Source: Dehalococcoidales bacterium (GTDB taxonomy: Bacteria; Chloroflexota; Dehalococcoidia; Dehalococcoidales; UBA2162). Taken from it: 64,000 nucleotides of DNA. The notes under the pieces are model-generated. The model searched no databases. It was not told the origin of the DNA and saw only the letters and a list, made by a program, of their open reading frames with translations. Location of the stretch: contig JAFGCW010000045.1 in the NCBI GenBank assembly GCA_016932435.1, positions 9,070 to 73,069 of the forward strand. The letters are read 5' to 3'. Below are positions 1 to 64,000 of the stretch, one piece after another; within the stretch, counting starts at the first letter, position 1, and every line of letters starts with the position of its first letter. The position numbers and the translations under genes were made by a program.

Positions 1-2
1 GG

Positions 3-449
3 CAACGATTTATCGGTTACGTAAGTGATTTTAACAATCAAAACTTCTGGCTGCCGGAAATCGATCGTCAGTATGATTTTCTCACATCATTTGCTGCGCT
101 TCACTACCTTTCCGACAACCGGATGTTCTCCTTTCTGAAAGAAATTTATTACCATCTTGAAAATAATGGAGCGTTCATAGTCAGCATGGGAAATCGGTCT
201 ATGTCACCAAGAATTGCAGAAATGGAGAACCAGTTTCGCATCGAGTTTACGTATGATCAACTCGATCTGGACACGAGCATGTCTGACTTCAAAAAATTTA
301 AAGCTGGTTTTGAGGAAACCGACAGAAAAGCCAATATTTACTGGCACAGCTACCGAGAATGGCTGGAACTGATACAAGATGCAGGCTTCAGAGAAGTCGA
401 AGTAGTATCGCATTTATGGATCAGAAGTATTATTGTCGCTTTGAAATAG
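3..449 (+). CDS. SAM-dependent methyltransferase, C-terminal part (cut by window start)
   Basis: The reading frame is open from base 3 and its start lies outside the window, so only about 148 C-terminal residues are seen. The visible part begins after the SAM-binding glycine loop. It matches the next gene along its whole length, with shared segments such as FLKEIY, NGAFI, RIAEME, FRIEF, GFRE and the VALK end. By family logic it is a class I methyltransferase of unknown substrate. The reading as a methyltransferase comes entirely from the neighbour, because motif I is not in view. The two genes form a tandem paralogous pair separated by 86 bases. Confidence 0.75.
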   Translation, partial: QRFIGYVSDFNNQNFWLPEIDRQYDFLTSFAALHYLSDNRMFSFLKEIYYHLENNGAFIVSMGNRSMSPRIAEMENQFRIEFTYDQLDLDTSMSDFKKFKAGFEETDRKANIYWHSYREWLELIQDAGFREVEVVSHLWIRSIIVALK

Positions 450-535
450 CTATTATAATGCTAAACAAGTTTGACATTTTGTTATGTGACAGAAGTCGTG
501 AATCATTACCGCAGGTGTAGCGAAAGGTACTGTAA

Positions 536-1303
536 ATGGTCGATAATGAAACTCATCCCGGTGGAAATAAGGATTACTGGCAGGATGACACAGTTAAAAA
601 ATACGAATATCAACAGGCTCTAACTTCGGAAAAGAAAGCGGAAAGATTATCACTTATAGTCAGGATGATACGATATTTCTGCAATATGAGCTCTGTCTCC
701 TCGCCATCCATACTTGATATCGGCTGTGGTCCCGGTTCTGCGACGACTTTATCGAAATATCTGCTGGAAGGTATTCCTGAGTGTTCGGTGATCGGTATAG
801 ATTCATCCGAACAGATGCTTGAAGCCGCTGCATCAAGACTCTGTGCCGAATACGGAGATCGTTTTTCCGGATATAAAGCCAACTTCAACAACTTAGATTT
901 CTGGAAACCTGAAATAGACAGGGAACATAACTTCATCGTTTCTTTTGCCTCCATGCATTACCTCTCGGATAAGAGAATTAAGCCCTTTTTAAAGGAGATC
1001 TACGAACACATAGTGGATAATGGAGCATTTATTGCTGCCATTGGCAATCATTCCGATGGCAGACGAATAGCTGAAATGGAGCACCTCTTCAGAATAGAAT
1101 TCGGATATAATCAGCTTGAAGAAAGCAGGAGACCACCTGATTTTCAGGCATTTAAAGCCCGACATGAAGAAGTGGATAAAAAAGCTGATATAAACTGGCA
1201 TAGTCCAGAAAAGTGGTTACAATCGATCCGTGGTGCAGGCTTCAGAGAAGCCGATATTTTGTATCTTCTTCTACTTACCAGCGTATTCGTAGCTTTGAAA
1301 TAA
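536..1303 (+). CDS. class I SAM-dependent methyltransferase
   Basis: A 255-residue Rossmann-fold methyltransferase. Motif I, DIGCGPG, sits at residues 61-67 and is followed by an acidic residue after the next strand (VIGIDSS), as expected for SAM binding. The middle segment FIVSFASMHYL fits the motif IV region. The C-terminal third is shared with the upstream partial gene. Substrate is unknown; small-molecule methylation resembling UbiE/Trans-aconitate-type families is possible. The ATG at 536 has only a weak AAAGG-type ribosome site. SAM supply and SAH removal genes (metK, ahcY) lie about 11 kb downstream. Family confident, substrate not. Confidence 0.85.
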   Translation: MVDNETHPGGNKDYWQDDTVKKYEYQQALTSEKKAERLSLIVRMIRYFCNMSSVSSPSILDIGCGPGSATTLSKYLLEGIPECSVIGIDSSEQMLEAAASRLCAEYGDRFSGYKANFNNLDFWKPEIDREHNFIVSFASMHYLSDKRIKPFLKEIYEHIVDNGAFIAAIGNHSDGRRIAEMEHLFRIEFGYNQLEESRRPPDFQAFKARHEEVDKKADINWHSPEKWLQSIRGAGFREADILYLLLLTSVFVALK

Positions 1304-1329
1304 CGAAACGGAGATAGAAAAAACAGCCA

Positions 1330-1929
1330 GTGAAATTAATTGTAGGACTGGGTAATCCGGGGCGAAGGTATGAAAGAACTCGTCATAACCTGGGTTTTTT
1401 ATGCGTAAACCGTCTTGCCCGTGAATGTAACATCAAGATGAGTAAAAGCCAGGGAAAGGCTCGTACCGGCAAGGGAAGAATTGCCGGAAACGAGGTATTG
1501 CTGGCCAGACCACAGACCTACATGAACCTGAGTGGCGAATCTGTTAAACTGCTGTTGAATAAAACCCGTACGGAAACAGATGAGCTTATCGTTATCCACG
1601 ATGATCTCGACCTGCCGGTCGGGAAGATCAGGATACGGTTCGGAGGTGGTTCCGGTGGACACAGGGGAATTAACTCGATTTTCCAGGAAACGGGCAGCCG
1701 TGATTTCTATCGCGTCCGTATTGGAATCGGTAAGCCACCCAGATTTAAGGACAATGTAGAGATTCAGGAAGATGACATGATAGATTACGTCCTGAGTAAC
1801 TTCACTTCGGATGAAAAGAAGGTTATAGAAAAAACCATTCCTCTGGCGAGTGAAGCCGTTATCTCTCTGATCGCTGAAGGTCTGACGACAACAATGAACA
1901 AGTACAACTCAAACTCGATTAAAGAATAA
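1330..1929 (+). CDS. pth: peptidyl-tRNA hydrolase
   Basis: Cleaves peptidyl-tRNA released from stalled ribosomes and recycles tRNA in the cytoplasm. The 199-residue length is normal for bacterial Pth. The N-terminus carries the diagnostic LGNPG (residues 7-11) and TRHNLG (17-22), including the catalytic His19 and conserved Asn9 and Asn20. TYMNLSGE and the IHDDLDLP segment with the conserved Asp follow, then the glycine-rich GGGSGGHRGINS loop. Translation starts at GTG 1330; a GGAG about 16 bases upstream is a poor match. It is followed after 22 bases by an ABC transporter gene with a strong ribosome site, so co-transcription is possible but functionally unrelated. Confidence 0.95.
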   Translation: MKLIVGLGNPGRRYERTRHNLGFLCVNRLARECNIKMSKSQGKARTGKGRIAGNEVLLARPQTYMNLSGESVKLLLNKTRTETDELIVIHDDLDLPVGKIRIRFGGGSGGHRGINSIFQETGSRDFYRVRIGIGKPPRFKDNVEIQEDDMIDYVLSNFTSDEKKVIEKTIPLASEAVISLIAEGLTTTMNKYNSNSIKE

Positions 1930-1951
1930 AATCCAGGAGGAGGTGAGTACG

Positions 1952-2908
1952 ATGGATACAGACGTGGTACCGGAAATCAGGGATGACCGGTATGCCATCC
2001 ACGTTCAAGGACTTACACGGGTATTCGGCGACCTTATAGCGGTCGACGGGATCGACCTGAATATAAAAAAAGGTGAATTATTCGCCTTGCTGGGTACTAA
2101 TGGCGCGGGGAAAACAACCACAATAAAAATGCTGTGCTGCCTGCTGAAACCTACCGATGGTTCTGCTTCAGTAATGGGTTATGATATCAACCGCGAGCAG
2201 TACCAGATTAAAGAGATAATAGGAGTCTCTCCACAGGAGACAACCATTTCGGAACATCTGAATGCATGGGAACACCTTCAATTGATAGGTAAGATCCACG
2301 GTGTCAACTCAGCAGAGATCAACGAAAGAAGCGCACTCCTGCTGGAAACAATGGGATTAACCGAAAGAGCGAAAGACCAGGTAAGGAAATACTCCGGCGG
2401 TATGATGAGGCGACTCAGTATTATAATGGCTCTTGTTCACGATCCGGATGTCGTGTTTCTCGATGAGCCTACGCTTGGACTGGACCCGCAGGCTCGACAT
2501 GCCATATGGGACTATTTAGAGCAATTCAAGGGGGAAAAGACTATCCTCCTGACCACCCATTACCTGGATGAAGCCGATTACCTGAGTGACAGGTTAGCAA
2601 TAATGGATGAGGGGAAAATCGTCGCTCAGGGCACGAGTACAGAACTGAAAACCAATATGCTGGGTAAACATACGATGATAGTTTACGCCTGGAACCTTAC
2701 ACAGAAAGTTATTTCAGAGATGACAGCAAAATATGAAGAAGTGACTGTTACTGACGGGACTATGGAAATAACGCACCCGGAACTCGATTTCAAAGAGGTA
2801 GTAGACAGCCTTCACTCAGCCGGAGCAACGATACGTTCCGCCTATGTCAGAGAACCGAGTCTCGATGACGTGTTCCTGAATATCACCGGGAAGGAGATAA
2901 GAGAATGA
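1952..2908 (+). CDS. ABC-2 type exporter, ATP-binding subunit
   Basis: Cytoplasmic ATPase of a DrrA-like exporter. Walker A (GTNGAGKTT) is at about residues 48-56, the signature YSGGMMRR in the middle, Walker B DVVFLDEPTLGLD after it, and a switch His in LTTHYLDEA. A C-terminal extension of about 80 residues is typical of DrrA/NatA-type proteins. I chose ATG 1952 because an AGGAGGAGG ribosome site ends about 8 bases before it; an in-frame GTG at 1943 would lie inside that site. The stop overlaps the start of the permease gene by four bases (ATGA), indicating translational coupling. Substrate unknown; drug, lipid or polysaccharide export are all possible. Confidence 0.93.
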   Translation: MDTDVVPEIRDDRYAIHVQGLTRVFGDLIAVDGIDLNIKKGELFALLGTNGAGKTTTIKMLCCLLKPTDGSASVMGYDINREQYQIKEIIGVSPQETTISEHLNAWEHLQLIGKIHGVNSAEINERSALLLETMGLTERAKDQVRKYSGGMMRRLSIIMALVHDPDVVFLDEPTLGLDPQARHAIWDYLEQFKGEKTILLTTHYLDEADYLSDRLAIMDEGKIVAQGTSTELKTNMLGKHTMIVYAWNLTQKVISEMTAKYEEVTVTDGTMEITHPELDFKEVVDSLHSAGATIRSAYVREPSLDDVFLNITGKEIRE

Positions 2909-4002
2909 GGATTCTTACACTGGCGGTCAGAGCTCTTAAAGAAAATTACCGAGACCCTCTTTCCCTGGGCTTCCTTCTTGGTTTCCCCGCAGTATTTATG
3001 CTCATCTTTGTCTTGATTTTCGGAGGCGATATAGTACCGAATTTTAACGTCGGTGTTGTCGATAAAGACGGGACACAATTATCTCAGATATTTATAGACG
3101 AAGCACTTACCGGCATGGATGTATTGACTCCATCTATATATGAAAGCGATACTGAAGCGCTGGAAGATCTCAAGCTTGGAGAGTTGTCGGCGGTAATTGA
3201 AATTCCGAAAGGTTTCGGCGATCAGGTTGGTCTTACCTGGGAAGGCAGACCGAGTGACATAGTACTGGACGTGACATACGACGAAAGCGATATCCAGATG
3301 TCCCAGCAACTTATCTCCATTATCAATTCTGTCGCGCGTGGTTATGCTCGTATAGAGATACCAGTCACCGTAAACACCAATCCTATTCACATTGAGACGG
3401 ATATAGGATTTATCGACTTTATGGGTCCGGGAATTATCGTCTTCGGGTTGCTTATTATGATACCGACATCAGCTCGTATAATCGTGACAGACAGAGAAAA
3501 AGGATTTCTTTCCCGTCTGCTTACAACACCTGCAAGACCCATGGACTTCATACTGAGCTATTCCCTGTGCCTTGCAGTAATAGCCGTTGCCCAGATAATC
3601 ATCTTCATCATCCTGGCAATGATTTTCGGTATGGATATAATCGGCAATGTATTCCTGGCATTCCTGACATTTTTCCTGACCGGACTTTGCAGCATCGGCA
3701 TCGGCATGATTATCGGTGCAATTTCCAAGACGAACAACCAGGCTGAACCTTTAACATGGCTATTCTCTATGCCGCTGGCAATGCTCTCCGGCTGCTGGTT
3801 CTCAATCGATATGATGCCTCCTTACCTGAAAGCCATAGCCAGCGCTTTTCCCTATATCCATACTATTGAAGCCGCTAGGGGAATAATCACCAGAGGTGTA
3901 GGACTCGAAGCAATCGGTACCGAATTCCTTATCCTGGCCTGCTGGGCTGCTGGCGCCTTTATCATCGGTATATTTCTCTTCGGGAGGACGATGCGCAGCT
4001 AA
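2905..4002 (+). CDS. ABC-2 type exporter, permease subunit
   Basis: A 365-residue membrane protein with one N-terminal transmembrane segment (about residues 20-42), a large external domain of some 130 residues, then five hydrophobic helices from about residue 165 to the end. This is the usual ABC2_membrane (DrrB/YhgE-like) plan. It overlaps the ATPase gene by four bases and certainly pairs with it. The motif TDREKGFLSRLLTTPARP between helices matches the conserved cytoplasmic coupling region of this family. Its TAA is directly followed by the ATG of mtnA, so the transporter and salvage genes may share a transcript. Confidence 0.92.
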   Translation: MRILTLAVRALKENYRDPLSLGFLLGFPAVFMLIFVLIFGGDIVPNFNVGVVDKDGTQLSQIFIDEALTGMDVLTPSIYESDTEALEDLKLGELSAVIEIPKGFGDQVGLTWEGRPSDIVLDVTYDESDIQMSQQLISIINSVARGYARIEIPVTVNTNPIHIETDIGFIDFMGPGIIVFGLLIMIPTSARIIVTDREKGFLSRLLTTPARPMDFILSYSLCLAVIAVAQIIIFIILAMIFGMDIIGNVFLAFLTFFLTGLCSIGIGMIIGAISKTNNQAEPLTWLFSMPLAMLSGCWFSIDMMPPYLKAIASAFPYIHTIEAARGIITRGVGLEAIGTEFLILACWAAGAFIIGIFLFGRTMRS

Positions 4003-5031
4003 ATGGCAGTTAAACCTATCGAATGGATTGGTGACAGGGTAAAGATCCTCGACCAGACGAAACTTCCGCTCGAGGAAGCATACCTGGAAACGGATGATTA
4101 CCTCGAAGTATGCACGGCAATCAAACAACTGGTAGTTCGCGGCGCACCGTCTATCGGCGTGGCCGGAGGGTATGCTATTGCACTCGGTGCTATAAAGATA
4201 AAGACTGACTTACAAGATACGTTCATAAAAGAGTACCAGCATATCAGCCGGACCGTTGCTGCAACGAGACCTACCGCCAGAAATCTGTTTTTCTCTGTCG
4301 AGAGGATGGACAAAGTTGCCGGAGCAGCAGGAACGGTGGACGAGATCAAACAGGCTCTTATCGATGAAGCGGTGAATATTCACACCGAAGAAGCTGAAGC
4401 TACGGAAAAACTCAGCAGTTACGGCGCTGAACTCATCGACGATGGATTCACAGTTCTCACCCACTGCAATGCCGGACCTCTTGCCACTACCGGCTACGGC
4501 ACCGCCCTGGGCGTGATAATCAAAGCTAAAGAACAGGGGAAAAATGTAAGTGTCTACGCTGATGAGACCCGTCCCCTGCTCCAGGGAGCAAGGTTGACCA
4601 CCTGGGAATTGCAACAGGCAGGTGTGCCGGTAACACTGATAACCGACTCCATGGCAGGATATATGATGAGCCGGGGAAGGATAGACTGTGTTATCACCGG
4701 AGCGGACAGAATAACCGCCAACGGCGACACTGCCAATAAGATAGGTACCTACACCCTGGCGGTACTGGCAAAGGAACACAAAATCCCCTTTTACATCGCC
4801 GCTCCCTTCAGCACCATAGATACCTCGCTGAAAACCGGCGACGAAATCCCGATCGAGGAGCGCAAGCCGGAAGAAGTCACCCATTTCCGGGGAGTTCAGA
4901 CTGCCCCCGACAAAACCGCGGTAGAAAATCCTGCCTTCGATGTTACTTCCCACCGCTACATCACTGCCATCATTACCGAGCGTGGTATAATCAGAGCACC
5001 CTTTGGGGAGGGGATAAAGAGATGGAAATAA
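4003..5031 (+). CDS. mtnA: S-methyl-5-thioribose-1-phosphate isomerase
   Basis: Converts 5-methylthioribose-1-phosphate to 5-methylthioribulose-1-phosphate in methionine salvage. The 342 residues match the family length. The N-terminal VVRGAPSIGVAGGY phosphate-binding segment is present. The catalytic Cys is at residue 155 (THCNAGPLATTGYGT) and the catalytic Asp at 235 (TGADRITANGDTANKIGTY), equivalent to the Cys/Asp pair of Bacillus MtnA. It abuts the ABC permease stop, with GGGAGGA as ribosome site. MtnP, which makes its substrate, lies 0.9 kb downstream. No mtnB, mtnC or mtnD is in view, so the later salvage steps are either elsewhere or replaced by a shunt. Confidence 0.95.
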   Translation: MAVKPIEWIGDRVKILDQTKLPLEEAYLETDDYLEVCTAIKQLVVRGAPSIGVAGGYAIALGAIKIKTDLQDTFIKEYQHISRTVAATRPTARNLFFSVERMDKVAGAAGTVDEIKQALIDEAVNIHTEEAEATEKLSSYGAELIDDGFTVLTHCNAGPLATTGYGTALGVIIKAKEQGKNVSVYADETRPLLQGARLTTWELQQAGVPVTLITDSMAGYMMSRGRIDCVITGADRITANGDTANKIGTYTLAVLAKEHKIPFYIAAPFSTIDTSLKTGDEIPIEERKPEEVTHFRGVQTAPDKTAVENPAFDVTSHRYITAIITERGIIRAPFGEGIKRWK

Positions 5032-5411
5032 GTGATTTGATTTACAAAGCGTACGAAGTGGTCGGGAAATACAGGTCAAGCGACGATTGCATCAGCGGAG
5101 GAGTAGGAGCAGCACTGACAACTAAAGCAGGCAACGTTTACACGGGTGTATGTATAGATTGTGCCTGTAGCCTTGGTTTTTGCGCTGAGCATTCGGCTAT
5201 TGCTGAAATGTTGAAACATAAAGAGTCAGAAATCACCATGATAGTAGCTATTAATGAAAATAAAGAGATTGCTCCACCCTGTGGAAGCTGCAGAGAACTG
5301 ATTTACCAGGTTAACAAATCAAACATTGATACTGAAATAGTATTAAGTGAGAATAAGACAATACCGCTCAAAGAACTATTACCATATCGGTGGCAGGAAA
5401 TATGGGCGTAA
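5022..5411 (+). CDS. cytidine deaminase-family protein
   Basis: A 129-residue zinc deaminase of the CDA fold. The zinc and catalytic motif CAEHSAI supplies the first Cys ligand and the proton-shuttling Glu, and PCGSCRE supplies the other two Cys. Cytidine/deoxycytidine or blasticidin-type deamination is the likely chemistry; the sequence does not settle which. Its ATG lies inside the end of mtnA (10-base overlap), preceded by a purine-rich GGGGAGGGG site, so it is translationally coupled to mtnA. That placement suggests a nucleoside-salvage role, and a link to methylthioadenosine metabolism is conceivable but unsupported. Confidence 0.85.
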   Translation: MEISDLIYKAYEVVGKYRSSDDCISGGVGAALTTKAGNVYTGVCIDCACSLGFCAEHSAIAEMLKHKESEITMIVAINENKEIAPPCGSCRELIYQVNKSNIDTEIVLSENKTIPLKELLPYRWQEIWA

Positions 5412-5494
5412 ATTATGACTTATCGGGGAGATCAGGTTAAGTTAATTCGCCAAATCGTATATAATGGACAGTATATTCCGGTGGAGGGGAAAAG

Positions 5495-5713
5495 ATGAAA
5501 ATCAAGGAACTTACAGTTGGGCAATTACAGGCTCTGATAGAAGATACCATTGAAGCCAAGATGGAGGAAATTTTAGGTGATCCTGACGAAGGGCTGGAAT
5601 TAACAGATGAAGCCAAAGTTAAGATTGAAGAATCACTGGCTGCTTTAAAACGTGGGGAGAAACAAATACCACTTGAGAAAGTGGCTAATAATCTCGGATT
5701 GCAGTGGAATTGA
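5495..5713 (+). CDS. small acidic protein, orphan antitoxin-like
   Basis: A 72-residue protein with a good GGTGGAGGGG ribosome site. It starts MKIKELTVGQLQALI and ends KVANNLGLQWN, an arrangement I recall from small conserved proteins annotated as putative antitoxins paired with RelE/ParE toxins. The charged helical N-half and the short GxP-containing middle are consistent with this. No toxin gene follows: the next 210 bases contain only repeat-like DNA and then mtnP. So it is either an orphan or a protein with another role. Function not established. Confidence 0.6.
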   Translation: MKIKELTVGQLQALIEDTIEAKMEEILGDPDEGLELTDEAKVKIEESLAALKRGEKQIPLEKVANNLGLQWN

Positions 5714-5744
5714 TATTTCATAACATAAGGCTTTTTATATTTAT

Positions 5745-5790
5745 TGAGATTACTACGTCGTCCGCCTAAGGCGGACTCCTCGTAATGACA
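5745..5790 (+). repeat. palindromic dispersed-repeat unit
   Basis: Nested inverted repeats: TCCGCC/GGGCGGA-type arms at 5761-5766 and 5770-5775 around TAA, and outer arms ATTAC (5749-5753) and GTAAT (5782-5786). The sequence has the look of short REP/MITE-like units common in metagenomic Chloroflexota and Deltaproteobacteria. It lies between the small antitoxin-like gene and mtnP and could also act as a weak transcription barrier. Confidence 0.5.
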
Positions 5791-5847
5791 CTTATGTTTA
5801 ATTTGTAACTTATACTTAAAATTTATCCGAAGTAACCTTGAAATAAC

Positions 5848-5874
5848 ATGTCATCTCGCGAATGCGGGAATCTA
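5848..5874 (+). repeat. degenerate dispersed-repeat fragment
   Basis: The segment reads as a decayed copy of the widespread 'TGTCATTCCCGCGAA...GCGGGAATC' repeat type: TGTCATCTCGCGAATGCGGGAATC is recognisable with several mismatches. It lies 50 bases before mtnP and 60 bases after another palindromic unit. Confidence 0.4.
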
Positions 5875-5923
5875 TTACTAATAGTATAGTTAAAATAGGT
5901 GTACACTCACTGGGAGGAACTAA

Positions 5924-6784
5924 ATGCCTGAAGCTAAAATCGGGGTTATCGGAGGAACCGGGCTTTATAATATCGAGGGTATGACGGATATCGAGGAAGT
6001 CAGTATCGATACTCCGTTCGGTAAACCCAGTGACAGTTTCATAATCGGTAAACTCGAGGGTACGGGAATAGCCTTCCTTTCGAGACACGGCAGGGGGCAC
6101 AAAATATCGCCTACCGAATTACCCAATAAGGCGAATATCTACGCGATGAAATCGTTGGGTGTGGAACACATCATCGCTTCCTGCTCCGCCGGCAGCTTCA
6201 AGAAAGAGATCGAGCCGGGACACCTGCTTATCCCCGACCAGATAATAGACCGTACCCGACTGAGAGACAGTACCTTCTTCGGCGACGGGATAGTCGGGCA
6301 TATACCCTTTACCGACCCCTTCTGCCCTGTCCTGAGCGATATATTATATGAATCAGCGAAGGAAACAGGAACGACCGTCCACAAGGGAGGGACCTTCGTG
6401 GTGATGGAAGGACCGGCGTTCTCCACCCGGGCCGAATCCCGGCTGTACAGGTCATGGGGCGCCGACCTGATAGGAATGACTACCCTGCCGGAGGCAAAGC
6501 TGGCAAGGGAAGCCGAGATCTGCTACGCAGTTATCGGCTGCGTTACGGACTATGACAGCTGGTGGGAAAGCGCCGAGGCTATTACGGTAGATGTAATCCT
6601 GGGTATTATGCACCACAACGTGGATACTGCAAAGGAAATAATCAAGAAATCCGTCAGCCGGATACCGGAGAAACGGGAATGTCCCTGCCCCACCGCCTTG
6701 CAGACGGCGTTCGTCACCTCACCCGAAGCAATGCCTGAAGAACAGAAGAAGAAACTCGGGATGATATTCGGGAAGTACCTGTAG
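5924..6784 (+). CDS. mtnP: S-methyl-5'-thioadenosine phosphorylase
   Basis: Phosphorolyses methylthioadenosine to adenine and methylthioribose-1-phosphate. The 286 residues show the PNP/MTAP family motifs in order: VIGGTGLYNI at the N-terminus, phosphate-binding FLSRHGRGH, SPTELPNKANIYAMKSLG, ASCSAGSF, GPAFSTRAE with MTTLPEAKLAREAE, and TDYDSW near residue 207. The two Asp of TDYDSW favour 6-amino purines, which argues for MTAP over a 6-oxopurine PNP. GGGAGGA precedes the ATG. Its product is the MtnA substrate, so the two nearby genes act in sequence. Confidence 0.93.
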   Translation: MPEAKIGVIGGTGLYNIEGMTDIEEVSIDTPFGKPSDSFIIGKLEGTGIAFLSRHGRGHKISPTELPNKANIYAMKSLGVEHIIASCSAGSFKKEIEPGHLLIPDQIIDRTRLRDSTFFGDGIVGHIPFTDPFCPVLSDILYESAKETGTTVHKGGTFVVMEGPAFSTRAESRLYRSWGADLIGMTTLPEAKLAREAEICYAVIGCVTDYDSWWESAEAITVDVILGIMHHNVDTAKEIIKKSVSRIPEKRECPCPTALQTAFVTSPEAMPEEQKKKLGMIFGKYL

Positions 6785-6796
6785 TACAATACTAAT

Positions 6797-6898
6797 CGAA
6801 AATCCCCCTTAATCCCCCTTTTTCAAAGGGGGAAACACAACACAAGACACCCTTCAGAGCAGAGTAGTGTTGTTTCTTCTCCCTTTCGTAAAGGGAGA
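6797..6898 (+). repeat. two G/C-run hairpins of dispersed-repeat type
   Basis: First hairpin: CCCCCTTT (6814-6821), TTC loop, AAAGGGGG (6825-6832), preceded by two AATCCCCCTT units. Second hairpin: TCTCCCTTT (6878-6886), CGT loop, AAAGGGAGA (6890-6898). Both resemble the 'aatccccctttttcaaaggggg' and 'tctccctttcgtaaagggaga' repeats scattered through many environmental bacterial genomes. They fill the mtnP to core-MetE gap and could impede transcription, though neither has a clear U tract. Confidence 0.55.
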
Positions 6899-6961
6899 GT
6901 GAGTGGGATTTATTATATGCTACACTGTTATATAGACGAAAACAGGAGAAACATTGATAAG

Positions 6962-7987
6962 ATGCCAGATATGGATTTCGGCTGTCTGCCGACGATAATA
7001 GGAAGCATGCCACAGGAGGACGCGTCGTCGGCATGCAACCAGGTAACACACTACCTGAAGGATATCCCGGCCTGGCCGCAGTTGCCGGAACGTTCCTTCC
7101 TAGAGAATATGTACGTCCAGTACAGTGAGGGATTTCCCGGTGTGATAGTTGAAAACAACAGGATATACGTCGATAAGGTAAAATCGGAAGGCAAAGAACT
7201 TGAAAATCTCTACAGCGCCTATATTGAAAACGATTTCAGCCAGTACAAAATAAGCCCTGAATATGCCGCCGGACTCCATTATTTCCTGGGTATGGACAGT
7301 CTTTCACCGAAAGCTGTCAAAGGCCAGGTAACCGGCCCGGTAAGCTGGGGGCTGACGGTTACCGATGAAAACAAGAAATCGGTGATTTACGACGATGTCC
7401 TGGGAGACGCCGCAGCCCGGCTGCTCAGGCTAAAGGCAGCCTGGATGGAGAACGCCCTCAGAAAACTGTCGAAAAACACGATTATTTTTCTCGATGAACC
7501 CTACATGGTCTCGTTCGGCTCGGCCTTCTTCTCGCTTTCACGCGAGAAAGTTATTGAATTGATGGAGGAAGTGCTGGGAGGAATCTCCGGACTGAAGGGA
7601 GTGCACTGCTGCGGCAATACCGACTGGTCGGTGCTGCTGGATACCAGCATCGATATACTGAATTTCGATACGTTTAACTACGCGGAGTCTCTTACCCTCT
7701 ATCCTGCCGAGGTAAAGAAATTCATTGACCGGGGTGGTGTCATCGCCTGGGGAATTGTTGCCAACGACGAAGAATCACTCGCCGGTGAAACAGTTGCCAG
7801 CCTGAAAGACCGCCTGGAAGAAGCTATAGCTCCTTTCACAAGAAACGGTATTAAATTCGACCAGCTTGTGAAACAAAGTCTGCTGACACCTAGCTGCTCG
7901 TTAGCATCCATGTCCGTAGACGCCGCCGGAAGGGCGCTTGAATTACTGGTCGATCTTTCCGATAATATAAGAAGGCGATATTTGTAA
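6962..7987 (+). CDS. core-MetE type methionine synthase (short, no N-terminal domain)
   Basis: A 341-residue protein of the UROD/MetE barrel superfamily that corresponds to the C-terminal catalytic half of MetE. Zinc-ligand candidates are His215 and Cys217 (VHCCGNTDW) and Cys312 (TPSCSLAS), matching the HxC and late Cys of MetE. The N-terminus has the characteristic LPTIIGSMP. The folate-binding N-terminal half of canonical MetE is absent. Short MetE proteins of this kind have been described in Dehalococcoides as methylating homocysteine from a methyl-corrinoid protein; I infer the same here. I chose ATG 6962 (AGGAG 13 bases upstream); in-frame GTG 6899 and ATG 6917 lack ribosome sites. AhcY and MetK nearby fit the role. 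Confidence 0.8.
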   Translation: MPDMDFGCLPTIIGSMPQEDASSACNQVTHYLKDIPAWPQLPERSFLENMYVQYSEGFPGVIVENNRIYVDKVKSEGKELENLYSAYIENDFSQYKISPEYAAGLHYFLGMDSLSPKAVKGQVTGPVSWGLTVTDENKKSVIYDDVLGDAAARLLRLKAAWMENALRKLSKNTIIFLDEPYMVSFGSAFFSLSREKVIELMEEVLGGISGLKGVHCCGNTDWSVLLDTSIDILNFDTFNYAESLTLYPAEVKKFIDRGGVIAWGIVANDEESLAGETVASLKDRLEEAIAPFTRNGIKFDQLVKQSLLTPSCSLASMSVDAAGRALELLVDLSDNIRRRYL

Positions 7988-8002
7988 AGAGGTACAATCC
8001 TG

Positions 8003-8203
8003 ATGGAGTGCAACCTGGAAAAGAACAAAGAAAACTGTCCGTGTACCTATACGTCATGCTCCAGGAAAGGAAAATGCTGTGAATGCATATCCTATCACCT
8101 GAAACACGAAGAATTACCTGCCTGCGCGTTTTCCGCCGAAGTGGAGAAAACCTACGACCGTTCATTCGGCAGATTCGTCCAAGAATACCAGGCCAAACAT
8201 TAA
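8003..8203 (+). CDS. cysteine-rich small protein (DUF6485-like)
   Basis: A 66-residue protein with seven to eight cysteines in the first 45 residues, arranged as CNL...NCPCTYTSC...GKCCECI...ACAF, followed by VEKTYDRSFGRF. I recognise it as the DUF6485 type, a small putative metal-binding family of unknown function. It starts 16 bases after the core-MetE stop and ATG 8003 is preceded by AGAGG, so it is very likely in the same transcript. A role in metal or corrinoid handling beside the methionine synthase is a speculation only. Confidence 0.75.
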   Translation: MECNLEKNKENCPCTYTSCSRKGKCCECISYHLKHEELPACAFSAEVEKTYDRSFGRFVQEYQAKH

Positions 8204-8232
8204 ATATCATATAGAATGGTTAATAAGGAATC

Positions 8233-8325
8233 ATGAACAAATCAAAAAAAGTAGCACTTAAAAAACAGAAAGCGAAAAAGAAGAAACTGGAAGCAAAGAG
8301 AAAGGCTGGCGAGATCCCGGCCTGA
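8233..8325 (+). CDS. 30-residue lysine-rich microprotein
   Basis: A short frame starting at ATG 8233 with AAGGA five bases upstream and stopping at TGA 8325. The peptide starts MNKSKKVALKKQKAKKKK and continues with LEAKRKAGEIPA, about half Lys/Arg, with no aromatic residue, likely a single amphipathic or extended basic helix. Similar tiny basic 'MSKSRKVALKKHR' proteins are, in my memory, recurrent in Dehalococcoidia-like genomes, which argues it is real. RNA or ribosome binding would suit the composition. It lies 29 bases after the Cys-rich gene, probably in the same operon. Confidence 0.6.
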   Translation: MNKSKKVALKKQKAKKKKLEAKRKAGEIPA

Positions 8326-8449
8326 TTCGGCTTCGGCTGCCTTAATCTACCTTTATGTATTGCTGGTATAGTTAATACTTCTTATTATCGTAGCCGTTAA
8401 CATCGTTCATCAGCAGTAAAAAGCTGTTATAATAAACTATAGATAATTC

Positions 8450-9466
8450 GTGAATGAGGGTATTTTGTCTGAACCTCCTGATTTGGCACAAGCGTTATTA
8501 AATCCTGATTGTTACCCCGGTACACCATCAGATATTAAACTGGTACAAACCTCAACATCTTATGTTTTCCTCACCGGTGATTTTGCCTATAAGATAAAAA
8601 AGCCGGTCGATCCCGGATATCTGGACTATACCACGCTCGATAAACGCCGTTTTTATTGTAACCGTGAAGTATCGTTAAACCGCCGCCTGTGCCCTGATAT
8701 TTACCTCGATACCGTATCTATAACCGAAGGTAAAGAAGGGCTGTCGGTAGAAGGTAAGGGAAAATCGCTCGAATTCGCCGTAAAAATGAAACAGATGCCG
8801 GGAGAATCAATGCTGAGCACTCTCCTGGAGGAGGATGGCATCACACACAGCGTAATGCATGACATCGCTGGGAAAATGGCCGAATTTCACGAAAAAGCAG
8901 CAACATCTGAAACCATAAAAGGCTATGGTGATATCGAATTCATACTCACCGGAACGGAAGATAACTTCATTGACTCAATCAGGTTCATCAGTAAAACCAT
9001 CTCTCAGAAAAGTTACCGTGACATCAAGGACTATACCAACAGCTTTCTCGAAAAGAAAACCGAACTATTCTATGAGAGAATTGCCGATAACAAAATAAGG
9101 GACTGCCACGGGGATGTACGGGCTAAACATATCTGTGTTGCGGATGATATTTATATTTTCGATTGCATCGAATTTAATGACAGCCTGAGATACGGTGACG
9201 TAGCTTCGGAAGTCGCCTTACTTGCAATGGACCTTGACCGGTATGGAAGAACCGACCTTTCGCGTGCTTTTGTCGATGCCTACGTATCAATCACAGGTGA
9301 TGAAGACCTGCCCGATATACTGAACTTCTACAAGTGCTATCGCGCCTACTATCGCGGCAGGATAGAAAGCATGAAGCTGGATATCCCGAATATCTCAGAA
9401 GAGCAGGTAGCAGAGGTTACTGAAACCGCGGGCAAATACTTCGAACTGGCAGAGTCCTACATTTAG
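8450..9466 (+). CDS. predicted aminoglycoside-phosphotransferase-like kinase (COG2187 type)
   Basis: A 338-residue protein with an APH/ChoK kinase fold. The likely catalytic loop is CHGDVRAKHI near residue 222 and the metal-binding segment FDCIEFND follows about 15 residues later. The early segment SYVFLTGDFAYKIKKPV supplies a nucleotide-binding Lys, and the next segment LDYTTLDKRRFYCNREVSLNRRL is characteristic of the COG2187 family. Its natural substrate is unknown. The GTG at 8450 is used for lack of an ATG; a TATAAT at 8428-8433 lies just upstream, so its leader would be very short. The C-terminal P-loop kinase domain fused in some relatives is absent. Confidence 0.75.
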   Translation: MNEGILSEPPDLAQALLNPDCYPGTPSDIKLVQTSTSYVFLTGDFAYKIKKPVDPGYLDYTTLDKRRFYCNREVSLNRRLCPDIYLDTVSITEGKEGLSVEGKGKSLEFAVKMKQMPGESMLSTLLEEDGITHSVMHDIAGKMAEFHEKAATSETIKGYGDIEFILTGTEDNFIDSIRFISKTISQKSYRDIKDYTNSFLEKKTELFYERIADNKIRDCHGDVRAKHICVADDIYIFDCIEFNDSLRYGDVASEVALLAMDLDRYGRTDLSRAFVDAYVSITGDEDLPDILNFYKCYRAYYRGRIESMKLDIPNISEEQVAEVTETAGKYFELAESYI

Positions 9467-9523
9467 GGAAACCACTTATTCTATGTGGCTGTTTCCTCTG
9501 GCTATAGTATACTTCATACCAGA

Positions 9524-10039
9524 ATGGCAGATGAATCATTTACTATCAGACCGGTTAGCGAAGCAGATAAAGACTGGATCAACTCTTTTCTTGAGGAATA
9601 CTGGGGTTCCACCAGGTTCGTAACCCGTGGCAGGCTCTTTTTTGCTGATGAGAATCCGGGATTTTTCACTTTCGAAGATGATAAACCCGTCAGCCTTATT
9701 ACCTATGAAATAATCGGTAACGAGTGCGAGATAACTACTCTGACAAGTCTCGCAGAGCGAAAAGGAATCGGCACCGCCCTGATAAACGCAGTGAAAGACG
9801 TTGCGCTACAAGCCGGTTGCAAACGACTCGTGGTAATTACCACCAATGACAATACGCATGCCATACGCTTCTACCAGAGATACGGTTTCACTATCGCAAC
9901 CATATATCCGAACTCAATGGAAGAAGCCCGAAAGATAAAACCGGAAATTCCTCTTACCGGCAATGACGGCATACCTCTCAGGGATGAAATAGAGTTTGAA
10001 ATACATTTATTAAACGGAAAAGGAGGATTACCATGTTAA
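9524..10039 (+). CDS. GNAT family N-acetyltransferase
   Basis: About 171 residues. The GNAT core is clear: FTIRPVSEADKDW at the start, and the acetyl-CoA loop in ERKGIGTALINAVKDVA after a beta-strand reading CEITTLTSLA, then NDNTHAIRFYQRYGF in the C-terminal half. Target unknown. I start at ATG 9524 because the domain begins there; an in-frame GTG at 9485 would add 13 residues with no domain match. The stop overlaps the radical SAM gene by seven bases, and that gene's AAGGAGG ribosome site is inside this one, so the two are coupled. Confidence 0.8.
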   Translation: MADESFTIRPVSEADKDWINSFLEEYWGSTRFVTRGRLFFADENPGFFTFEDDKPVSLITYEIIGNECEITTLTSLAERKGIGTALINAVKDVALQAGCKRLVVITTNDNTHAIRFYQRYGFTIATIYPNSMEEARKIKPEIPLTGNDGIPLRDEIEFEIHLLNGKGGLPC

Positions 10040-10929
10040 CGGGCTTACACCTCCTTCTTACCTATCAATGCAACTCCGAATGCGACCACTGTTTCCTGTA
10101 TTGCAGTCCCCGTTCTCAAGGAACTTTCACCCTGAATCAAATACGTACTCTCCTGGAAGAAGCCAGGAAGATCGGAACGATGGAGTCCGTATACTTCGAA
10201 GGCGGAGAAGCCTTTCTCTATTATCCAATCCTCCTGGAAGGTATCAGAATAGCACGGGAAGCAGGCTTTAACACAGGTATTGTAACAAACGCTTATTTTG
10301 CCACCGATGATGAAGATATCAAACTATGGCTGAAGCCACTTGTCGAACTCGGGATCAGCGACCTCAGTATCAGCAATGACCCCTATCATTATGGTGATGA
10401 GAAGGATAATCCGGCAGAGCGTGCCCGAAAAGCTGCCCGGGAACTCGGCTTGCCTGTCGGTGAAATCCATATCGATGAACCTACCATTTCTAAGGATACA
10501 GACCATGAAAAAGGTGAAGCTATTATCGGCGGCAGTACCATGTTTCGTGGGAGAGCTGTTGACAAGTTGATATCAGGTCTGCCTACACGATACTGGGAGG
10601 AATTCACCGAATGTCCGTATGAAAACCTGGAATCCCCGGGACGCGTCCACATCGATGCCTACGGCAATGTTCATATCTGCCAGGGAATCAGCATGGGCAA
10701 TATCTGGCAAACGCCATTATCGGTGATCGATAATACCTGGAATGCGGCTTCACATCCCATCTGTGGCCCCCTGGTCAAAGGCGGACCGGCTCAACTCATC
10801 AGAGAATACGGCATCGACCATGAAGACGAATACGTTGATGCCTGCCATTGCTGTTACCTTGTTCGAAAATCACTTCTTGACCGTTTTCCACAGTATCTTT
10901 CACCTCAGCAAGTTTACGGTTTAGAATAA
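10033..10929 (+). CDS. radical SAM protein with C-terminal cysteine cluster
   Basis: A 298-residue radical SAM enzyme. The [4Fe-4S] motif C13-x3-C17-x2-C20 (YQCNSECDHCF) lies right at the N-terminus, followed by the glycine-rich SAM-binding FEGGEAF. The C-terminal region contains CPYENL, GRVHIDAYGNVHICQG and DACHCCYLVRK, resembling a reduced SPASM or twitch domain that could hold an auxiliary cluster. The reaction is unknown; peptide or small-molecule modification is plausible. It overlaps and follows a GNAT gene, with AAGGAGG six bases before ATG 10033. No peptide substrate gene is evident next to it. Confidence 0.85.
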   Translation: MLTGLHLLLTYQCNSECDHCFLYCSPRSQGTFTLNQIRTLLEEARKIGTMESVYFEGGEAFLYYPILLEGIRIAREAGFNTGIVTNAYFATDDEDIKLWLKPLVELGISDLSISNDPYHYGDEKDNPAERARKAARELGLPVGEIHIDEPTISKDTDHEKGEAIIGGSTMFRGRAVDKLISGLPTRYWEEFTECPYENLESPGRVHIDAYGNVHICQGISMGNIWQTPLSVIDNTWNAASHPICGPLVKGGPAQLIREYGIDHEDEYVDACHCCYLVRKSLLDRFPQYLSPQQVYGLE

Positions 10930-11000
10930 AGCCAGCAACACAAAAACGTGAATATATGGTATTATTAAGAGAATTTCAATTAATATATTCAGCCGAATTT

Positions 11001-11038
11001 CTCACCCCCACCTATGATAAAATACTGACTCGGGTGAG
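11001..11038 (+). other. inverted repeat before small AT-hook-like gene
   Basis: CTCACCC (11001-11007) and GGGTGAG (11032-11038) form a perfect 7-base inverted repeat with a 24-base loop that contains TATGAT (11013-11018), a possible -10. It lies 34 bases before the next gene. It may be an operator or an RNA hairpin. Confidence 0.3.
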
Positions 11039-11071
11039 CCATTTATAAAAAACAAAGAATAATCACTAAGC

Positions 11072-11302
11072 ATGAGTAAAACAGGAAGACCTTCGAAAGA
11101 AGAAGCAGTAAACCATCCTCTGCATGGGCATTTCAATGGTGATGTACCATGGATCGACGGTTGCAAGGAATACGACAGGGATACCTGCCTTGATTGCCCG
11201 GTACCGCTAGGAGAATGCCCCGCTGAGAATCCGCGTCTTCACAAGGGTGGAAGACCGAAGGGAAGTAAAAACAAGGAGGGTTCACCTCAAAGCGAACCCT
11301 GA
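11072..11302 (+). CDS. small basic/cysteine protein with AT-hook-like tail
   Basis: A 76-residue protein that I do not recognise. It begins MSKTGRPSKEEAVNHP and ends with GGRPKGSKNKEG, so it has a GRP core near each end; the second resembles an AT-hook (GRP flanked by basic residues). In between, CKEYDRDTCLDCPVPLGEC supplies four Cys that could bind a metal. Minor-groove DNA binding is a reasonable guess, not shown. No strong ribosome site precedes ATG 11072. AhcY follows after 51 bases on the same strand. Confidence 0.6.
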   Translation: MSKTGRPSKEEAVNHPLHGHFNGDVPWIDGCKEYDRDTCLDCPVPLGECPAENPRLHKGGRPKGSKNKEGSPQSEP

Positions 11303-11350
11303 CATTTTATCGATAAACACATGGAGAAACACTATTCTAATAAGGAGTAA

Positions 11351-12619
<1,269 letters not shown>

Positions 12620-12630
12620 AAGGGGGAAAT

Positions 12631-13833
12631 ATGACAAATAGATTCAGCAGTTCACCTAAATATCTGTTAACCTCGGAATCCGTTACCGAGGGACATCCGG
12701 ATAAAGTATGCGACCAGATATCGGACGCGATTCTGGATGCGATCATGAAAGAAGACCCTATGGGCAGGGTTGCCTGCGAGACGGCAACTACCACCGGACT
12801 GGTAGTAGTTCTTGGTGAAATCACTACAAGCTGCTACATCGACGTGCAGAGTATCGTCAGGGAAGTAGTTCGCGATATCGGCTACACAAATCCGGAATAT
12901 GGTTTTGACTGCCTTTCCTGCGGTGTCCTGAACGGCATCAAAGAACAGTCTACGGATATCGATATGGGCGTCAGCCAGTCACAGGAAGCCAAAGGAGGAG
13001 CAGCTGACGATCTTGAGAAGGTCGGTGCCGGCGACCAGGGAATGATGTTCGGATATGCCTGTACCGAAACTCCCGAACTGATGCCATTACCCATTTCCCT
13101 GGCTCATAAACTCAGCCAGCAACTGGCAAAAGTCAGGAAAGACGGAACACTTCCCTATCTACGACCGGATGGAAAATCCCAGGTTACGGTTGAGTATAAT
13201 ATGGGCGTCGCGAAACGTGTCACCAGCGTGGTAATCGCGGCCCAGCATGATGACACCGACCGAGCCCTGATGGAAAAAGATATCATGGAGAAGGTTATAA
13301 AACCAATCGTTCCCGCTGAGTTGATGGATGGCGAAACCAAATACTACGTTAACGCAACCGGAAGATTCGTTATCGGCGGACCGGTATCGGATACCGGTTT
13401 CACCGGGCGTAAAATCCTGGTAGATACCTATGGTGGTATTGCCAGGCATGGCGGAGGAGCCTTCTCAGGGAAAGATCCGACGAAGGTAGACCGCACGGCA
13501 GCCTACGCAGCCCGGTACATCGCTAAAAATTGTGTTGCCGCCGGACTCGCTGACCGACTGGAGATCCAGCTTTCTTACGTTATCGGCGTTGCTCATCCGC
13601 TTTCAGTTTCGATTGAAACCTTCGGTACGGCAAAGGTTGACGAAGACCTTATCGAAAACCTGGTAATGAAGCACTTCGACCTCAGGCCGGGTGCGATTAT
13701 TCGTGATTTCGACCTTCGGCGTCCAATATTCAGGCAGACAGCCGCTTACGGCCACTTCGGCCGTGACGACCTTGACCTGCCCTGGGAGAAAACCGATAAG
13801 GCAGAGATTCTCAAGAAAGAAGCCTTTGGCTAA
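12631..13833 (+). CDS. metK: S-adenosylmethionine synthase
   Basis: Makes SAM from methionine and ATP. The 400-residue length is right for bacterial MetK. Signature segments are [20 protein letters not shown] at the N-terminus, the hexapeptide-region [25 protein letters not shown] [16 protein letters not shown], and the P-loop-like [26 protein letters not shown] precedes ATG 12631. It is the last gene of the ahcY-metK unit; a strong intrinsic terminator follows 17 bases after its stop. Confidence 0.97.
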
Positions 13834-13850
13834 TTCTACAGGTATCATGT

Positions 13851-13884
13851 AAAAAGGGGTGATTTATAAATCACCCCTTTTTTT
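13851..13884 (+). terminator. intrinsic terminator after metK
   Basis: A perfect inverted repeat, AAAAAGGGGTGATT / AATCACCCCTTTTT with a TATA loop, running into a T tract. It ends the ahcY-metK transcript; the next gene begins about 60 bases later. Confidence 0.9.
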
Positions 13885-13946
13885 ATTTGTAACCTTCTGA
13901 TACACTCAGAATGAAGGTTGTTAAAACTATCTATCAAGGAAGTATA

Positions 13947-15371
13947 TTGAGAGAAAACCCTATTAAATTCGGTACCGACGGCTGGCGGGGTATTATCGCA
14001 GACGATTTTACCTTCGACAATGTACGTACCTGCGCCCGTGCCGTGGCGGACTATCTGAACGAAGCGAAGCTTGCTGATAAAGGTCTGGTAATCGGTTACG
14101 ATACGCGGTTCGCTTCCGAAGATTTCGCAACCACTGCCGCAGAAGTGGTGGCAGCCGCCGGAATTAAAGTACACCTCTGTCAGGAGGCAACTCCCACACC
14201 GGTGATAAGCTACAGCACTGTAAATTTGAATGCAGGTGGGGCGATAGTCATCACGGCCAGCCACAATCCGGCTGCATGGAATGGTTTCAAATACAAATCT
14301 GAGAACGGCGCCAGTGCATCCGATGAAATCACATCGCTGATCGAAGACAAGGTATCCCGCCTTTACGGAAAGGATTCACCGGTAAGAATACCTCTTGAAG
14401 AAGCCCTGAAAACCGGACTCATCGGATACACTAATCCTTTGCCGTCTTATATCGATCACCTATCGAAATTAATAAACCTCGATGAAATCAGAAACAGCGG
14501 ACTCAGAGTAATCGTCGACCCTATGTACGGTGCCGGCTCGGGATACCTGAAAAACCTGTTGGATGGTGGCTCTACAGAAATCATCGAGATTAACAACGAA
14601 AGAAACCCGTTATTCCCCGGAATACAACCGGAACCGATAGCTGCAAACCTTGGAAAGCTTATGGCTACCATAACGGAACAGAAAGCCAGTATCGGGATTG
14701 CTACCGACGGCGATGCCGACAGGCTGGGAATAGTCGATGAAAACGGGCATTTTATCAGCACGGTACAGGTTTTAGCCTTGCTGACGTACTACCTGCTGGA
14801 GGTGCGTGGCGAAAGAGGTTTAATCGTAAAAACGATTAATACCTCGGTGATGATGAACAGACTGGCTGAAATATATGGGGTAGACATCATCGAGGAACCG
14901 ATAGGCTTCAAACACATCGCGCCTCATCTGGAGAAGAACGCACTGATAGGCGGAGAGGAAAGCGGCGGTTATGGATTCCGCGGTCATCTCCCTGAACGCG
15001 ACGGAATCCTGGCAGCTCTCTACTTCCTCGACCTTATGGTAAAAACAGGGAAAACGCCTTCACAGCTTTTAGATCACCTTTTCAGTTTAGCCGGTACCCA
15101 CTACTACGACCGGATCGATGTACATTTTCCGCTTAATGAACGTGACAATATCTTCAATCGCGTAAAGAGTAATCCCCCTGAAAAAATCAACGAAATCAAA
15201 GTTGATCAATTAAACACAATGGATGGCTACAAATATACCCTCACCGATGACAGCTGGCTCTTAATCAGGTTCTCCGGGACCGAACCGCTGCTGAGAATTT
15301 ACACTGAAAGCAGTACTCCGCAGAAGGTCGAGGAACTACTCCGTGCAGGGAAAAAACTGGTCGGTATATAA
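13947..15371 (+). CDS. phosphoglucomutase/phosphomannomutase family enzyme
   Basis: Alpha-D-phosphohexomutase of about 474 residues. The four family signatures are present: phosphoserine loop ITASHNPAAWNGFKYK, metal-binding DGDADRLGI, sugar-specificity GGEESGGYGF, and the phosphate-binding RFSGTEPLLRIYTE. The GEESG motif fits glucose/mannose phosphates (or glucosamine) without deciding between them. I chose TTG 13947 because AAGGAAG lies 4-5 bases before it and the product would then begin MRENPIKFGTDGWRG, the usual N-terminus; an in-frame ATG at 13911 lacks a ribosome site. A cupin of the sugar-isomerase type follows after 25 bases. Confidence 0.92.
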   Translation: MRENPIKFGTDGWRGIIADDFTFDNVRTCARAVADYLNEAKLADKGLVIGYDTRFASEDFATTAAEVVAAAGIKVHLCQEATPTPVISYSTVNLNAGGAIVITASHNPAAWNGFKYKSENGASASDEITSLIEDKVSRLYGKDSPVRIPLEEALKTGLIGYTNPLPSYIDHLSKLINLDEIRNSGLRVIVDPMYGAGSGYLKNLLDGGSTEIIEINNERNPLFPGIQPEPIAANLGKLMATITEQKASIGIATDGDADRLGIVDENGHFISTVQVLALLTYYLLEVRGERGLIVKTINTSVMMNRLAEIYGVDIIEEPIGFKHIAPHLEKNALIGGEESGGYGFRGHLPERDGILAALYFLDLMVKTGKTPSQLLDHLFSLAGTHYYDRIDVHFPLNERDNIFNRVKSNPPEKINEIKVDQLNTMDGYKYTLTDDSWLLIRFSGTEPLLRIYTESSTPQKVEELLRAGKKLVGI

Positions 15372-15396
15372 ACACAGATATTAAAGGATAATCAAT

Positions 15397-15765
15397 ATGG
15401 ACAATGAATTACCGAGAAAAACGGAAAAACCATGGGGCTATGAACTGCTTTTCGCCCTCACTCCTCAATACGCCGGGAAGATCCTCTTCGTAAAAAAAGG
15501 ACATCGTCTCAGTCTCCAGTATCACAACGAAAAAGACGAAACATTGTATATCCAGGGAGGGAAAGCCCTTCTGGAGATCGAAGACAAAGACGGCAACATG
15601 GTTCGGACAGAAGCATCACCAGGTATAGCTTTCAGGTTGCCACCTCAGACAAAGCACCGGTTCCAGGCCATCGAAGACACGACATTCCTGGAGGTATCAA
15701 CTCCTGAACTGGATGATGTCGTCAGGCTGGATGACGACTACGGTCGCTCCGGAACCACAGCCTGA
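15397..15765 (+). CDS. cupin, mannose-6-phosphate isomerase C-terminal type
   Basis: A 122-residue single cupin domain. KPWGYELLF near the N-terminus and the metal motif in LSLQYHNEKDETLYIQGGKA (His, His/Asn, Glu pattern) are typical of the type II phosphomannose isomerase C-terminal domain; PPQTKHRFQAIED supplies the last His. Standing alone, it may act as a phosphomannose isomerase or bind a sugar ligand. The upstream phosphohexomutase and 25-base spacing support a mannose/hexose phosphate pathway. A tRNA-Asp promoter begins right after its stop. Confidence 0.85.
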   Translation: MDNELPRKTEKPWGYELLFALTPQYAGKILFVKKGHRLSLQYHNEKDETLYIQGGKALLEIEDKDGNMVRTEASPGIAFRLPPQTKHRFQAIEDTTFLEVSTPELDDVVRLDDDYGRSGTTA

Positions 15766-15769
15766 TTGA

Positions 15770-15799
15770 TTGACAATCCATGCTCCGTCCTGATAGAAT
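15770..15799 (+). promoter_or_regulatory. sigma70-type promoter for tRNA-Asp
   Basis: TTGACA (15770-15775), an 18-base spacer and TAGAAT (15794-15799). Transcription would begin near 15806, about 40 bases before the tRNA. Confidence 0.7.
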
Positions 15800-15845
15800 T
15801 CCAAAGGTAATATTCTCCTTTTATTACCTCAATAAACAGCAATAC

Positions 15846-15922
15846 GGCCCCGTAGTGTAGCGGACTAACATGCCACCCTGTCACGGTGGAGATCGGGGGT
15901 TCGAATCCCCCCGGGGTCGCCA
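15846..15922 (+). tRNA. tRNA-Asp (anticodon GUC)
   Basis: The seven-base acceptor GGCCCCG (15846-15852) pairs with CGGGGTC (15912-15918, one G-U), followed by discriminator G and an encoded CCA (15920-15922). The anticodon stem CCACC/GGTGG encloses loop CTGTCAC, giving anticodon GTC. The T arm is GGGGG-TTCGAAT-CCCCC. A consensus-like promoter lies 47 bases upstream. Confidence 0.97.
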
Positions 15923-15973
15923 CTCTAAACATCAGATTTTATACCTTTATTTTTGTATCTGGAGTAAGTATAT

Positions 15974-16852
15974 TTGACTGATCTTCTGAATGTCGTTCTT
16001 CCTACTTTTATAATCATTTTCATCGGATACATATTCGGTAAAATCAAGAAATGGGATCTGTCCGTAATATCTGAGATCGTCATCTATATAGGCCTTCCCG
16101 CTCTTGTCCTGACTTCCATGCTTGAAAAGAAAATTATACTTCTGAATGCAGTAAAGGTCTGGGGCTCCGCCGTAATAATCATCTTCGGGTGTATGTTAGT
16201 CGCCTGGATTGTCTTCAGGATCATTAGACAAAAACACTCAGGACTCTACCTTCCCATCTCGATAATGAACTCAGTGAATATCCCCTTCCCGATTATCTTC
16301 CTGGTATACGGGCAGGAAGGTTTATACGCTGCAACCCTCTTTATGATACCCGGTGGAGTAATAGCCTATTCAGTGGGAATCTATATTGCATCAGGTAAAG
16401 ACTGGAGAGGAGCCTTGAAGGAAGTCTTCAAAATCCCTCCGATATATGCAGCAGTCCTGGGATTAATATTGAACATGCTGGAGGTAAACGTTCACGATGT
16501 AATCACTACACCGTTGAATATCATCGGACTGATGGCGGTTCCCCTGGTACTGCTGGTACTTGGCAACAACCTCGCAAAAATAAAAATAACCTCTGTACCG
16601 ACCACTATACTGGCCTCATTCATAAGAATAGGAGTAGGATTAGGACTCGGTTTTCTTGCTGCTACTATTTTCGATCTAACGGGAGTCTTACGGGCAGTGG
16701 TTATCTTAAACTCAGCTATGCCTGCCGCAGTTAACGCGGCAATTATTGCGACCAAATATGATAACGAGTCCGAACTCGTCTCAAGCGTCGTGTTCCTTAC
16801 AACGGTAGCCAGCCTGGCTGTGATCCCATTTATATTAAACTTTCTGACCTGA
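15974..16852 (+). CDS. AEC-family (auxin efflux carrier-like) membrane transporter
   Basis: A 292-residue, very hydrophobic protein with about ten transmembrane helices, split by the more polar SGKDWRGALKEVFKIPP near the middle. The N-terminus (LNVVLPTFIIIFIGYIFGK) and the repeat of this start (GRALKEVFKIPPIYAAVLG-like segment in the second half) are typical of the membrane transport protein PF03547. Members export or import organic acids such as malate; substrate here is unknown. It starts at TTG 15974, nine bases after GGAG. A bidirectional terminator separates it from the convergent UROD gene. Confidence 0.85.
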   Translation: MTDLLNVVLPTFIIIFIGYIFGKIKKWDLSVISEIVIYIGLPALVLTSMLEKKIILLNAVKVWGSAVIIIFGCMLVAWIVFRIIRQKHSGLYLPISIMNSVNIPFPIIFLVYGQEGLYAATLFMIPGGVIAYSVGIYIASGKDWRGALKEVFKIPPIYAAVLGLILNMLEVNVHDVITTPLNIIGLMAVPLVLLVLGNNLAKIKITSVPTTILASFIRIGVGLGLGFLAATIFDLTGVLRAVVILNSAMPAAVNAAIIATKYDNESELVSSVVFLTTVASLAVIPFILNFLT

Positions 16853-16873
16853 TCTTTACCTTTAACCAAATTA

Positions 16874-16903
16874 AAGAGGGAGTCCCGAATGGGACTCCCT
16901 CTT
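16874..16903. terminator. bidirectional intrinsic terminator
   Basis: A 13-base perfect stem, AAGAGGGAGTCCC / GGGACTCCCTCTT, with a GAAT loop, between the convergent AEC transporter and UROD-family genes. The flanking T/A tracts are short on both sides. Confidence 0.75.
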
Positions 16904-16926
16904 ATCCTGCGTACTACTTGAACCGT

Positions 16927-18246
16927 TTAGTACTTTCCGTACTTTTTAGCAGTATCTATCATCGCCTTCACATTCTCAGGCTTGGCTTCCTGTGTGTAAT
17001 CGGTGGAGCACCGCAGGATGAAACCGCCGTCTTTACCTACCTCTTTGATCAATTTCTTACAGTATTCTTCCACATCCTGGGTCGAACCCAGTTGAAGCAT
17101 GGTAATCGGTACGTTCCCCATAAAGCTGACGCTGTCACCGAACAGTTTCTTAGCCCTGAATATATCTGTCTCGGCAAACCGGATCATGATGCTGTGCTTC
17201 GGATAATCCATGAAATAATCGAGCTGATTATCACGCCTTCCTTCAAAGAACATAGAGATAACATCATATCCCAGGTCGAAGGTCTTCTGGACGGCCTTCT
17301 GCCAGTTCGGCCAGACGAATTTCTCGAACTGGGGGCGGGACATGAATTCATCGGAAACACGGTGAGGTTCTGATGAAGCACCGATCGTCGGCTTGCCTTC
17401 CTGTCGCACCGGAGGAGTCGCCCTGAATATCCTGTAGTCGAGAAGCTTTTCGAGAGCTGCCAGCAGTTTATCCGGCTGGCGGAACATATCCGTTGCAATG
17501 CCTTTCCAGGTCCTGAAACTGTTGGTAAATCCTGAGAAAGGAGGCATTACACCCCCCATCCATTGAAAGTCGACCGGTAGACCGAGTGCTCTCATCTCAC
17601 CGTTAAAATCACCAAGGGCATCGAGATGCTTCTTCTGTTCCTCACCGGCTTTTTTCATAACTTGGGCAAGTCGTTGAAAACCCGGTGAGGTAAACAATGA
17701 AGCCAGCATTGTGAGCCCTGTTCCCAGGTTCATCAGGGGAGGCAGACTGCCCAGTGGTTCCATTATGCCGTATACCCTCGGCAGCCAGACACGAAGTATA
17801 TAATCTGACGGGTCGGCCAGGAAAAGGTCATACTCATCCGCCTTCATGTATTCCTCTTCGATCGTCTGGCTGGCGATATGTTCCGGAAGGTTAAACCCGG
17901 GCCAGCGATAATTAGTGGTTTCAAGTGTTTCAAGGGCATTCCCCGACTGCATCGAGGCAGCCGAACCGTATGAATCAGGTTCAAGTTCAGCCATCATCCT
18001 CTTATATCCCTGCTTCCAGGCAACAGGATCATAATATGCAGTGGAATACGGCAGGCCGTTATATTTCATTGCGAAATAGGTGCCGCCGAATACCACCGGC
18101 ACCCTGTCCGGCACCTTGCCCTGTACAGCGTCATTGATCCTCTTTTCTCTTTCCGCGTACAGCTCTTCTACAGACTTACCATGTCTTTTTTCGATTTCGT
18201 CTTTGAGTTTCTTATCTTCTTTCCGGATTTCTTCCTCAGTGGTCAT
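16927..18246 (-). CDS. UROD-family (methyltransferase-like) protein, copy 1
   Basis: A 439-residue protein of the uroporphyrinogen decarboxylase / MtaA-CmuA superfamily. A charged coiled-coil-like N-terminus leads into YAEREKRINDAVQGKVPDR, the start of the UROD barrel. The C-terminal part (MIRFAETDIF, GNVPITMLQLGS, GKDGGFILR, YGKY end) matches the barrel end where cobalamin-linked methyltransferases bind zinc. True haem-pathway HemE is about 350 residues and lacks this extension, so a corrinoid-dependent methyl transfer is more likely. I chose ATG at 18246 (AAAGGAGG six bases before); an upstream in-frame ATG is unsupported. A close paralogue lies at 22681-24024. No corrinoid protein gene is adjacent. 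Confidence 0.8.
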   Translation of the reverse strand: MTTEEEIRKEDKKLKDEIEKRHGKSVEELYAEREKRINDAVQGKVPDRVPVVFGGTYFAMKYNGLPYSTAYYDPVAWKQGYKRMMAELEPDSYGSAASMQSGNALETLETTNYRWPGFNLPEHIASQTIEEEYMKADEYDLFLADPSDYILRVWLPRVYGIMEPLGSLPPLMNLGTGLTMLASLFTSPGFQRLAQVMKKAGEEQKKHLDALGDFNGEMRALGLPVDFQWMGGVMPPFSGFTNSFRTWKGIATDMFRQPDKLLAALEKLLDYRIFRATPPVRQEGKPTIGASSEPHRVSDEFMSRPQFEKFVWPNWQKAVQKTFDLGYDVISMFFEGRRDNQLDYFMDYPKHSIMIRFAETDIFRAKKLFGDSVSFMGNVPITMLQLGSTQDVEEYCKKLIKEVGKDGGFILRCSTDYTQEAKPENVKAMIDTAKKYGKY

Positions 18247-18257
18247 TTTTTCCTCCT

Positions 18258-18902
18258 TTAATTGTTTTTCTCGACCGGTCTGAACATATACCACAGGTCC
18301 ACGATCCCATCGAGTTTTTCCGTGGCTAAAAGATTATAGCCAAAATGCTCGTACATCTCGACATTTTTCATTTTCGCCGTCTCCAGGTAGATTCCTGTCG
18401 ACGTCCGATGGCTCTCAGTGATCTCATAGACTTCTTCAAGAAGCAATCTGCCATACCCTTCTCCCTGAAAATTCGGGTGAACACCCAAACCTGCAAGATA
18501 ATGCTGCAGTCCTTCGGGAGTATGTTTCTTGCTGAGATTCATATACCTTTTTACCCGACCTAAAGAGTCGGGACCCATTAAAGATACGAATTCTCTGTCT
18601 GCTTCAACCAGTGAATCCGGTCTCTCTGTCTTCTCCGGCCCTGATAAACACACCACCCCGGTGATCCGGGAGTTCTGCACCGTACCGAATATAGGAAGAT
18701 TCATCTCAACGTACATCAGGCACTGATATCGAAAGATCCAGCTTAACTTTTTTGAATAATCGTCTGTATGACCGGAAAGGAAGTAATTGATAACAGGATC
18801 ATCTTCGAACGCCCCGGCCAGCACTTCGGTCGCTTCTTCCAGTTTATTCTTCGTGATACGTATAATCGGATCTTCTGAATTTTCGAGTTTGATATTATCC
18901 AT
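18258..18902 (-). CDS. GNAT family N-acetyltransferase
   Basis: About 214 residues. The N-terminal half fits acetyltransferases such as the DUF/MccE-like AT type (IRITKNKLEEATEVLAGAFEDDPVINYFL is split by the family's usual helix), and the acetyl-CoA loop is LGVHPNFQGEGYGRLLLEEV. MYEHFGYNLLATEKL ends the fold. I start at ATG 18902; an in-frame ATG 36 bases upstream has no ribosome site. It lies 11 bases upstream of the UROD gene on the same strand, so it heads that operon. Substrate unknown. Confidence 0.8.
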   Translation of the reverse strand: MDNIKLENSEDPIIRITKNKLEEATEVLAGAFEDDPVINYFLSGHTDDYSKKLSWIFRYQCLMYVEMNLPIFGTVQNSRITGVVCLSGPEKTERPDSLVEADREFVSLMGPDSLGRVKRYMNLSKKHTPEGLQHYLAGLGVHPNFQGEGYGRLLLEEVYEITESHRTSTGIYLETAKMKNVEMYEHFGYNLLATEKLDGIVDLWYMFRPVEKNN

Positions 18903-19037
18903 GTTTAGCCTGAATAATGGGTTGCGAGGTGAATGCATTCAGTCTATATTTGTGCCGTATCTATGTCAAGAAAAAAGCCGGCAAACCGATTCTGTTATAA
19001 TAATCTTCACGACGACTTGGCATAAGGAGTTAGTTTT

Positions 19038-20045
19038 TTGAAAATAGATATTTATACCCATATCATTCCCCCCAAATATAAAGTAGTTCTCCATCAAAGA
19101 GCAGACAGCAGATTTTTCAGTGAAAACTGGGATAAAGTGATAAACGGAACTCCCGGATTAACAGACCTTGAAAATCGCCTGAGAATCCTTGATAAATACG
19201 AAGAATTATCGCAGGTACTGACTATCGCTTCCCCTGCGCTTGAAGAAGCTGCCAGCCCGGATGATGCTATATATCTGGCACAACTTGGTAACGATGAAAT
19301 GGCCGAATTAGTAAACAAGTATCCGGACAAGTTCGCTGCAGCAGTTGCTTGCCTGCCGGTAAACAATATGGATGCTACCCTGAAAGAAGCCGAAAGGGCG
19401 ATAAATGATCTGGATTTTAAAGGTATCCAGTTATACACACCTTCTGATGGCAAACCACTCGACTCTCTGGAATTCCTCCCGTTGTATGAGATGATGGCTG
19501 AATATGACCTTCCAATCTGGCTCCATCCGGCCAGGGGACGGCATGTCCCCGATTACACGGGTGAAGATCACTCACGGTATTATATTTACCAGATGTTCGG
19601 ATGGCCATATGAAACGACCGCGGCCATGGTACGCCTTGTGTTCTCAGGTATATTCGATAGATTTCCGGGCATTAAATTCATAACCCACCACTGCGGAGCG
19701 ATGCTTCCCTTCTTTTCCGAACGATTAGTCATCGGAATGGATTACGCCGAGGAAAATCTCAAAGCAAGATGGAAACAGAACTTAAAGAAACCACCGATCG
19801 AGTATTTCAGGGAATTCTACGCTGATACTGCTTTGAACGGCAACCCGGCTGCATTAGCCTGCGGATATGATTTCTTTGGATCTGAACGTACTTTGTTTGC
19901 CACCGATTTCCCTTATGACAATGAAAATGGTGAAAGATTTACCAGGGAAGTAATAAAAGCTGTCGACTCTCTTGATATCAATCTTGAGGAAAAGGAAATG
20001 ATATACCACGCCAATGCTGAGAAAATCCTTCACATGGAGGGATAA
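19038..20045 (+). CDS. amidohydrolase-2 family protein (ACMSD/decarboxylase-like)
   Basis: A 335-residue TIM-barrel metal-dependent hydrolase or decarboxylase. The N-terminal metal motif reads DIYTHIIPP, so the usual HxH is Y6-T-H8. Other family segments are conserved: IWLHPARGR, the FITHHCGAMLPFF strand with a metal His, and LFATDFPYDNENG with the catalytic Asp. The Tyr substitution suggests a one-metal site or a subfamily difference. The TTG start at 19038 is preceded by AAGGAG with an 8-9 base gap. An Fe-alcohol dehydrogenase follows after three bases, so the pair probably acts in one degradation step series, for example ring-cleavage product metabolism (inference). Confidence 0.82.
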   Translation: MKIDIYTHIIPPKYKVVLHQRADSRFFSENWDKVINGTPGLTDLENRLRILDKYEELSQVLTIASPALEEAASPDDAIYLAQLGNDEMAELVNKYPDKFAAAVACLPVNNMDATLKEAERAINDLDFKGIQLYTPSDGKPLDSLEFLPLYEMMAEYDLPIWLHPARGRHVPDYTGEDHSRYYIYQMFGWPYETTAAMVRLVFSGIFDRFPGIKFITHHCGAMLPFFSERLVIGMDYAEENLKARWKQNLKKPPIEYFREFYADTALNGNPAALACGYDFFGSERTLFATDFPYDNENGERFTREVIKAVDSLDINLEEKEMIYHANAEKILHMEG

Positions 20046-20048
20046 TAT

Positions 20049-21209
20049 ATGACTGCAAACATGTTCAGAATGCCGACTGTTATCTCCGGCAGAGGTAGCT
20101 CGGAGAATATAGGAGTTGAACTCAAAGCACTCGGAGCAGATAGAGTTTTCCTCGTAACGGACGAAGTACTGTGGGAAATGGGCATCCTCGAAAAGATTGT
20201 AAAATCACTGAAATCAGAAAAACTTGATTTCGAACGATACGACCGGTTACCATCCGAACCGACGACTGATTTTATCAAGGAAGGCACCCACCGATTTTTA
20301 CAGTGGGGCGCCGATGTCATTTTAGCGGTCGGCGGTGGGACTCCTATCGATACGGCCAAAGGTATATCGGTAATGGCAACAAACCCGGGTATAATTACCG
20401 ATTACACAACTCCAAACAGCATAGATAGAGCAGGTATTCCCGTTGTTGCAGTACCTGCTACGGCCAGTACCGGCAGCGAAGTAACCATTTACACCGTTAT
20501 CACGGATACTGAAACAGATAATAAACTACTCTTCACAAGTCCCTGCTTGATGCCAAAGATGGCTGTACTCGATCCGTTATTAACCGTATCGATGCCAAAA
20601 TCGTTAACGGCGGCTACCGGTCTTGATGCCCTCACTCACGCAATAGAAGCATATGTGTCGGTAAAATCGCAGCCGATGACCGACCTGCTGAGTCTTTCAG
20701 CGATAAGAATGTTGTCCGCCAACTTACCCCGTGCATGGGAGAACGGAAACGACATCGATGCAAGAGAAAACAACATGCTAGCTGCCCATCAGGCTGGACT
20801 AGCTTTTGGTAATGCATCGGTAGCTCTGGTGCATGGGATGTCACGCCCCATCGGAGCATATTTTCACATCGCGCACGGTGTATCGAATGCGGTTCTACTC
20901 GGACCGGTCACCGAGTTCAGTATCTCCGGTAATTATGGACGGTATGCGGACATTGCCGAAGCAATGGGAATTAATACAAGCGGTATGAATGATCCCGAAG
21001 ATGCGAACGCTGCAGCCTCCGCTGTAAAAAATCTGATAATGTACCTGGAAGTACCGACCCTCATCGAACTCGGTGTTGACAAGACCCGATTTCTCGAGGT
21101 TATACCGGAAATGATAGAAGCGGCGATAGCCAGCGGAAGCCCCGCCAATAATCCAAGGATAGCTACAAGAGAAGAAATGGCTGGCATCTATCGAGAGCTG
21201 GTCTCTTAG
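20049..21209 (+). CDS. iron-containing alcohol dehydrogenase
   Basis: A 386-residue group III (Fe-ADH) dehydrogenase. It shows the NAD-binding VGGGTPIDTAKGI, the ATASTGSEVT segment, LDALTHAIEAYVS with the first metal His, and SRPIGAYFHIAHGVSNAVLL with further metal His residues. Substrates in the family include short alcohols, lactaldehyde and maleylacetate, and the sequence does not decide. It starts three bases after the amidohydrolase stop, with GGAGGGA as ribosome site inside the previous stop region. Its stop overlaps the convergent MFS gene end by four bases. Confidence 0.9.
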   Translation: MTANMFRMPTVISGRGSSENIGVELKALGADRVFLVTDEVLWEMGILEKIVKSLKSEKLDFERYDRLPSEPTTDFIKEGTHRFLQWGADVILAVGGGTPIDTAKGISVMATNPGIITDYTTPNSIDRAGIPVVAVPATASTGSEVTIYTVITDTETDNKLLFTSPCLMPKMAVLDPLLTVSMPKSLTAATGLDALTHAIEAYVSVKSQPMTDLLSLSAIRMLSANLPRAWENGNDIDARENNMLAAHQAGLAFGNASVALVHGMSRPIGAYFHIAHGVSNAVLLGPVTEFSISGNYGRYADIAEAMGINTSGMNDPEDANAAASAVKNLIMYLEVPTLIELGVDKTRFLEVIPEMIEAAIASGSPANNPRIATREEMAGIYRELVS

Positions 21210-22507
21210 CTTTCCCGGTATAACTCACTTGCTGATGACGGAGGTTTGGGATGCCTTGCTATGAGAAGGAGTATCGAACCTACCATCATCACACCCGCCA
21301 TTAGAGAAAATGCATACAGGTAGGTACCTTGAACATCTGCCATATGCCCGACTATCACCGGAGCAGCGATTATTATCGGCAGACCAAGAGACTGCATCCA
21401 TCCCCGGATTATACCCTGCGACGTCCTGCCGAAGTATTCACCCTGGATAGCATTCAGTACGGGAGTCCGCATACCCCAGCCGATACCGAATATCACCGCG
21501 AAGGTGAATGCCATAACCGTCGAATCGGTGACAGCCAGGATATAGACAGCTCCTGCCATAAGCGTATTCGAGATACCGAGAAGGACATTTTTCGGGAATC
21601 TGTCGCCGAAATATCCGCCCAGCAGGCGAGCCGGAATATTAGAAAGACTGGCAACAGTCCAGACCAGCGCGACGGTTTCTCTCTCTATACCGACATATTC
21701 CTCCAGGTGCAGGAACAGGTGAAGCTGAGCACCCAGAATACCAAGATTACTGATAGCCTGGCCTATCGCCAGCAGCCAGAATGAACTGGTTTTTAATGAT
21801 TCGCTTAACGAATAATCGTATCCACGCGTGATAACAGGAGTATCGCCAGGTTTCTTATCAATAATTATTCCGTCGGGGATACTCCCTATAGCTTCCGGCT
21901 TATCACGAAGCATCATTACGAACGGAAATCCCACCACCCAGACAAAGGCGGCCGTAATATACGCGGAAGCGCGCCAGTCCATCTGTTTCTGTAAAAAGAC
22001 AAGCAGCGGAACGCCGATAACTCCAGCCATCGAGTAGCCCAGTCCCATGAACGACTGGGCGATAGTCCGTTTCCTGTTGAACCAGTTATTCACCGTAACT
22101 GACAAAACCAGAAGTCCCTGGAGGCCGATACCCAGTGTAATGACTATGCTGGATATGTAGAACATTACGTAGGAGTTCATTAATCCGAAGAGGGCAAAAC
22201 CTATACCGGATATGAAAATACCCGCTGCGGCTACCTTTCTTGGTCCAAATCTGTCGACAAGAAAACCTTCAAGAGGGCCGGTTATGGCCCCTTCTATCTG
22301 GGTAACCGAACGCGGTCCGGAGAGGGCTGCTTTCGTCCAGCCGAATTCGGCCTGCAGCAGCCCCATATAGGTTGTGAATCCCTGGCTGGCAATACCCTGA
22401 AAAAACTGGGTTACTGCACCGACAGAAACAATAATCCAGCCGTAGAATGGCTTTTTACCTATCCAGGGATATCGCGGAGGTTTTAAGGATTGTTGTGTCT
22501 CGGTCAT
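21206..22507 (-). CDS. MFS transporter (oxalate/formate antiporter-like)
   Basis: A 433-residue membrane protein with twelve predicted helices. The loop 2-3 motif reads GFLVDRFGPRKV and the later equivalent GGYFGDRFPKN, as in the MFS. The N-terminus KPFYGWIIVSVGAVTQFFQG is typical of the OFA/monocarboxylate-like branch, so export or exchange of an organic acid is likely (inference). It lies 174 bases downstream of the second UROD gene on the same strand, the gap being filled by repeat-like DNA, so it may have its own promoter. Confidence 0.88.
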   Translation of the reverse strand: MTETQQSLKPPRYPWIGKKPFYGWIIVSVGAVTQFFQGIASQGFTTYMGLLQAEFGWTKAALSGPRSVTQIEGAITGPLEGFLVDRFGPRKVAAAGIFISGIGFALFGLMNSYVMFYISSIVITLGIGLQGLLVLSVTVNNWFNRKRTIAQSFMGLGYSMAGVIGVPLLVFLQKQMDWRASAYITAAFVWVVGFPFVMMLRDKPEAIGSIPDGIIIDKKPGDTPVITRGYDYSLSESLKTSSFWLLAIGQAISNLGILGAQLHLFLHLEEYVGIERETVALVWTVASLSNIPARLLGGYFGDRFPKNVLLGISNTLMAGAVYILAVTDSTVMAFTFAVIFGIGWGMRTPVLNAIQGEYFGRTSQGIIRGWMQSLGLPIIIAAPVIVGHMADVQGTYLYAFSLMAGVMMVGSILLLIARHPKPPSSASELYRES

Positions 22508-22572
22508 TATTTACCGATTATTTTCCTTTTTCGTAGTATCGCGTCCTTGAAATATCTCGAACAATATATCCA

Positions 22573-22646
22573 TCCTTCGACAGGCTCAGGACGAACGGTA
22601 TTATATAATCCTGTACGTTTATGGTTCGACAAACTCACCATGAACG
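22573..22646. repeat. pair of dispersed-repeat fragments
   Basis: TTCGACAGGCTCAGGACGAACG (22577-22598) and TTCGACAAACTCACCATGAACG (22625-22646) are diverged direct copies of one motif separated by about 26 bases. Both are versions of the short repeat 'TTCGACAAGCTC...GAAC' seen across many environmental genomes. They fill the gap between MFS and UROD copy 2. Confidence 0.5.
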
Positions 22647-22680
22647 CAGGTTCTGGAGCTTATTCATGGAACTTATAAGA

Positions 22681-24024
22681 TTAATATTTTCCGTACTTTT
22701 TTGCCGCGTCGATCATTGCTTTAATGTTCTCTGGTTTAGCGTAATCGATAGCGCTTCCCGGACCGAGTACGAATCCACCGTCTTTGCCAACCACTTCGAT
22801 AAGTTTCTTACAGTAGGCATCCACGTCATCCGGAATACCTGCCTGGAGAATAGTAGGAGGTACGCCGCCCTGTATGCACATATGACCGCCGAGAACTTCC
22901 TTGGCTTTGAATATATCGGTATTCTCGCAATGGAATATGACCTTACCTTTCGGCAATTCCAGCAGATATTCCAGACGGTCGTCCCAGATTCCTTCCCAGA
23001 AGGGGGCCGAAATATATCCGAGCGCCACATTCGTGAGGATAGCCTTCTTCAGCCCCGGCCAGTAAAACTTCTCGAATTGTTCAAGCGACATGAAACTGTC
23101 GGAGCCGCGGTGAAGCGGCATCCCGGCGCGTCTCCTGTATCCTCGTGAATCGACCTCTGCCGTCACCGATTGCTCTGTCTGCCACTCGAGAATCTTGTCA
23201 CAGGCAGCTAGTAGCTTGTCAGGGCAGCGGTACATATCGAGCATTGCCCCGCGCATTCCCCGCAAATTATCAGAGATGGTATCGAACGGTGCCTGGGCAA
23301 CTCCGCCACCACCGAGTCCTCCACCGTATTGAGAAGGGTACCCGATCTCCTCCATCATCCTAGAAAACTCAATTCCTTCCTGTCTAATTCTTTCCTGTTC
23401 GGCGGCCGCCTTCGCTATCTTCTCAGCCAACTCTTTAAATTCAGGCTGGTTGAACAAACCGACGATGGTCGCAAATCCCAGGTGACCTATCATGTTCCTG
23501 AAGGGAGGTACCTTTGAAAACGGCGCCAGTGAACCGTATATACGCGGGAGGTAGTACCTGAAGATGAAATCAGAGGGATCATTGAGAAACAGGTCGTATT
23601 CCTCCGCTTTCATATACTCGCCTTCTACGAACTGGTACGGAATATCGGGCGGCAGAGTACCACCGGGCCATCGCTGATGCCTTGTGTCAAGCAGCTCCAG
23701 TATCAGACCTGAATTCACCAGTACCATACTTGCACCCTGGTCAGGCTCGAAATCTACTATCGTTTTCACGCTTGCTTTGCGGTAGGCGTCGTGATCATAG
23801 TACATAGAAGAAATCGGCAGTCCGACATACCTGGCGGAAAACACGCCTGTATGGATAGTGACCGGTACCCTGTCCGGAATACGCAGTTCGATAGCATCGT
23901 TTACCCTTTTCTCTCTCTCTTCAAGGAGTTGAGCGACACTCTTTCCATACTTCTCCTCTGTTTCCCGGGTCCGTTTTTTCAGGTCTTCCCAGAACGTTTC
24001 ACTATGTATATCTAACTCTGTCAT
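22681..24024 (-). CDS. UROD-family (methyltransferase-like) protein, copy 2
   Basis: A 447-residue paralogue of the protein at 16927-18246. It shares the charged N-terminal segment (EEKYGKSVAQLLEEREKRV), IPDRVPV, the YDHDAYRKASVKTIVDFEPD region and the end GKDGGFV...KPENIKAMIDAAKKYGKY. The same argument applies: too long and too divergent for HemE, and closest in plan to corrinoid-linked methyltransferases of the UROD superfamily. CGGAGGT lies seven bases before its ATG. It follows a flavodoxin-fold gene (40-base gap) and MATE gene in one minus-strand operon. Confidence 0.8.
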   Translation of the reverse strand: MTELDIHSETFWEDLKKRTRETEEKYGKSVAQLLEEREKRVNDAIELRIPDRVPVTIHTGVFSARYVGLPISSMYYDHDAYRKASVKTIVDFEPDQGASMVLVNSGLILELLDTRHQRWPGGTLPPDIPYQFVEGEYMKAEEYDLFLNDPSDFIFRYYLPRIYGSLAPFSKVPPFRNMIGHLGFATIVGLFNQPEFKELAEKIAKAAAEQERIRQEGIEFSRMMEEIGYPSQYGGGLGGGGVAQAPFDTISDNLRGMRGAMLDMYRCPDKLLAACDKILEWQTEQSVTAEVDSRGYRRRAGMPLHRGSDSFMSLEQFEKFYWPGLKKAILTNVALGYISAPFWEGIWDDRLEYLLELPKGKVIFHCENTDIFKAKEVLGGHMCIQGGVPPTILQAGIPDDVDAYCKKLIEVVGKDGGFVLGPGSAIDYAKPENIKAMIDAAKKYGKY

Positions 24025-24063
24025 CGGTACCTCCGTGTGGTTATTTTTGATGATTAACTATAC

Positions 24064-24867
24064 TTATTCCGGTATATGTTTTTCAAATGATGAATCATAA
24101 ATCCTGCTGATTTCATTCATCGAATCAAGCGACTGTCCTGCAGAAGAAAGCACATCAGCACTTGCCCAACTCCCTGTTACAAGTTCCTTCTTCTCGACCG
24201 GTAGTCCTTCATAGGTGACCGCGGCAAGAAGCCTTCGTTCTTCGGCATTGGACATAGACAGGTAAGGAAGATTGTCATACCAGTAATCACGCTCATCTCT
24301 GGACTCGAATGGTTTCTTTTCCATCTCAGCCAATTCGCGACCTGATGATTCCGCTTTTTTCAACGCTTCCTCCATGTCGAAACGAGTCACCGGTAAAGGA
24401 GTAATACCTCTCATCCACATTATCCGGAAAAAGTGATACAGCGGTCTGAGACCTGATATCAGTCCGTTGCCGGTTCCGCCGGCAATCGCTATGCCGAACG
24501 CCGGTATACTCTTGAACGACTGTGATCTTGCATATAGTCTGAACAGCTTCAGCATCAATAATCTTACCATCGCCGTAGTATCACCCCAGTAAACCGGTGT
24601 CCCCCATATCACACCATCACAGTCAAGTAGCTTCTCACTGATGGTCTCCAGGTTGGTATCTTCATAAGTACATCTCAGATTATCCGCGCAGACCCACGGC
24701 AGACAGTCTTTACAGGCTTCGACAACGCATTCGGACATCTGGACCAGTTCTGTCGTCGCGCCGATATCTGCCGCCCCTTTTAAAGCGATGGAAACCAATT
24801 GGTTGGTCAATCCATCCGGTCTCGGGCTTCCTACAAGTCCAATAATCCTTTTTGTTTTACTCATCAT
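24064..24867 (-). CDS. NAD(P)H-dependent FMN reductase-like flavoprotein with Cys cluster
   Basis: A 267-residue flavodoxin-fold protein. The FMN phosphate loop GLVGSPRPDGLTNQL is at the N-terminus and GVIWGTPVYWGDTTAMVR provides the isoalloxazine-binding loop. Between them, CVVEACKDCLPWVCADNLRC holds five Cys, reminiscent of the iron-sulfur flavoproteins (Isf) that carry a [4Fe-4S] cluster; the spacing CxxxCxxCxxxxCxxxxxC departs from the compact archaeal form. A C-terminal extension of about 80 residues follows the flavodoxin domain. GAGGAGG precedes tandem ATGs; either could start. Part of the MATE-flavoprotein-UROD operon. Partner unknown. Confidence 0.78.
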   Translation of the reverse strand: MMSKTKRIIGLVGSPRPDGLTNQLVSIALKGAADIGATTELVQMSECVVEACKDCLPWVCADNLRCTYEDTNLETISEKLLDCDGVIWGTPVYWGDTTAMVRLLMLKLFRLYARSQSFKSIPAFGIAIAGGTGNGLISGLRPLYHFFRIMWMRGITPLPVTRFDMEEALKKAESSGRELAEMEKKPFESRDERDYWYDNLPYLSMSNAEERRLLAAVTYEGLPVEKKELVTGSWASADVLSSAGQSLDSMNEISRIYDSSFEKHIPE

Positions 24868-24891
24868 CTACCTCCTCTTTAAGATTATGGG

Positions 24892-26250
24892 CTAGACTTT
24901 TTTTCTTTTCCATCTTCCGACCCTGAAATATATCGCATACGCAATCGCCCCGGCAACCCACCCGGCCACTACTGCCCATCGAACCCCATTCGCTTCAAGA
25001 TTAGTATATCTCGGAAGAGCAAATGCCAGTGGTACCTGTACCAGCCAGAAATTTAGAAGCGTAATAAGCATCGGAGGCAATGTATCTCCGGAACCGTTGA
25101 TGGCATTCTGCAGAACGAAATACAGTCCCATGAACAAATATCCTGCCGCTGCGATTCTCAGGAATGTTCCGGCAATAACCATTACCTCGGGATCAGAGTT
25201 AAAAACGCTGATAATATTCTCAGCCCAGAGTAAGATTATCAGTGCGATCAACATAGCGTATCCCTGAGCTATACCAACGGCAAACCAGCCGCTCTTTTCA
25301 GCCCTGTCAGGCTTACCGGCTCCCAGGTTCTGACCTACCATCACGCCTGAACCGTTTCCAAGCCCCATGCAGGGCATTCTCAGCACCGCTTCTATTCTCT
25401 GTATCAACGAATGCCCGGCTACCGCGATCGTACCGAACGGTGACATGAACAACATAAGTACCATATCACCGAAGGCTCTTTCGGCAGCCATTATTGCGCC
25501 CGGAATCCCGATTTTCACTATACGCCAGATTATACCGAAATCGAGACTGAAATTCCTTAATGAAAGAGATAGCCTTGATCCACCCCTGAAAAGTATCCAG
25601 TAAGATATAATCGCTCCCAGTCCCTGGGAGACGACATTTGCCGTCGCAGCACCGGATACTCCCATTTCGGGAAAGATCCATATCCCGAAAATAAGAAAAG
25701 GTGAAATTACAGCGTGAAATACCCGGAACAACATCGTTATCCTCATCGGTATAACGGTATCTCCGGAGGCCTGCATAATCCCCTCGGCAAGCATCCTGAA
25801 CGACATCGCTATGGAGCCGATGAACATTATCCTCATATATGCCGCCCCTTCGGAGACGACATCAGCTTCGACACCGAACAGTTTCATTATCGGTTCGGCG
25901 AAAAATATACCCAGCGTGGCGATTATCACGACGTACGTGCCGCTGATTACAAACGCCTGCTGGGCTACGTGATTAGCTCCTGTTTTGTCCCCCGCGCCGA
26001 TAAACCTTGCCACTATTGCCCTGGTACCCATAGCAAGACCCATCCTGGCTGAGGTGATAGCCATTACTGTCATACTGGCTATTCCAACCCCGGCGATCGA
26101 CGCTGCTCCCAGCTTGCCTACCCAGACCATATCGATTACAGGCCCGAGTATATTAAAGGAACTGCTGACAATTATCGGCCAGGACAATGAAACCAGATTG
26201 CTGAAGATGTTTCCCTGTGTCCAATCTCTCTCAGGTATGCTTTTGCTCAA
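24892..26250 (-). CDS. MATE family efflux transporter
   Basis: A 452-residue protein with twelve helices in two homologous halves. The start RDWTQGNIFSNLVSLSWPI and helix segments such as DMVWVGKLGAASIAGVGIA, MATGTRAIVARFIGAGDK-like GLAMGTRAIVARFIGA and LGAGKPDRAEKSGWFAVG are typical of MATE exporters (Na+ or H+ coupled drug or metabolite efflux). The start is TTG 26250, with a weak ribosome site. It is the first gene of a minus-strand operon with the flavoprotein and UROD copy 2, hinting at export or detoxification of a metabolite made by them. Confidence 0.92.
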   Translation of the reverse strand: MSKSIPERDWTQGNIFSNLVSLSWPIIVSSSFNILGPVIDMVWVGKLGAASIAGVGIASMTVMAITSARMGLAMGTRAIVARFIGAGDKTGANHVAQQAFVISGTYVVIIATLGIFFAEPIMKLFGVEADVVSEGAAYMRIMFIGSIAMSFRMLAEGIMQASGDTVIPMRITMLFRVFHAVISPFLIFGIWIFPEMGVSGAATANVVSQGLGAIISYWILFRGGSRLSLSLRNFSLDFGIIWRIVKIGIPGAIMAAERAFGDMVLMLFMSPFGTIAVAGHSLIQRIEAVLRMPCMGLGNGSGVMVGQNLGAGKPDRAEKSGWFAVGIAQGYAMLIALIILLWAENIISVFNSDPEVMVIAGTFLRIAAAGYLFMGLYFVLQNAINGSGDTLPPMLITLLNFWLVQVPLAFALPRYTNLEANGVRWAVVAGWVAGAIAYAIYFRVGRWKRKKV

Positions 26251-26474
26251 TCTACAACCATTACTTTCTGCGAAGGTTTATAATAGCCGAAACGGCTGAT
26301 GTAAAAAATGAAAAGTTATTGTAACTATTATCAGGAATACCGGTGGGCCAGCTATTGTGTATGAAAAATTAGTATAGCACCGCCGATACGGTACTTCAAT
26401 CAGACCCGGATTACTAATTAACGACTTACTTGATATATAATGTATATGTGCGATAGCTTTTAGAACGATTAATT

Positions 26475-27383
26475 ATGAGTATTCATGACTTCTTAACCGA
26501 TTTTAACCAGGATATCCCGGACACTCCGGGGAGAGTAATTCATGCCATTAGTGTGCATATCGGCTGGCTTAACTGGGGCAGTGTCGGAGATGAGTCTCTC
26601 GAAAAACTAATTGAACACTATGACGCAGAAAAGATTGCTGAATTTATCAGACCCGGCGACTTTTATGATTTTGTTACTTACCGTGAACGAAGCCTTACCT
26701 ATATCGATAACAAAGGTACCAGACGAACCGAATATCCGAACTCAAGGGTATACTACGTAAGAAGATATGATGCGGAACATGACCTGCTGCTTCTCAGCCT
26801 GCTGGAACCAAATCACTTCTCTGAAATTTTCGTTGACAGAGTCGTAACCTTGTTAAAAAAATTGAATATCTCAAGATACGTTGTCGCAGGAGCAATGGGG
26901 AGCCCCGTTCCTCATACCAGACCGATACGTATTACGGGAAGAAGCAGTGACGCCGATATCTCAGCTAAACTGGAAACGCTGGGCGTCCGACAGACACTCG
27001 GAAGGCAATATCAGGGACCGACAAGTATTTTTAATACCATCTCACAGAAACTTACCGATGAAGGAATTACATCCGTGAACCTGATGGCACATATGCCGTC
27101 TCACATTTCCCTTCAGGAACCGGATTTTACAGGAGTTCACAGTATCCTTAGTGTACTCTCTAAACTGGAGGGAATCGATATCGCCCTGGAAAAGACCCGA
27201 ACCGCCGGAAATAAGCAATATGAAAGAGTCAGCAAGGAAGTACGGCAATCACCAAGTCTTACAGAGTTGTCCACGCAACTCGAAGAAATATACGACCAGG
27301 AAGATGGTCCTCCCGAAGAGGATTCCGTAGAATTACCTCCCAGCATCCAGCAGGCCATAGACGAAGCGTTCGGCAAGGAATAA
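26475..27383 (+). CDS. PAC2 family protein
   Basis: A 302-residue protein of the PAC2/proteasome-assembly-chaperone-like superfamily. Recognisable parts are the early SVHIGWLNWGSVGDESLEKLI, ISRYVVAGAMGSPVPHTRP in the central Rossmann-like core, and YQGPTSIFNTISQKL with NLMAHMPSHISLQEPDFTG near residue 210. The acidic C-tail (EDGPPEEDSVELPP) is disordered. Bacterial PAC2 proteins lack a known function; some associate with actinobacterial proteasomes, but none is visible here. Single gene, with a 224-base upstream gap and no strong ribosome site. Confidence 0.8.
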   Translation: MSIHDFLTDFNQDIPDTPGRVIHAISVHIGWLNWGSVGDESLEKLIEHYDAEKIAEFIRPGDFYDFVTYRERSLTYIDNKGTRRTEYPNSRVYYVRRYDAEHDLLLLSLLEPNHFSEIFVDRVVTLLKKLNISRYVVAGAMGSPVPHTRPIRITGRSSDADISAKLETLGVRQTLGRQYQGPTSIFNTISQKLTDEGITSVNLMAHMPSHISLQEPDFTGVHSILSVLSKLEGIDIALEKTRTAGNKQYERVSKEVRQSPSLTELSTQLEEIYDQEDGPPEEDSVELPPSIQQAIDEAFGKE

Positions 27384-27460
27384 ACTACTATCCCCGCCTT
27401 CTCTCATCACCAGGCTCAACAATACAATCAATTACTCAGAGTATTTACGCAATAATACCC

Positions 27461-27489
27461 TTGACATCTTCACGCTAATACAATATACT
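27461..27489 (+). promoter_or_regulatory. consensus sigma70-type promoter of unannotated transcript
   Basis: TTGACA (27461-27466), exactly 17 bases, TATACT (27484-27489). Transcription would begin near 27496, about 400 bases before the next gene (27899), so it serves an untranslated leader or a small RNA. Confidence 0.75.
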
Positions 27490-27495
27490 TGAGCA

Positions 27496-27623
27496 CCAAA
27501 TAGATATGTAAAATCCGATATTTGTATACCTTTACCATCTTCCACCTTCTAGAGTTGCAGAGGTGAATGAGATGAGATTAAAGGCACCGCAATCAGCAGA
27601 CGTTCTGATTTACGGTGCCTTTT
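27496..27623 (+). ncRNA. candidate small RNA or attenuated leader
   Basis: From the predicted start near 27496 to the T run at 27620-27623 is about 128 bases. The 3' end is a strong hairpin: AAAGGCACCG (27581-27590) with CGGTGCCTTT (27613-27622) and an inner stem AATCAG/CTGATT (27592-27597, 27605-27610), the whole followed by TTTTC. This looks like a terminator. A weak reading frame covers part of it (GTG at 27563) but without a good ribosome site. No known riboswitch consensus was recognised by eye. Confidence 0.5.
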
Positions 27624-27639
27624 CTAGTTCCACAGTGAA

Positions 27640-27815
27640 TTACCGGACATTGCATAAAGGGATATGGAGAATGGGAAGGCTGGCCCTGCTGGGGGAAACC
27701 AGGGTGCTGAGTGTTGACAGCGCATTTCAGCTTAAATACCACCCATACCCCTCCCGTGTCCGGAGCCCTGGGGGAAATCGGGCTTTAGCAGCAGGGTCAG
27801 CCGATAAGGAGGTGC
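27640..27815 (+). other. strongly structured non-coding segment
   Basis: A 14-base long-range stem joins 27678-27691 to 27789-27802 with one G-U pair. It competes with a local hairpin CCCTG (27684-27688) / CAGGG (27700-27704). Two loops carry the same motif, CTGGGGGAAAC (27689-27699) and CTGGGGGAAAT (27768-27778 region). The second is held by AGCCC/GGGCT. An AAGGAGG at 27807-27813 lies just after the long stem with no good start codon. The arrangement suggests a regulatory RNA or an unrecognised ncRNA upstream of the binding-protein gene. Confidence 0.45.
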
Positions 27816-27898
27816 ATCATTGATATAATACCCCATCACACACTGGGATTATTAAAGGACAACGAATTATGACTAGTAAACGTTAGTGCGGAGGTGCT

Positions 27899-29755
27899 AT
27901 GAAAATCGATTTTAAAAAACTTCTCTGGGTATTAGTGAGCTGTCTTATGGCACTTTCACTGATTATTGCTTCCTGCGATACTCAGGAGACAGCTAAAGTA
28001 GAAGAAAAGGAAGACGAAGGCCCCTCAGAGGTAATCATCACAGAGACTGAAGAGGGTTACGAAGTCAAGACCACCGTCCAGGAAGGCTACCGTGACCCCG
28101 ATGAACCGAAATATGGCGGAACGATGACATTCGCCTTTTTCGAACCGCAGGGGTGGGATCCTTACTACACATTCATGGTCAGTTGCAGTACCATTTACCT
28201 GGTCAATGAAGAAATGTTGATGGGAGACTGGACACAGACTCCCGCCGGAGATGGGCGTGCGGGTATCGGCGGTTTCCTCGGTTACGCCAGCCGTTTGACC
28301 GGCGGACTTGCCGAAAGCTGGAGCATGCCGGATAATGAAACACTTCTCTATACGATCCGCCAGGGCGTCCACTGGCAGGATAAAGACCCCGTCAACGGTA
28401 GAGAATACGATGCCTACGATGGCGCCTGGGCTATCAATCGCCTGACATCAGCTCCAACCGGAGCACATCGCATGATAAGTCCTCCGGAAGAATATATTCT
28501 TGGAGCTACAGCACTGGATAAATGGACCGTTGAAGTCAAGGTTCCTCCTGAAGCCCTTGGTGTACAGGCTATCTATATCGGATCATGGCTGCACCAATAC
28601 CCCCAAGATGTAGTTGATGCCTACGGCGACATGAAAGACTGGAGAAACGTCGTTGGAACCGGCCCCTATATCCTGAAAGACTATGTTACCGGCAGTGTAC
28701 TTACCTTCGAGCGGAACCCGAATTACTGGCAGCACGACCCGATACACCCCGAGAACCAGCTTCCCTACCTGGACAAGTGTAAATGGATGATCATCGGAGA
28801 CGCTTCAACACAGCTGGCGGGATTCCGTACCGGCCAGATTGATATATCATACGGCTTAGCGATAAACACGGAAGATTCGCTGATGCTTCTCGATAATCAT
28901 CCTGAACTCCACTATGTAACACTCCCGGGAATGGATTCCCATCTGTATTTCAGAGTGGATAAGCCGGAATTACCCTGGAAAGATACCATCGTCAGGCAGG
29001 CTATGACACTTACCATCAACAAACAGGAACTCATTGACGATTACTATCTTGGACATGCTGACCTGCTCGGAGCGGTATATCCTCCGGATAAAGCCTGGGA
29101 ACCTTTCTATACTCCTCTCGAAGAACAGCCGACGGAGCCAACTACTCCCGATTCACGATGCAGTGTACAGGAACTGTTTACCTTCGATGATACTACTATC
29201 CCCAAGGCAAAAGCCCTGCTTGCCGAAGCTGGCTATCCTGACGGATTCAAGTGCCAGATAATCTCCTCTAGCCCCGCCCAAACAGATTTCCTTTCCATCG
29301 TCAAGGAATATTTTGCCGTGGTGAACGTCGAACTGGAGATACAGCAGCTTGAAGGCAGTATCGTCGGCGGTATGAGGCGTGCCAGATCTTATGAAGAAGG
29401 TATCTACACCGCTTCTCCTACCTCTGCCTTCCCCTATGACATGCACAGCACCCGTAGCGAAAGCTTCGACTGCTTCTCCTACTACGAACATCCCAAGACC
29501 AGGGCAGCCTACGAGGAACAGCGGAAATATGTGATGAGAGACGATGCAAAATATGCTGCCGTGCACAAAACGATAACTCCTTTCATTCTCGAGCAGTGTG
29601 TCGGTATATGGTGCCCGACACCGAGAAGCTACCTGATGTGGTGGCCCTGGGTACAGAACTACCACGGAGAAAGATCTCTCGGCTGTGATGATGAACTCCA
29701 GATATACTGGTACATGTGGATGGATGAAGAAATGAAGCAAGGTATGGGATACTAA
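27899..29755 (+). CDS. ABC transporter substrate-binding lipoprotein (peptide/family 5)
   Basis: A 618-residue extracytoplasmic solute-binding protein. The signal peptide ends in the lipobox LIIAS-C26, so it is lipid-anchored after Cys26; an acidic linker follows. The SBP family 5 fold is indicated by KYGGTMTF, LAESWSMPDNETLLYTIRQGVHWQDK, NWRNVVGTGPYIL-like segments and RQAMTLTINKQEL. Family members bind oligopeptides, nickel or other small ligands. It is preceded by CGGAGGT eight bases before ATG and by the non-coding region. No permease or ATPase gene is nearby, so it is an orphan relying on a remote transporter or acting as a receptor. A terminator follows. Confidence 0.9.
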   Translation: MKIDFKKLLWVLVSCLMALSLIIASCDTQETAKVEEKEDEGPSEVIITETEEGYEVKTTVQEGYRDPDEPKYGGTMTFAFFEPQGWDPYYTFMVSCSTIYLVNEEMLMGDWTQTPAGDGRAGIGGFLGYASRLTGGLAESWSMPDNETLLYTIRQGVHWQDKDPVNGREYDAYDGAWAINRLTSAPTGAHRMISPPEEYILGATALDKWTVEVKVPPEALGVQAIYIGSWLHQYPQDVVDAYGDMKDWRNVVGTGPYILKDYVTGSVLTFERNPNYWQHDPIHPENQLPYLDKCKWMIIGDASTQLAGFRTGQIDISYGLAINTEDSLMLLDNHPELHYVTLPGMDSHLYFRVDKPELPWKDTIVRQAMTLTINKQELIDDYYLGHADLLGAVYPPDKAWEPFYTPLEEQPTEPTTPDSRCSVQELFTFDDTTIPKAKALLAEAGYPDGFKCQIISSSPAQTDFLSIVKEYFAVVNVELEIQQLEGSIVGGMRRARSYEEGIYTASPTSAFPYDMHSTRSESFDCFSYYEHPKTRAAYEEQRKYVMRDDAKYAAVHKTITPFILEQCVGIWCPTPRSYLMWWPWVQNYHGERSLGCDDELQIYWYMWMDEEMKQGMGY

Positions 29756-29804
29756 TAATCCATCCGTACTGCATCATAGTTATTGACTTATAATTAAAAG
29801 ACGG

Positions 29805-29836
29805 AAGGAGGTAGAGACCAATCTCTACCTCCTTTC
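29805..29836 (+). terminator. intrinsic terminator after binding-protein gene
   Basis: AAGGAGGTAGAGA (29805-29817), loop CCAA, TCTCTACCTCCTT (29822-29834), 13 perfect pairs, then TTCTTAAT. Ends the 27899-29755 transcript. Confidence 0.85.
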
Positions 29837-29919
29837 TTAATGATTTACTTGCCTTTGGGTTAATAAAAGTAGTATTAGTAAGGTTAACGATATAATATCA
29901 CTCTACCCGAAGTGAAAAA

Positions 29920-31851
29920 TTGAAAACTAAACTAGAAAAAATATCGGTGCTGTCCAGGATAAGTGATACACTTCTGCCTGCTCTTTCCGTCCTCTTCGGC
30001 CTCCAGTTACTCAGAGTAATGATCCCTCAGATTACCTGGGTACTTGGGGATCGCATCGGACTCAGTGCTGTGATACTCGGTCCGATAGCACTGGCTATTT
30101 TCTCGTTTCCTTTTTTCTCCGGTTTCCTGAAACGCCTAGCAGGTAGTTACCGGCTCGTGGTTTTTAGCGTCGCCGGACTGGGAGTGGCAAGGCTTCTTAT
30201 CCAGGTACAATGGTCCGAACCTCTGGTAAACCTGATAATATCCATAATCGGAACAATATTATTCAGTATATTTCTGGCTGTCTATGTAGACAAAACCAGG
30301 TCCAGAGGAAGTAAGTTCATCGGCAACCTGGTAATGGGCTTATTGACGGGATTTATCCTGGATACGGCACTACACGGTATTTTCGAAACCTACGACCTGA
30401 TGTGGCAATCCGATTTTGCTGCCCTGATTATAACTGTAATTCTGGTCCTCTTACACTGGGTAACCATCATTGCTTTCTCACAGAATATGACACCTGAAAT
30501 TGAAGCCGGCGGAATTACCTGGCCGTGGCTGGCTTTCGGCCCTTTCCTCTTTCTCCAGATGGTAGTATTTCAGAATATCTCACGCTATACGATTACTACC
30601 GGATGGTTACCGCCTTATGTATTCGGCTGGGTATCGATTACCCAGATAGCCGGTCTTGTTATTTCTATGCTGTTACTCAGGAAGAATCTCATCAAGCTGC
30701 CTGTCGTTATAGTCGGAGGAATAATTCTGATAGTATGCACGGTATTCCCTTTCCCTGGTCAATCCTGGCTGGCAGCAATGCTGTTATTCCTGGAGCAATT
30801 ATTTATAGCGATCCTCCTTGTCACAATACTGACCGGAATGACAGGTAGAAATGATGTGCGGTCCGGCAGTCTCACCGCAGCAAATGGAACGGGATTTCTG
30901 CTGTTCGGTATACTGACCCTGGCATACTATTCCGTCTACCAGATTAACCTCCCTTATACTAATACTGTCCTCGAAGTGCTGGCAGCAGCACTGATAGCTC
31001 TCTGCGCTCTTGTAGCGTGTCTTAAGACAGGCAACCATATCACCGTGATAAAAACCTCATGGATAACACCTATATGTGTCCTGGTGCTTCTGGTCATGCC
31101 TTTGATCCGGATTGTGACTTACCAGGAGCCGGTTGAAACACAAGGAAACGGCTTCCCCGTAAAAGTGATGACCTATAACCTTCACAACGGATTCAATACC
31201 GAAGGAGATCTGGATATGGAAGCCCTGGCTCTTGTCATAGAAGAGAATGATCCCGACGTCATCGCTCTGCAGGAGATCTCCAGGGGATGGCTGATTAGCG
31301 GAAGGTTGGATATGCTGGAATGGCTTTCTCAACGACTCGACATGCCTTATGTATCAGGCCCGACCGAAGGGCAACTATGGGGAAGTGCTATTCTCAGCCG
31401 CTTTCCGGTAGTGGAATCTACCAACTATGAGTTACCTCCGCGAGATCTCTTCCTTCGCAGGGGTTACCTGGTAACGGTAGTTAATATTGGTAACGAGGAG
31501 CACCTGACCGTCATCGCTACTCATTTACATCATATTTCCGAAGACTCGGAGATCCGGCAGCAGCAGGTACCGGTTATCCTGGAAACCTGGGATAACGCCG
31601 ACATGACGATAATAACCGGTGACATGAATGCAGAACCGGATTCTCCCGAGATCCAGATGTTTCGTGACGCCGGCTTTTTCGACGTAATGTCCGGCAGCGT
31701 TCCTCCCGAAGGATACACCTACCATTCCGCTGACTTATACCAGCGTATTGACTATATCTGGATAACTCCCGACCTGAAATCGGAGAATGCGGAAGTATTT
31801 CAAAGCACTGCGTCCGACCACCTTCCCGTGATAGTCGATATAGATAGGTAA
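29920..31851 (+). CDS. polytopic membrane protein with C-terminal endonuclease/exonuclease/phosphatase domain
   Basis: A 643-residue fusion. Residues 1 to about 395 contain around ten to twelve hydrophobic helices with few charged loops. Residues from about 405 form an EEP domain: KVMTYNLHNG, DVIALQEISRG with the catalytic Glu, THLHH, TGDMNAEPDSPEI with the Asp/Asn pair, YQRIDYIWITP and SDHLPVIVDI with the final Asp-His. That set is complete, so phosphodiesterase or sphingomyelinase/inositol phosphatase-like activity is plausible, probably on the outer face or against lipid. It starts at TTG 29920 with a weak ribosome site; a TATAAT at 29891-29896 may be its -10. Exact substrate unknown. Confidence 0.85.
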   Translation: MKTKLEKISVLSRISDTLLPALSVLFGLQLLRVMIPQITWVLGDRIGLSAVILGPIALAIFSFPFFSGFLKRLAGSYRLVVFSVAGLGVARLLIQVQWSEPLVNLIISIIGTILFSIFLAVYVDKTRSRGSKFIGNLVMGLLTGFILDTALHGIFETYDLMWQSDFAALIITVILVLLHWVTIIAFSQNMTPEIEAGGITWPWLAFGPFLFLQMVVFQNISRYTITTGWLPPYVFGWVSITQIAGLVISMLLLRKNLIKLPVVIVGGIILIVCTVFPFPGQSWLAAMLLFLEQLFIAILLVTILTGMTGRNDVRSGSLTAANGTGFLLFGILTLAYYSVYQINLPYTNTVLEVLAAALIALCALVACLKTGNHITVIKTSWITPICVLVLLVMPLIRIVTYQEPVETQGNGFPVKVMTYNLHNGFNTEGDLDMEALALVIEENDPDVIALQEISRGWLISGRLDMLEWLSQRLDMPYVSGPTEGQLWGSAILSRFPVVESTNYELPPRDLFLRRGYLVTVVNIGNEEHLTVIATHLHHISEDSEIRQQQVPVILETWDNADMTIITGDMNAEPDSPEIQMFRDAGFFDVMSGSVPPEGYTYHSADLYQRIDYIWITPDLKSENAEVFQSTASDHLPVIVDIDR

Positions 31852-31869
31852 TCTAATCTACCACCCTTG

Positions 31870-32313
31870 TCAGTTACCGGTTTTCTCTTTTAACTCCCGT
31901 TCATACATTTTCTGGTGCGTGGTAGCCAGGAACCATATCGGACTGTCCACCCTTCGGGCGTACACAGGGCAGTGGTCTACTCCCGCCGGGATAAATATCA
32001 TACATGTTTCCGTCAGCGTGTATTTTTCACCGTCAAGGTATAAATCAATTTCGCCACCCAGGTCGAACGGGTCATCGAACTTTGTACCTATAAAACCCAG
32101 GTACTCATCGAAATCATGTGAATGGGTATTGTCGGGATATGGAACATCCGAAGCCTCGTACAGCCAGGTACCCTGGAAATAATATCCACCCTTAACGATT
32201 TCCTCATCAACATATATATTACTTTTGCGTACTTTTCCCCATTTTTCCCACTCATCCAGCTCGTCCTGCCTGGGTCTGGTTATAATATTCTTACTGTATT
32301 TTTGTTCCGCCAT
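31870..32313 (-). CDS. cupin-like protein
   Basis: A 147-residue single-domain protein. The middle has a cupin-like beta-barrel: HSHDFDEYLGFIG with His/Glu ligands and IFIPAGVDHCPVYARRVDSPIWFLAT with a final His. The N-terminal GYYFQGTWLYEASDVP region is unusual for cupins. Its function is not known. It is the last gene of a minus-strand set of three small proteins (see 32338-32679 and 32762-33100); GGAG precedes ATG. Such cupin and EthD-type genes often sit in catabolic operons as accessory isomerases. Confidence 0.75.
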   Translation of the reverse strand: MAEQKYSKNIITRPRQDELDEWEKWGKVRKSNIYVDEEIVKGGYYFQGTWLYEASDVPYPDNTHSHDFDEYLGFIGTKFDDPFDLGGEIDLYLDGEKYTLTETCMIFIPAGVDHCPVYARRVDSPIWFLATTHQKMYERELKEKTGN

Positions 32314-32337
32314 TTGTTACTCCGTTCTGCTTTTATG

Positions 32338-32679
32338 TTATTTCAGTTCATCCTTTACCACATGTTCTTCGACCACCCACAGGAATCCTTTACGCATCTC
32401 GGAAAATTTCTCACCGTCGGCAGCCAGCGGCCTCCCCGCGTCAGTCTGCAGATAAGCAAGTGAATTCTCGAACGCTTCCATGTTGTCGTACCACATTTCC
32501 ACAATACCGTCACCTTCGTATTCACGTCCGGGTGTCGTGATGAAATGGTTCTGCACATATTTCCTTAATCCAGGGATCATGTCCGCAGCCAGTTGCGCAT
32601 GGGTCTCTCTCCAGTATTTGCTGAATTCCTCCCTGGTCATTCCCGGTTTCCTGTAAGCCAGTGAAATTGATTTAATCAT
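32338..32679 (-). CDS. EthD-domain protein
   Basis: A 113-residue dimeric alpha-beta barrel protein. The EthD signature is seen at the start (SISLAYRKPGMTREEFSKYWRE with THAQLA) and in the tail after VEMWYDNMEAFENSLAYL. EthD proteins are small accessory factors in degradation operons and rarely have proven enzymatic activity. GAGGAG precedes its ATG, 24 bases upstream of the cupin gene. Confidence 0.85.
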   Translation of the reverse strand: MIKSISLAYRKPGMTREEFSKYWRETHAQLAADMIPGLRKYVQNHFITTPGREYEGDGIVEMWYDNMEAFENSLAYLQTDAGRPLAADGEKFSEMRKGFLWVVEEHVVKDELK

Positions 32680-32761
32680 CGATACTCCTCTTTTATATTT
32701 ATTAATTTTTAATAACGGTCTCCTGGGCTTGTTCCAGATTATCGCAGTTTCTGGCCTTTGC

Positions 32762-33100
32762 CTACTTTCTGCTCCACGACTTCATCAGTTCATAGGACGC
32801 CGCCCATTTCATTTCGAATCCTACCGTTTCTTTCCTTTCCTCGAAATCCTTTACCGCATCGGCAAATGCTTCACTCTTCGGAAAAGCAACAAGTGCTTCT
32901 TCATCTTCGAACTCGTATATAGCCAGATACTTTGCGTTATCGCCGGCATCGCCGATACACCGGTACCGGCCTGCCTGTTTCAGTCCGTCGAAACCGAAGA
33001 ACATCGGAACGTGGAGATCGGTATACCACCTGTTGAACTCTTCCTCCTTGTCAGGTGTGCTCTGTGAAGCTACTATTTGTATGATTTTATAACTCGCCAT
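32762..33100 (-). CDS. EthD-like / DUF4286-type small protein
   Basis: A 112-residue protein with dimeric ferredoxin-like (alpha-beta barrel) features: IIQIVASQSTPDKEEEFNRW, YTDLHVPMFFGFDGLKQAGR and YLAIYEFEDEEALVAF. The histidine in LHVP and the early EEEFNRWY helix are typical of this superfamily. I start at the ATG preceded by AAGGAG (33100), not the in-frame ATG further upstream. It heads the three-gene minus-strand operon. A divergent SDR/acyl-CoA dehydrogenase operon begins 185 bases away. Specific substrate unknown. Confidence 0.75.
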   Translation of the reverse strand: MASYKIIQIVASQSTPDKEEEFNRWYTDLHVPMFFGFDGLKQAGRYRCIGDAGDNAKYLAIYEFEDEEALVAFPKSEAFADAVKDFEERKETVGFEMKWAASYELMKSWSRK

Positions 33101-33227
33101 ATCTACTCCTTGAGTTGTTTTCTCTAATGATAAACAGGATACCATTTTGAGCCTGTAACCGATAGAGTTATATCATTAAATTTTACCCGGATTGAAAAAA
33201 CACTTTCATCTTAACCATATTTGGCAT

Positions 33228-33270
33228 TATAATCTAACAAAATATCAGACCGAACAAACCGGTGGTCGGT
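33228..33270 (+). promoter_or_regulatory. candidate promoter and operator for SDR/acyl-CoA dehydrogenase operon
   Basis: TATAAT at 33228-33233 is a good -10 although the -35 is poor. Just downstream, ACCGA (33249-33253) and TCGGT (33266-33270) form an inverted repeat around AACAAACCGGTGG, resembling TetR-family operators. It overlies the transcription start and precedes the ribosome site by about 10 bases. Confidence 0.4.
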
Positions 33271-33285
33271 TATCGAGGAGGGAAT

Positions 33286-34182
33286 ATGGAAGACCTGCTG
33301 AAAGACAGGATTGCGGTCGTTACCGGCGCGGGAGGAGGAATCGGAAAAGCCGAAGCTCTGGGACTCGCCGCCAGAGGAGCCAAAGTGGTTGTGAATGATA
33401 TCGGTACCTCACACGATGGTTTGGGAATTTCGGACGACCCGGCCGACAGGACGGTTGAAGAAATAATCCAGGCCGGAGGAACAGCTATTGCCAGTCATGA
33501 CTCGGTTGCCGATGAAAAAGGAGCCAATGCAATCATCCGACTTGCCATGGAAACGTTCGGCCGACTGGATATCCTGATAAATAACGCCGGTATTTTACGC
33601 GTTGCTCCTGTCTATGACATAGAAACCGAAGACTTCGATGCCGTTATCAAAACCCACCTTTACGGTACCTTCTACTGCACCCGGGCTGCCTGCGAGATTA
33701 TGAAGGAGCAGGATTACGGCAGGATAGTATGTACCTCTTCGCACACCGGATTCGGTCTTGAAGACCAGGCAATGTATTCCGCTGCCAAAGAAGGCATAGC
33801 CGGGTTTGCCCGTACCGTAGCCAGGGATATGGTAAAATTCGGAGTAACCTGCAACATCATCCGCCCGATAGCATTGTGGAGAGGGAAACCTTTCAAAGCC
33901 CTTGAAAACGACCTTCCGGAAGATATTGCAGCCCTGGTTGTCTATCTTGCCAGCGAACCGGCCGGTGATATCAACGGATGTATATTCGAGGTCTGGCACG
34001 GCCACGTAGGGATATTCGCCGAACCGCCGCCGGTACAGCAGATACTCTGGAAAGACGGACGCTGGACGCCGGAAGAACTGAAGAAGTTGATGCCTGAAAC
34101 CCTTACCAGGGGAAGGACCAGCGAAGACCTGCCCCAGACAATGCCGTTTATGCTGAACGTCACCGACCAGGAAGGAATTTAA
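33286..34182 (+). CDS. short-chain dehydrogenase (MFE-2 type 3-hydroxyacyl-CoA dehydrogenase-like)
   Basis: A 298-residue SDR. TGAGGGIGKAEALGLA near residue 15 is the Rossmann loop; NNAGIL, the catalytic Ser in VCTSSHTGFG and YSAAKEG (Tyr-xxx-Lys) follow. The segment VVVNDIGTSHDG followed by an expanded insertion is typical of the dehydrogenase domain of multifunctional enzyme type 2, so beta-oxidation of a branched or cyclic acyl-CoA is likely. The C-terminal 80 residues exceed the SDR core. GAGGAGGG precedes ATG 33286. It is followed after one base by the acyl-CoA dehydrogenase. Confidence 0.88.
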   Translation: MEDLLKDRIAVVTGAGGGIGKAEALGLAARGAKVVVNDIGTSHDGLGISDDPADRTVEEIIQAGGTAIASHDSVADEKGANAIIRLAMETFGRLDILINNAGILRVAPVYDIETEDFDAVIKTHLYGTFYCTRAACEIMKEQDYGRIVCTSSHTGFGLEDQAMYSAAKEGIAGFARTVARDMVKFGVTCNIIRPIALWRGKPFKALENDLPEDIAALVVYLASEPAGDINGCIFEVWHGHVGIFAEPPPVQQILWKDGRWTPEELKKLMPETLTRGRTSEDLPQTMPFMLNVTDQEGI

Positions 34183-34183
34183 T

Positions 34184-35386
34184 ATGGACTTCATCCTTAC
34201 ACCTGAAGAGGAAGTATTCAAGAAAGAACTGAACGACTGGCTCGATGAGAACCTTATCGATATGCCGGCGTGGTGGGGCAAGACCAATATCACCAGTCCC
34301 AATATGGAACTGGAAGAATACATGGACTTCTACCACACCTGGCATCAGAAGCTGAATCAAGCCGGTTTTGTCGGTATAACCTGGCCAAAAGAATACGGCG
34401 GCAGGGGCGGCACGCTTGTCGATCAATGGATATTCAACGAGGAGATGGCGAAACGCCGCGCGCCCCCGATTCTGGCGAATTTAGGACTCGGCTGGGCAGG
34501 GCCGACGATACTGCTTGCCGGTACCGAGGAACAGAAGAAGCGATTTCTTCCCCGTATTCTCAGCGCTGACGATCACTGGTGCCAGGCATTTTCCGAGCCT
34601 GAAGCCGGTTCTGACCTGGCTAATACCCAGACCAGGGCGGTAGAAGACGGCAATGATTTTATAATAAACGGTCAGAAAGTATGGACGACCGGAGCAATGA
34701 GGTCGGACTGGGCTATCCTGCTGGCCAGGACAGACGCCAGTCCGGACATTCCCAGGCACAAGGGACTCACCTATTTTCTACTCGATATGAAAACTCCCGG
34801 TGTTACGATCAATCCAATGCGTGAAATGAACGGGGATTACCTGTTCTGCGAAACTTTCCTCGATGACGTAAGAATACCGAAAAGTCTCGTGGTGGGTGAG
34901 GTTAACCAGGGATGGTACATATCCATGCGTACCCTCGAGTTCGAGAGAACGAACTCGAACTCGGCGAACGTTCAGATAAACACCATCCTGAACCTTATCG
35001 ACCTTGTCAGGACGATGGAGAAAAATGGTGTACTGTTGTCTCAGAATCCGATAATTCGCCAGAAAATAGCCCAGTTTTACATCGAAGCCAATGTCTGTAA
35101 ATACATCGGACTCCGTACTCTGACACGGCAGATACGAGGGATCGACCCCGGTCCGGAAAGCGCCGTAGGAAGCCTGATGTCGATGGAACTAAACCAGCGA
35201 CTCCAGGACTTTGCCATGTACCTCGAAGGACCCTACAGTCGACTGGTCAAAGGCTCGAAGTATTCAATAGATGACGGAAGGTGGCAGCGAAGCTTCCTGT
35301 CGTCCCGCGGTGATACCATCATGACCGGGACATCCCAGATAAAGAGGAATGTTATCGCTCAGAGGTCTTTAGGACTTCCCAGGTAG
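34184..35386 (+). CDS. acyl-CoA dehydrogenase family protein
   Basis: A 400-residue flavoprotein. Family segments: GFVGITWPKEYGGRGG, FSEPEAGSDLANTQTRA, GQKVWTTGAMRSDWAILLART and an end GTSQIKRNVIAQRSLG. It probably removes two hydrogens from an acyl-CoA. At the usual MCAD-type catalytic position (EGTSQI) this protein has Thr381, so another residue must serve, as in some FadE-type or heteromeric enzymes. Its SDR partner is one base upstream, indicating one oxidation module. Substrate unknown; a steroid, terpenoid or aliphatic acid are possibilities. Confidence 0.88.
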   Translation: MDFILTPEEEVFKKELNDWLDENLIDMPAWWGKTNITSPNMELEEYMDFYHTWHQKLNQAGFVGITWPKEYGGRGGTLVDQWIFNEEMAKRRAPPILANLGLGWAGPTILLAGTEEQKKRFLPRILSADDHWCQAFSEPEAGSDLANTQTRAVEDGNDFIINGQKVWTTGAMRSDWAILLARTDASPDIPRHKGLTYFLLDMKTPGVTINPMREMNGDYLFCETFLDDVRIPKSLVVGEVNQGWYISMRTLEFERTNSNSANVQINTILNLIDLVRTMEKNGVLLSQNPIIRQKIAQFYIEANVCKYIGLRTLTRQIRGIDPGPESAVGSLMSMELNQRLQDFAMYLEGPYSRLVKGSKYSIDDGRWQRSFLSSRGDTIMTGTSQIKRNVIAQRSLGLPR

Positions 35387-35447
35387 CAATAGAACATAAA
35401 AAAGGCCACAGATTGCTAAAGATCTAATTACAAATATAAAAAATGGT

Positions 35448-36068
35448 ATGAATAAACTACTGGTGGTTTTTACCCTTCTCTTATTAGTTGCAAGCATATC
35501 AGTTTCAGGTTGCTCAGAACGAGAACCTATACTTCCTGATGAGGTTGTAGAGAAAATTACTAATAACCTGGGATATGCCCTGGCGCCAACCTGGTTACCA
35601 GAAGAATATGAATACGCGGGACCTTTTACGAATAATGTCGTAACCGGTAGAACGTTCTCTGGTGACGGACTAATGATACAAAGTTACGGTAATTATGCTT
35701 CTGGAGGAATCGAGGATAGCCTGGTTATGAGTTATCCCTCTCCCACACTGGATACCATTCCTTCAACCTTCCTGGAAATAACCGGACTGATACCGCCGGA
35801 AGACGCGATAACCAAAATTGAAATAAACGGGAACACAGCCTATCTCTACCAGGGATCATGGTCGGATGAAACACGCCAGCGGGTTGCCAAACTGGAAGAA
35901 CCCATCGATCCCGAATGGGACTATGAAAGAAGTATGTCTATCCGGTTTACCATCGATGTGCCCGATGAAGGAAGTATCTGGGTCAACATACAGACTGTTT
36001 TCTCTGTCGAGGATATCACTCAAAAAGACCTGGTGAAGATTGCCAAATCGGTAATAGTGATAGAATGA
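35448..36068 (+). CDS. lipoprotein of unknown function (DUF4367-like)
   Basis: A 206-residue secreted lipoprotein. The signal ends in VSG-C22, a clear lipobox. The mature part contains ALAPTWLPEEYEYAGPF and MSYPSP; the fold resembles the DUF4367/outer-surface-like beta domains that often sit behind anti-sigma factors, but no domain is certain. It stands alone between the acyl-CoA dehydrogenase and the MalT-type regulator. No strong ribosome site; ATG 35448. Confidence 0.65.
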   Translation: MNKLLVVFTLLLLVASISVSGCSEREPILPDEVVEKITNNLGYALAPTWLPEEYEYAGPFTNNVVTGRTFSGDGLMIQSYGNYASGGIEDSLVMSYPSPTLDTIPSTFLEITGLIPPEDAITKIEINGNTAYLYQGSWSDETRQRVAKLEEPIDPEWDYERSMSIRFTIDVPDEGSIWVNIQTVFSVEDITQKDLVKIAKSVIVIE

Positions 36069-36104
36069 CGTGACGTCACAAATAGTCATTATTAGTACAT
36101 GAGT

Positions 36105-36127
36105 ACAATAAGCTATTGTGATATAAT
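36105..36127 (+). promoter_or_regulatory. palindrome and -10 before MalT-type regulator
   Basis: ACAATAAGCTATTGT (36105-36119) is a 6-3-6 inverted repeat. It lies directly before TATAAT (36122-36127). A -35 is not obvious. The palindrome would overlap the polymerase site, so it is a candidate (auto)repressor or activator operator. A TGACGTCA palindrome lies 30 bases further upstream (36071-36078). Confidence 0.4.
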
Positions 36128-36180
36128 ATGTTATCTTCCGTTTCTACCGTAAAATCAGGTACCAAAAGACAGGGATTGAA

Positions 36181-38796
36181 GTGGAAACGCCATTATTAAC
36201 AACTAAACTCAATGTACCTCCGACTCGACCGCATATAGTATCACGCCCCCGTTTACTAGAGAAACTGGAAGAAAGCCTCAGTTTTAACCTTGTCCTTGTC
36301 TCTGCCCCTGCCGGCTTCGGCAAGTCCACGCTTTTAAGTGAATGGACTCGCTCCAGCCAGCCCAAAGTGGGTACAGCCTGGGTTTCACTGGATGAAGGTG
36401 ATAACGACCCGATCCGTTTCTGGGACTACTTTATTACCGCCATGCAAACGCTACAGCCCGGATGCGGGGAAAAAATCCTGCTCTGGCTGCATTCTTCCCA
36501 GCCACCGCCTACCGAGTCGATGCTGACCGCGTTAATAAATGAGCTCTCTGCTGTAAAGGGTGACTTTGTTATCGTCCTTGACGACTATCACCTCATCACA
36601 TCCCAACAGATACACGCCGGTATCACCTTTTTTATCGATCACTCACCTGCACGTATTCATCTGATGATTGCGTCTCGTTCCGATCCACCGTTACCTCTGG
36701 CACGTTTTCGTGGCAAAAATATGATGCTTGAATTACATACCGACGATCTTCGGTTTACAGCAGATGAGACTACCAGTTTGATGAAGGTATTGAAAACGCC
36801 GGCACTTACAGCGAAAGATATCGCCGCCCTTGACGAACGCACCGAAGGCTGGGCAGTCGGACTGAAAATGGCAGCTCTGTCCATGAAAGGGAGTAAAGAT
36901 ATCACCGGGTTTGTCGCTGACTTCACCGGCAGCCAGCGTTATATCATGGACTATCTGATGGAAGAGGTACTCCGGAAGCAGTCGCAGGAGACACGTGAAT
37001 TCCTGATGAAAACCTCGGTTCTGGAAAGGCTGAACGACTCCTTGTGTAGTTTCATCACCGGACGGAAAGACAGCCAGGATATACTCCTCAACCTTGAGCG
37101 GGATCACCTCTTTATCGTACCGCTGGATGAAATGCGCCAGTGGTACCGCTACGAACACCTCTTCGCTGACCTGCTCAGGCACCAATGTGGATCAGTCTAC
37201 GGTATGGAACAGGTCGCCGCTTTACACCGGCAGGCAAGTCAATGGTATGAGGAAAATGATTTTCCGGATGAAACGATACATCATGCTTTGGAGGCTAAAG
37301 ACTGGCAGTTAGTAATAAGGCTTGTTGATGTTTATTACGAGGTTCCGCGAAAACGGGGAGAGTACAACACCCTGGTAGGCTGGTTCCACGCAATACCTCA
37401 GGAGACATTGCGTGAACACCTTCGCCTGTACAGCCATTACGCCAGCCTGCTCGCTGCCACAGGTCAACCTGAAGCAGCCGAGGTTGCTCTAACCTATCTG
37501 GAAACAGCAACTCTTGATGATACTACCAGGGGAGAGGTAACTTTTACACGTGGTATCGTTTTCCGGCACCGGGGAGACCAGCGCTGTATCGAGCTGTTCG
37601 AGAATGCTTTCGCCCTGCTGCCACCTGACGAAGTGGCGATGCGCTGCCGGGTAGCTGCAAGTATAGCACATGTTCGGCAACGTTATAATAATTTTCAGGA
37701 AGCTGAAAAGTGGGCAACGATAGCCTGCGAGTTGGGACAGCAAGCTGGAGATATCGTATCCGTACGTATGGCGATGGGACAAATAGGCATTGTTAACTCT
37801 TATCAAGGCAAGATGAAACGTGCTATTGAAATCTACAAAAAAGCGAATGAGCTTGCCAGGCAAACGGCATGGCTGGACCAATCCTACGATATGCTGTGCA
37901 TGAACCTTTACTATTTAAACGACCTTGAAGCATCAGCTGAGAATGCCAGGTTGGCGATTGAGGGGTATGAAAAGAGCGGAGAGAATACCGGGATGATCAC
38001 GGCATTTAGATTTCAAGCCGAGATATGTCTGGCTCGAGGAGATGAGGTTGAAGCAGACGCGTTGATGACAAAACTAGATGAGGCTAGTCGCCATCCGTCA
38101 ATCGACTCAACCTGGTATGCCAGTTACATTGCCGCCCGCGTCAGGTATGCTATCCAGCGGAACAATATTGAAGAAGCCTCTGCATGGGGAGAGCAACTGC
38201 CCGATCTGGCAGGTATAATGCTTGCTGACCGACCTATCACCGCACGTTTACTGCTGGCACAGGGTAAGAGAGAACCGGCAGCCAGGCTCTTACGAGAGAT
38301 GTACGAGAAGGTTATCCAGCTCGGTGCAACTATAATGGTGATTCGCGTGCGTATCTACCAGGCATTGGCAGCAGACAATAAGGACCAGGCGCTGGAGTTC
38401 CTGGCTGAAGCCCTGACCTTGGCAGAGCCGGAAGGTATTATCCGCTTCTTCGTCGATGAAGGCAAACTGCTTAAACCGCTGTTAGAAAGTGTCCTGTTAA
38501 GAAACATTACGCCTGGATTTACAAAAAAGTTGCTTGACATCATCGAAGATGAGAAGCGGCAAAGGCAAACCAGGGAACGGGCTTCCGCACCTCCAGCACC
38601 ACAAAGCATCCTTAGTGAGCGGGAACTGGAAATAGTGAAACTGCTGGCTGATGATGTATCAAATCAGTTTATCGCCGATCAATTATGTGTAAGTCTCGGT
38701 ACAGTAAAAACTCACGTTCATCACATTATCCAAAAGCTGGAAGTAATAGATCGCCGCCAGGCGGCCCAACGGGCAAAGGAACTCAAGCTACTCTAG
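36181..38796 (+). CDS. LuxR family transcriptional regulator, MalT-like (STAND/LAL type)
   Basis: An 871-residue ATP-dependent regulator. P-loop APAGFGKST (residues 42-50), Walker B VIVLDDYHL near 140, then winged helix and TPR-like repeats through the middle, and a C-terminal GerE/LuxR helix-turn-helix (LSERELEIVKLLADD... VSLGTVKTHVHHI) around residues 808-868. MalT-type proteins bind a small inducer and ATP, oligomerise and activate transcription from repeated boxes. Starts at GTG 36181 with weak AGGG. Directly downstream is an array of AATCTATC repeats and a small gene, which are candidate targets. Confidence 0.9.
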   Translation: METPLLTTKLNVPPTRPHIVSRPRLLEKLEESLSFNLVLVSAPAGFGKSTLLSEWTRSSQPKVGTAWVSLDEGDNDPIRFWDYFITAMQTLQPGCGEKILLWLHSSQPPPTESMLTALINELSAVKGDFVIVLDDYHLITSQQIHAGITFFIDHSPARIHLMIASRSDPPLPLARFRGKNMMLELHTDDLRFTADETTSLMKVLKTPALTAKDIAALDERTEGWAVGLKMAALSMKGSKDITGFVADFTGSQRYIMDYLMEEVLRKQSQETREFLMKTSVLERLNDSLCSFITGRKDSQDILLNLERDHLFIVPLDEMRQWYRYEHLFADLLRHQCGSVYGMEQVAALHRQASQWYEENDFPDETIHHALEAKDWQLVIRLVDVYYEVPRKRGEYNTLVGWFHAIPQETLREHLRLYSHYASLLAATGQPEAAEVALTYLETATLDDTTRGEVTFTRGIVFRHRGDQRCIELFENAFALLPPDEVAMRCRVAASIAHVRQRYNNFQEAEKWATIACELGQQAGDIVSVRMAMGQIGIVNSYQGKMKRAIEIYKKANELARQTAWLDQSYDMLCMNLYYLNDLEASAENARLAIEGYEKSGENTGMITAFRFQAEICLARGDEVEADALMTKLDEASRHPSIDSTWYASYIAARVRYAIQRNNIEEASAWGEQLPDLAGIMLADRPITARLLLAQGKREPAARLLREMYEKVIQLGATIMVIRVRIYQALAADNKDQALEFLAEALTLAEPEGIIRFFVDEGKLLKPLLESVLLRNITPGFTKKLLDIIEDEKRQRQTRERASAPPAPQSILSERELEIVKLLADDVSNQFIADQLCVSLGTVKTHVHHIIQKLEVIDRRQAAQRAKELKLL

Positions 38797-38832
38797 CTTT
38801 CGATTCTCTCCTATTATTCCCTATACACTTGA

Positions 38833-38876
38833 AATCTATCCCCAAAATCTATCTTTGAATCTATCCTCGATAGATT
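38833..38876 (+). promoter_or_regulatory. AATCTATC repeat array (putative activator boxes)
   Basis: Three direct copies of AATCTATC at 38833-38840, 38846-38853 and 38858-38865, spaced 12-13 bases, plus one inverted copy GATAGATT at 38869-38876. Reverse complements read GGGGATAGATT and GGATAGATT. That is similar in plan to the GGGGA(T/G)GAGG boxes that MalT recognises in E. coli. The array sits between the MalT-like regulator gene and the next gene, the expected place for a regulated promoter. Confidence 0.55.
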
Positions 38877-38937
38877 ACGCGCGCCTTTTTCACTGATAGC
38901 ATTTTCTCATAAGGTTTTTACGCGAGGGTAGAACAAG

Positions 38938-39186
38938 TTGGTTCAGGTTAAAATCAAAGTGAAGGGAAAACTGGATGAAAACTGGTCTGACTGGTTTGAC
39001 GGCTTCAAAATCACTCATGCTTCCGAATACTCGATCCTGGAAGGTCCCGTACGAGACCAGGCTGAACTCCGCGGGATTTTATCCAGACTCGCCGACCTGG
39101 GACTCGAACTGCTATCCGTAAATACGTTATCCGAACCTAAAACGAAAAGCAGTGTTATGGATATATTGCAGGAACGCGAAAAGTAA
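38938..39186 (+). CDS. conserved small protein of regulator-associated type
   Basis: An 82-residue protein, MVQVKIKVKGKLDENWSDWF at its start, then FKITHASEYSILEGPVRDQAELRGILSRLADLGLELLSVN. I recall this plan (about 75-80 residues, WSDWFDG then a helical DQAAL-type segment ending in LLSVN) as a widespread small protein beside LuxR regulators and transporters in Chloroflexi and Actinobacteria; function unknown. The start is TTG 38938 with GAGGG upstream. It lies immediately after the repeat array and so is the most likely target of the MalT-type regulator. An alpha/beta hydrolase follows after 48 bases. Confidence 0.7.
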   Translation: MVQVKIKVKGKLDENWSDWFDGFKITHASEYSILEGPVRDQAELRGILSRLADLGLELLSVNTLSEPKTKSSVMDILQEREK

Positions 39187-39233
39187 GTATCACATTCAAA
39201 GTTCTGGTCTATATAAAAAAGGAGGAATATATC

Positions 39234-40106
39234 ATGAATGGTAAAGTAAAATCTGCGGACGGCGTGTCCATTGCCTATCAGGTTAACGGCAGTGGCAATC
39301 CTACACTCGTCTTTGTCCATGCCTGGTGCTGTGACAAGAGCTACTGGGACTCACAAGTCCCCTACTTCTCGCACAAGCATACAGTGATAACTCTTGACCT
39401 TGCCGGGCATGGCGAATCCGGACTTAACCGTGACAAATGGACAGTGGCTTCCTTCGGGGAAGATGTAGCAGCCGTCGTTAATCACCTTACTCCTGAGCAG
39501 GTTGTGCTCATCGCGCATTGTATGCCAACGCCAGCCATCCTTGAAGCGTCGCAACGGATACCCGGCCTTCTGGGATTAGTAGTGGTTGAGTACCTTACGG
39601 ACGTGAACCGGAAGACTGATCAGGCGCAGTTTGACCGTCTCGCAGTGCTACGCTCGAGTCCGCCTGAGGTGTTCCGTGACAGGATACGTACATTAGCTTC
39701 CGGTATGTTTGTCGAGACATCCGATCCAGCATTGATTGAATGGATCACTTCCGACATGTCTTCAACACCACAAGACGTCGGCATAGGTGCGGCTGAGGAA
39801 TTCCTCAGTTATGACTTTGGCCAGGCGTTGAAAAAGGTAGACGTCCCAGTATGGTGCATCTCCGCGGATAACCATCCTTTTAACCTTGATGCAGCACGAC
39901 AACACTGCCCTTCTTTCGAGGCGGTTTTTATGTCCGGAGTAGGCCATTTTGTCATGCTGGAAGATCCTGAAACGTTCAATAGTCTTCTTGATGGAATCGT
40001 CCGCAAACTTGTGGTTCGGTTGCTAGAGGTACTTACCAGGTTCACCCCGCACCTTATTAGAGATGGCTCTCATGTCTCAAGTCAGGTAATTACGCCGGCT
40101 TGCTAA
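39234..40106 (+). CDS. alpha/beta hydrolase with Cys nucleophile position
   Basis: A 290-residue alpha/beta hydrolase. HGESG and VFVHAWCCD give the oxyanion region and cap start; the nucleophile elbow reads AHC96MPTPA where most relatives have GHSMGG, so Ser is replaced by Cys and the following Gly by Pro. The Asp (ISADNHPFN) and His (GVGHFVMLEDP) of the triad are present. Cys in this position is known in dienelactone hydrolases. The C-terminal 30 residues (RLLEVLTRFTPHLIRDG) extend beyond the fold. AAAAAGGAGGAA precedes ATG. Catalysis on a lactone or ester is plausible; a non-catalytic ligand-binding role is an alternative. Confidence 0.8.
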   Translation: MNGKVKSADGVSIAYQVNGSGNPTLVFVHAWCCDKSYWDSQVPYFSHKHTVITLDLAGHGESGLNRDKWTVASFGEDVAAVVNHLTPEQVVLIAHCMPTPAILEASQRIPGLLGLVVVEYLTDVNRKTDQAQFDRLAVLRSSPPEVFRDRIRTLASGMFVETSDPALIEWITSDMSSTPQDVGIGAAEEFLSYDFGQALKKVDVPVWCISADNHPFNLDAARQHCPSFEAVFMSGVGHFVMLEDPETFNSLLDGIVRKLVVRLLEVLTRFTPHLIRDGSHVSSQVITPAC

Positions 40107-40240
40107 CACCGGGCTTAACCTTATATCGATAGGTACCTGCTCGAGAGATGGTAAAGAGGAGGTAGTGAATATAGGACGAAAAACAACGATTTACGATATG
40201 AATAAGACCGTATCTAATAATAAAAAAGAGGAGAATTTAC

Positions 40241-40780
40241 ATGAAAAAAATACATAAGATCTCGATAATAACAGTAATCGTTATCGCGCTGGCGGTCGTT
40301 GGTTTACTTCCTTCGGGAGTTGCTTTTGCTGATCAGACAAGCCATACTGTAAAGTTCCATTTCTCTTCACTCAATCAGAATAATTATCCTTTGAAGGACG
40401 GTTTTGTGTTATCCATCCACATGAATGGTCCTGTCTATTTCGAAAAGAAAGTATTCCAGCTACGCGGTGCTAAACCTGATACCGAGTTTTTCATCTATCG
40501 AGTATTCGGAATAGATTTATTCATACCTGGAACAGGACTGGTACCTGCGGGCACACCCCTCCCAGCTGGTGATTCTTTCTGGACAGACAAAGACGGCAAT
40601 GGTCATATTATTACTAGTATGCCTCCAGATGCGCCGATGCTGCAATTAGCTAAGTCTTATGGTATAGACCATCTACCTATATCGAACCTATTATCTGATG
40701 GTCGACTGGAGGAAGGCGGTGTACCAGCTTACATGTCTGAAGAGCATATAATCTATTTGGATTTTAAATGGACACCGTAA
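40241..40780 (+). CDS. secreted protein of unknown function
   Basis: A 179-residue exported protein. The N-terminus has a positive start, a 16-residue hydrophobic core and a typical Ala-x-Ala cleavage site (AFA-D31). The mature part contains FHFSSLNQNN, FVLSIHMNGPVYFEKK and LPAGDSFWTDKDGNG, with no domain I recognise. AGAGGAG precedes ATG 40241. A weak hairpin lies 75 bases after the stop. Position after the hydrolase suggests co-regulation but no function can be read. Confidence 0.6.
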   Translation: MKKIHKISIITVIVIALAVVGLLPSGVAFADQTSHTVKFHFSSLNQNNYPLKDGFVLSIHMNGPVYFEKKVFQLRGAKPDTEFFIYRVFGIDLFIPGTGLVPAGTPLPAGDSFWTDKDGNGHIITSMPPDAPMLQLAKSYGIDHLPISNLLSDGRLEEGGVPAYMSEEHIIYLDFKWTP

Positions 40781-40855
40781 TAATATAAACTCATTCTCTG
40801 GAATTTGGTTGAGCTAGCGATAAAAGAAGCCTTATTTTCTTTTCGCCGATGTTTT

Positions 40856-40889
40856 GGTAAAGAGGAGTCCGTTCAGGCTCCTCCTTACC
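40856..40889 (+). terminator. imperfect hairpin, possible terminator
   Basis: GGTAAAGAGGAGTCC (40856-40870) pairs with GGCTCCTCCTTACC (40876-40889) with one mismatch and one G-U. No T run follows, so termination strength is doubtful. Confidence 0.35.
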
Positions 40890-41040
40890 GTTATTTAACA
40901 CGCTCTCTGTCCCGCAGGTTAAATGAATATGCTGAATACCGGCAATGCAATGTCTTCACCGATCCTGATTTCAATATAGAAATACCCTTGCATACATGTT
41001 CTTCTCCAGATACAATAACAGCCAAATCCGGTATGAAACC

Positions 41041-41382
41041 ATGCATGAGCAGAACATATGCGAGTCCCTTTTAGCCCTGGCTATTAAGCATGCCGAACAG
41101 GCGAATGCCGACAGGATTCTGAGGATATACCTTGTTGTCGGTGAATACTCCGGCGTTGTCGATGAGTCCGTGGTATTCTATTTCAATTTACTCAGTAAAG
41201 GCACGATCGCCGAAGGCGCCGATATTGACTTCACGCATGTACCGGCGCAGTTACGCTGCCGTAACTGTAATACCGTTTTTACTCCCGAACATCTCAACCT
41301 GCGCTGTCCCAACTGCAATGAGCAACAGGTTGAAATAGCTTCGGGAAAAGAGATGTACCTTGAAAGCCTACAGGTGGAATAA
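41041..41382 (+). CDS. hypA: hydrogenase/urease nickel incorporation protein HypA
   Basis: Delivers nickel during [NiFe]-hydrogenase maturation. The start MHEQNICESL is diagnostic (His2 is the nickel ligand) and two CxxC pairs, CRNC and CPNC, form the zinc site in the C-terminal half. Length 113 residues is normal. I start at ATG 41041 because the HypA start MHE must be the first residue; the upstream in-frame ATG would bury it. The gene is alone here: no hypB, hypC-F or hydrogenase lies in the window. Confidence 0.93.
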   Translation: MHEQNICESLLALAIKHAEQANADRILRIYLVVGEYSGVVDESVVFYFNLLSKGTIAEGADIDFTHVPAQLRCRNCNTVFTPEHLNLRCPNCNEQQVEIASGKEMYLESLQVE

Positions 41383-41517
41383 CCGGTAATATTGGTAGCA
41401 AATACCATGTTTTGAAGTTTCATTCTGATGAGAGTATATTACTTTATCATGAAAGACTTTATAGCCTGTTTACGGCAAAAAACGACCGGGAAAGACAGCA
41501 ATAAAAGGAGAATTTAA

Positions 41518-42645
41518 ATGGCAGAAAATGATATATACACCGAACTTGCTGAGAGACTTGGCGCACCAACATCGGAACGCTTTATGGCTATCCTGCACGA
41601 GATGTTTACGCCTGAAGAGGCAGGTGTTTGCCTGGAATTATATATTCCCGGCACCATAGAGGATCTCAAGAAAGCGCTTGGCTATGACGAAGCTACCATA
41701 ATCAAAATACTTGACAGCCTTATCGACCGCGGCATACTTACCCGTGGGGAAACATTGTTCGCTTTCCATTCCAGCCTGCTGGGTTTCCACCATGATATCG
41801 CTGACACCGGTGTCCACACCGGTCCGAACGCCCTTCCCCAGAAGGTAAAGGACCTATGGGCAGACTTCTTCTGTAATAAATGGTCCGACATCTGGGTTAA
41901 ATCCGCCAGCGACAGGAAAGCCGCCGGAGGTCAGGGTATTATGCTGACTCCTGCTATCGGTGCTCTTGAGATCAGTAATATCTCCGATGACGACCTCGTT
42001 ACCCAGGAAAACTGGAAAATGCAGATAAAGCTTGCCAAGAGACGAATCATCGCACCCTGCGGCTGCCGGGTACTCTGGGGCAAATGCGACCACCCTCTGA
42101 TGACCTGCTTCGCCGTGTTCGATAACTCCCGCGGGACATATTACCTGGACAAGCCGGGACGATTACTCAAGGAATATACCGAGGAAGAAACACTCGAGAT
42201 CGTCCGTCAGAATGAAGAAGCCGGGCTTGTCCACTGGGGCGTCTGCTACTGCTGCGCCGATGCCTGTGAAATGCTCCATTCGTATACCAAGCATGATAGA
42301 CTCGATCTTGTGGAACCTAATCGTTTCCAGGCAGCAGTGGATGAAGAAACCTGCGTCGGCTGCCAGGATTGCGTCGAGAAGTGCCCCTTCAACGCGGTTG
42401 AGATGGTAAAGGTACCGGGTTCCAAGAAACTCAAGGCATCGATTATCGCCGAGAACTGTAAGGGCTGCGGCGTCTGCGTTGTAGGCTGTAAGCAGAAAGC
42501 GCTGAAACTCGATATAGTCAGGCCGAAAGAATACATGAAGACCCGTGAATTCAGGTTCCCGGCGCCGGAACCGAGTAAGTCCGGACGGCGTATTCCGGTC
42601 AACGCTCCGATAGGTCCCTACGGCGGCTTCTACGAGCTTGGATAA
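41518..42645 (+). CDS. multi-cluster iron-sulfur protein with N-terminal winged-helix-like region
   Basis: A 375-residue protein. Residues 1-80 look like a helix-turn-helix (CLELYIPGTIEDLKKALGYDE...LTRGETLFAF). The central part holds Cys clusters APCGCRVLWGKC, TCFAVF and WGVCYCCADACEM. The C-terminal third holds two 4Fe-4S ferredoxin motifs, CVGCQDCVEKCPF and CKGCGVCVVGCKQKA. It is likely an electron carrier or redox sensor. An AAAAGGAG site is seven bases before ATG 41518. It is followed after 33 bases by an SDR gene. Confidence 0.8.
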   Translation: MAENDIYTELAERLGAPTSERFMAILHEMFTPEEAGVCLELYIPGTIEDLKKALGYDEATIIKILDSLIDRGILTRGETLFAFHSSLLGFHHDIADTGVHTGPNALPQKVKDLWADFFCNKWSDIWVKSASDRKAAGGQGIMLTPAIGALEISNISDDDLVTQENWKMQIKLAKRRIIAPCGCRVLWGKCDHPLMTCFAVFDNSRGTYYLDKPGRLLKEYTEEETLEIVRQNEEAGLVHWGVCYCCADACEMLHSYTKHDRLDLVEPNRFQAAVDEETCVGCQDCVEKCPFNAVEMVKVPGSKKLKASIIAENCKGCGVCVVGCKQKALKLDIVRPKEYMKTREFRFPAPEPSKSGRRIPVNAPIGPYGGFYELG

Positions 42646-42678
42646 ACCTCAAACTACATCGAATAAACGGAGGGAAAA

Positions 42679-43455
42679 ATGTTATTAGAGAACAGAGTGG
42701 CAATTATTTCGGGTGGGGCAAAAGGTATGGGAAAAAGCATGGCATTCAAGTTTGCTGAAGAAGGTTGTTCGGTTGCGATTGCCGACATCAGTATAAATGA
42801 AGCCAGGGAGAATATTTCAGAGATAAAACAAAAAGGTGGCAACGGACTCGCCATCGAATGCGATATTACCAGGATCGATCAGGTAAAAGAAGTAGTGGAT
42901 AAGGTGTTAAAAGAATACGGTAAGGTGGATATACTGGTGAACAATGCCGGAGGTATGCCTGAAACACCGCCTATCGAGGATATAACCGAAGAAGAATGGG
43001 ACAAAGTATTTGCCCTCAATCTGAAAAGCGATTTCTTCTTCTGCAAGTACATCGTCCCGCAAATGAAGGAGAGAAAATACGGGAAGATCATTAACCTTTC
43101 TTCTATCGGGGCGATAAGCCCCCCGGCTCACGCGATACATTATAATACCGCAAAAGCAGCGATAATAGGTTTTACCTATGACCTCGCCCGTGCTCTGGCT
43201 TCCTACAATATCTGCGTCAACGCTATCCTGCCCGGTCCGGTACGGACTTCCTTCTATGACAGGACTATAGGTTCATGGACGGAAGACCAGAAAGACGAAT
43301 TCTTTAAGAATATCGGCCAGAATAACGTACCGATGAAACGGGTTGGCACTCCTGAAGAGATAGCTGGTGCCGCCCTTTTCCTGGCTTCGGAAATGTCTTC
43401 CTACGTTACCGGTGAAACCATACTTGTCGCCGGCGGACTGCCGCTTTCGCCGTAA
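42679..43455 (+). CDS. short-chain dehydrogenase/reductase (FabG-like)
   Basis: A 258-residue SDR. Motifs: SGGAKGMGKSMAFKFAEEG (nucleotide loop with Gly pattern), NNAGGM, the catalytic Ser in INLSSIGA, and YNTAKAAI for Tyr-xxx-Lys. NAILPGPVRT is typical of the family end. Likely oxidises or reduces a hydroxyacyl or alcohol group; cofactor probably NAD(P). CGGAGGG precedes ATG 42679. With the upstream ferredoxin it forms a two-gene unit convergent with the electron-transfer operon. Confidence 0.9.
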   Translation: MLLENRVAIISGGAKGMGKSMAFKFAEEGCSVAIADISINEARENISEIKQKGGNGLAIECDITRIDQVKEVVDKVLKEYGKVDILVNNAGGMPETPPIEDITEEEWDKVFALNLKSDFFFCKYIVPQMKERKYGKIINLSSIGAISPPAHAIHYNTAKAAIIGFTYDLARALASYNICVNAILPGPVRTSFYDRTIGSWTEDQKDEFFKNIGQNNVPMKRVGTPEEIAGAALFLASEMSSYVTGETILVAGGLPLSP

Positions 43456-43507
43456 CCATACTTAGGAAACCTCTAATTAACATCACTTAATATCGATCAG
43501 GACATTC

Positions 43508-43632
43508 CTCTCCTTTGACGTGAGAGGCTAGAGCCTGCCCCGTACTTGATACGGGGTGAGGGTGGAAAGTAACGATTTACGCGTAGCCCTCTCACCCTAA
43601 CCCCCTCCCGCGGTGGGGAGAGGGAACTTTTT
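43508..43632. repeat. dispersed-repeat cluster with GC-rich hairpins
   Basis: Hairpins: CCTCTC...GAGAGG (43508-43528), CCCCGTA/TACGGGG with CTTGA loop (43538-43556), and a run CTCACCCTAACCCCCTCCC-gcgg-TGGGGAGAGGG (43600-43624 region), the last followed by TTTTTT. The text of these units resembles the 'ccctctcaccctaaccctctccc' repeats frequent in environmental genomes. It lies between convergent genes and can act as terminator for both sides. Confidence 0.5.
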
Positions 43633-43660
43633 TAGTGGTTTCCAATTTACTGATTTACCA

Positions 43661-45046
43661 TTACGCAACCAGTAGTTTTACAATCTCAGAAACGTTGTCC
43701 ACTTTTTCCAGGTTGTTAATCATATTCAGAGCTTTTTCCGCGTTTTTCTTCGATATCCTGCCGCAGAAATCAATGTTGTGCCAGTACTTCGCCGTCAACT
43801 CGTCCTCGGTAAGCGGGAATTTGGGAAACCCCCTGCTCTGCGGATGATTGAAAACAGCAGCATACTCTATGCCGTTTTTCATCTTGACGATGAGTTCTTC
43901 TCTTATCGGATCAGTCTGTGTTGTCGGCATATGCTGTACCTTTCCGCACAGTTCGATAACCTCCGGTTCCTGTATGGCTTCTTCGGTGTAATGCTCAAGC
44001 CTGGCGCCTTTTCTGAGCAAGACACTAGCAGCACTGTACCCCTGATAGAAGAGTGCCGCCGAGTGAGAATCACCCTTCTTGAACGGTATTGCTCCGTAGC
44101 TATTCAACTGTCCGGGATGAATACCAATAATAATCTCATTGATTTCTCCGGCATCGATTTCGTGTTCCGCGACAATATCCAGTCCGCAGTCGATTATATT
44201 ATGATTCCCCTGGCAGGAAGGATATTTCTTGTGGCGGCTTTTTACGTAAAACTCCTTGCCAAGATCGCGATTCATATACTCCGGGTGATGAGGTTTCGGG
44301 TAATAACTGTCAAAAAATCCCTGGACGCCGAAAAGCGGATCTTTAAGCCCGGTAAAGCCGTTCTTGGCCATCAGCGTGGATATGATGCCGTTACGGGCAG
44401 CCATCGCCCCATACAGCTTGAACGTCATGGCTCCGTCCCATAACGAGCGAAAACTTCCGGCCACCATGTTCGTTAGAATGCCGAATGAATTATAAAGCTG
44501 TTCTTCATCCAGTCCCATCAGCCTTGCGGTAATACCGGCTGCACCGAATGCATTTATCGTACCGACAGGATCGAAGGGATGATCGAAGGAAAGTCCTCCT
44601 ACGAAGGCAATCCGCGATGCCAGGTCACCACCCAGGATGACAGCACTGAGAAGGTCCTTGCCGCTGGCACCGGTATACTCTGCTACGGCCAGCGCCGCCG
44701 GTACTGTCGAACTCTGGACATGACCGGGAAACATTCCCTCGTTCTGTCCGAAAGCATCAGGGCCGGTACATTCGAAATCATATGACCTCGCCTGGAGGCT
44801 GTTCATCATCGCGGCGTGGGGTAACGGCACTCTGTCCCCGTGTACCAGGATCGTCGCTTCTCCGTTTCCACCCCACTGCCTGACCAGGTTGAACAGAGCC
44901 GCATTACCCGGACCGTTATAACCGCTGACCATAGTACCCGCCAGGTCGATCAACTGCCGTTTCGCATCCCGTATCACTTCCTCGTTGAAGGCATCATAAC
45001 CTGTATCCAGCATATTTTGAATCAGTTTCCGTGTTTCTGTTTCCAT
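43661..45046 (-). CDS. MmgE/PrpD family protein
   Basis: A 461-residue protein of the 2-methylcitrate dehydratase superfamily. Family features: DLAGTMVSGYNGPGNAALF near the N-terminus, HAAMMNSLQARSYDFECT, GLSFDHPFDP, GAAGITARLMGLDEEQL and KKYPSCQGNHNI in the core. The N-half is the dehydratase fold with the hexapeptide NAFGAAG. Members catalyse stereospecific hydration or dehydration of carboxylic acids (PrpD, aconitate decarboxylase); which here is not decided. AGGGAGG precedes ATG 45046. It is the last gene of the five-gene minus-strand operon starting with EtfB. Confidence 0.88.
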   Translation of the reverse strand: METETRKLIQNMLDTGYDAFNEEVIRDAKRQLIDLAGTMVSGYNGPGNAALFNLVRQWGGNGEATILVHGDRVPLPHAAMMNSLQARSYDFECTGPDAFGQNEGMFPGHVQSSTVPAALAVAEYTGASGKDLLSAVILGGDLASRIAFVGGLSFDHPFDPVGTINAFGAAGITARLMGLDEEQLYNSFGILTNMVAGSFRSLWDGAMTFKLYGAMAARNGIISTLMAKNGFTGLKDPLFGVQGFFDSYYPKPHHPEYMNRDLGKEFYVKSRHKKYPSCQGNHNIIDCGLDIVAEHEIDAGEINEIIIGIHPGQLNSYGAIPFKKGDSHSAALFYQGYSAASVLLRKGARLEHYTEEAIQEPEVIELCGKVQHMPTTQTDPIREELIVKMKNGIEYAAVFNHPQSRGFPKFPLTEDELTAKYWHNIDFCGRISKKNAEKALNMINNLEKVDNVSEIVKLLVA

Positions 45047-45077
45047 AGAACACCTCCCTGTCTCAGCGATGATACTA

Positions 45078-46706
45078 TCAAGACTCCTTCTTATCTCTTT
45101 TATCCGAATATTCCGGCGGAATGTACCCCGACCAGTCAGCCACCCTGTTGGGATCGAGCATATTTCTTACCTGCTGCAGCCAGTAGTCCGAGTTATCGTA
45201 AATAGGTCCCCATCTCTGGTGAATATGTTCGATATCCTCGACCTGCATCATCGCTCCGCGATTGGTATAACTGAAACGCTTGAAAGGACTGTTGACGTCA
45301 TATACCATGTCCATGTATTCCCTCGCCGAAGCCAGTGACTCCGGGTCGAAGGGATCATAGCCGGTAGCGATACCTCCCGACGAACCCAGCGCATAATGCT
45401 CCATCGGTCGATACGACATCCCAAGGTTAGGCTGTACGATAGACCCACGCTTGCTGAAGGACTTGAACGCGTCGAACTCAACCGGACGGTAGTTCAACTG
45501 CATCTCCGTAGAGCCGTCAGCTCCCTGGATGGATACCATGATATCGCCTGTCCCTCTCGCCATCCCGACACCCGTCGACCATATCTGGTACATGAACATC
45601 TGGCATTTTATCTTGTTATTGTTATACTCCGGGTCCAGGTAACCGCCCCACTTCTCCATGACGGTCAACACCGCTTTTTCCCGGTATTCCAGTTCGCGGC
45701 GGGAATGACCGTTGACGAACACCGGCACCGACCTTTGAATCTTGGTCGGGTCCGACTGCGGTCTTTCCTGCATCTTAGCCCAGGTTTCGTCAGCGCCTTC
45801 TTCGCCGAAACCGGTTGCCATGTAAGCAGGAGCCACGATACAGGCAAGTTCCGCCTGACCTATCTCCGTTGAGGCTCTCATCATCTTCTCCACATCAGTG
45901 AAAGTGAGGACGTTGACACGGTAATTATCGGGAATTTTCGTTATCTGTGCGGCGGAAAGGGCTTGTCCCGGCTCTCTCACCATGTCGAACTTCGATGGTG
46001 GATCGGCATACCACGGATAGAGTTTGACCGAGCACTTGGTGATGACTCCGTGGCCGCCGTTAGCTCCGGCGCGACCTCTGAGTATCCCCCTCAGACTGAA
46101 TCCCGGTCCGTCTCCCGAAAACCAGCCGCCTTCTCTCCCGGCAGTACCCAGGTTCAGTATCTCACCTGTCGGCAGCACCCATTCGCAGCCCAGGACGTTA
46201 CGCCCGTAACCGCTGGTGTAAATCTGGGAAATGGTCATCTCCTGGTGACAGCAGGCCAGCGAAACAACCGAGGCGCTGTAGCCCACACCCGGCTTGCCGA
46301 CGTAATACCCGAGTTTACCCGCTGTATCCAGGAGCTGGTACATCGTAACGAACGGTTCAACGACCGCATGGGCGTTCTTTTCATCTATTTCGATAATTCT
46401 GTTCAATCGTTTTAGTTCCAGCAGTATTCCCCTCTCGCTGCTCAGGTACGTTGCCACATACTCGAAGGCACGGGCCGAAGGTTTGAACAAAATTCCGGCC
46501 TTGTTGCAGAACCTGACTATCTTCTGGATTTCCTCGACACTTCCCGGTAACAGTACCGCCGCCGGAGGACTGTGGTATTTTTCGCCGAAAGCCAGTTTAT
46601 TCCCCCAAACCTGGTTATAGCTCTCCATAATCACCGGTTCCTGGGTGATGTACTCGGGACCGACTATATCTTCAAGCGCTTTATATTCATCTTTGGTAAG
46701 TTTCAT
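45078..46706 (-). CDS. FAD-binding (PCMH/vanillyl-alcohol-oxidase type) oxidoreductase
   Basis: A 542-residue flavoprotein. The FAD-binding PCMH domain is at residues 50-250 (AVLLPGSVEEIQKIVRFCNKAG, VEPFVTMYQLLDTAGKLG, GVGYSASVVSL). The C-terminal part resembles the substrate domain of 4-cresol dehydrogenase and D-lactate dehydrogenases. I start at ATG 46706 (GGAG eight bases before); an upstream in-frame ATG would add 52 residues with no domain match. It sits between the CCG protein and the MmgE/PrpD gene. It likely oxidises a hydroxyl or phenolic carbon and passes electrons to the Fe-S partner. Confidence 0.85.
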   Translation of the reverse strand: MKLTKDEYKALEDIVGPEYITQEPVIMESYNQVWGNKLAFGEKYHSPPAAVLLPGSVEEIQKIVRFCNKAGILFKPSARAFEYVATYLSSERGILLELKRLNRIIEIDEKNAHAVVEPFVTMYQLLDTAGKLGYYVGKPGVGYSASVVSLACCHQEMTISQIYTSGYGRNVLGCEWVLPTGEILNLGTAGREGGWFSGDGPGFSLRGILRGRAGANGGHGVITKCSVKLYPWYADPPSKFDMVREPGQALSAAQITKIPDNYRVNVLTFTDVEKMMRASTEIGQAELACIVAPAYMATGFGEEGADETWAKMQERPQSDPTKIQRSVPVFVNGHSRRELEYREKAVLTVMEKWGGYLDPEYNNNKIKCQMFMYQIWSTGVGMARGTGDIMVSIQGADGSTEMQLNYRPVEFDAFKSFSKRGSIVQPNLGMSYRPMEHYALGSSGGIATGYDPFDPESLASAREYMDMVYDVNSPFKRFSYTNRGAMMQVEDIEHIHQRWGPIYDNSDYWLQQVRNMLDPNRVADWSGYIPPEYSDKRDKKES

Positions 46707-46740
46707 TTTCAGTCTCCTTACGTTCCGTTCGTTCGAGGGT

Positions 46741-48018
46741 TCAAATGGATTGCTGGACAAGTTCGATAATATCCAGGACCTCGATCGAATCTCCGGTTTC
46801 CCGCGCGGCGTCGAGGAAATTTCGCTTGCACCAGGGACAGGCGCTGACAATAGCTTCCGCACCGACCGCGTGAGCTTCTCTTAACCGTTCGTTTGCTGTC
46901 CATCTGGCGAAATCCGGAAAAGCATCTATCACACCTCCACCGGAGCCGCAGCACCAGGCATACTCCCTGATCCGGTACATTTCCACAAAATCCACGCCCG
47001 GAATACTGTTGATTATATTCCTGGGAGTGTCGTAGACCCCGTTGGTGCCCCGCCGGTATTTCTTCGGCGGGTCATGCAGGTAGGTGAGTGTTCCCGGTGG
47101 TTTGTATTCTTTCCCTTCCCAGTGTATCCACGGTTCGCCCAGCCTTCCGAGATGGCAGGGGTCATGGTACGTAACTTTGAGGGGCAGGGACTTCTTAAGC
47201 CGGAGTTTTCCTTCCTGTATCAGCTTCTCGATATACTGGGTGATATGATAGACTTCAATTCCCAATCCTTTGCCTGTTTTATCATAGAGTACCTTAAAGG
47301 TGCTGTAACAATCCGAACAGGGAGTCACCAGCACCTTTACTCCGGCTGTTTTCAATGCTTCCACCTGGTGTTCGGCGAACTTGATGAGTTCGCCTTCATA
47401 GCCCAGTTCGTAGGCACGACCACCACAGCAGGATTCATCCGCCCCCATGATACCGACATCAACGCTGGCTTGCTGGAGCAGTCTCACTCCGGATTGAGCC
47501 ACCGGCCATAATTCTTTATCGTAGGAATAGCGGCATCCGGCAAAATACAGGACCTCCGCTGTCTCATCAGTAACGCGTTTAACGTCCAGGTCTGCCGCCC
47601 AGTTACCCCGTTCCGAGCGTGGTTTCATCATCATGTTGTCTTCTTCCCGCAGATTCTTGATCAGCGGCAGGTGCTGGGGCAGTAAATAACCTTCGTCGAC
47701 ACACTTAATCCTTAGTTCCTGCATATGCTGCAGCGGTTCCAGGTCGTTCCCAACCTTGCATGCTATATCACAGGAACCGTCCATCAGGCACTTATAGAGA
47801 ATGTCGAGAAACGTATCATCGATTTCAATCCTTTCCTTTAGCAGTGAATAAGAAAGGTTGAACTTGCCGCCGGCAGCATAGGCGTGCCAGTGATACCTGG
47901 CAGCCGAAGGACAACCCTCCATGAAATCGAAATTTTTAATAAACCGCCACGGTATATACTTACAGTATGAGCAGCGGGGACATCTCTGCATATCGTGTTC
48001 GTATTGTTCCCAGTTCAC
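46741..48018 (-). CDS. CCG-domain iron-sulfur oxidoreductase (HdrB/GlcF-like)
   Basis: A 425-residue protein. Two cysteine-rich CCG domains are clear: ESCCGGRAYE ending in TPCSDCYS, and YHDPCHLGR...WCCGSGGGV ending in ACPWCKRNF. These bind non-cubane clusters in heterodisulfide reductase HdrB or the GlcF/LutA family. The N-terminus has CPRCSYCKYIP, and a CLMDGSCDIACKV pair for further clusters. GTG start at 48018 with AGGAGGT; it overlaps the FAD gene stop by four bases (GTGA), so the two are coupled. It is the expected electron partner of the two flanking FAD proteins. Confidence 0.9.
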   Translation of the reverse strand: MNWEQYEHDMQRCPRCSYCKYIPWRFIKNFDFMEGCPSAARYHWHAYAAGGKFNLSYSLLKERIEIDDTFLDILYKCLMDGSCDIACKVGNDLEPLQHMQELRIKCVDEGYLLPQHLPLIKNLREEDNMMMKPRSERGNWAADLDVKRVTDETAEVLYFAGCRYSYDKELWPVAQSGVRLLQQASVDVGIMGADESCCGGRAYELGYEGELIKFAEHQVEALKTAGVKVLVTPCSDCYSTFKVLYDKTGKGLGIEVYHITQYIEKLIQEGKLRLKKSLPLKVTYHDPCHLGRLGEPWIHWEGKEYKPPGTLTYLHDPPKKYRRGTNGVYDTPRNIINSIPGVDFVEMYRIREYAWCCGSGGGVIDAFPDFARWTANERLREAHAVGAEAIVSACPWCKRNFLDAARETGDSIEVLDIIELVQQSI

Positions 48019-49505
48019 GAGATTACCTCCTTGTTCCGGTCCTGTTTAAAACACAATTTCCCTGGATTCAGTATCCAGTTGGGATCGAATATATTCTTGA
48101 TTTTCTTCTGCATCTCGGCGGTATCGCCAGCACGCCGGTAGGCAATGTCTGCCCAGTCGCCGTAAGGTCTGGAAAAGAACGCTCCTTGTTCTTCCAGCTG
48201 GTCGACCGCTTCAATCTCGATTTTCTTCACCATGTCTAATTCTTCCCGGTTATCGTTATCATAATAAAGGTCGAATTCGCAGTGGCAGCTTGTGCCCTGC
48301 GCCACCGGCTGGATATAGACTCCAATATTTTCAGCGGGAAATCTCCGCTGCTGTGCTAATCCGGATACAAGATTTGAGAACCGGGGAGTATTACCCAGCG
48401 TAGTCAGGAAAAACACATCCCTGAAACTGCCTTTCATTCTCTGTTTCCAGTAAGGTTCATCTGAAGGCTTCGACAGGAGGTCGGCAAAATCTTCGGCCTC
48501 AACCGATGCAATACTATCGTGAATTTCAAGCCCGTACTTCTCTGCCAGTTCCCTCAGGTCTGCTTCCAGGTACTGGACTTTCTCATCTGGTAAAGGACCG
48601 TACCCTTCGCAGGTAACGAACAGTACCCACTCAGGCAATTTGTCCTGTAAAGTCATTATCTCCTGAGAATCGTTACCGGCAAGGCAGGCAAGGTTGACGT
48701 TATTAAGTATGAATATATTACCCGTGAAGCGTATACGTGTCAGGTAGTAGGTTAACTCGATGAGAGGTTCCAGGCTGGAACCGGTAATAAAAAAGGCACG
48801 TCGCAATTCAGACAGGAACCGGCATTTCAGGGACATCCAGGTAACGATGCCGACAGTTCCCTGGGCTCCAGATATCAATCTCTGTGGGTCCATCTGGGTC
48901 GGGCCGAAGGGACTTATCTGGGCTTTGCCTATCTCCCATTGTTCCTCAAGTGTATCCGGGCCGGATGCCTCGCCGGTTCTCAGTTTATCCCCTGTTCCGA
49001 AGACGATCTCCGCGCAGAGCATAGGATCAGTACTGTCGAAATGCAAGCCCGGCATCAGAATGGGATCCCGCTCCAGCACGCTGGAAAGCACTGACTTGGT
49101 ACTTCTGGGCGCCAGCGGCATATAGGCGCACATCCCGTCTTTTGCAAGTTCATCCTGAAGTTCTTCGAACGTGACGCCCGGTTCAACGATCGCTACCCTG
49201 TTGGAAGCGTCGACTCTTAAAATTTTGTTCATCCTTCTCAGGTCGACTATTACCGCATTTTCAGCGTCCGGTATAGTATCTCCTCTTAAATGGGGCGATC
49301 CAGAACTCACAGGGACAAGAGGGATTTTCTGTTCGTTAGCCCACCTGACGATTTCCTGGAGTTCGTCAGTACTGGCAGGTCTTACGGCACAACTCGGAAA
49401 TTTCAAGGGGTAGCCATTCGAGTCTGCTACATATTCTTTAAGTTTCCCCGAACCAGTCAGGACATTTTCTTTGCCGACTATTTTTTCAAGTCCGTTTTCG
49501 ACCAT
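48015..49505 (-). CDS. GlcD-like FAD-binding oxidoreductase
   Basis: A 496-residue flavoprotein of the glycolate-oxidase/D-lactate dehydrogenase type. Segments VRPASTDELQEIVRWANEQ, VPVSSGSPHLRG, VEPGVTFEELQDELAKDG and SGAQGTVGIVTWM define the PCMH FAD domain; the ending NIFDPNWILNPGK is the typical FAD-oxidase C-terminal tail. I start at ATG 49505 because AGGAGG is six bases before it; an in-frame ATG 15 bases upstream is inside that region. The EtfB gene lies 49 bases upstream in transcription. Together they resemble an EtfAB/LctD type lactate-dehydrogenase module, but EtfA is missing here. Confidence 0.88.
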   Translation of the reverse strand: MVENGLEKIVGKENVLTGSGKLKEYVADSNGYPLKFPSCAVRPASTDELQEIVRWANEQKIPLVPVSSGSPHLRGDTIPDAENAVIVDLRRMNKILRVDASNRVAIVEPGVTFEELQDELAKDGMCAYMPLAPRSTKSVLSSVLERDPILMPGLHFDSTDPMLCAEIVFGTGDKLRTGEASGPDTLEEQWEIGKAQISPFGPTQMDPQRLISGAQGTVGIVTWMSLKCRFLSELRRAFFITGSSLEPLIELTYYLTRIRFTGNIFILNNVNLACLAGNDSQEIMTLQDKLPEWVLFVTCEGYGPLPDEKVQYLEADLRELAEKYGLEIHDSIASVEAEDFADLLSKPSDEPYWKQRMKGSFRDVFFLTTLGNTPRFSNLVSGLAQQRRFPAENIGVYIQPVAQGTSCHCEFDLYYDNDNREELDMVKKIEIEAVDQLEEQGAFFSRPYGDWADIAYRRAGDTAEMQKKIKNIFDPNWILNPGKLCFKQDRNKEVIS

Positions 49506-49554
49506 TAATGACCTCCTCATAATAAAGGATATAGTTAATACGGAATATCTAAAA

Positions 49555-50346
49555 TCAGATTACATTGATTTCTTTCAGCTTGATCGCGAGGTTCGCCGCC
49601 AACTCTTCGGGGCTTGTAGCTTCCAGTATTTCGCAGCTTTCCGGGTATACCGGGGTATTCATTTTCACTATGGCCTTGTGATCGGTATCGCTTGTTTCTA
49701 TTCCCAGGTCTTCGGCGTCCCAGGTTGTAACAGGCTTTTTTGCAGCGGATACAAATGCTTCCATGTCCGGTTTTCTCAGGATTCCAACCTCGCCTGTCAC
49801 AATAGCGAGTGCTGGTGAAGCAGTCTCGATAATCTCGTAACCATCTGACAATGTCTTCTCAATTCTTAAAACATCACCGTCAAATTCAACTTTTCGCGCC
49901 GCTGTGATACAGGGAATATTCAGTATGTCGGCAATACGGCTGCCTACCTGACCGTTATTGGTATCGGCTGCCTGCAGACCGCAGAGGACCAGGTGGACAT
50001 CTTCCAGCTTCTGTATTGCCGCGGCAAGAGCCATAGAGGTAAGAGACGTGTTGAATTCATCGAAAACCTCGTCCTGTAAAAGGATCAGCCGGTCGGCTCC
50101 GGCAGCCAGGGCTGAAGTCACGACGGCTTTGGTCAGCTTTTTCCCCAGGCTGATCACGGTGATGGTAGCTTCCTGTGCGTCTTTTATTCTTAACGCTGCT
50201 TCAAGTGCATTCTCATCGAAGGGACTTAATACCGGCGGTGTTGCTCTCGGCGGAATCGCCCGTTTGGCTTCGGTATCGATTTGAAAGAGGGACAAGGGCA
50301 TTTCGGGATCGAGTACCTGCTTCATGCACACGACGATATTTTTCAT
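49555..50346 (-). CDS. etfB: electron transfer flavoprotein beta subunit (EtfB)
   Basis: A 263-residue EtfB. MKNIVVCMKQVLDPEMP begins as usual, and LSPFDENALEAALRIKD, AGADRLILLQDE, LVLCGLQAADTNNGQVGSRIADIL and LSDGYEIIETASPALAIVTGE follow the family. EtfB normally pairs with EtfA to hold FAD and AMP and shuttle electrons from flavoenzymes to the membrane or to a bifurcation partner. No etfA is found in the operon, whose later genes are two FAD proteins, a CCG protein and MmgE/PrpD. It is the first gene of this minus-strand operon with only a weak ribosome site (GAAAG). Confidence 0.92.
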   Translation of the reverse strand: MKNIVVCMKQVLDPEMPLSLFQIDTEAKRAIPPRATPPVLSPFDENALEAALRIKDAQEATITVISLGKKLTKAVVTSALAAGADRLILLQDEVFDEFNTSLTSMALAAAIQKLEDVHLVLCGLQAADTNNGQVGSRIADILNIPCITAARKVEFDGDVLRIEKTLSDGYEIIETASPALAIVTGEVGILRKPDMEAFVSAAKKPVTTWDAEDLGIETSDTDHKAIVKMNTPVYPESCEILEATSPEELAANLAIKLKEINVI

Positions 50347-50650
50347 GATTATTACTTTCGTTAAGGCAGCTCTATCATTTCTTTTCCCGAATTATTAACC
50401 AGATAAACGATACCGGGATTTATATCAGATATCAAGCAAAAATACACGGATATTTAATATCTAGGCGGCGCGCAAACGCTATTATATCGCTCCCGTCGTT
50501 AAAATTGAAAGTTTATCAGGTAATTTTTTATATGGTAATTCACACTTTCATTCGAGCGGTGAGACGATAACAGATCACGAAGAGGAGGTTAACAGGAATG
50601 TGATATAGCTTTTAGGTTCAATACAAAAGATTTTTGTTATAATACACACA
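50347..50650. promoter_or_regulatory. intergenic region with promoters for etfB operon and HEPN gene
   Basis: AT-rich. The palindrome GATATTTAATATC lies at 50449-50461 near a second partial one (GATATC 50429-50434); either may be an operator for the minus-strand etfB operon. On the plus strand, TATAAT at 50638-50643 lies eight bases before the HEPN gene ATG, so its mRNA would be almost leaderless. An SD-ATG-TGA element (AGGAGG 50583-50588, ATG 50598, TGA 50601) stands alone, without a gene. Confidence 0.45.
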
Positions 50651-52033
50651 ATGGCAAAATTTATCGGATTACTACCATATATATATTTTTTTGATGAACC
50701 ATTTAGTATTGGGAGAATTACTTTTTTCAGTGTTCCCGATATTAAGGGAAGAGATATGTATCCAAAAAGGATGATTGATAGAAAACGACTCCATGAATTA
50801 ATTAATTGTTTTCCCGTATCTCGCGGTTTAAAATCGGATAAGGGTGTGGTACGCTCATTTACTTATTTTCTGATTGATAATCCGAGGAAAAATCATACGC
50901 AAATACATGCCGATGCAAAAAAAGCGGTTACAATTTTACGATATTTAATGTTACGTCCGGATAATCAAGGGATAGATGATTTGGAGACAAGTGCTGTTTA
51001 TCTTTTTGAGATTCCACCTACAGGAAGTAAAGATACGCGTATCTATCACGGATGGATAAATTTCAATCAAGAAGAATGGTTAAGGCCTAAATATCAGAAA
51101 TTTCATCCTCCAGGCTGGAATGTAGATTGTATAATCAAACATACTTCCGACCTTGAGGATTTAGATGTTATAAATCACCAATTGTATAACAAATTACTAG
51201 ATAGCGATACGGAGTCAAATATTATACTCGCAATGGATTGGTATAATTTGAGTTTTCAAAGGTATTCTATTCGTGATATTGCAGGTCACTTAGTTGATAT
51301 CGCTACCGCATTTGAGACATTGTTCCAATTACCACGACACTATAAAACAGCAAAATTTAGAAAGCACATAAGAGAAACATTCGACGTAGAAGAAGGTTCA
51401 GTATTAGATGATTGGGCTAGACATTTTTACGTCGATGTCCGTTCTGAAACTATTCATGCTGGTAAGCCTATGTATTATCTATATAAACACCCGGATGCTT
51501 CCAGTGGGCATCTTAGTTTTCTTTGGTCCGCTCAAAAAATATTTCGAGCGTGCATCGCAGTTAAGTTAGGACTGAAAAGAAATATAGAAAACGATTTTCT
51601 ACTGGAAGAGTTAATTCCAAATGAAGTTGTTTTAAAAAGACTTAGGGATATGGGTTCATATGCAAACATAAAAGATAAAGGACTAACAGATATATGGAAA
51701 TTAAGACAACGTTATCCGGTTGGTGATAAAGAAAATATAATCTGGCTTGGGAATACGCTGTTAACAGAATTCTTGGGCCATATTCCTCAGGATAATCTAA
51801 CAGCATTGGTATCTAGTATTCAGTCTATTCTGCATAGTGGTGTTGATGATGATATGCTATGGTCAAAGTATGTAAATCTAGATAGAGAATTATCTGATAT
51901 CTTGTTTAAGGATAATACAGAAAAAGCAAAGCAATTATCTAGTTGCATACATTTAGCGTATGATGTCTCAAAGTTCAGTAATTTTGCGTGGTATGCTCTT
52001 CAGATACTGACATTTACGAAGAACGCTAATTGA
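50651..52033 (+). CDS. HEPN-like (Apea-type) protein of unknown function
   Basis: A 460-residue protein with unusually AT-rich codon use compared with its neighbours. The region around residues 215-275 (DIAGHLVDIATAFETLFQLP, then RHFYVDVRSETIHAGKP) resembles HEPN domains of the ApeA class: R264-x4-H269 is the RxxxxH core seen in HEPN RNases. The N-terminal half is without a recognised domain. Many HEPN proteins act in phage defence or toxin-antitoxin systems; a lone gene of foreign composition fits that, but no partner is seen. Leaderless or near-leaderless start at 50651. Confidence 0.55.
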   Translation: MAKFIGLLPYIYFFDEPFSIGRITFFSVPDIKGRDMYPKRMIDRKRLHELINCFPVSRGLKSDKGVVRSFTYFLIDNPRKNHTQIHADAKKAVTILRYLMLRPDNQGIDDLETSAVYLFEIPPTGSKDTRIYHGWINFNQEEWLRPKYQKFHPPGWNVDCIIKHTSDLEDLDVINHQLYNKLLDSDTESNIILAMDWYNLSFQRYSIRDIAGHLVDIATAFETLFQLPRHYKTAKFRKHIRETFDVEEGSVLDDWARHFYVDVRSETIHAGKPMYYLYKHPDASSGHLSFLWSAQKIFRACIAVKLGLKRNIENDFLLEELIPNEVVLKRLRDMGSYANIKDKGLTDIWKLRQRYPVGDKENIIWLGNTLLTEFLGHIPQDNLTALVSSIQSILHSGVDDDMLWSKYVNLDRELSDILFKDNTEKAKQLSSCIHLAYDVSKFSNFAWYALQILTFTKNAN

Positions 52034-52044
52034 AAACAAATTGA

Positions 52045-52070
52045 CGGTAGCAGGCAAACACAGACTACCG
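52045..52070 (+). other. short inverted repeat after HEPN gene
   Basis: CGGTAG (52045-52050) and CTACCG (52065-52070) form a 6-base stem with a 14-base loop and no T run. It may mark the 3' end of the HEPN transcript or the edge of the insert. Confidence 0.25.
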
Positions 52071-52138
52071 ATCAAAGCCATACAAGTCCCTTACCTCATG
52101 TTTCTGATTCTATTTGAGTTTGATATGCTTTGTTGAGA

Positions 52139-53491
52139 TTACCTTATTTTCCTCTTCGGTATTCTGAACTTGCTGTTATCTACACTCGGAAGGGCTTCTT
52201 CTACCGGTTTTTCGAGCTGAGGAATCCATTCATAAGGCAGCCGGTAGGCACGGTAGACCACACTCAGATTACCCCTTTTGTCTTTCCAGGGACTGACGAA
52301 TTCCCAGACTATTTCTCCCTCGGTGTTCACCTCGATCAGCCGGCCGGTCCCGCCTTCAGTGATAAGCGTATTTCCGTTGAGCAGGCGTTGTGCCGAACTC
52401 ATGAACGAGCTATACAGCCTGCCGCCAATTCCGGGACCACCCGGTCCGCCCGGCGCCGGATACTGCCATTTAATCTCCAGCGTCACAGGATCGAACTCGA
52501 TTACCCGTGAGTAATCTCTCAATGCATTACTCCTGCCGTCAGGAGAACCCGGATTGGGAGCGCCGTATCCGGCCATTCCGCCGTTATCGTACACAAGGAT
52601 ATTCCCTGCACCCGGCAGACCTTCAGGTATCATATGGACATGATGAGGACCGATTATCTGTCTCAGCTTCCTTAACGCTTCCGTCTCCGTGTAATACGGC
52701 CCGACTTTCCAGATGATGTTTCCGGTCTTCTTCTCGATTATTGCAAGTATATTGGTTTGCCTGCTGCTGAAAATCAGGTTCTCGGGATCGAATCTCTCGT
52801 CACCCGATATATACCATTTATTCGGCCCCAGCTTGGATATCGAATTCATGTGCAGCCAGTCGCCCATTCCCCCACCGGCCGGGACTATACCCGGGTTACG
52901 TGCCATCGTGTTCTTTGCTTCTTCACTGAAACCGAACTCACTGAAGTGGTCGCTGCCTACCCATTCCCACACTATCTCCCCATCCCAGGTAACCTCGATA
53001 ACCGTATCGTCTATCAGCAGCTTTTCACTAATTTCCTTATTGATCAGGTTTTTATGGCAGACCATGATGGTATTGCCGCTGTCTACCTTCGGCTCCATCC
53101 CCGGAACATAGTATCCGACCGGATTGCCGTCACGCTGGTAGTCATGGTGCTGGCGTGCCATCCATGTCTTCTTTCTGTGCGGATCCCTGACCAGGTCATA
53201 TCTATCGAAACTCCAGACGGTGTTTCCCTCCCAGTCGAGCTGAACCAGGTTCACATTATCCTGAAATCCGAACTTCGGATTCCTCTGGCCGGTCGTTCCC
53301 ATGATATAGCCGCCGGGAAATATCTTGTTCGCACTGGGAAGTCCCTGGAGATTTTTCCATCGTTTTACCAAGTTTCCGTTCATATCCACCAGGGCAGCGC
53401 CGAACTGCATGCACTGAAGAACGGTGAAGCCATTCCAGCACTTTTCCGGGTCATATATCGTCGTTCCTGTCGGGAATACAGATATTGACAT
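52139..53491 (-). CDS. arylsulfotransferase-like beta-propeller protein
   Basis: A 450-residue protein of the ASST (Arylsulfotran_2) type. WTMNSIS-like GDWLHMNSISKLG and HHVHMIPEGLPG supply the conserved His residues, and the repeated W-D-G-E/N-G-x-hW motifs (QLDWEGNTVWSF, EVTWDGEIVWEW, NTEGEIVWEF) are propeller blades. True ASST is secreted and transfers sulfate from aryl sulfates; this protein has no signal peptide, so a cytoplasmic lyase, esterase or binding role is also possible. I chose ATG 53491 (AAGGAG nine bases before). The long upstream open frame over the MFS gene is a coincidence. Confidence 0.78.
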   Translation of the reverse strand: MSISVFPTGTTIYDPEKCWNGFTVLQCMQFGAALVDMNGNLVKRWKNLQGLPSANKIFPGGYIMGTTGQRNPKFGFQDNVNLVQLDWEGNTVWSFDRYDLVRDPHRKKTWMARQHHDYQRDGNPVGYYVPGMEPKVDSGNTIMVCHKNLINKEISEKLLIDDTVIEVTWDGEIVWEWVGSDHFSEFGFSEEAKNTMARNPGIVPAGGGMGDWLHMNSISKLGPNKWYISGDERFDPENLIFSSRQTNILAIIEKKTGNIIWKVGPYYTETEALRKLRQIIGPHHVHMIPEGLPGAGNILVYDNGGMAGYGAPNPGSPDGRSNALRDYSRVIEFDPVTLEIKWQYPAPGGPGGPGIGGRLYSSFMSSAQRLLNGNTLITEGGTGRLIEVNTEGEIVWEFVSPWKDKRGNLSVVYRAYRLPYEWIPQLEKPVEEALPSVDNSKFRIPKRKIR

Positions 53492-53627
53492 AATTAACTC
53501 CTTAAGCGTATTTGTGACTCTGTTTTCAGACATAATACAGCATATTTCCCGGTGAGTAAAAATTGACTTATCAACATTCAACCCAATATACTTCAAACAG
53601 CTACATTCCGGAGTCTTATTTTCCTCT

Positions 53628-54866
53628 ATGAAAGACAATACCCAAACCAAATATAGATGGTATATGCTTGCGCTGCTGGCAATGACCGGAACGCTGGTCA
53701 CCGCGATGCCTTTTTCCTGCATGCCGGTTCTCTTCCCGGAAATAGCCGACGAACTGGGATTGAACCTGGTAGAGATAGGCACGGTATGGGGAATGGGCAA
53801 CCTGGCCGGTATTTTCGTCAGCCTTATCGGCGGGATAATCGGCGACCGTTTCAGTTCGAAGTGGATCCTTACTATCTCCTGCATACTTGTCGCTATTACC
53901 GGCGCCCTCAGGGGGTTTTCAGACAGCTTTATGTTCCTTGCCGTGACCATGTTCGTCAACGGTATAATCAGGCTGATTATCCCTATCACCATCACCAGGA
54001 CAGTCGGACTGTGGTTCAAAGACAGCAACAATCTCGGCATGGCGATGGGAGCATCGGCAATGGGAATGGGATTAGGACTTTCACTTGGTCCTATGCTCAG
54101 CGCTACCATCCTTTCACCCTGGCTTGGCGGCTGGCGAAACGTACTCTTCCTGATGGGTGGTCTTTCTGCATTTATCGGAATACTCTGGCTTATCTTCGGC
54201 AGAGAACCGCCGGTCGACGATTCACATGAAGAAACTGAGAAAGTCCCCATAAAAGATACTATATCCAAATTGATCCGAATGAAGGGATTATGGTTTATCG
54301 GACTTACCTTCATGACACGAATGGGCAGTATGATGGGAATGACCGGATACCTGGCGCTTTATCTTCGCGACCAGGGATGGGAGGCAGCCGCCGCCGACGG
54401 CACTCTTGCTGCTTTCTACGCAATAAGCACTCTCCTTGTTGTACCCATTACTACACTATCCGATAAAATCGGCTCCAGGAAGCTGGTACTTCTCCTAGGT
54501 ATTATCACCAATACTATCAGCCTCGGTCTTCTTCCCCTTGTCGACGGCTGGTTAGTATGGGCGTTGATGCTTATGTCCGGTATTTTCATGGATGGATTCA
54601 TGGCAATTAATACCACAATCCTGCTGGAAACCGAAGGAATAGGCTCCAGGTACTCCGGTACAGCCCTGGGAATGATCTTCACGATCGGTCACCTCGGCAG
54701 CGTATCTTCCCCGCCTATAGGTAACAGCTTCGAGAGTATTCACCCCGGACTTCCCTTCACCTTCTGGGCAGTACTCTCCGCCATCGGCCTGTTTACACTT
54801 TCTATGGTAAAAGAAACGGGATGGCGGAAAAGGATGTTCGGAAGCAGGCTTCCTACACCGGAATAG
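53628..54866 (+). CDS. MFS transporter
   Basis: A 412-residue, twelve-helix transporter. The MFS loop motif is GGIIGDRFSSKWIL after helix 2 and the second-half equivalent TTLSDKIGSRKLVLLLG follows. Helix 1 starts with YMLALLAMTGTLVTAMPFSC. Substrate unknown; drug or sugar-acid exchange are options. It is divergent from the ASST-like gene with a 136-base gap and could share its regulation. The frame on the opposite strand covered by the ASST open frame is not coding. Confidence 0.88.
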   Translation: MKDNTQTKYRWYMLALLAMTGTLVTAMPFSCMPVLFPEIADELGLNLVEIGTVWGMGNLAGIFVSLIGGIIGDRFSSKWILTISCILVAITGALRGFSDSFMFLAVTMFVNGIIRLIIPITITRTVGLWFKDSNNLGMAMGASAMGMGLGLSLGPMLSATILSPWLGGWRNVLFLMGGLSAFIGILWLIFGREPPVDDSHEETEKVPIKDTISKLIRMKGLWFIGLTFMTRMGSMMGMTGYLALYLRDQGWEAAAADGTLAAFYAISTLLVVPITTLSDKIGSRKLVLLLGIITNTISLGLLPLVDGWLVWALMLMSGIFMDGFMAINTTILLETEGIGSRYSGTALGMIFTIGHLGSVSSPPIGNSFESIHPGLPFTFWAVLSAIGLFTLSMVKETGWRKRMFGSRLPTPE

Positions 54867-54951
54867 TACTTCCTCACAGGTCTGGTATTCACGCATCCGT
54901 AAGTATATAATAGGCGCGTTATTATCCAAATAATCATACGGGAGGTTTACC

Positions 54952-55689
54952 ATGAGTGCCGAATCAACTGAAACAAGGCTGGCAAAGCTGGAAAAACTGG
55001 TTGAAGAACAGCAGAAAAAGATATCAGCATTTGAAGACATTGAAGCTATCAGAAGGCTCCAATACGCCTATAACTACTACGTGGAACACATGCTTGGGGA
55101 AGATATAATCGACTGTTTCGCAGACAGCCCGGATGTAAAACTGAACTGGCTCGAAGGTCAGTGGCTGGGTAAGGAAGGGGTCAGGAAATACTTCGCCCGT
55201 GCCGCCAGTGGTGAAAATCCTACCGGATTCTCTCACCAGCTTGCCCCAACCGCCGGACTTATCACCCTCAATCCTGATGGTAAAACCGCCCAGGGCAGAT
55301 GGTATGTATTCGGCGGTGTCTTTACCTCCGAAGGCGGAAAAATCGATGGCGGTGCGTTTGTCAGCGGCATCTATGAGATGACTTATATCAAGGAAGACGG
55401 TATCTGGAAAATTCTCCAGATATACTGGTTCATACCCTACAGCGCCAGGATCCAGGATGGATGGGGAGCTCCGGAAGCAATGGGCGAACGACTTCTCAAT
55501 CCTCCGGAAGAAAGGCGGGAAAACACCGAAGGAATGGCTTTCCCCGTACCTGATATTCCCGTAGACCCGAACGACCTGCGATATGTATCCGGATTTATAC
55601 TCCCGCACCATTTCAAACATCCCGTAACCGGAAAAACATCTACCGAAGGAAAGCATAACGCAAGGCTGAAACCTCTGAAATTTGACTAG
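54952..55689 (+). CDS. NTF2/SnoaL-like protein
   Basis: A 245-residue protein. The N-terminal 30 residues are a charged coiled-coil (RLAKLEKLVEEQQKKI), followed by a SnoaL/NTF2-like cone: EDIEAIRRLQYAYNYYVE with CFADSPDVKLNW, a glycine loop, FSHQLAPTAGLITLN, and IYEMTYIKEDGIWKILQIYW. Members of the SnoaL_4 group include ring-hydroxylating or dehydratase accessory enzymes of aromatic and terpenoid catabolism. Its mode of action is unknown. CGGGAGG precedes ATG 54952. Confidence 0.8.
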   Translation: MSAESTETRLAKLEKLVEEQQKKISAFEDIEAIRRLQYAYNYYVEHMLGEDIIDCFADSPDVKLNWLEGQWLGKEGVRKYFARAASGENPTGFSHQLAPTAGLITLNPDGKTAQGRWYVFGGVFTSEGGKIDGGAFVSGIYEMTYIKEDGIWKILQIYWFIPYSARIQDGWGAPEAMGERLLNPPEERRENTEGMAFPVPDIPVDPNDLRYVSGFILPHHFKHPVTGKTSTEGKHNARLKPLKFD

Positions 55690-55801
55690 GCACATATTAA
55701 TCCCGCATTCGGATCTCCCTTGAAATCGGAGACAGGGATGATATTCTCTGAATGGGCCGTTATACGCATATATTGATGCGCCGGTCAGTTATTACAGAAA
55801 G

Positions 55802-56308
55802 ATGAATGAAATTACTCTAAGAAAAGTGTCTCCGGACAAGAAAGATACTGTCTTTCAATTACTGAAAGATTCGGGAGAATGGTTGCTTGAAAAAGGCAAT
55901 GATTACTGGCAGGTATATATCGATCTGCCGCCCTTTCTCATGAACTGGATTCAGCCGGGTTTTGAAAATGATGAGTTCTATTTCGCTGAGAATGCAAATA
56001 ATGAAATTATCGGGTGTTTCCGCCTCCAGGATGAAGACCGTATGTTCTGGGGGGAAAGGAATGAGAAGGCAGGTTACGTCCATTCTTTTGCCATATCCAG
56101 GAAACTGGCAGGCCAGAGAACCGGCTATAAAGTCCTGGCGGCTATAGAGTCACATTGTCGGGAAAACGGGAAGGAATACCTCAGACTCGACTGCGGAACA
56201 CATCTGGATACTCTCCGGGCCTATTATGAAGGATTTGGATTTCATTTCGTCGCCGATGTGCACCTGATGAATACAAACCTTACGCTTTACGAGAAAAAAA
56301 TAACATAA
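55802..56308 (+). CDS. GNAT family N-acetyltransferase
   Basis: A 168-residue acetyltransferase. Fold features: ITLRKVSPDKKDTVFQLL, YVHSFAISRKLAGQRTGYKVLAAIESHC with the acetyl-CoA loop (RxxGxxxL-like), and LRAYYEGFGFHFVADVHLM. Substrate unknown. The ATG at 55802 lacks a strong ribosome site. It ends three bases before a bidirectional terminator shared with rpoD. Confidence 0.8.
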   Translation: MNEITLRKVSPDKKDTVFQLLKDSGEWLLEKGNDYWQVYIDLPPFLMNWIQPGFENDEFYFAENANNEIIGCFRLQDEDRMFWGERNEKAGYVHSFAISRKLAGQRTGYKVLAAIESHCRENGKEYLRLDCGTHLDTLRAYYEGFGFHFVADVHLMNTNLTLYEKKIT

Positions 56309-56310
56309 AA

Positions 56311-56339
56311 AAGACCGTCCCGGTAATCGGGGCGGTCTT
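56311..56339. terminator. bidirectional intrinsic terminator (GNAT / rpoD)
   Basis: AAGACCGTCCCG (56311-56322) and CGGGGCGGTCTT (56328-56339), 12 pairs including one T-G, loop GTAAT; A-run on the left and ACTTTTC on the right serve both strands. Confidence 0.85.
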
Positions 56340-56361
56340 ACTTTTCTACATATTCCAGAAT

Positions 56362-57792
56362 TTATTCAAGATAATCCTTGAGTTTTCGACTGCGTGACGG
56401 ATGTCGGAGTTTGCGAAGCGCTTTAGCTTCTATCTGGCGGATACGTTCCCTGGTTACATTAAATTCCTGGCCTACCTCCTCCAGAGTACGACTGCGTCCA
56501 TCTTCAAGTCCGAACCTGAGTCTGAGTACCCTCTGTTCACGTGGAGTTAGCGCCATCAGGACTTCCTCTATCTGCTCTTTCAGCAATTGCTTTGATGCGG
56601 CGTCTACCGGCGGCAGGGCATCCCTGTCCTCGATAAAATCACCAAGATGACTGTCCTCTTCCTCACCGATAGGCGCTTCGAGGGACACAGGAAGCTGGGC
56701 AACCTTGACTATCTCCCTCACCTTGGCCGTCGGCAAATCCATCCTGGCGCCGATTTCCTTGGCATTCGGCTCCCTGCCGTACTCCTGGGCAAGTCTCCTG
56801 CTCACCCTGAGAAGTTTATTGATTGTTTCTATCATGTGTACCGGCACCCGGATCGTACGCGCCTGGTCAGCGATAGCACGGGTAATAGCCTGGCGTATCC
56901 ACCAGGTGGCATAAGTACTGAATTTATAGCCGCGATGATGATCGAATTTCTCTACAGCCCTGATAAGTCCGATATTCCCTTCCTGCACAAGATCCAGAAG
57001 AGACATACCACGCCCTATATGTTTCTTGGCTACACTGACTACCAACCTCAAGTTAGCTTCGATGAGGTGTTTTTCCGCTTTTTCAGATTCGCGGGAAATG
57101 CTGTCAAGATGTTCTTTTATCTGCCTTTCATATCCAAGAAGCGTCTCTATAAAATCGTCATCGGTTACCATGCTCTCGATATTTTCGATAAGCATATCGG
57201 TAGGTATATTGTTTACAACCACTTCAGGAATCAACTTACAGTTAAGCGAAAGATTGATGATCCGCTGTTCGGTTTCCGGAAGGAATTCTCCGATCTCACG
57301 GGATACAGCCTGGACTAATTGCTGATCGATTACTCCCTCTACGCTTTCCTTAAAGACCTGATCGCATAAAGCTTCTTTCAGGTTATCGGTGAGTGGTAAC
57401 TCAAGCTGCTCACGCAGAACACGGATAATATTCGCGTCCCGACCAACCTCCTTCAACATGGTAAGTACAATCTCCACCACTGTAGGAGCTTTACCGTACC
57501 TGGACGAGTGTTCCTGCCTGATTTCTTTTACACGTTTCGCGGCTTCTATCTTCTCTGCCAGAACTCGTTCATCCTTGGCCGTAAGCAGGTCAACTTTACC
57601 GATTTCATGCAGGTAAAGACGCACGGGATCATCGGCTACTTCCTGCTCTTCTATGTTATCTATTGGTACATCTACATCAACTTCTTTGGAAGGCTGAATT
57701 TTTTCATTCAGATCATCTGTTGATATGGACTCCTCTTCACTATCATCGGATGGTGAAAAATCATCTGAAGGATTATATTGTTCAAGGGTCAT
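56362..57792 (-). CDS. rpoD: RNA polymerase primary sigma factor RpoD
   Basis: A 476-residue group 1 sigma factor. Region 1.2 ([17 protein letters not shown]), a non-conserved stretch, region 2 ([43 protein letters not shown] and [22 protein letters not shown], each split by family spacing), region 3 and region 4.2 ([29 protein letters not shown]) are all present. Acidic N-terminal tail of 60 residues. Its ATG overlaps the dnaG stop by four bases (ATGA), so it is coupled to dnaG in a primase-sigma operon. Confidence 0.97.
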
Positions 57793-59540
57793 TTCCTATC
57801 TCCTTTACCCCCTTCACGCCTTGCCCTGATATTGAATATTTCGCGCAGATTATCAGTTAACTCAATATCTTTCTCTCCGGGAAATTCGCCGGCCGTTTTT
57901 ACCGTCTCCCCTTTTCTGGCCAAGCTTCTGAGGTGGTCCTCCTTTAGTCGGAGTACATATTCATTATACCTTTCATTCGGTCTTGTTGCCAGTATGTTCT
58001 TCGAAGAAAGTGTATCAAGATAATCGGATAATATTTCATCCAGTTTCTCTTTGAGCGCTTCTTCATCGGGCGACTGCTGCCAGGCTACGAATATCTCGCG
58101 GTTCTCGCTGTTTTCAAAGTACTCAGCCGGCACACCAGCGCTTTGTTCCTTAAATTCGGGATGCTTTAGCAGAAATGCTAGTACCTCTTCTTCAATAGGA
58201 TTCCGTCCTATCGTTTCCAACACCTTAATAGTACTTTTCTTTTTAGGTATTACGGTTTTAGTTCTCACGCTTTGTTGATATTGTATTAAAGCGGCATTTA
58301 TTGTATCGATTTTCACACCTGAAACTCGAGATAATATATTAACGTAGTGAGTTTGTTTAGTAACATTTCGTACAAGTTGTATATAGGGTAGTATCTTATC
58401 GACAAGGTTTTTTCTTCCAGATGCCGAAGACATATCCAAGAGAGAACTACTCATTTGAACTACGTAATCCAAAACAGGAATTGCTTTTTCAAGCAGGTCA
58501 TTCCACTTACCGGTATCGTCCCTGATCACGCTGTCTGGGTCCTCGCCTTCCGGCAGTACCACCACCTTTAATTCGATATCCAGGCTGTTTTCATAATCGA
58601 CACACCTGAGCATAGCTTCTTCACCGGCAGTATCGGCATCGAGCGCCAGCACAATATTCTTCGTCAGTTTTTTAAGGTCATTAACCTGTCTTTCGGTAAC
58701 CGCGGTCCCCATAGATGCAACCACATTCGTGATTCCGTTCTGATGAGCGGTAATGACATCCATATATCCTTCTACCATAACCGCCTGGTTCTTCTGGCGT
58801 ATCGCCAGTGCCGCAAGGTTAATTCCATACAGCGTACCGCTTTTATCGAATACCAGAGTCTGAGGAGAATTCACGTACTTTGGTAACGAGTCATCGAGCA
58901 CTCTTGCCCCGAATCCGGTTATTCTTCCCCGGTTGTCGCATATCGTGAAAATCAGCCTGTTCCTGAACCTGTCGTGTGTTCTACCGTCATCCGACTCTAC
59001 CAGTAGACCGGCATCGAGTATCTCTTTTTCCGTATATTCTTTTTCAAGGTGTTCCTTCAATCCTTCCCAGCCGTTCAGGGCATACCCAAGCTGAAAATCA
59101 GAGACGGTTTTCTCGTTTAAACCCCGGTCTTCGATGTATTTCCTGGCATTTGCAGCACCAGGAGAATTCAGGAGAAGATTATGAAAATACAGAGCCGCGG
59201 CGCTGTTAACCTGGTATATCCTGTCCTTTTCGTCCTTTTTGGTATCCGGCTGCACCCGCGTGGGCATTTCAATACCCGCCCTCGCAGCGAGAAAACGCAG
59301 GGCTTCACCAAAATCCATATTTTCTTTTTTCATGACGAATGACAGTACATCACCTCCTGTATTACAGGCACCGAAACAATGCCAGCTCTGCCTTTCCGGA
59401 TACACGAAGAAAGAAGGGTTCTTTTCACTATGAAACGGACACGGAGCTGAAAGGTTACGTCCGGACTTTTTAAGGTTAACGTACTGGCTGACTACCTCGA
59501 CAATATCCGTCTTCTGTTTTACGTCGTCTATAATGCTCAT
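57789..59540 (-). CDS. dnaG: DNA primase
   Basis: A 583-residue primase. The CHC2-type zinc finger uses C34-x2-H37 and C55-x3-C59 ([10 protein letters not shown]), one residue longer than the usual Cys-x2-Cys, a variant I recall from Chloroflexi. Toprim elements follow: [14 protein letters not shown] with the acidic catalytic Glu and [12 protein letters not shown] with the Asp-x-Asp. The C-terminal DnaB-interaction part is short and divergent. It makes RNA primers for replication. Upstream of rpoD, overlapped by four bases; a GNAT gene follows in the upstream direction after 18 bases. Confidence 0.96.
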
Positions 59541-59558
59541 TTTTCTATGCTATTTGTA

Positions 59559-60512
59559 TTAATATTTTATAGTATTGTCAATATATCTCATCGTAAAATA
59601 CAGGTAAGGATCGAAGTATTTATTCCAGAACTTACCACCGTAATAATTAGCGGTCTCGTGTTCTACGAATAGCCGGTCAAATCCGTGTTCTCCGGACCAG
59701 TCAACCGCATACTTCAACAATGCTTCTCCTATACCTTTACGCCGCATATCAGGTTTAACGTAAGCTGCTTTAATCTGGGCAATTATCGTGTCTCGAAGAA
59801 GAAATCCCTCGTTTCCGGTCTTTGAATCACCTAAAATAAAATATCCTGATGGAGTATCCTGATCATAATAAACCAGGAATACGTCTCCTTGCTCGGCATG
59901 CTGTTTTAAATCCGGTTCAATCGTATTTTCATTATGTCCGTGAAATATGAATATCGGCGAGTTCGGGTAATACCTGTAGTGTTCGAGATGTAAATCGATC
60001 AGTTTTCGATAATCTCTTTCCTCGACTATATGCACTTCATTCTCTATATTCACAGGAGTAACATCTCTTAACCGTTCGGACAGGAAAGCTCCGAAACCGA
60101 TCTGGTAAAGCGTTTCTTTAAGAACTGAATCATGGGCGAAATAGCCGATAATATGAACATGTTTCCCGTTCCTCGCCCATTCACCTGCCAGGTTCATATA
60201 CATCAGGCGATATAACTCATCTCTATTCTCGGGTATCGAAGCATGACAGTATTCCGGTACCTGGGCGGCATTCTGTCCTTTAAATGGAAAGTAATAACCG
60301 GTCAGCATATAAGCAAGCAATCGCTTGTCTTCTGTCACTGCCACCCCCGGATTCGTTATAAGCCGTTCCAGGTTTTTCAGAATCCATTCCGGTTCCCCGA
60401 TAACTCTATCCGGCAGTAAAGGATTATACTTCTTTTCTTCTGTGTATGAATCTACAAACATATTTACTGCAGGTTCAAGAAAATTCTCAGAAAATGGCAA
60501 CACTTCGATCAT
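59559..60512 (-). CDS. GNAT family N-acetyltransferase, two-domain
   Basis: A 317-residue protein. The C-terminal domain is a standard GNAT: IAQIKAAYVKPDMRRKGIGEALLKYAVDWSGEHGFDRLFVEHETANYYGGKFW. The N-terminal half looks like a second, degenerate acetyltransferase-like domain (HVHIIGYFAHDSVLKETLYQIGFG). Substrate unknown; the tandem plan resembles proteins acting on small molecules. It sits between dnaG and the dGTPase gene on the same strand. Confidence 0.8.
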   Translation of the reverse strand: MIEVLPFSENFLEPAVNMFVDSYTEEKKYNPLLPDRVIGEPEWILKNLERLITNPGVAVTEDKRLLAYMLTGYYFPFKGQNAAQVPEYCHASIPENRDELYRLMYMNLAGEWARNGKHVHIIGYFAHDSVLKETLYQIGFGAFLSERLRDVTPVNIENEVHIVEERDYRKLIDLHLEHYRYYPNSPIFIFHGHNENTIEPDLKQHAEQGDVFLVYYDQDTPSGYFILGDSKTGNEGFLLRDTIIAQIKAAYVKPDMRRKGIGEALLKYAVDWSGEHGFDRLFVEHETANYYGGKFWNKYFDPYLYFTMRYIDNTIKY

Positions 60513-60524
60513 TCGTATTGTACT

Positions 60525-61556
60525 CTACTTCTGCAGCCCTTCTGCCAGGTCGGTAGCAAACTGGTCAGTCATACCGGATATATAATCCACTACACACTGC
60601 TCCGGCTCATCACTGTATACCAGGTACTCAGGAGGTAATTTATGGCTATTTTCGCGAAAATGGCCATAAAGATATCTGATTGTCTGCCTGGCTTTTTGCG
60701 ATTCTTCACGGTTGACATTGGGATTATATACCCTGGCAAACAGAAAATCCCGGAGGGTGTTCGTTGCCTGTCGCACCGCTTCACTCATCGATATTGCAGG
60801 TTTACCCGGGATCTTTCCGCTGACAGCCCAGGACTGCTCAATGATATCCAGGACCATCGTATTTATTCTCTTTCTGCGGGAACTACCCAATATCGCTGAA
60901 GCAGATTCCGGCAGGTCTTCTCCTTTTATGATACCTGCCCTTATCGCGTCATCTATATCATGGTTTATATAGGCAATACTGTCGGCGATCCGGCAGACCT
61001 CGCCCTCGAATGTATCCATTTTCTCCCAGCCTTCCAGTATCTTCTCGGTCGACTTGGAATGATGCAGAATACCGTCACGCACTTCCTTACTCAGGTTAAG
61101 ACCTTTACCCTCGTTCTCAAGTACATCGACGACTCTCAGACTCTGCTCGTTATGCCTGAAGCCTTTCTTATATAGCTCATTCAGTACTTCCTCCCCGATA
61201 TGACCGAACGGCGTATGTCCCAGGTCGTGTCCCATCGCAATTGCTTCGGTCAGGTCTTCATTAAGGTCCAATGACCGTGAAAGGGTTCGAGCAACTTGCG
61301 ATACTTCAAGAGTGTGAGTCAGTCGTGTAACATAATGGTCACCCCGGGGTGCGATAAAGACCTGGGTTTTATGCTTTAGCCGCCGGAAAGCCTTCGAGTG
61401 GATAATCCGGTCGCGGTCACGTTGAAAGACTGTGCGTATGGGGTCAGATTCTTCGTTCAGCTTCCTGCCGTAGGAGTTTTTACTCCTGACAGCATGAGGA
61501 GAGAGACTTTCTTCTCTCTCCTCAATATTCTCACGTATTCTTAAATCTTCTATCAC
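60525..61556 (-). CDS. deoxyguanosinetriphosphate triphosphohydrolase-like protein
   Basis: A 343-residue HD-domain dNTPase. RRLKHKTQVF, then TRLTHTLEVSQVART provide the first His; AIAMGHDLGHTPFGHIGE supplies the HD pair, and DSIAYINHDIDD the last Asp. Members hydrolyse dNTP to the nucleoside and triphosphate, balancing pools; some relatives act in phage defence. GTG start overlaps the ppsA stop by four bases, so it is co-transcribed with it. An upstream SD is weak. Length below the long E. coli form, as for the shorter dGTPase-like family. Confidence 0.93.
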   Translation of the reverse strand: MIEDLRIRENIEEREESLSPHAVRSKNSYGRKLNEESDPIRTVFQRDRDRIIHSKAFRRLKHKTQVFIAPRGDHYVTRLTHTLEVSQVARTLSRSLDLNEDLTEAIAMGHDLGHTPFGHIGEEVLNELYKKGFRHNEQSLRVVDVLENEGKGLNLSKEVRDGILHHSKSTEKILEGWEKMDTFEGEVCRIADSIAYINHDIDDAIRAGIIKGEDLPESASAILGSSRRKRINTMVLDIIEQSWAVSGKIPGKPAISMSEAVRQATNTLRDFLFARVYNPNVNREESQKARQTIRYLYGHFRENSHKLPPEYLVYSDEPEQCVVDYISGMTDQFATDLAEGLQK

Positions 61557-63802
61557 TTAATGCCCAGTTTTGCTTCAACGTCGGCTATTATCTCTCTTGT
61601 CTGGTCGATCATATCAGGACTCACCGATACCGAGGTTATACCCCACTCTACGAGTTTTTCAGTCAAGTCCGGGAAGAAAGACGGAGCCTGTCCGCATATC
61701 GAGCAGGTTACTCCCATATTCTTTGATGTCTTGACTATCTTTTCAAGCGATGCCATTACTGCCTGATCTCTCTCGTCAAAAATATCGGCAAGTTTAGAAG
61801 AATCACGATCGACCCCAAGTGTTAGCTGTGTAAGATCGTTCGAACCGATCGATACTCCATCTATTCCGGTTTCAAGGAATTTTTCCAGAAGAATCACATT
61901 GGAGGGTACCTCAACCATCATCCATATTTTAAAATCGTCTGTCTGTACAAGGCCTTCACCATGCATTATTTCCAGTGTTCTCTTTAACTCGGGGACGGTA
62001 CGGACGAATGGTATCATTACCCAGAGATTATTATATTTTTCCCTGACCTTCTTGATTGCTTCAAGCTCCAGCTTGAACGTCTCGATATCCGTAATATACC
62101 TGGAAGCTCCTCTATATCCGAGCATGGGATTTTCTTCTATTTCTTCGTACTCTTCTCCACCGATAAGCGCTCTGTATTCGTTGGACTTGAAATCATTTGT
62201 CCTGTAGACAACCTGGCGGGGATGAAACGCCTTGGCAAATATAGTAAGTCCGTCCGCCAGTTTATCAACAAATTCATGACCACGATTCTGGGCGATCATG
62301 TAACTCGGGTGTTCCCCTATCTGGGCAATCATGAATTCAGCCCGCAGCAGACCTATACCATCTACGTCTCTTGAAGCCACTCTATCCACTATATCCGGCT
62401 GAGCCAGATTAGCCAGGAGTTTGGTCTTCGTTGTTATTTTCTTTCCTGATGATTTTTTCTTTTTCACGGCTATTCTGATAATTCCGTCGTAAACCTTACC
62501 ATTGGAACCATCTACGGTGATTTCCTGTCCGTCTTTCAGAACCGACATTCCATTCCCGGTCCCGACAACACAGGGAATCCCGAGCTCTCTGCTGACAATA
62601 GCAGCATGTGCGGTTCTTCCGCCACGGTCTGTGACAATAGCTACAGCACGCTTCATTGCCGGAACAAAATCCGGTGTCGTCATCTCAGCCACCAGAATAT
62701 CGCCGGATAAAACCTTGTCGATGTTCGAAGGATGTTTAACCAGTTTCACCGGACCCGACGCCACACCGGGACTTGCCGGCGCCCCCGAAAGGATTACAGG
62801 AGCCTTTATCTCATGTACCTCTCCAACTTCTTCTTTAATAGTTGTTATTGGACGGGTCTGCACAATATAGATTTTGCCTTTTTCTTTCGCCCATTCTATA
62901 TCCTGGGGAAACTCGTAGTGTTCTTCCAGTTTTTTACCTATTTCAGCAAGCTCTACAATGTCGGCATCGGTAATTTTCTGCATTGCCTGTTCTTCCGGTG
63001 TAAGATCGATTTTTACATTATCATCCTTGCCGGCTTTCCCTTCTCTCTTTACGAGTTTCCATTCCTGTTTCATAATCTCTTTTTTTAATATCTTCAAGTC
63101 GGACTTACTGACCTCATAATGATCAGGAGTAACGTCACCGGAAACAATCATCTCGCCCAGACCAAGGACAGCTTCTATAGTGATTTTATCCCTGTTACTG
63201 GTTGTAGGTTCGACTGTGAACATCACGCCCGAAGTCTCTGATTGGATCATGTGCTGCACAGGCACGGCAATCCCTACCTTAAAGTGATCAAATCCCTGTT
63301 CCTGCCTGTAGAATATTGCCCTTGCTCCGAACAATGAAGCCCAGCACTCCTTTACCGCATTAACTACATTCTTGTCACCCGTAATGTTAAGGAATGTAGC
63401 CTGCTGACCGGCAAAAGAAGCTTCCGGCAGATCTTCCGCGGTAGCGGATGAGCGTACCGCAACCAGTCCCCTGCCCATTTTAATGTAGGCACGTTCTATC
63501 TCTTCGACTATTTCAGCGGGTATTTCCGACCCTATTATAATATCCTGAACCTTGGCCGCAAGAGTTTGAAGTTGTTTGCTATCCTGGACATCCAATGACT
63601 CCAGAGTATTAGCAATTTCATCGTGAATTCCTGCTGTTTTTATAAAGTGAAAATAAGCATCTGCGGTAACGATAAAGCCCTGGGGAACCGGAATTCCGGC
63701 ATTCGTCATTTCTCCCAGGTTCGCCCCTTTACCTCCTACGGTAGCTATATCGTTTTTCGTTACCTCCTGAAACCAGACAACGGCTTTCTGGTGTTTCTGC
63801 AT
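61553..63802 (-). CDS. ppsA: phosphoenolpyruvate synthase
   Basis: A 749-residue PEP synthase. The N-terminal ATP-grasp domain has VGGKGANLGEM and FVDTREVALRSSATAED-like AVRSSATAEDLPEASFAGQQ; the swivelling domain has the phosphohistidine GGRTAHAAIVSRELGIPCVVG; the C-terminal PEP-binding barrel has NPMLGYRGASRY, a Glu-containing VPSNVIL and CSICGQAPS with the catalytic Cys. It makes PEP from pyruvate, ATP and water for gluconeogenesis. I chose ATG 63802 (GGAGG six bases before); an upstream in-frame ATG adds 17 unsupported residues. AGTATA at 63844-63849 (TATACT on the minus strand) may be its -10. Confidence 0.95.
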   Translation of the reverse strand: MQKHQKAVVWFQEVTKNDIATVGGKGANLGEMTNAGIPVPQGFIVTADAYFHFIKTAGIHDEIANTLESLDVQDSKQLQTLAAKVQDIIIGSEIPAEIVEEIERAYIKMGRGLVAVRSSATAEDLPEASFAGQQATFLNITGDKNVVNAVKECWASLFGARAIFYRQEQGFDHFKVGIAVPVQHMIQSETSGVMFTVEPTTSNRDKITIEAVLGLGEMIVSGDVTPDHYEVSKSDLKILKKEIMKQEWKLVKREGKAGKDDNVKIDLTPEEQAMQKITDADIVELAEIGKKLEEHYEFPQDIEWAKEKGKIYIVQTRPITTIKEEVGEVHEIKAPVILSGAPASPGVASGPVKLVKHPSNIDKVLSGDILVAEMTTPDFVPAMKRAVAIVTDRGGRTAHAAIVSRELGIPCVVGTGNGMSVLKDGQEITVDGSNGKVYDGIIRIAVKKKKSSGKKITTKTKLLANLAQPDIVDRVASRDVDGIGLLRAEFMIAQIGEHPSYMIAQNRGHEFVDKLADGLTIFAKAFHPRQVVYRTNDFKSNEYRALIGGEEYEEIEENPMLGYRGASRYITDIETFKLELEAIKKVREKYNNLWVMIPFVRTVPELKRTLEIMHGEGLVQTDDFKIWMMVEVPSNVILLEKFLETGIDGVSIGSNDLTQLTLGVDRDSSKLADIFDERDQAVMASLEKIVKTSKNMGVTCSICGQAPSFFPDLTEKLVEWGITSVSVSPDMIDQTREIIADVEAKLGIK

Positions 63803-63907
63803 GAAATCCCTCCATGTGTGTTTTAGGGCAAAAATTACCCCTAAGTATACCACAAATGCATATTAGAAACGAACGAATTGTTAAGCAAATTAACGACTGA
63901 TTTATAT

Positions 63908-63936
63908 TTGACAGTGCAATATACGTGAGTTAGAAT
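63908..63936 (+). promoter_or_regulatory. sigma70-type promoter for next gene
   Basis: TTGACA (63908-63913), 17 bases, TAGAAT (63931-63936), with transcription expected near 63943, 29 bases before ATG 63972. Confidence 0.75.
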
Positions 63937-63971
63937 TGAAGTTGCTGGTTGACGAACGGAGGAGGTTGATT

Positions 63972-64000
63972 ATGGTTGAAATGGTTATTGACAGCATACG
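63972..64000 (+). CDS. partial gene start, probable bifunctional nuclease family (DUF151)
   Basis: GGAGGAGG (63958-63965) precedes ATG 63972; nine codons are seen: MVEMVIDSI, then R incomplete at the window end. The start MVEM.IDSI matches my memory of bifunctional nuclease (BFN, DUF151) proteins, which begin MVEMxVDSIRVSLMN. A consensus promoter stands upstream. Only a handful of residues support the call. Confidence 0.45.

Follow-up and report, generated by a model that had tools for sequence, protein, structure and literature searches.

An EtfB gene without an adjoining EtfA gene beside a FAD-CCG-FAD flavoenzyme module of Dehalococcoidales and related bacteria

Introduction

Electron-transfer flavoproteins (ETFs) are normally described as fixed pairs of EtfA and EtfB subunits. 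What an EtfB subunit may do, with no EtfA gene adjoining its own, in an operon that carries a CCG Fe-S protein between two distinct FAD proteins is the question raised by the minus strand of the window, i.e. the whole 64,000-nucleotide stretch of Dehalococcoidales DNA analysed here. A sequence-only reading had considered the combination unfamiliar. The FAD-CCG-FAD part of it was in fact published in 2026 as a heterotrimer from anaerobic benzene degraders, and the available text of the two papers places such a flavoprotein at or near anaerobic benzene activation (PMC13101534, PMC13416013). The EtfB-only part does stand apart, as no EtfB kept without EtfA was found in the titles and abstract openings among the literature matches listed. 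What is new here is the EtfB-only variant attached to an already published FAD-CCG-FAD type.

The operon and its products

The five genes follow each other in the order EtfB, FAD1, CCG, FAD2 and MmgE/PrpD with intergenic gaps of at most 49 bases (table 1), and the places, the order and the 4-base overlap between FAD1 and CCG (48015-48018) that had been read from the sequence were all confirmed. No EtfA gene adjoins that of EtfB, and a tblastn search of the window with eight EtfA sequences gave a best match of only E 0.15. An assembly artefact is ruled out because an independent MAG (locus L155 of genome G001, an 83% relative) repeats the EtfB-FAD1-CCG order and the junction, with the identical 49-base gap between etfB and FAD1. 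A scan of the window returned 12 promoter-like sites (8.5, s.d. 2.9, in shuffles) and 10 terminator-like sites (7.5, s.d. 2.3, in shuffles; result not used).

Table 1. Coordinates of the operon's features within the window.
Feature	Position	Strand	Basis and remarks
EtfB, 263 aa	49555..50346	-	PF01012 (E 5.7e-33); alignment and trees; no adjacent EtfA
etfB-FAD1 gap, 49 bases	49506..49554	-	etfA of ~1 kb occupies the equivalent place in L002
FAD1, VAO/PCMH-type flavoprotein	48015..49505	-	496 aa (501 aa from 49520); PF01565 and PF02913
CCG Fe-S protein, 425 aa	46741..48018	-	PF02754 twice; alignment
FAD2, second VAO/PCMH-type flavoprotein, 542 aa	45078..46706	-	PF01565; alignment, AF2 model, fold search
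MmgE/PrpD-family protein, 461 aa	43661..45046	-	PF03972, PF19305

Translation of FAD1 probably starts at 49505 rather than at 49520, since AGGAGG lies immediately 5′ of the ATG at 49505 and L155, which lacks the upstream ATG, keeps both this motif and the second ATG; the start of FAD2 was taken as the ATG at 46706, which AAGGAG precedes. The PF02913 (FAD-oxidase C-terminus) match of FAD1 is weak (22.9 bits, cut-off 21.2), and FAD2 gave PF01565 alone, with no FAD-oxidase C-terminal match in the Pfam scan. The label 'GlcD-like' given earlier was loose, as the best sequence matches of both FAD proteins among solved structures belong to the VAO/4-cresol dehydrogenase family. By fold, the AF2 model of FAD1 (pLDDT 84.9) is best matched by vanillyl-alcohol dehydrogenase/oxidase (TM 0.82 for vanillyl-alcohol dehydrogenase), and the weaker model of FAD2 (pLDDT 73.7) by D-lactate dehydrogenases first and then by VAO. 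The CCG protein carries N-terminal cluster motifs, of which the second is CxxDxxCxxxC, and ten CCG cysteines spread over two CCG domains. The MmgE/PrpD gene is co-directional with the operon and has a strong ribosome-binding site, and its product has IDS-epimerase as nearest PDB sequence; it is placed outside the conserved core because, among the annotated module loci, such a gene lies beside the module solely in the window and in L002 (36% identical).

Etf genes beside the module in relatives

The conserved core of the module is FAD1-CCG-FAD2, which is found in relatives in three states, namely alone, with EtfB and EtfA, or with EtfB only. The order of the three core genes is kept, while EtfB either precedes FAD1 or lies between it and CCG. 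Among loci with known context, the sister of the window and L155 is L002 (EtfB-EtfA-FAD1-CCG-FAD2), where etfA adjoins etfB, as it also does in L004, L007, L008 and L148, in 7 of 20 fetched Desulfobacterota-type loci and, in general, in Etf-bearing modules outside the EtfB-only lines. An etfA beside the operon in relatives had been named beforehand as what would speak against the sequence-only reading, and these loci show just that: absence of etfA is not its sole state and, by the simplest reading of the compared loci, probably not its first state either. An order with a FixC-like gene, FAD1-EtfB-EtfA-CCG-FAD2-FixC-like, is found in L303 and L148, and three loci (L145, L160, L201) show the same arrangement minus EtfA.

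One Etf subunit with two FAD proteins and a CCG protein, the combination first noticed in the window, recurs in relatives. Twelve loci including the window are EtfB-only, ten of them with clear flanks and full-length EtfB frames, a contig end cutting EtfB in the other two. At least three state changes are required on the EtfB tree, and grouping of the EtfB-only rows as one clade, hence a single origin, is rejected in a topology test (p-AU 1.5e-87) made after an earlier EtfB tree had been viewed. The gene is under purifying selection, with pN/pS of 0.225 between the window and L155 and of 0.20-0.28 in three further EtfB-only pairs, in one of which silent sites are saturated. On these three grounds (the number of loci, the repeated changes and the selection), the EtfB-only arrangement is no accident. 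At the same time, ETF is optional to the module: of the 23 places where it lies in the sampled Dehalococcoidia, 13 (2 of them cut) show no Etf gene.

Conservation of EtfB and the search for its partner

In known ETFs, according to the part of PMC9232219 available, the C-terminal arm of EtfB packs with EtfA, as part of the shuttle domain, and the recognition loop docks the partner dehydrogenase, while bifurcating EtfBs carry an SPT anchor near the NAD site. Taking as reference the 111 positions conserved among 29 type-1 paired EtfBs, the 10 EtfB-only rows keep 75.5% of them, versus 68.5% in 8 module rows with EtfA. Within the arm (14 such positions) the figures are 77.1% and 62.5%, respectively, the EtfB of the window itself keeping 8 of 14, and within the recognition loop they are 21.7% and 39.6%. 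A scan of all 10-residue segments, run post hoc when the loop had already been noticed, ranks residues 190-201 top for change. EtfB-only EtfBs thus retain most of the arm, and their greatest change is in the recognition loop, which is altered in the module rows with EtfA too. The position-43 residue, which presumably touches the EtfA flavin, is aromatic in 10/10 EtfB-only module rows; in two lone EtfBs found outside the module (G003, G476) it is A and N, respectively. Loss of FAD/AMP motifs, raised earlier as a possibility, was checked by alignment and not seen, and a degenerate EtfB is ruled out by the alignments, the retention of conserved positions and pN/pS. The nearest PDB sequence to the window's EtfB is CarD. 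The SPT anchor is absent from all 10 EtfB-only rows (including the window), all 8 module rows with EtfAB and all 29 type-1 rows, and present in 6 of 11 canonical rows; in the L147 EtfB the letters SPT occur elsewhere, within its loop.

That this odd arrangement is common to related bacteria suggests that the missing EtfA is supplied by another locus of the same genome. A same-clade EtfA is encoded away from the module in 11/11 genomes with an EtfB-only module and in 6/14 genomes with EtfB+EtfA modules, a second same-clade EtfA accompanying that kept by the module in G196, G836, G689, G006, G007 and G008; the contrast is partly one of kinship, because the EtfB-only genomes all belong to a single class, and type-1 pairs occur widely in it. 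The clade has support of 100 and 99 in two trees, and of only 62 in the widest tree. In 8 of the 11 genomes all EtfAs found have their own EtfB, and a search of the G003 genome gave no same-clade EtfA.

Comparison with known systems

As in the Magic and GlcDEF-like heterotrimers, two PCMH-type FAD proteins flank one CCG Fe-S protein in the window. 'Magic' #24-26 (PMC13101534) and BzS1_12970/80/90 (PMC13416013), compared through their published descriptions only, share the order FAD protein, Fe-S protein with two cysteine-rich domains, FAD protein; the sizes are similar (54.5, 46.5 and 65.8 kDa in BzS1; 496-501, 425 and 542 aa here), and a FAD-linked oxidase C-terminal domain is described in the first FAD protein only for BzS1 (PMC13416013), as in the window. 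In Magic #25, cysteines are reportedly missing from two of its four cysteine motifs (PMC13101534). In the text available of both papers, no Etf gene is described within these operons, in contrast to the window; BzS1 does have an abundant EtfA3B3, named as possible electron acceptor (PMC13416013), and in ORM2a EtfAB adjoins glutaryl-CoA dehydrogenase (PMC13101534). Where the window adds EtfB and MmgE/PrpD, the Magic cluster adds an acyl-CoA synthetase, MaoC and a CoA-transferase (PMC13101534), and a Pfam scan of 30 window proteins (a subset of its ORFs) gave no acyl-CoA synthetase, MaoC or type III CoA-transferase. An AMP-binding gene lies directly upstream of FAD1 in L185, and a type III CoA-transferase gene is found in L146.

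Glycolate dehydrogenase GlcDEF also combines two FAD subunits with one CCG Fe-S subunit, but the window proteins score far under the NCBIfam GlcD and GlcF cut-offs. In Acetobacterium woodii Ldh-EtfAB (LctBCD), too, EtfB has a PCMH-type FAD dehydrogenase next to it; the window operon differs in lacking EtfA and the SPT motif, and in having the CCG and second FAD proteins. The best PDB sequence match of the CCG protein is chain 9ojn, apparently mycobacterial EtfD, an ETF to menaquinone oxidoreductase whose CCG domains are thought to accept the electrons of ETF (PMC13083937). The description available gives EtfD 1042 aa, against 425 aa here, and Thr and His changes that, by motif position, are absent from the window protein (PMC13083937).

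Proposed mechanism and alternatives

The reading preferred here, with a probability of roughly 0.58, is that a module-specific, probably non-bifurcating EtfB borrows a same-clade EtfA in trans to serve a FAD1-CCG-FAD2 dehydrogenase. The three core proteins would assemble as a soluble GlcDEF-like dehydrogenase, in which one or both FAD proteins would oxidize an organic compound, with the CCG protein as the electron wire within the complex, and EtfB would be the module's own docking subunit for the electron-transfer flavoprotein. After loss of etfA from the operon, EtfB may pair with a same-clade EtfA from another locus, usually that of the genomes' common type-1 EtfBA pair; the changed recognition loop would aim the hybrid ETF at the complex, and this hybrid, most likely a non-bifurcating one, would shuttle electrons between the complex and the ETF acceptor of the cell. 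The reading draws on the etfA genes beside etfB in relatives, the recurrent EtfB-only state, purifying selection, the retained arm and changed loop, the missing SPT anchor, the same-clade EtfA in all 11 genomes and an EtfA of G001 that has no EtfB neighbour. What weighs against it is the kinship of those genomes, the six genomes in which the module keeps its EtfA despite a second one, the lower clade support in the widest tree, the loop change in module rows with EtfA, the lone EtfBs of G003 and G476, the two EtfB-only loci with a cut EtfB and the many modules that show no Etf. Complex formation, trans pairing, the direction of electron flow, the substrate and the loss rather than gain of etfA are what we infer; gain is also described, as Etf genes were recruited to a FAD dehydrogenase for Ldh (PMC6085437, in the part available). 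A broader proposal, put forward tentatively at slightly under even odds, is that Dehalococcoidia have an exchangeable-subunit ETF, in which one EtfA serves several EtfBs whose loops each direct the shared flavin shuttle to another dehydrogenase; the EtfB of the window would then be the one that targets a FAD-CCG-FAD complex of the benzene type.

Other explanations differ mainly in where they place the EtfA function. EtfB might work without any EtfA, built permanently into a complex of four subunits, with FAD1 or FAD2 taking the place of the EtfA flavin; the recurrence of EtfB-only modules would fit, as would the finding that in 10 of the 13 searched genomes with a lone EtfB all EtfAs detected have an EtfB next to them. 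Both the arm and the position-43 aromatic should disappear from an EtfB that no longer pairs with EtfA, so that their retention (of the arm at least as well as in paired module EtfBs) makes this unlikely. In 10 of the 13 genomes the search gave no unpaired EtfA, which tells against a dedicated, unshared EtfA at a distant locus and led to the rejection of one in every relative; G001 does contain a right-clade EtfA without a neighbouring EtfB, next to an aldehyde:ferredoxin oxidoreductase gene and split over two contig ends, and the idea is given an equally low standing.

Still less probable is a functionless EtfB on its way out after the loss of etfA. The many module places without any Etf and the repeated changes of EtfA state on the tree would suit such a relic, but low pN/pS in all four pairs, intact frames in the ten loci with clear flanks, occurrence in several lines, short gaps and a shared strand do not. 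Least probable of all, and very much so, is that the operon makes a bifurcating complex of the Ldh-EtfAB kind, acting on lactate or a different hydroxy acid. The full-length alignment of the FAD1 family profile with LctD (positions 8-488) and the D-lactate dehydrogenases nearest to FAD2 by fold speak for it, but the SPT anchor is missing, the operon has no EtfA bearing a ferredoxin domain, and the closest folds to FAD1 are those of aryl-alcohol enzymes of the VAO family.

Significance

The coming and going of Etf genes beside the module in relatives points to ETF as the electron partner of the benzene-type flavoprotein, a role that thereby becomes testable. Repeated retention of EtfB where no EtfA adjoins it would imply that ETF subunits can be mixed, aiming one electron carrier at different enzymes.

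The operon and its surroundings

Gene and domain calls place five genes, all on the minus strand, in the order EtfB, FAD1, CCG, FAD2 and MmgE/PrpD (table). FAD1 and the CCG gene overlap by 4 bases, and, with the FAD1 and FAD2 starts of the table, the other intergenic gaps do not exceed 49 bases; ribosome-binding sites are clear for FAD1 (from that start), CCG, FAD2 and MmgE. EtfA was not found in the 64-kb window by tblastn with eight EtfA queries (best E 0.15). The arylsulfotransferase-like protein and the genes close to it may hint at an aromatic substrate.

Genes of the operon and neighbouring features
Feature	Position	Strand	Assignment
Operon	50346 to 43661	-	five genes
EtfB	first gene of operon	-	ETF beta subunit
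FAD1	second gene; start 49505	-	PCMH-type FAD protein
CCG protein	third gene; 46741-48018	-	CCG iron-sulphur protein
FAD2	fourth gene; start 46706	-	second PCMH-type FAD protein
MmgE/PrpD protein	fifth gene; operon end at 43661	-	family assignment
ASST protein	52139-53500		arylsulfotransferase-like; MFS transporter and SnoaL-like genes close by
460-aa protein	50651-52033	divergent from operon	no match in Pfam or NCBIfam
HypA-like protein, then 375-aa protein	40996-42645		ferredoxin domains in the 375-aa protein

Flavoproteins and the CCG protein

The FAD1 model (28 sequences, pLDDT 84.9) has vanillyl-alcohol dehydrogenase as best fold match (TM 0.82), and the family profile aligns with LctD over positions 8-488; in the other matches listed, the best stretch stops near position 267 or earlier. 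FAD2, with a weaker model (pLDDT 73.7), matches D-lactate dehydrogenase first and VAO enzymes next. Mean column identity, in alignments that cover differing sets of loci, is lowest in FAD2 (41%, against 57% in FAD1 and 62% in CCG), and this high variability would fit a role of FAD2 as the substrate-specific subunit. The CCG protein carries ten CCG cysteines. Its second N-terminal motif reads CxxDxxCxxxC in the line of the window, with Asp for one Cys, and most relatives have C, D or G at this position, a pattern that suggests an Asp-ligated or 3Fe cluster.

The trio was likened to the heterotrimer of anaerobic benzene degraders by the published descriptions. The BzS1 paper mentions distant syntenic homologues in organisms not using benzene (PMC13416013), so that the family is wider than benzene; it also suggests the abundant EtfA3B3 as a possible electron acceptor of the flavoprotein (PMC13416013).

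Distribution of the module and its Etf states

FAD1-CCG-FAD2 is a conserved trio, here called the module. In a sample of 393 genomes from the class to which G001 belongs (the genome carrying locus L155), 20 gave CCG matches with E 1e-110 as the cut-off. Their 23 places were all inspected: EtfB stands without EtfA at nine (in G149 and G097 the contig stops inside EtfB, and EtfA may lie farther out), with EtfA at one (G196), and no Etf is seen at 13 (contig ends cut L189 and L191; L199 shows no FAD1). An EtfB search added two EtfB-only loci, one in G181, truncated within CCG, and one in G170, which has CCG and a FAD protein that is more distant. The sequence-only reading, which had singled out an EtfB without EtfA in a FAD/CCG/FAD operon, stands, and more strongly than first claimed. 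The EtfB-only arrangement is seen at 12 loci including the window; in 10, each EtfB flank spans 1.5 kb or more. The nearest locus of known context is L155 (the same place as L001; EtfB 83%), also in Dehalococcoidia.

From the phylum that includes G004, a MAG of the Desulfuromonadaceae, 395 genomes were searched; 37 matched at 1e-95, with 63 places among the matches listed. At seven of the 20 places inspected both Etf subunits are encoded on one strand; one place has EtfA at a contig end, 12 are without Etf (several being short contigs) and none has EtfB alone. In the first scan, L004, L007 and L008 had both Etf subunits, as did L006, but on the opposite strand.

A FixC/geranylgeranyl-reductase-like FAD protein follows FAD2 at L144, L145, L148, L160, L188, L201, L302, L303 and L304, a sub-group found in both sampled groups (PF01494 in the four proteins tested). 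At L147 (G476:C42, 1-8595), four FAD2-like proteins in tandem lie opposite a lone EtfB (54%), which has no aromatic residue at 43 and no adjoining FAD1 or CCG; at L256 (G181:C206, 5331-7261), another EtfB without EtfA adjoins an acyl-CoA dehydrogenase gene.

Probable loss of etfA

Locus L002 has the order EtfB-EtfA-FAD1-CCG-FAD2-SDR-MmgE and is sister to the window and L155 in the EtfB tree of known-context loci (support 97/95), some metagenomic EtfBs of no known context being closer to them. L148 and L303 read FAD1-EtfB-EtfA-CCG-FAD2-FixC-like, and L145, L160 and L201 have this order minus EtfA. With etfA beside etfB in L002, L148 and L303, gene order is most simply read as repeated loss of etfA with etfB retained. 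A tree of 28 EtfBs requires three or more changes of Etf state (bootstrap range 3-5), a count that would also allow gain of etfA in some lines; recruitment of EtfAB to Ldh has been proposed (PMC6085437). A single clade of EtfB-only sequences was rejected (p-AU 1.5e-87, tested after an earlier EtfB tree).

Features of the lone EtfB

For EtfB, the window and L155 give a pN/pS of 0.225; values in three further EtfB-only pairs, one of which is saturated at silent sites, are 0.20-0.28. At 111 positions, each at least 90% conserved in 29 EtfBs of the common type-1 EtfBA pair, 10 EtfB-only sequences keep on average 75.5%, against 68.5% in eight module sequences with EtfA; the window keeps 76/111. The corresponding values are 77.1% and 62.5% in the C-terminal arm (window 8/14), 75.5% and 70.5% in the FAD/AMP segment, and 21.7% and 39.6% in the recognition loop. 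Loss in the loop exceeds that in the rest (p < 0.05) in 10/10 EtfB-only, 2/8 module sequences with EtfA and 1/11 canonical sequences, rows that are kin and hence not independent. When all 10-residue segments along EtfB were scanned, with one EtfB-only sequence per line, those starting at residues 190-192 ranked top (83% changed). In the Ldh-EtfAB structure, fixed contact with the dehydrogenase is made by the recognition loop, and the arm of EtfB forms part of the shuttle domain together with EtfA (PMC9232219). By analogy with these roles, the counts indicate that the face of EtfB towards the partner enzyme is changed and that towards EtfA largely kept. The loop is altered also in module sequences with EtfA, so that its change marks the module and not EtfA loss. 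None of the 10 EtfB-only, eight module-EtfAB and 29 type-1 sequences has the SPT anchor known from bifurcating EtfBs, which is present in 6/11 canonical ones.

Where EtfA could come from

ETF_alpha (PF00766) and ETF (PF01012) were searched for in 15 genomes; 13 gave EtfB without adjoining EtfA, in the module in 11 and outside it in G476 and G003. In 10 of these 13 genomes (G137, G180, G223, G402, G159, G170, G476, G003, G097 and G181) each EtfA found is accompanied, some 2 kb away at most, by an EtfB of the same contig, as would fit an EtfB that works alone, a less likely reading. One EtfA sits at the end of a contig in each of G160 and G149. Of two in G001, one is at the start of a contig and the other, without EtfB beside it, is split over contigs C98 and C59 (L255, L151), with an aldehyde:ferredoxin oxidoreductase gene directly upstream. 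Such genes adjoin the split EtfA, as does, on C98, a ferredoxin-like gene.

An EtfA of the module-EtfA clade (support 100* and 99* in two trees, only 62 in the widest) is present in 11/11 genomes with an EtfB-only module. A second EtfA of this clade occurs in 6/14 genomes with an EtfB+EtfA module (G196, G836, G689, G006, G007 and G008), adjoining its own EtfB in the last three, and was not found in the other eight (G002, G004, G540, G714, G590, G555, G894 and G542). The one-sided hypergeometric chance of 11/11 versus 6/14 is about 0.003, ignoring kinship. No EtfA of this clade was found in G003; such absences weigh little, the assemblies being mostly incomplete.

The further suggestion of the sequence-only reading, a new electron-transfer complex, gives way, with etfA adjoining etfB in L002, to a known FAD-CCG-FAD enzyme with an optional ETF, not one of a new kind that lacked EtfA from its origin. 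Most simply, this ETF would have dropped its own EtfA several times while EtfB was kept, and the best reading, to which we give a probability of about 0.58, is that EtfB shares an EtfA made elsewhere.
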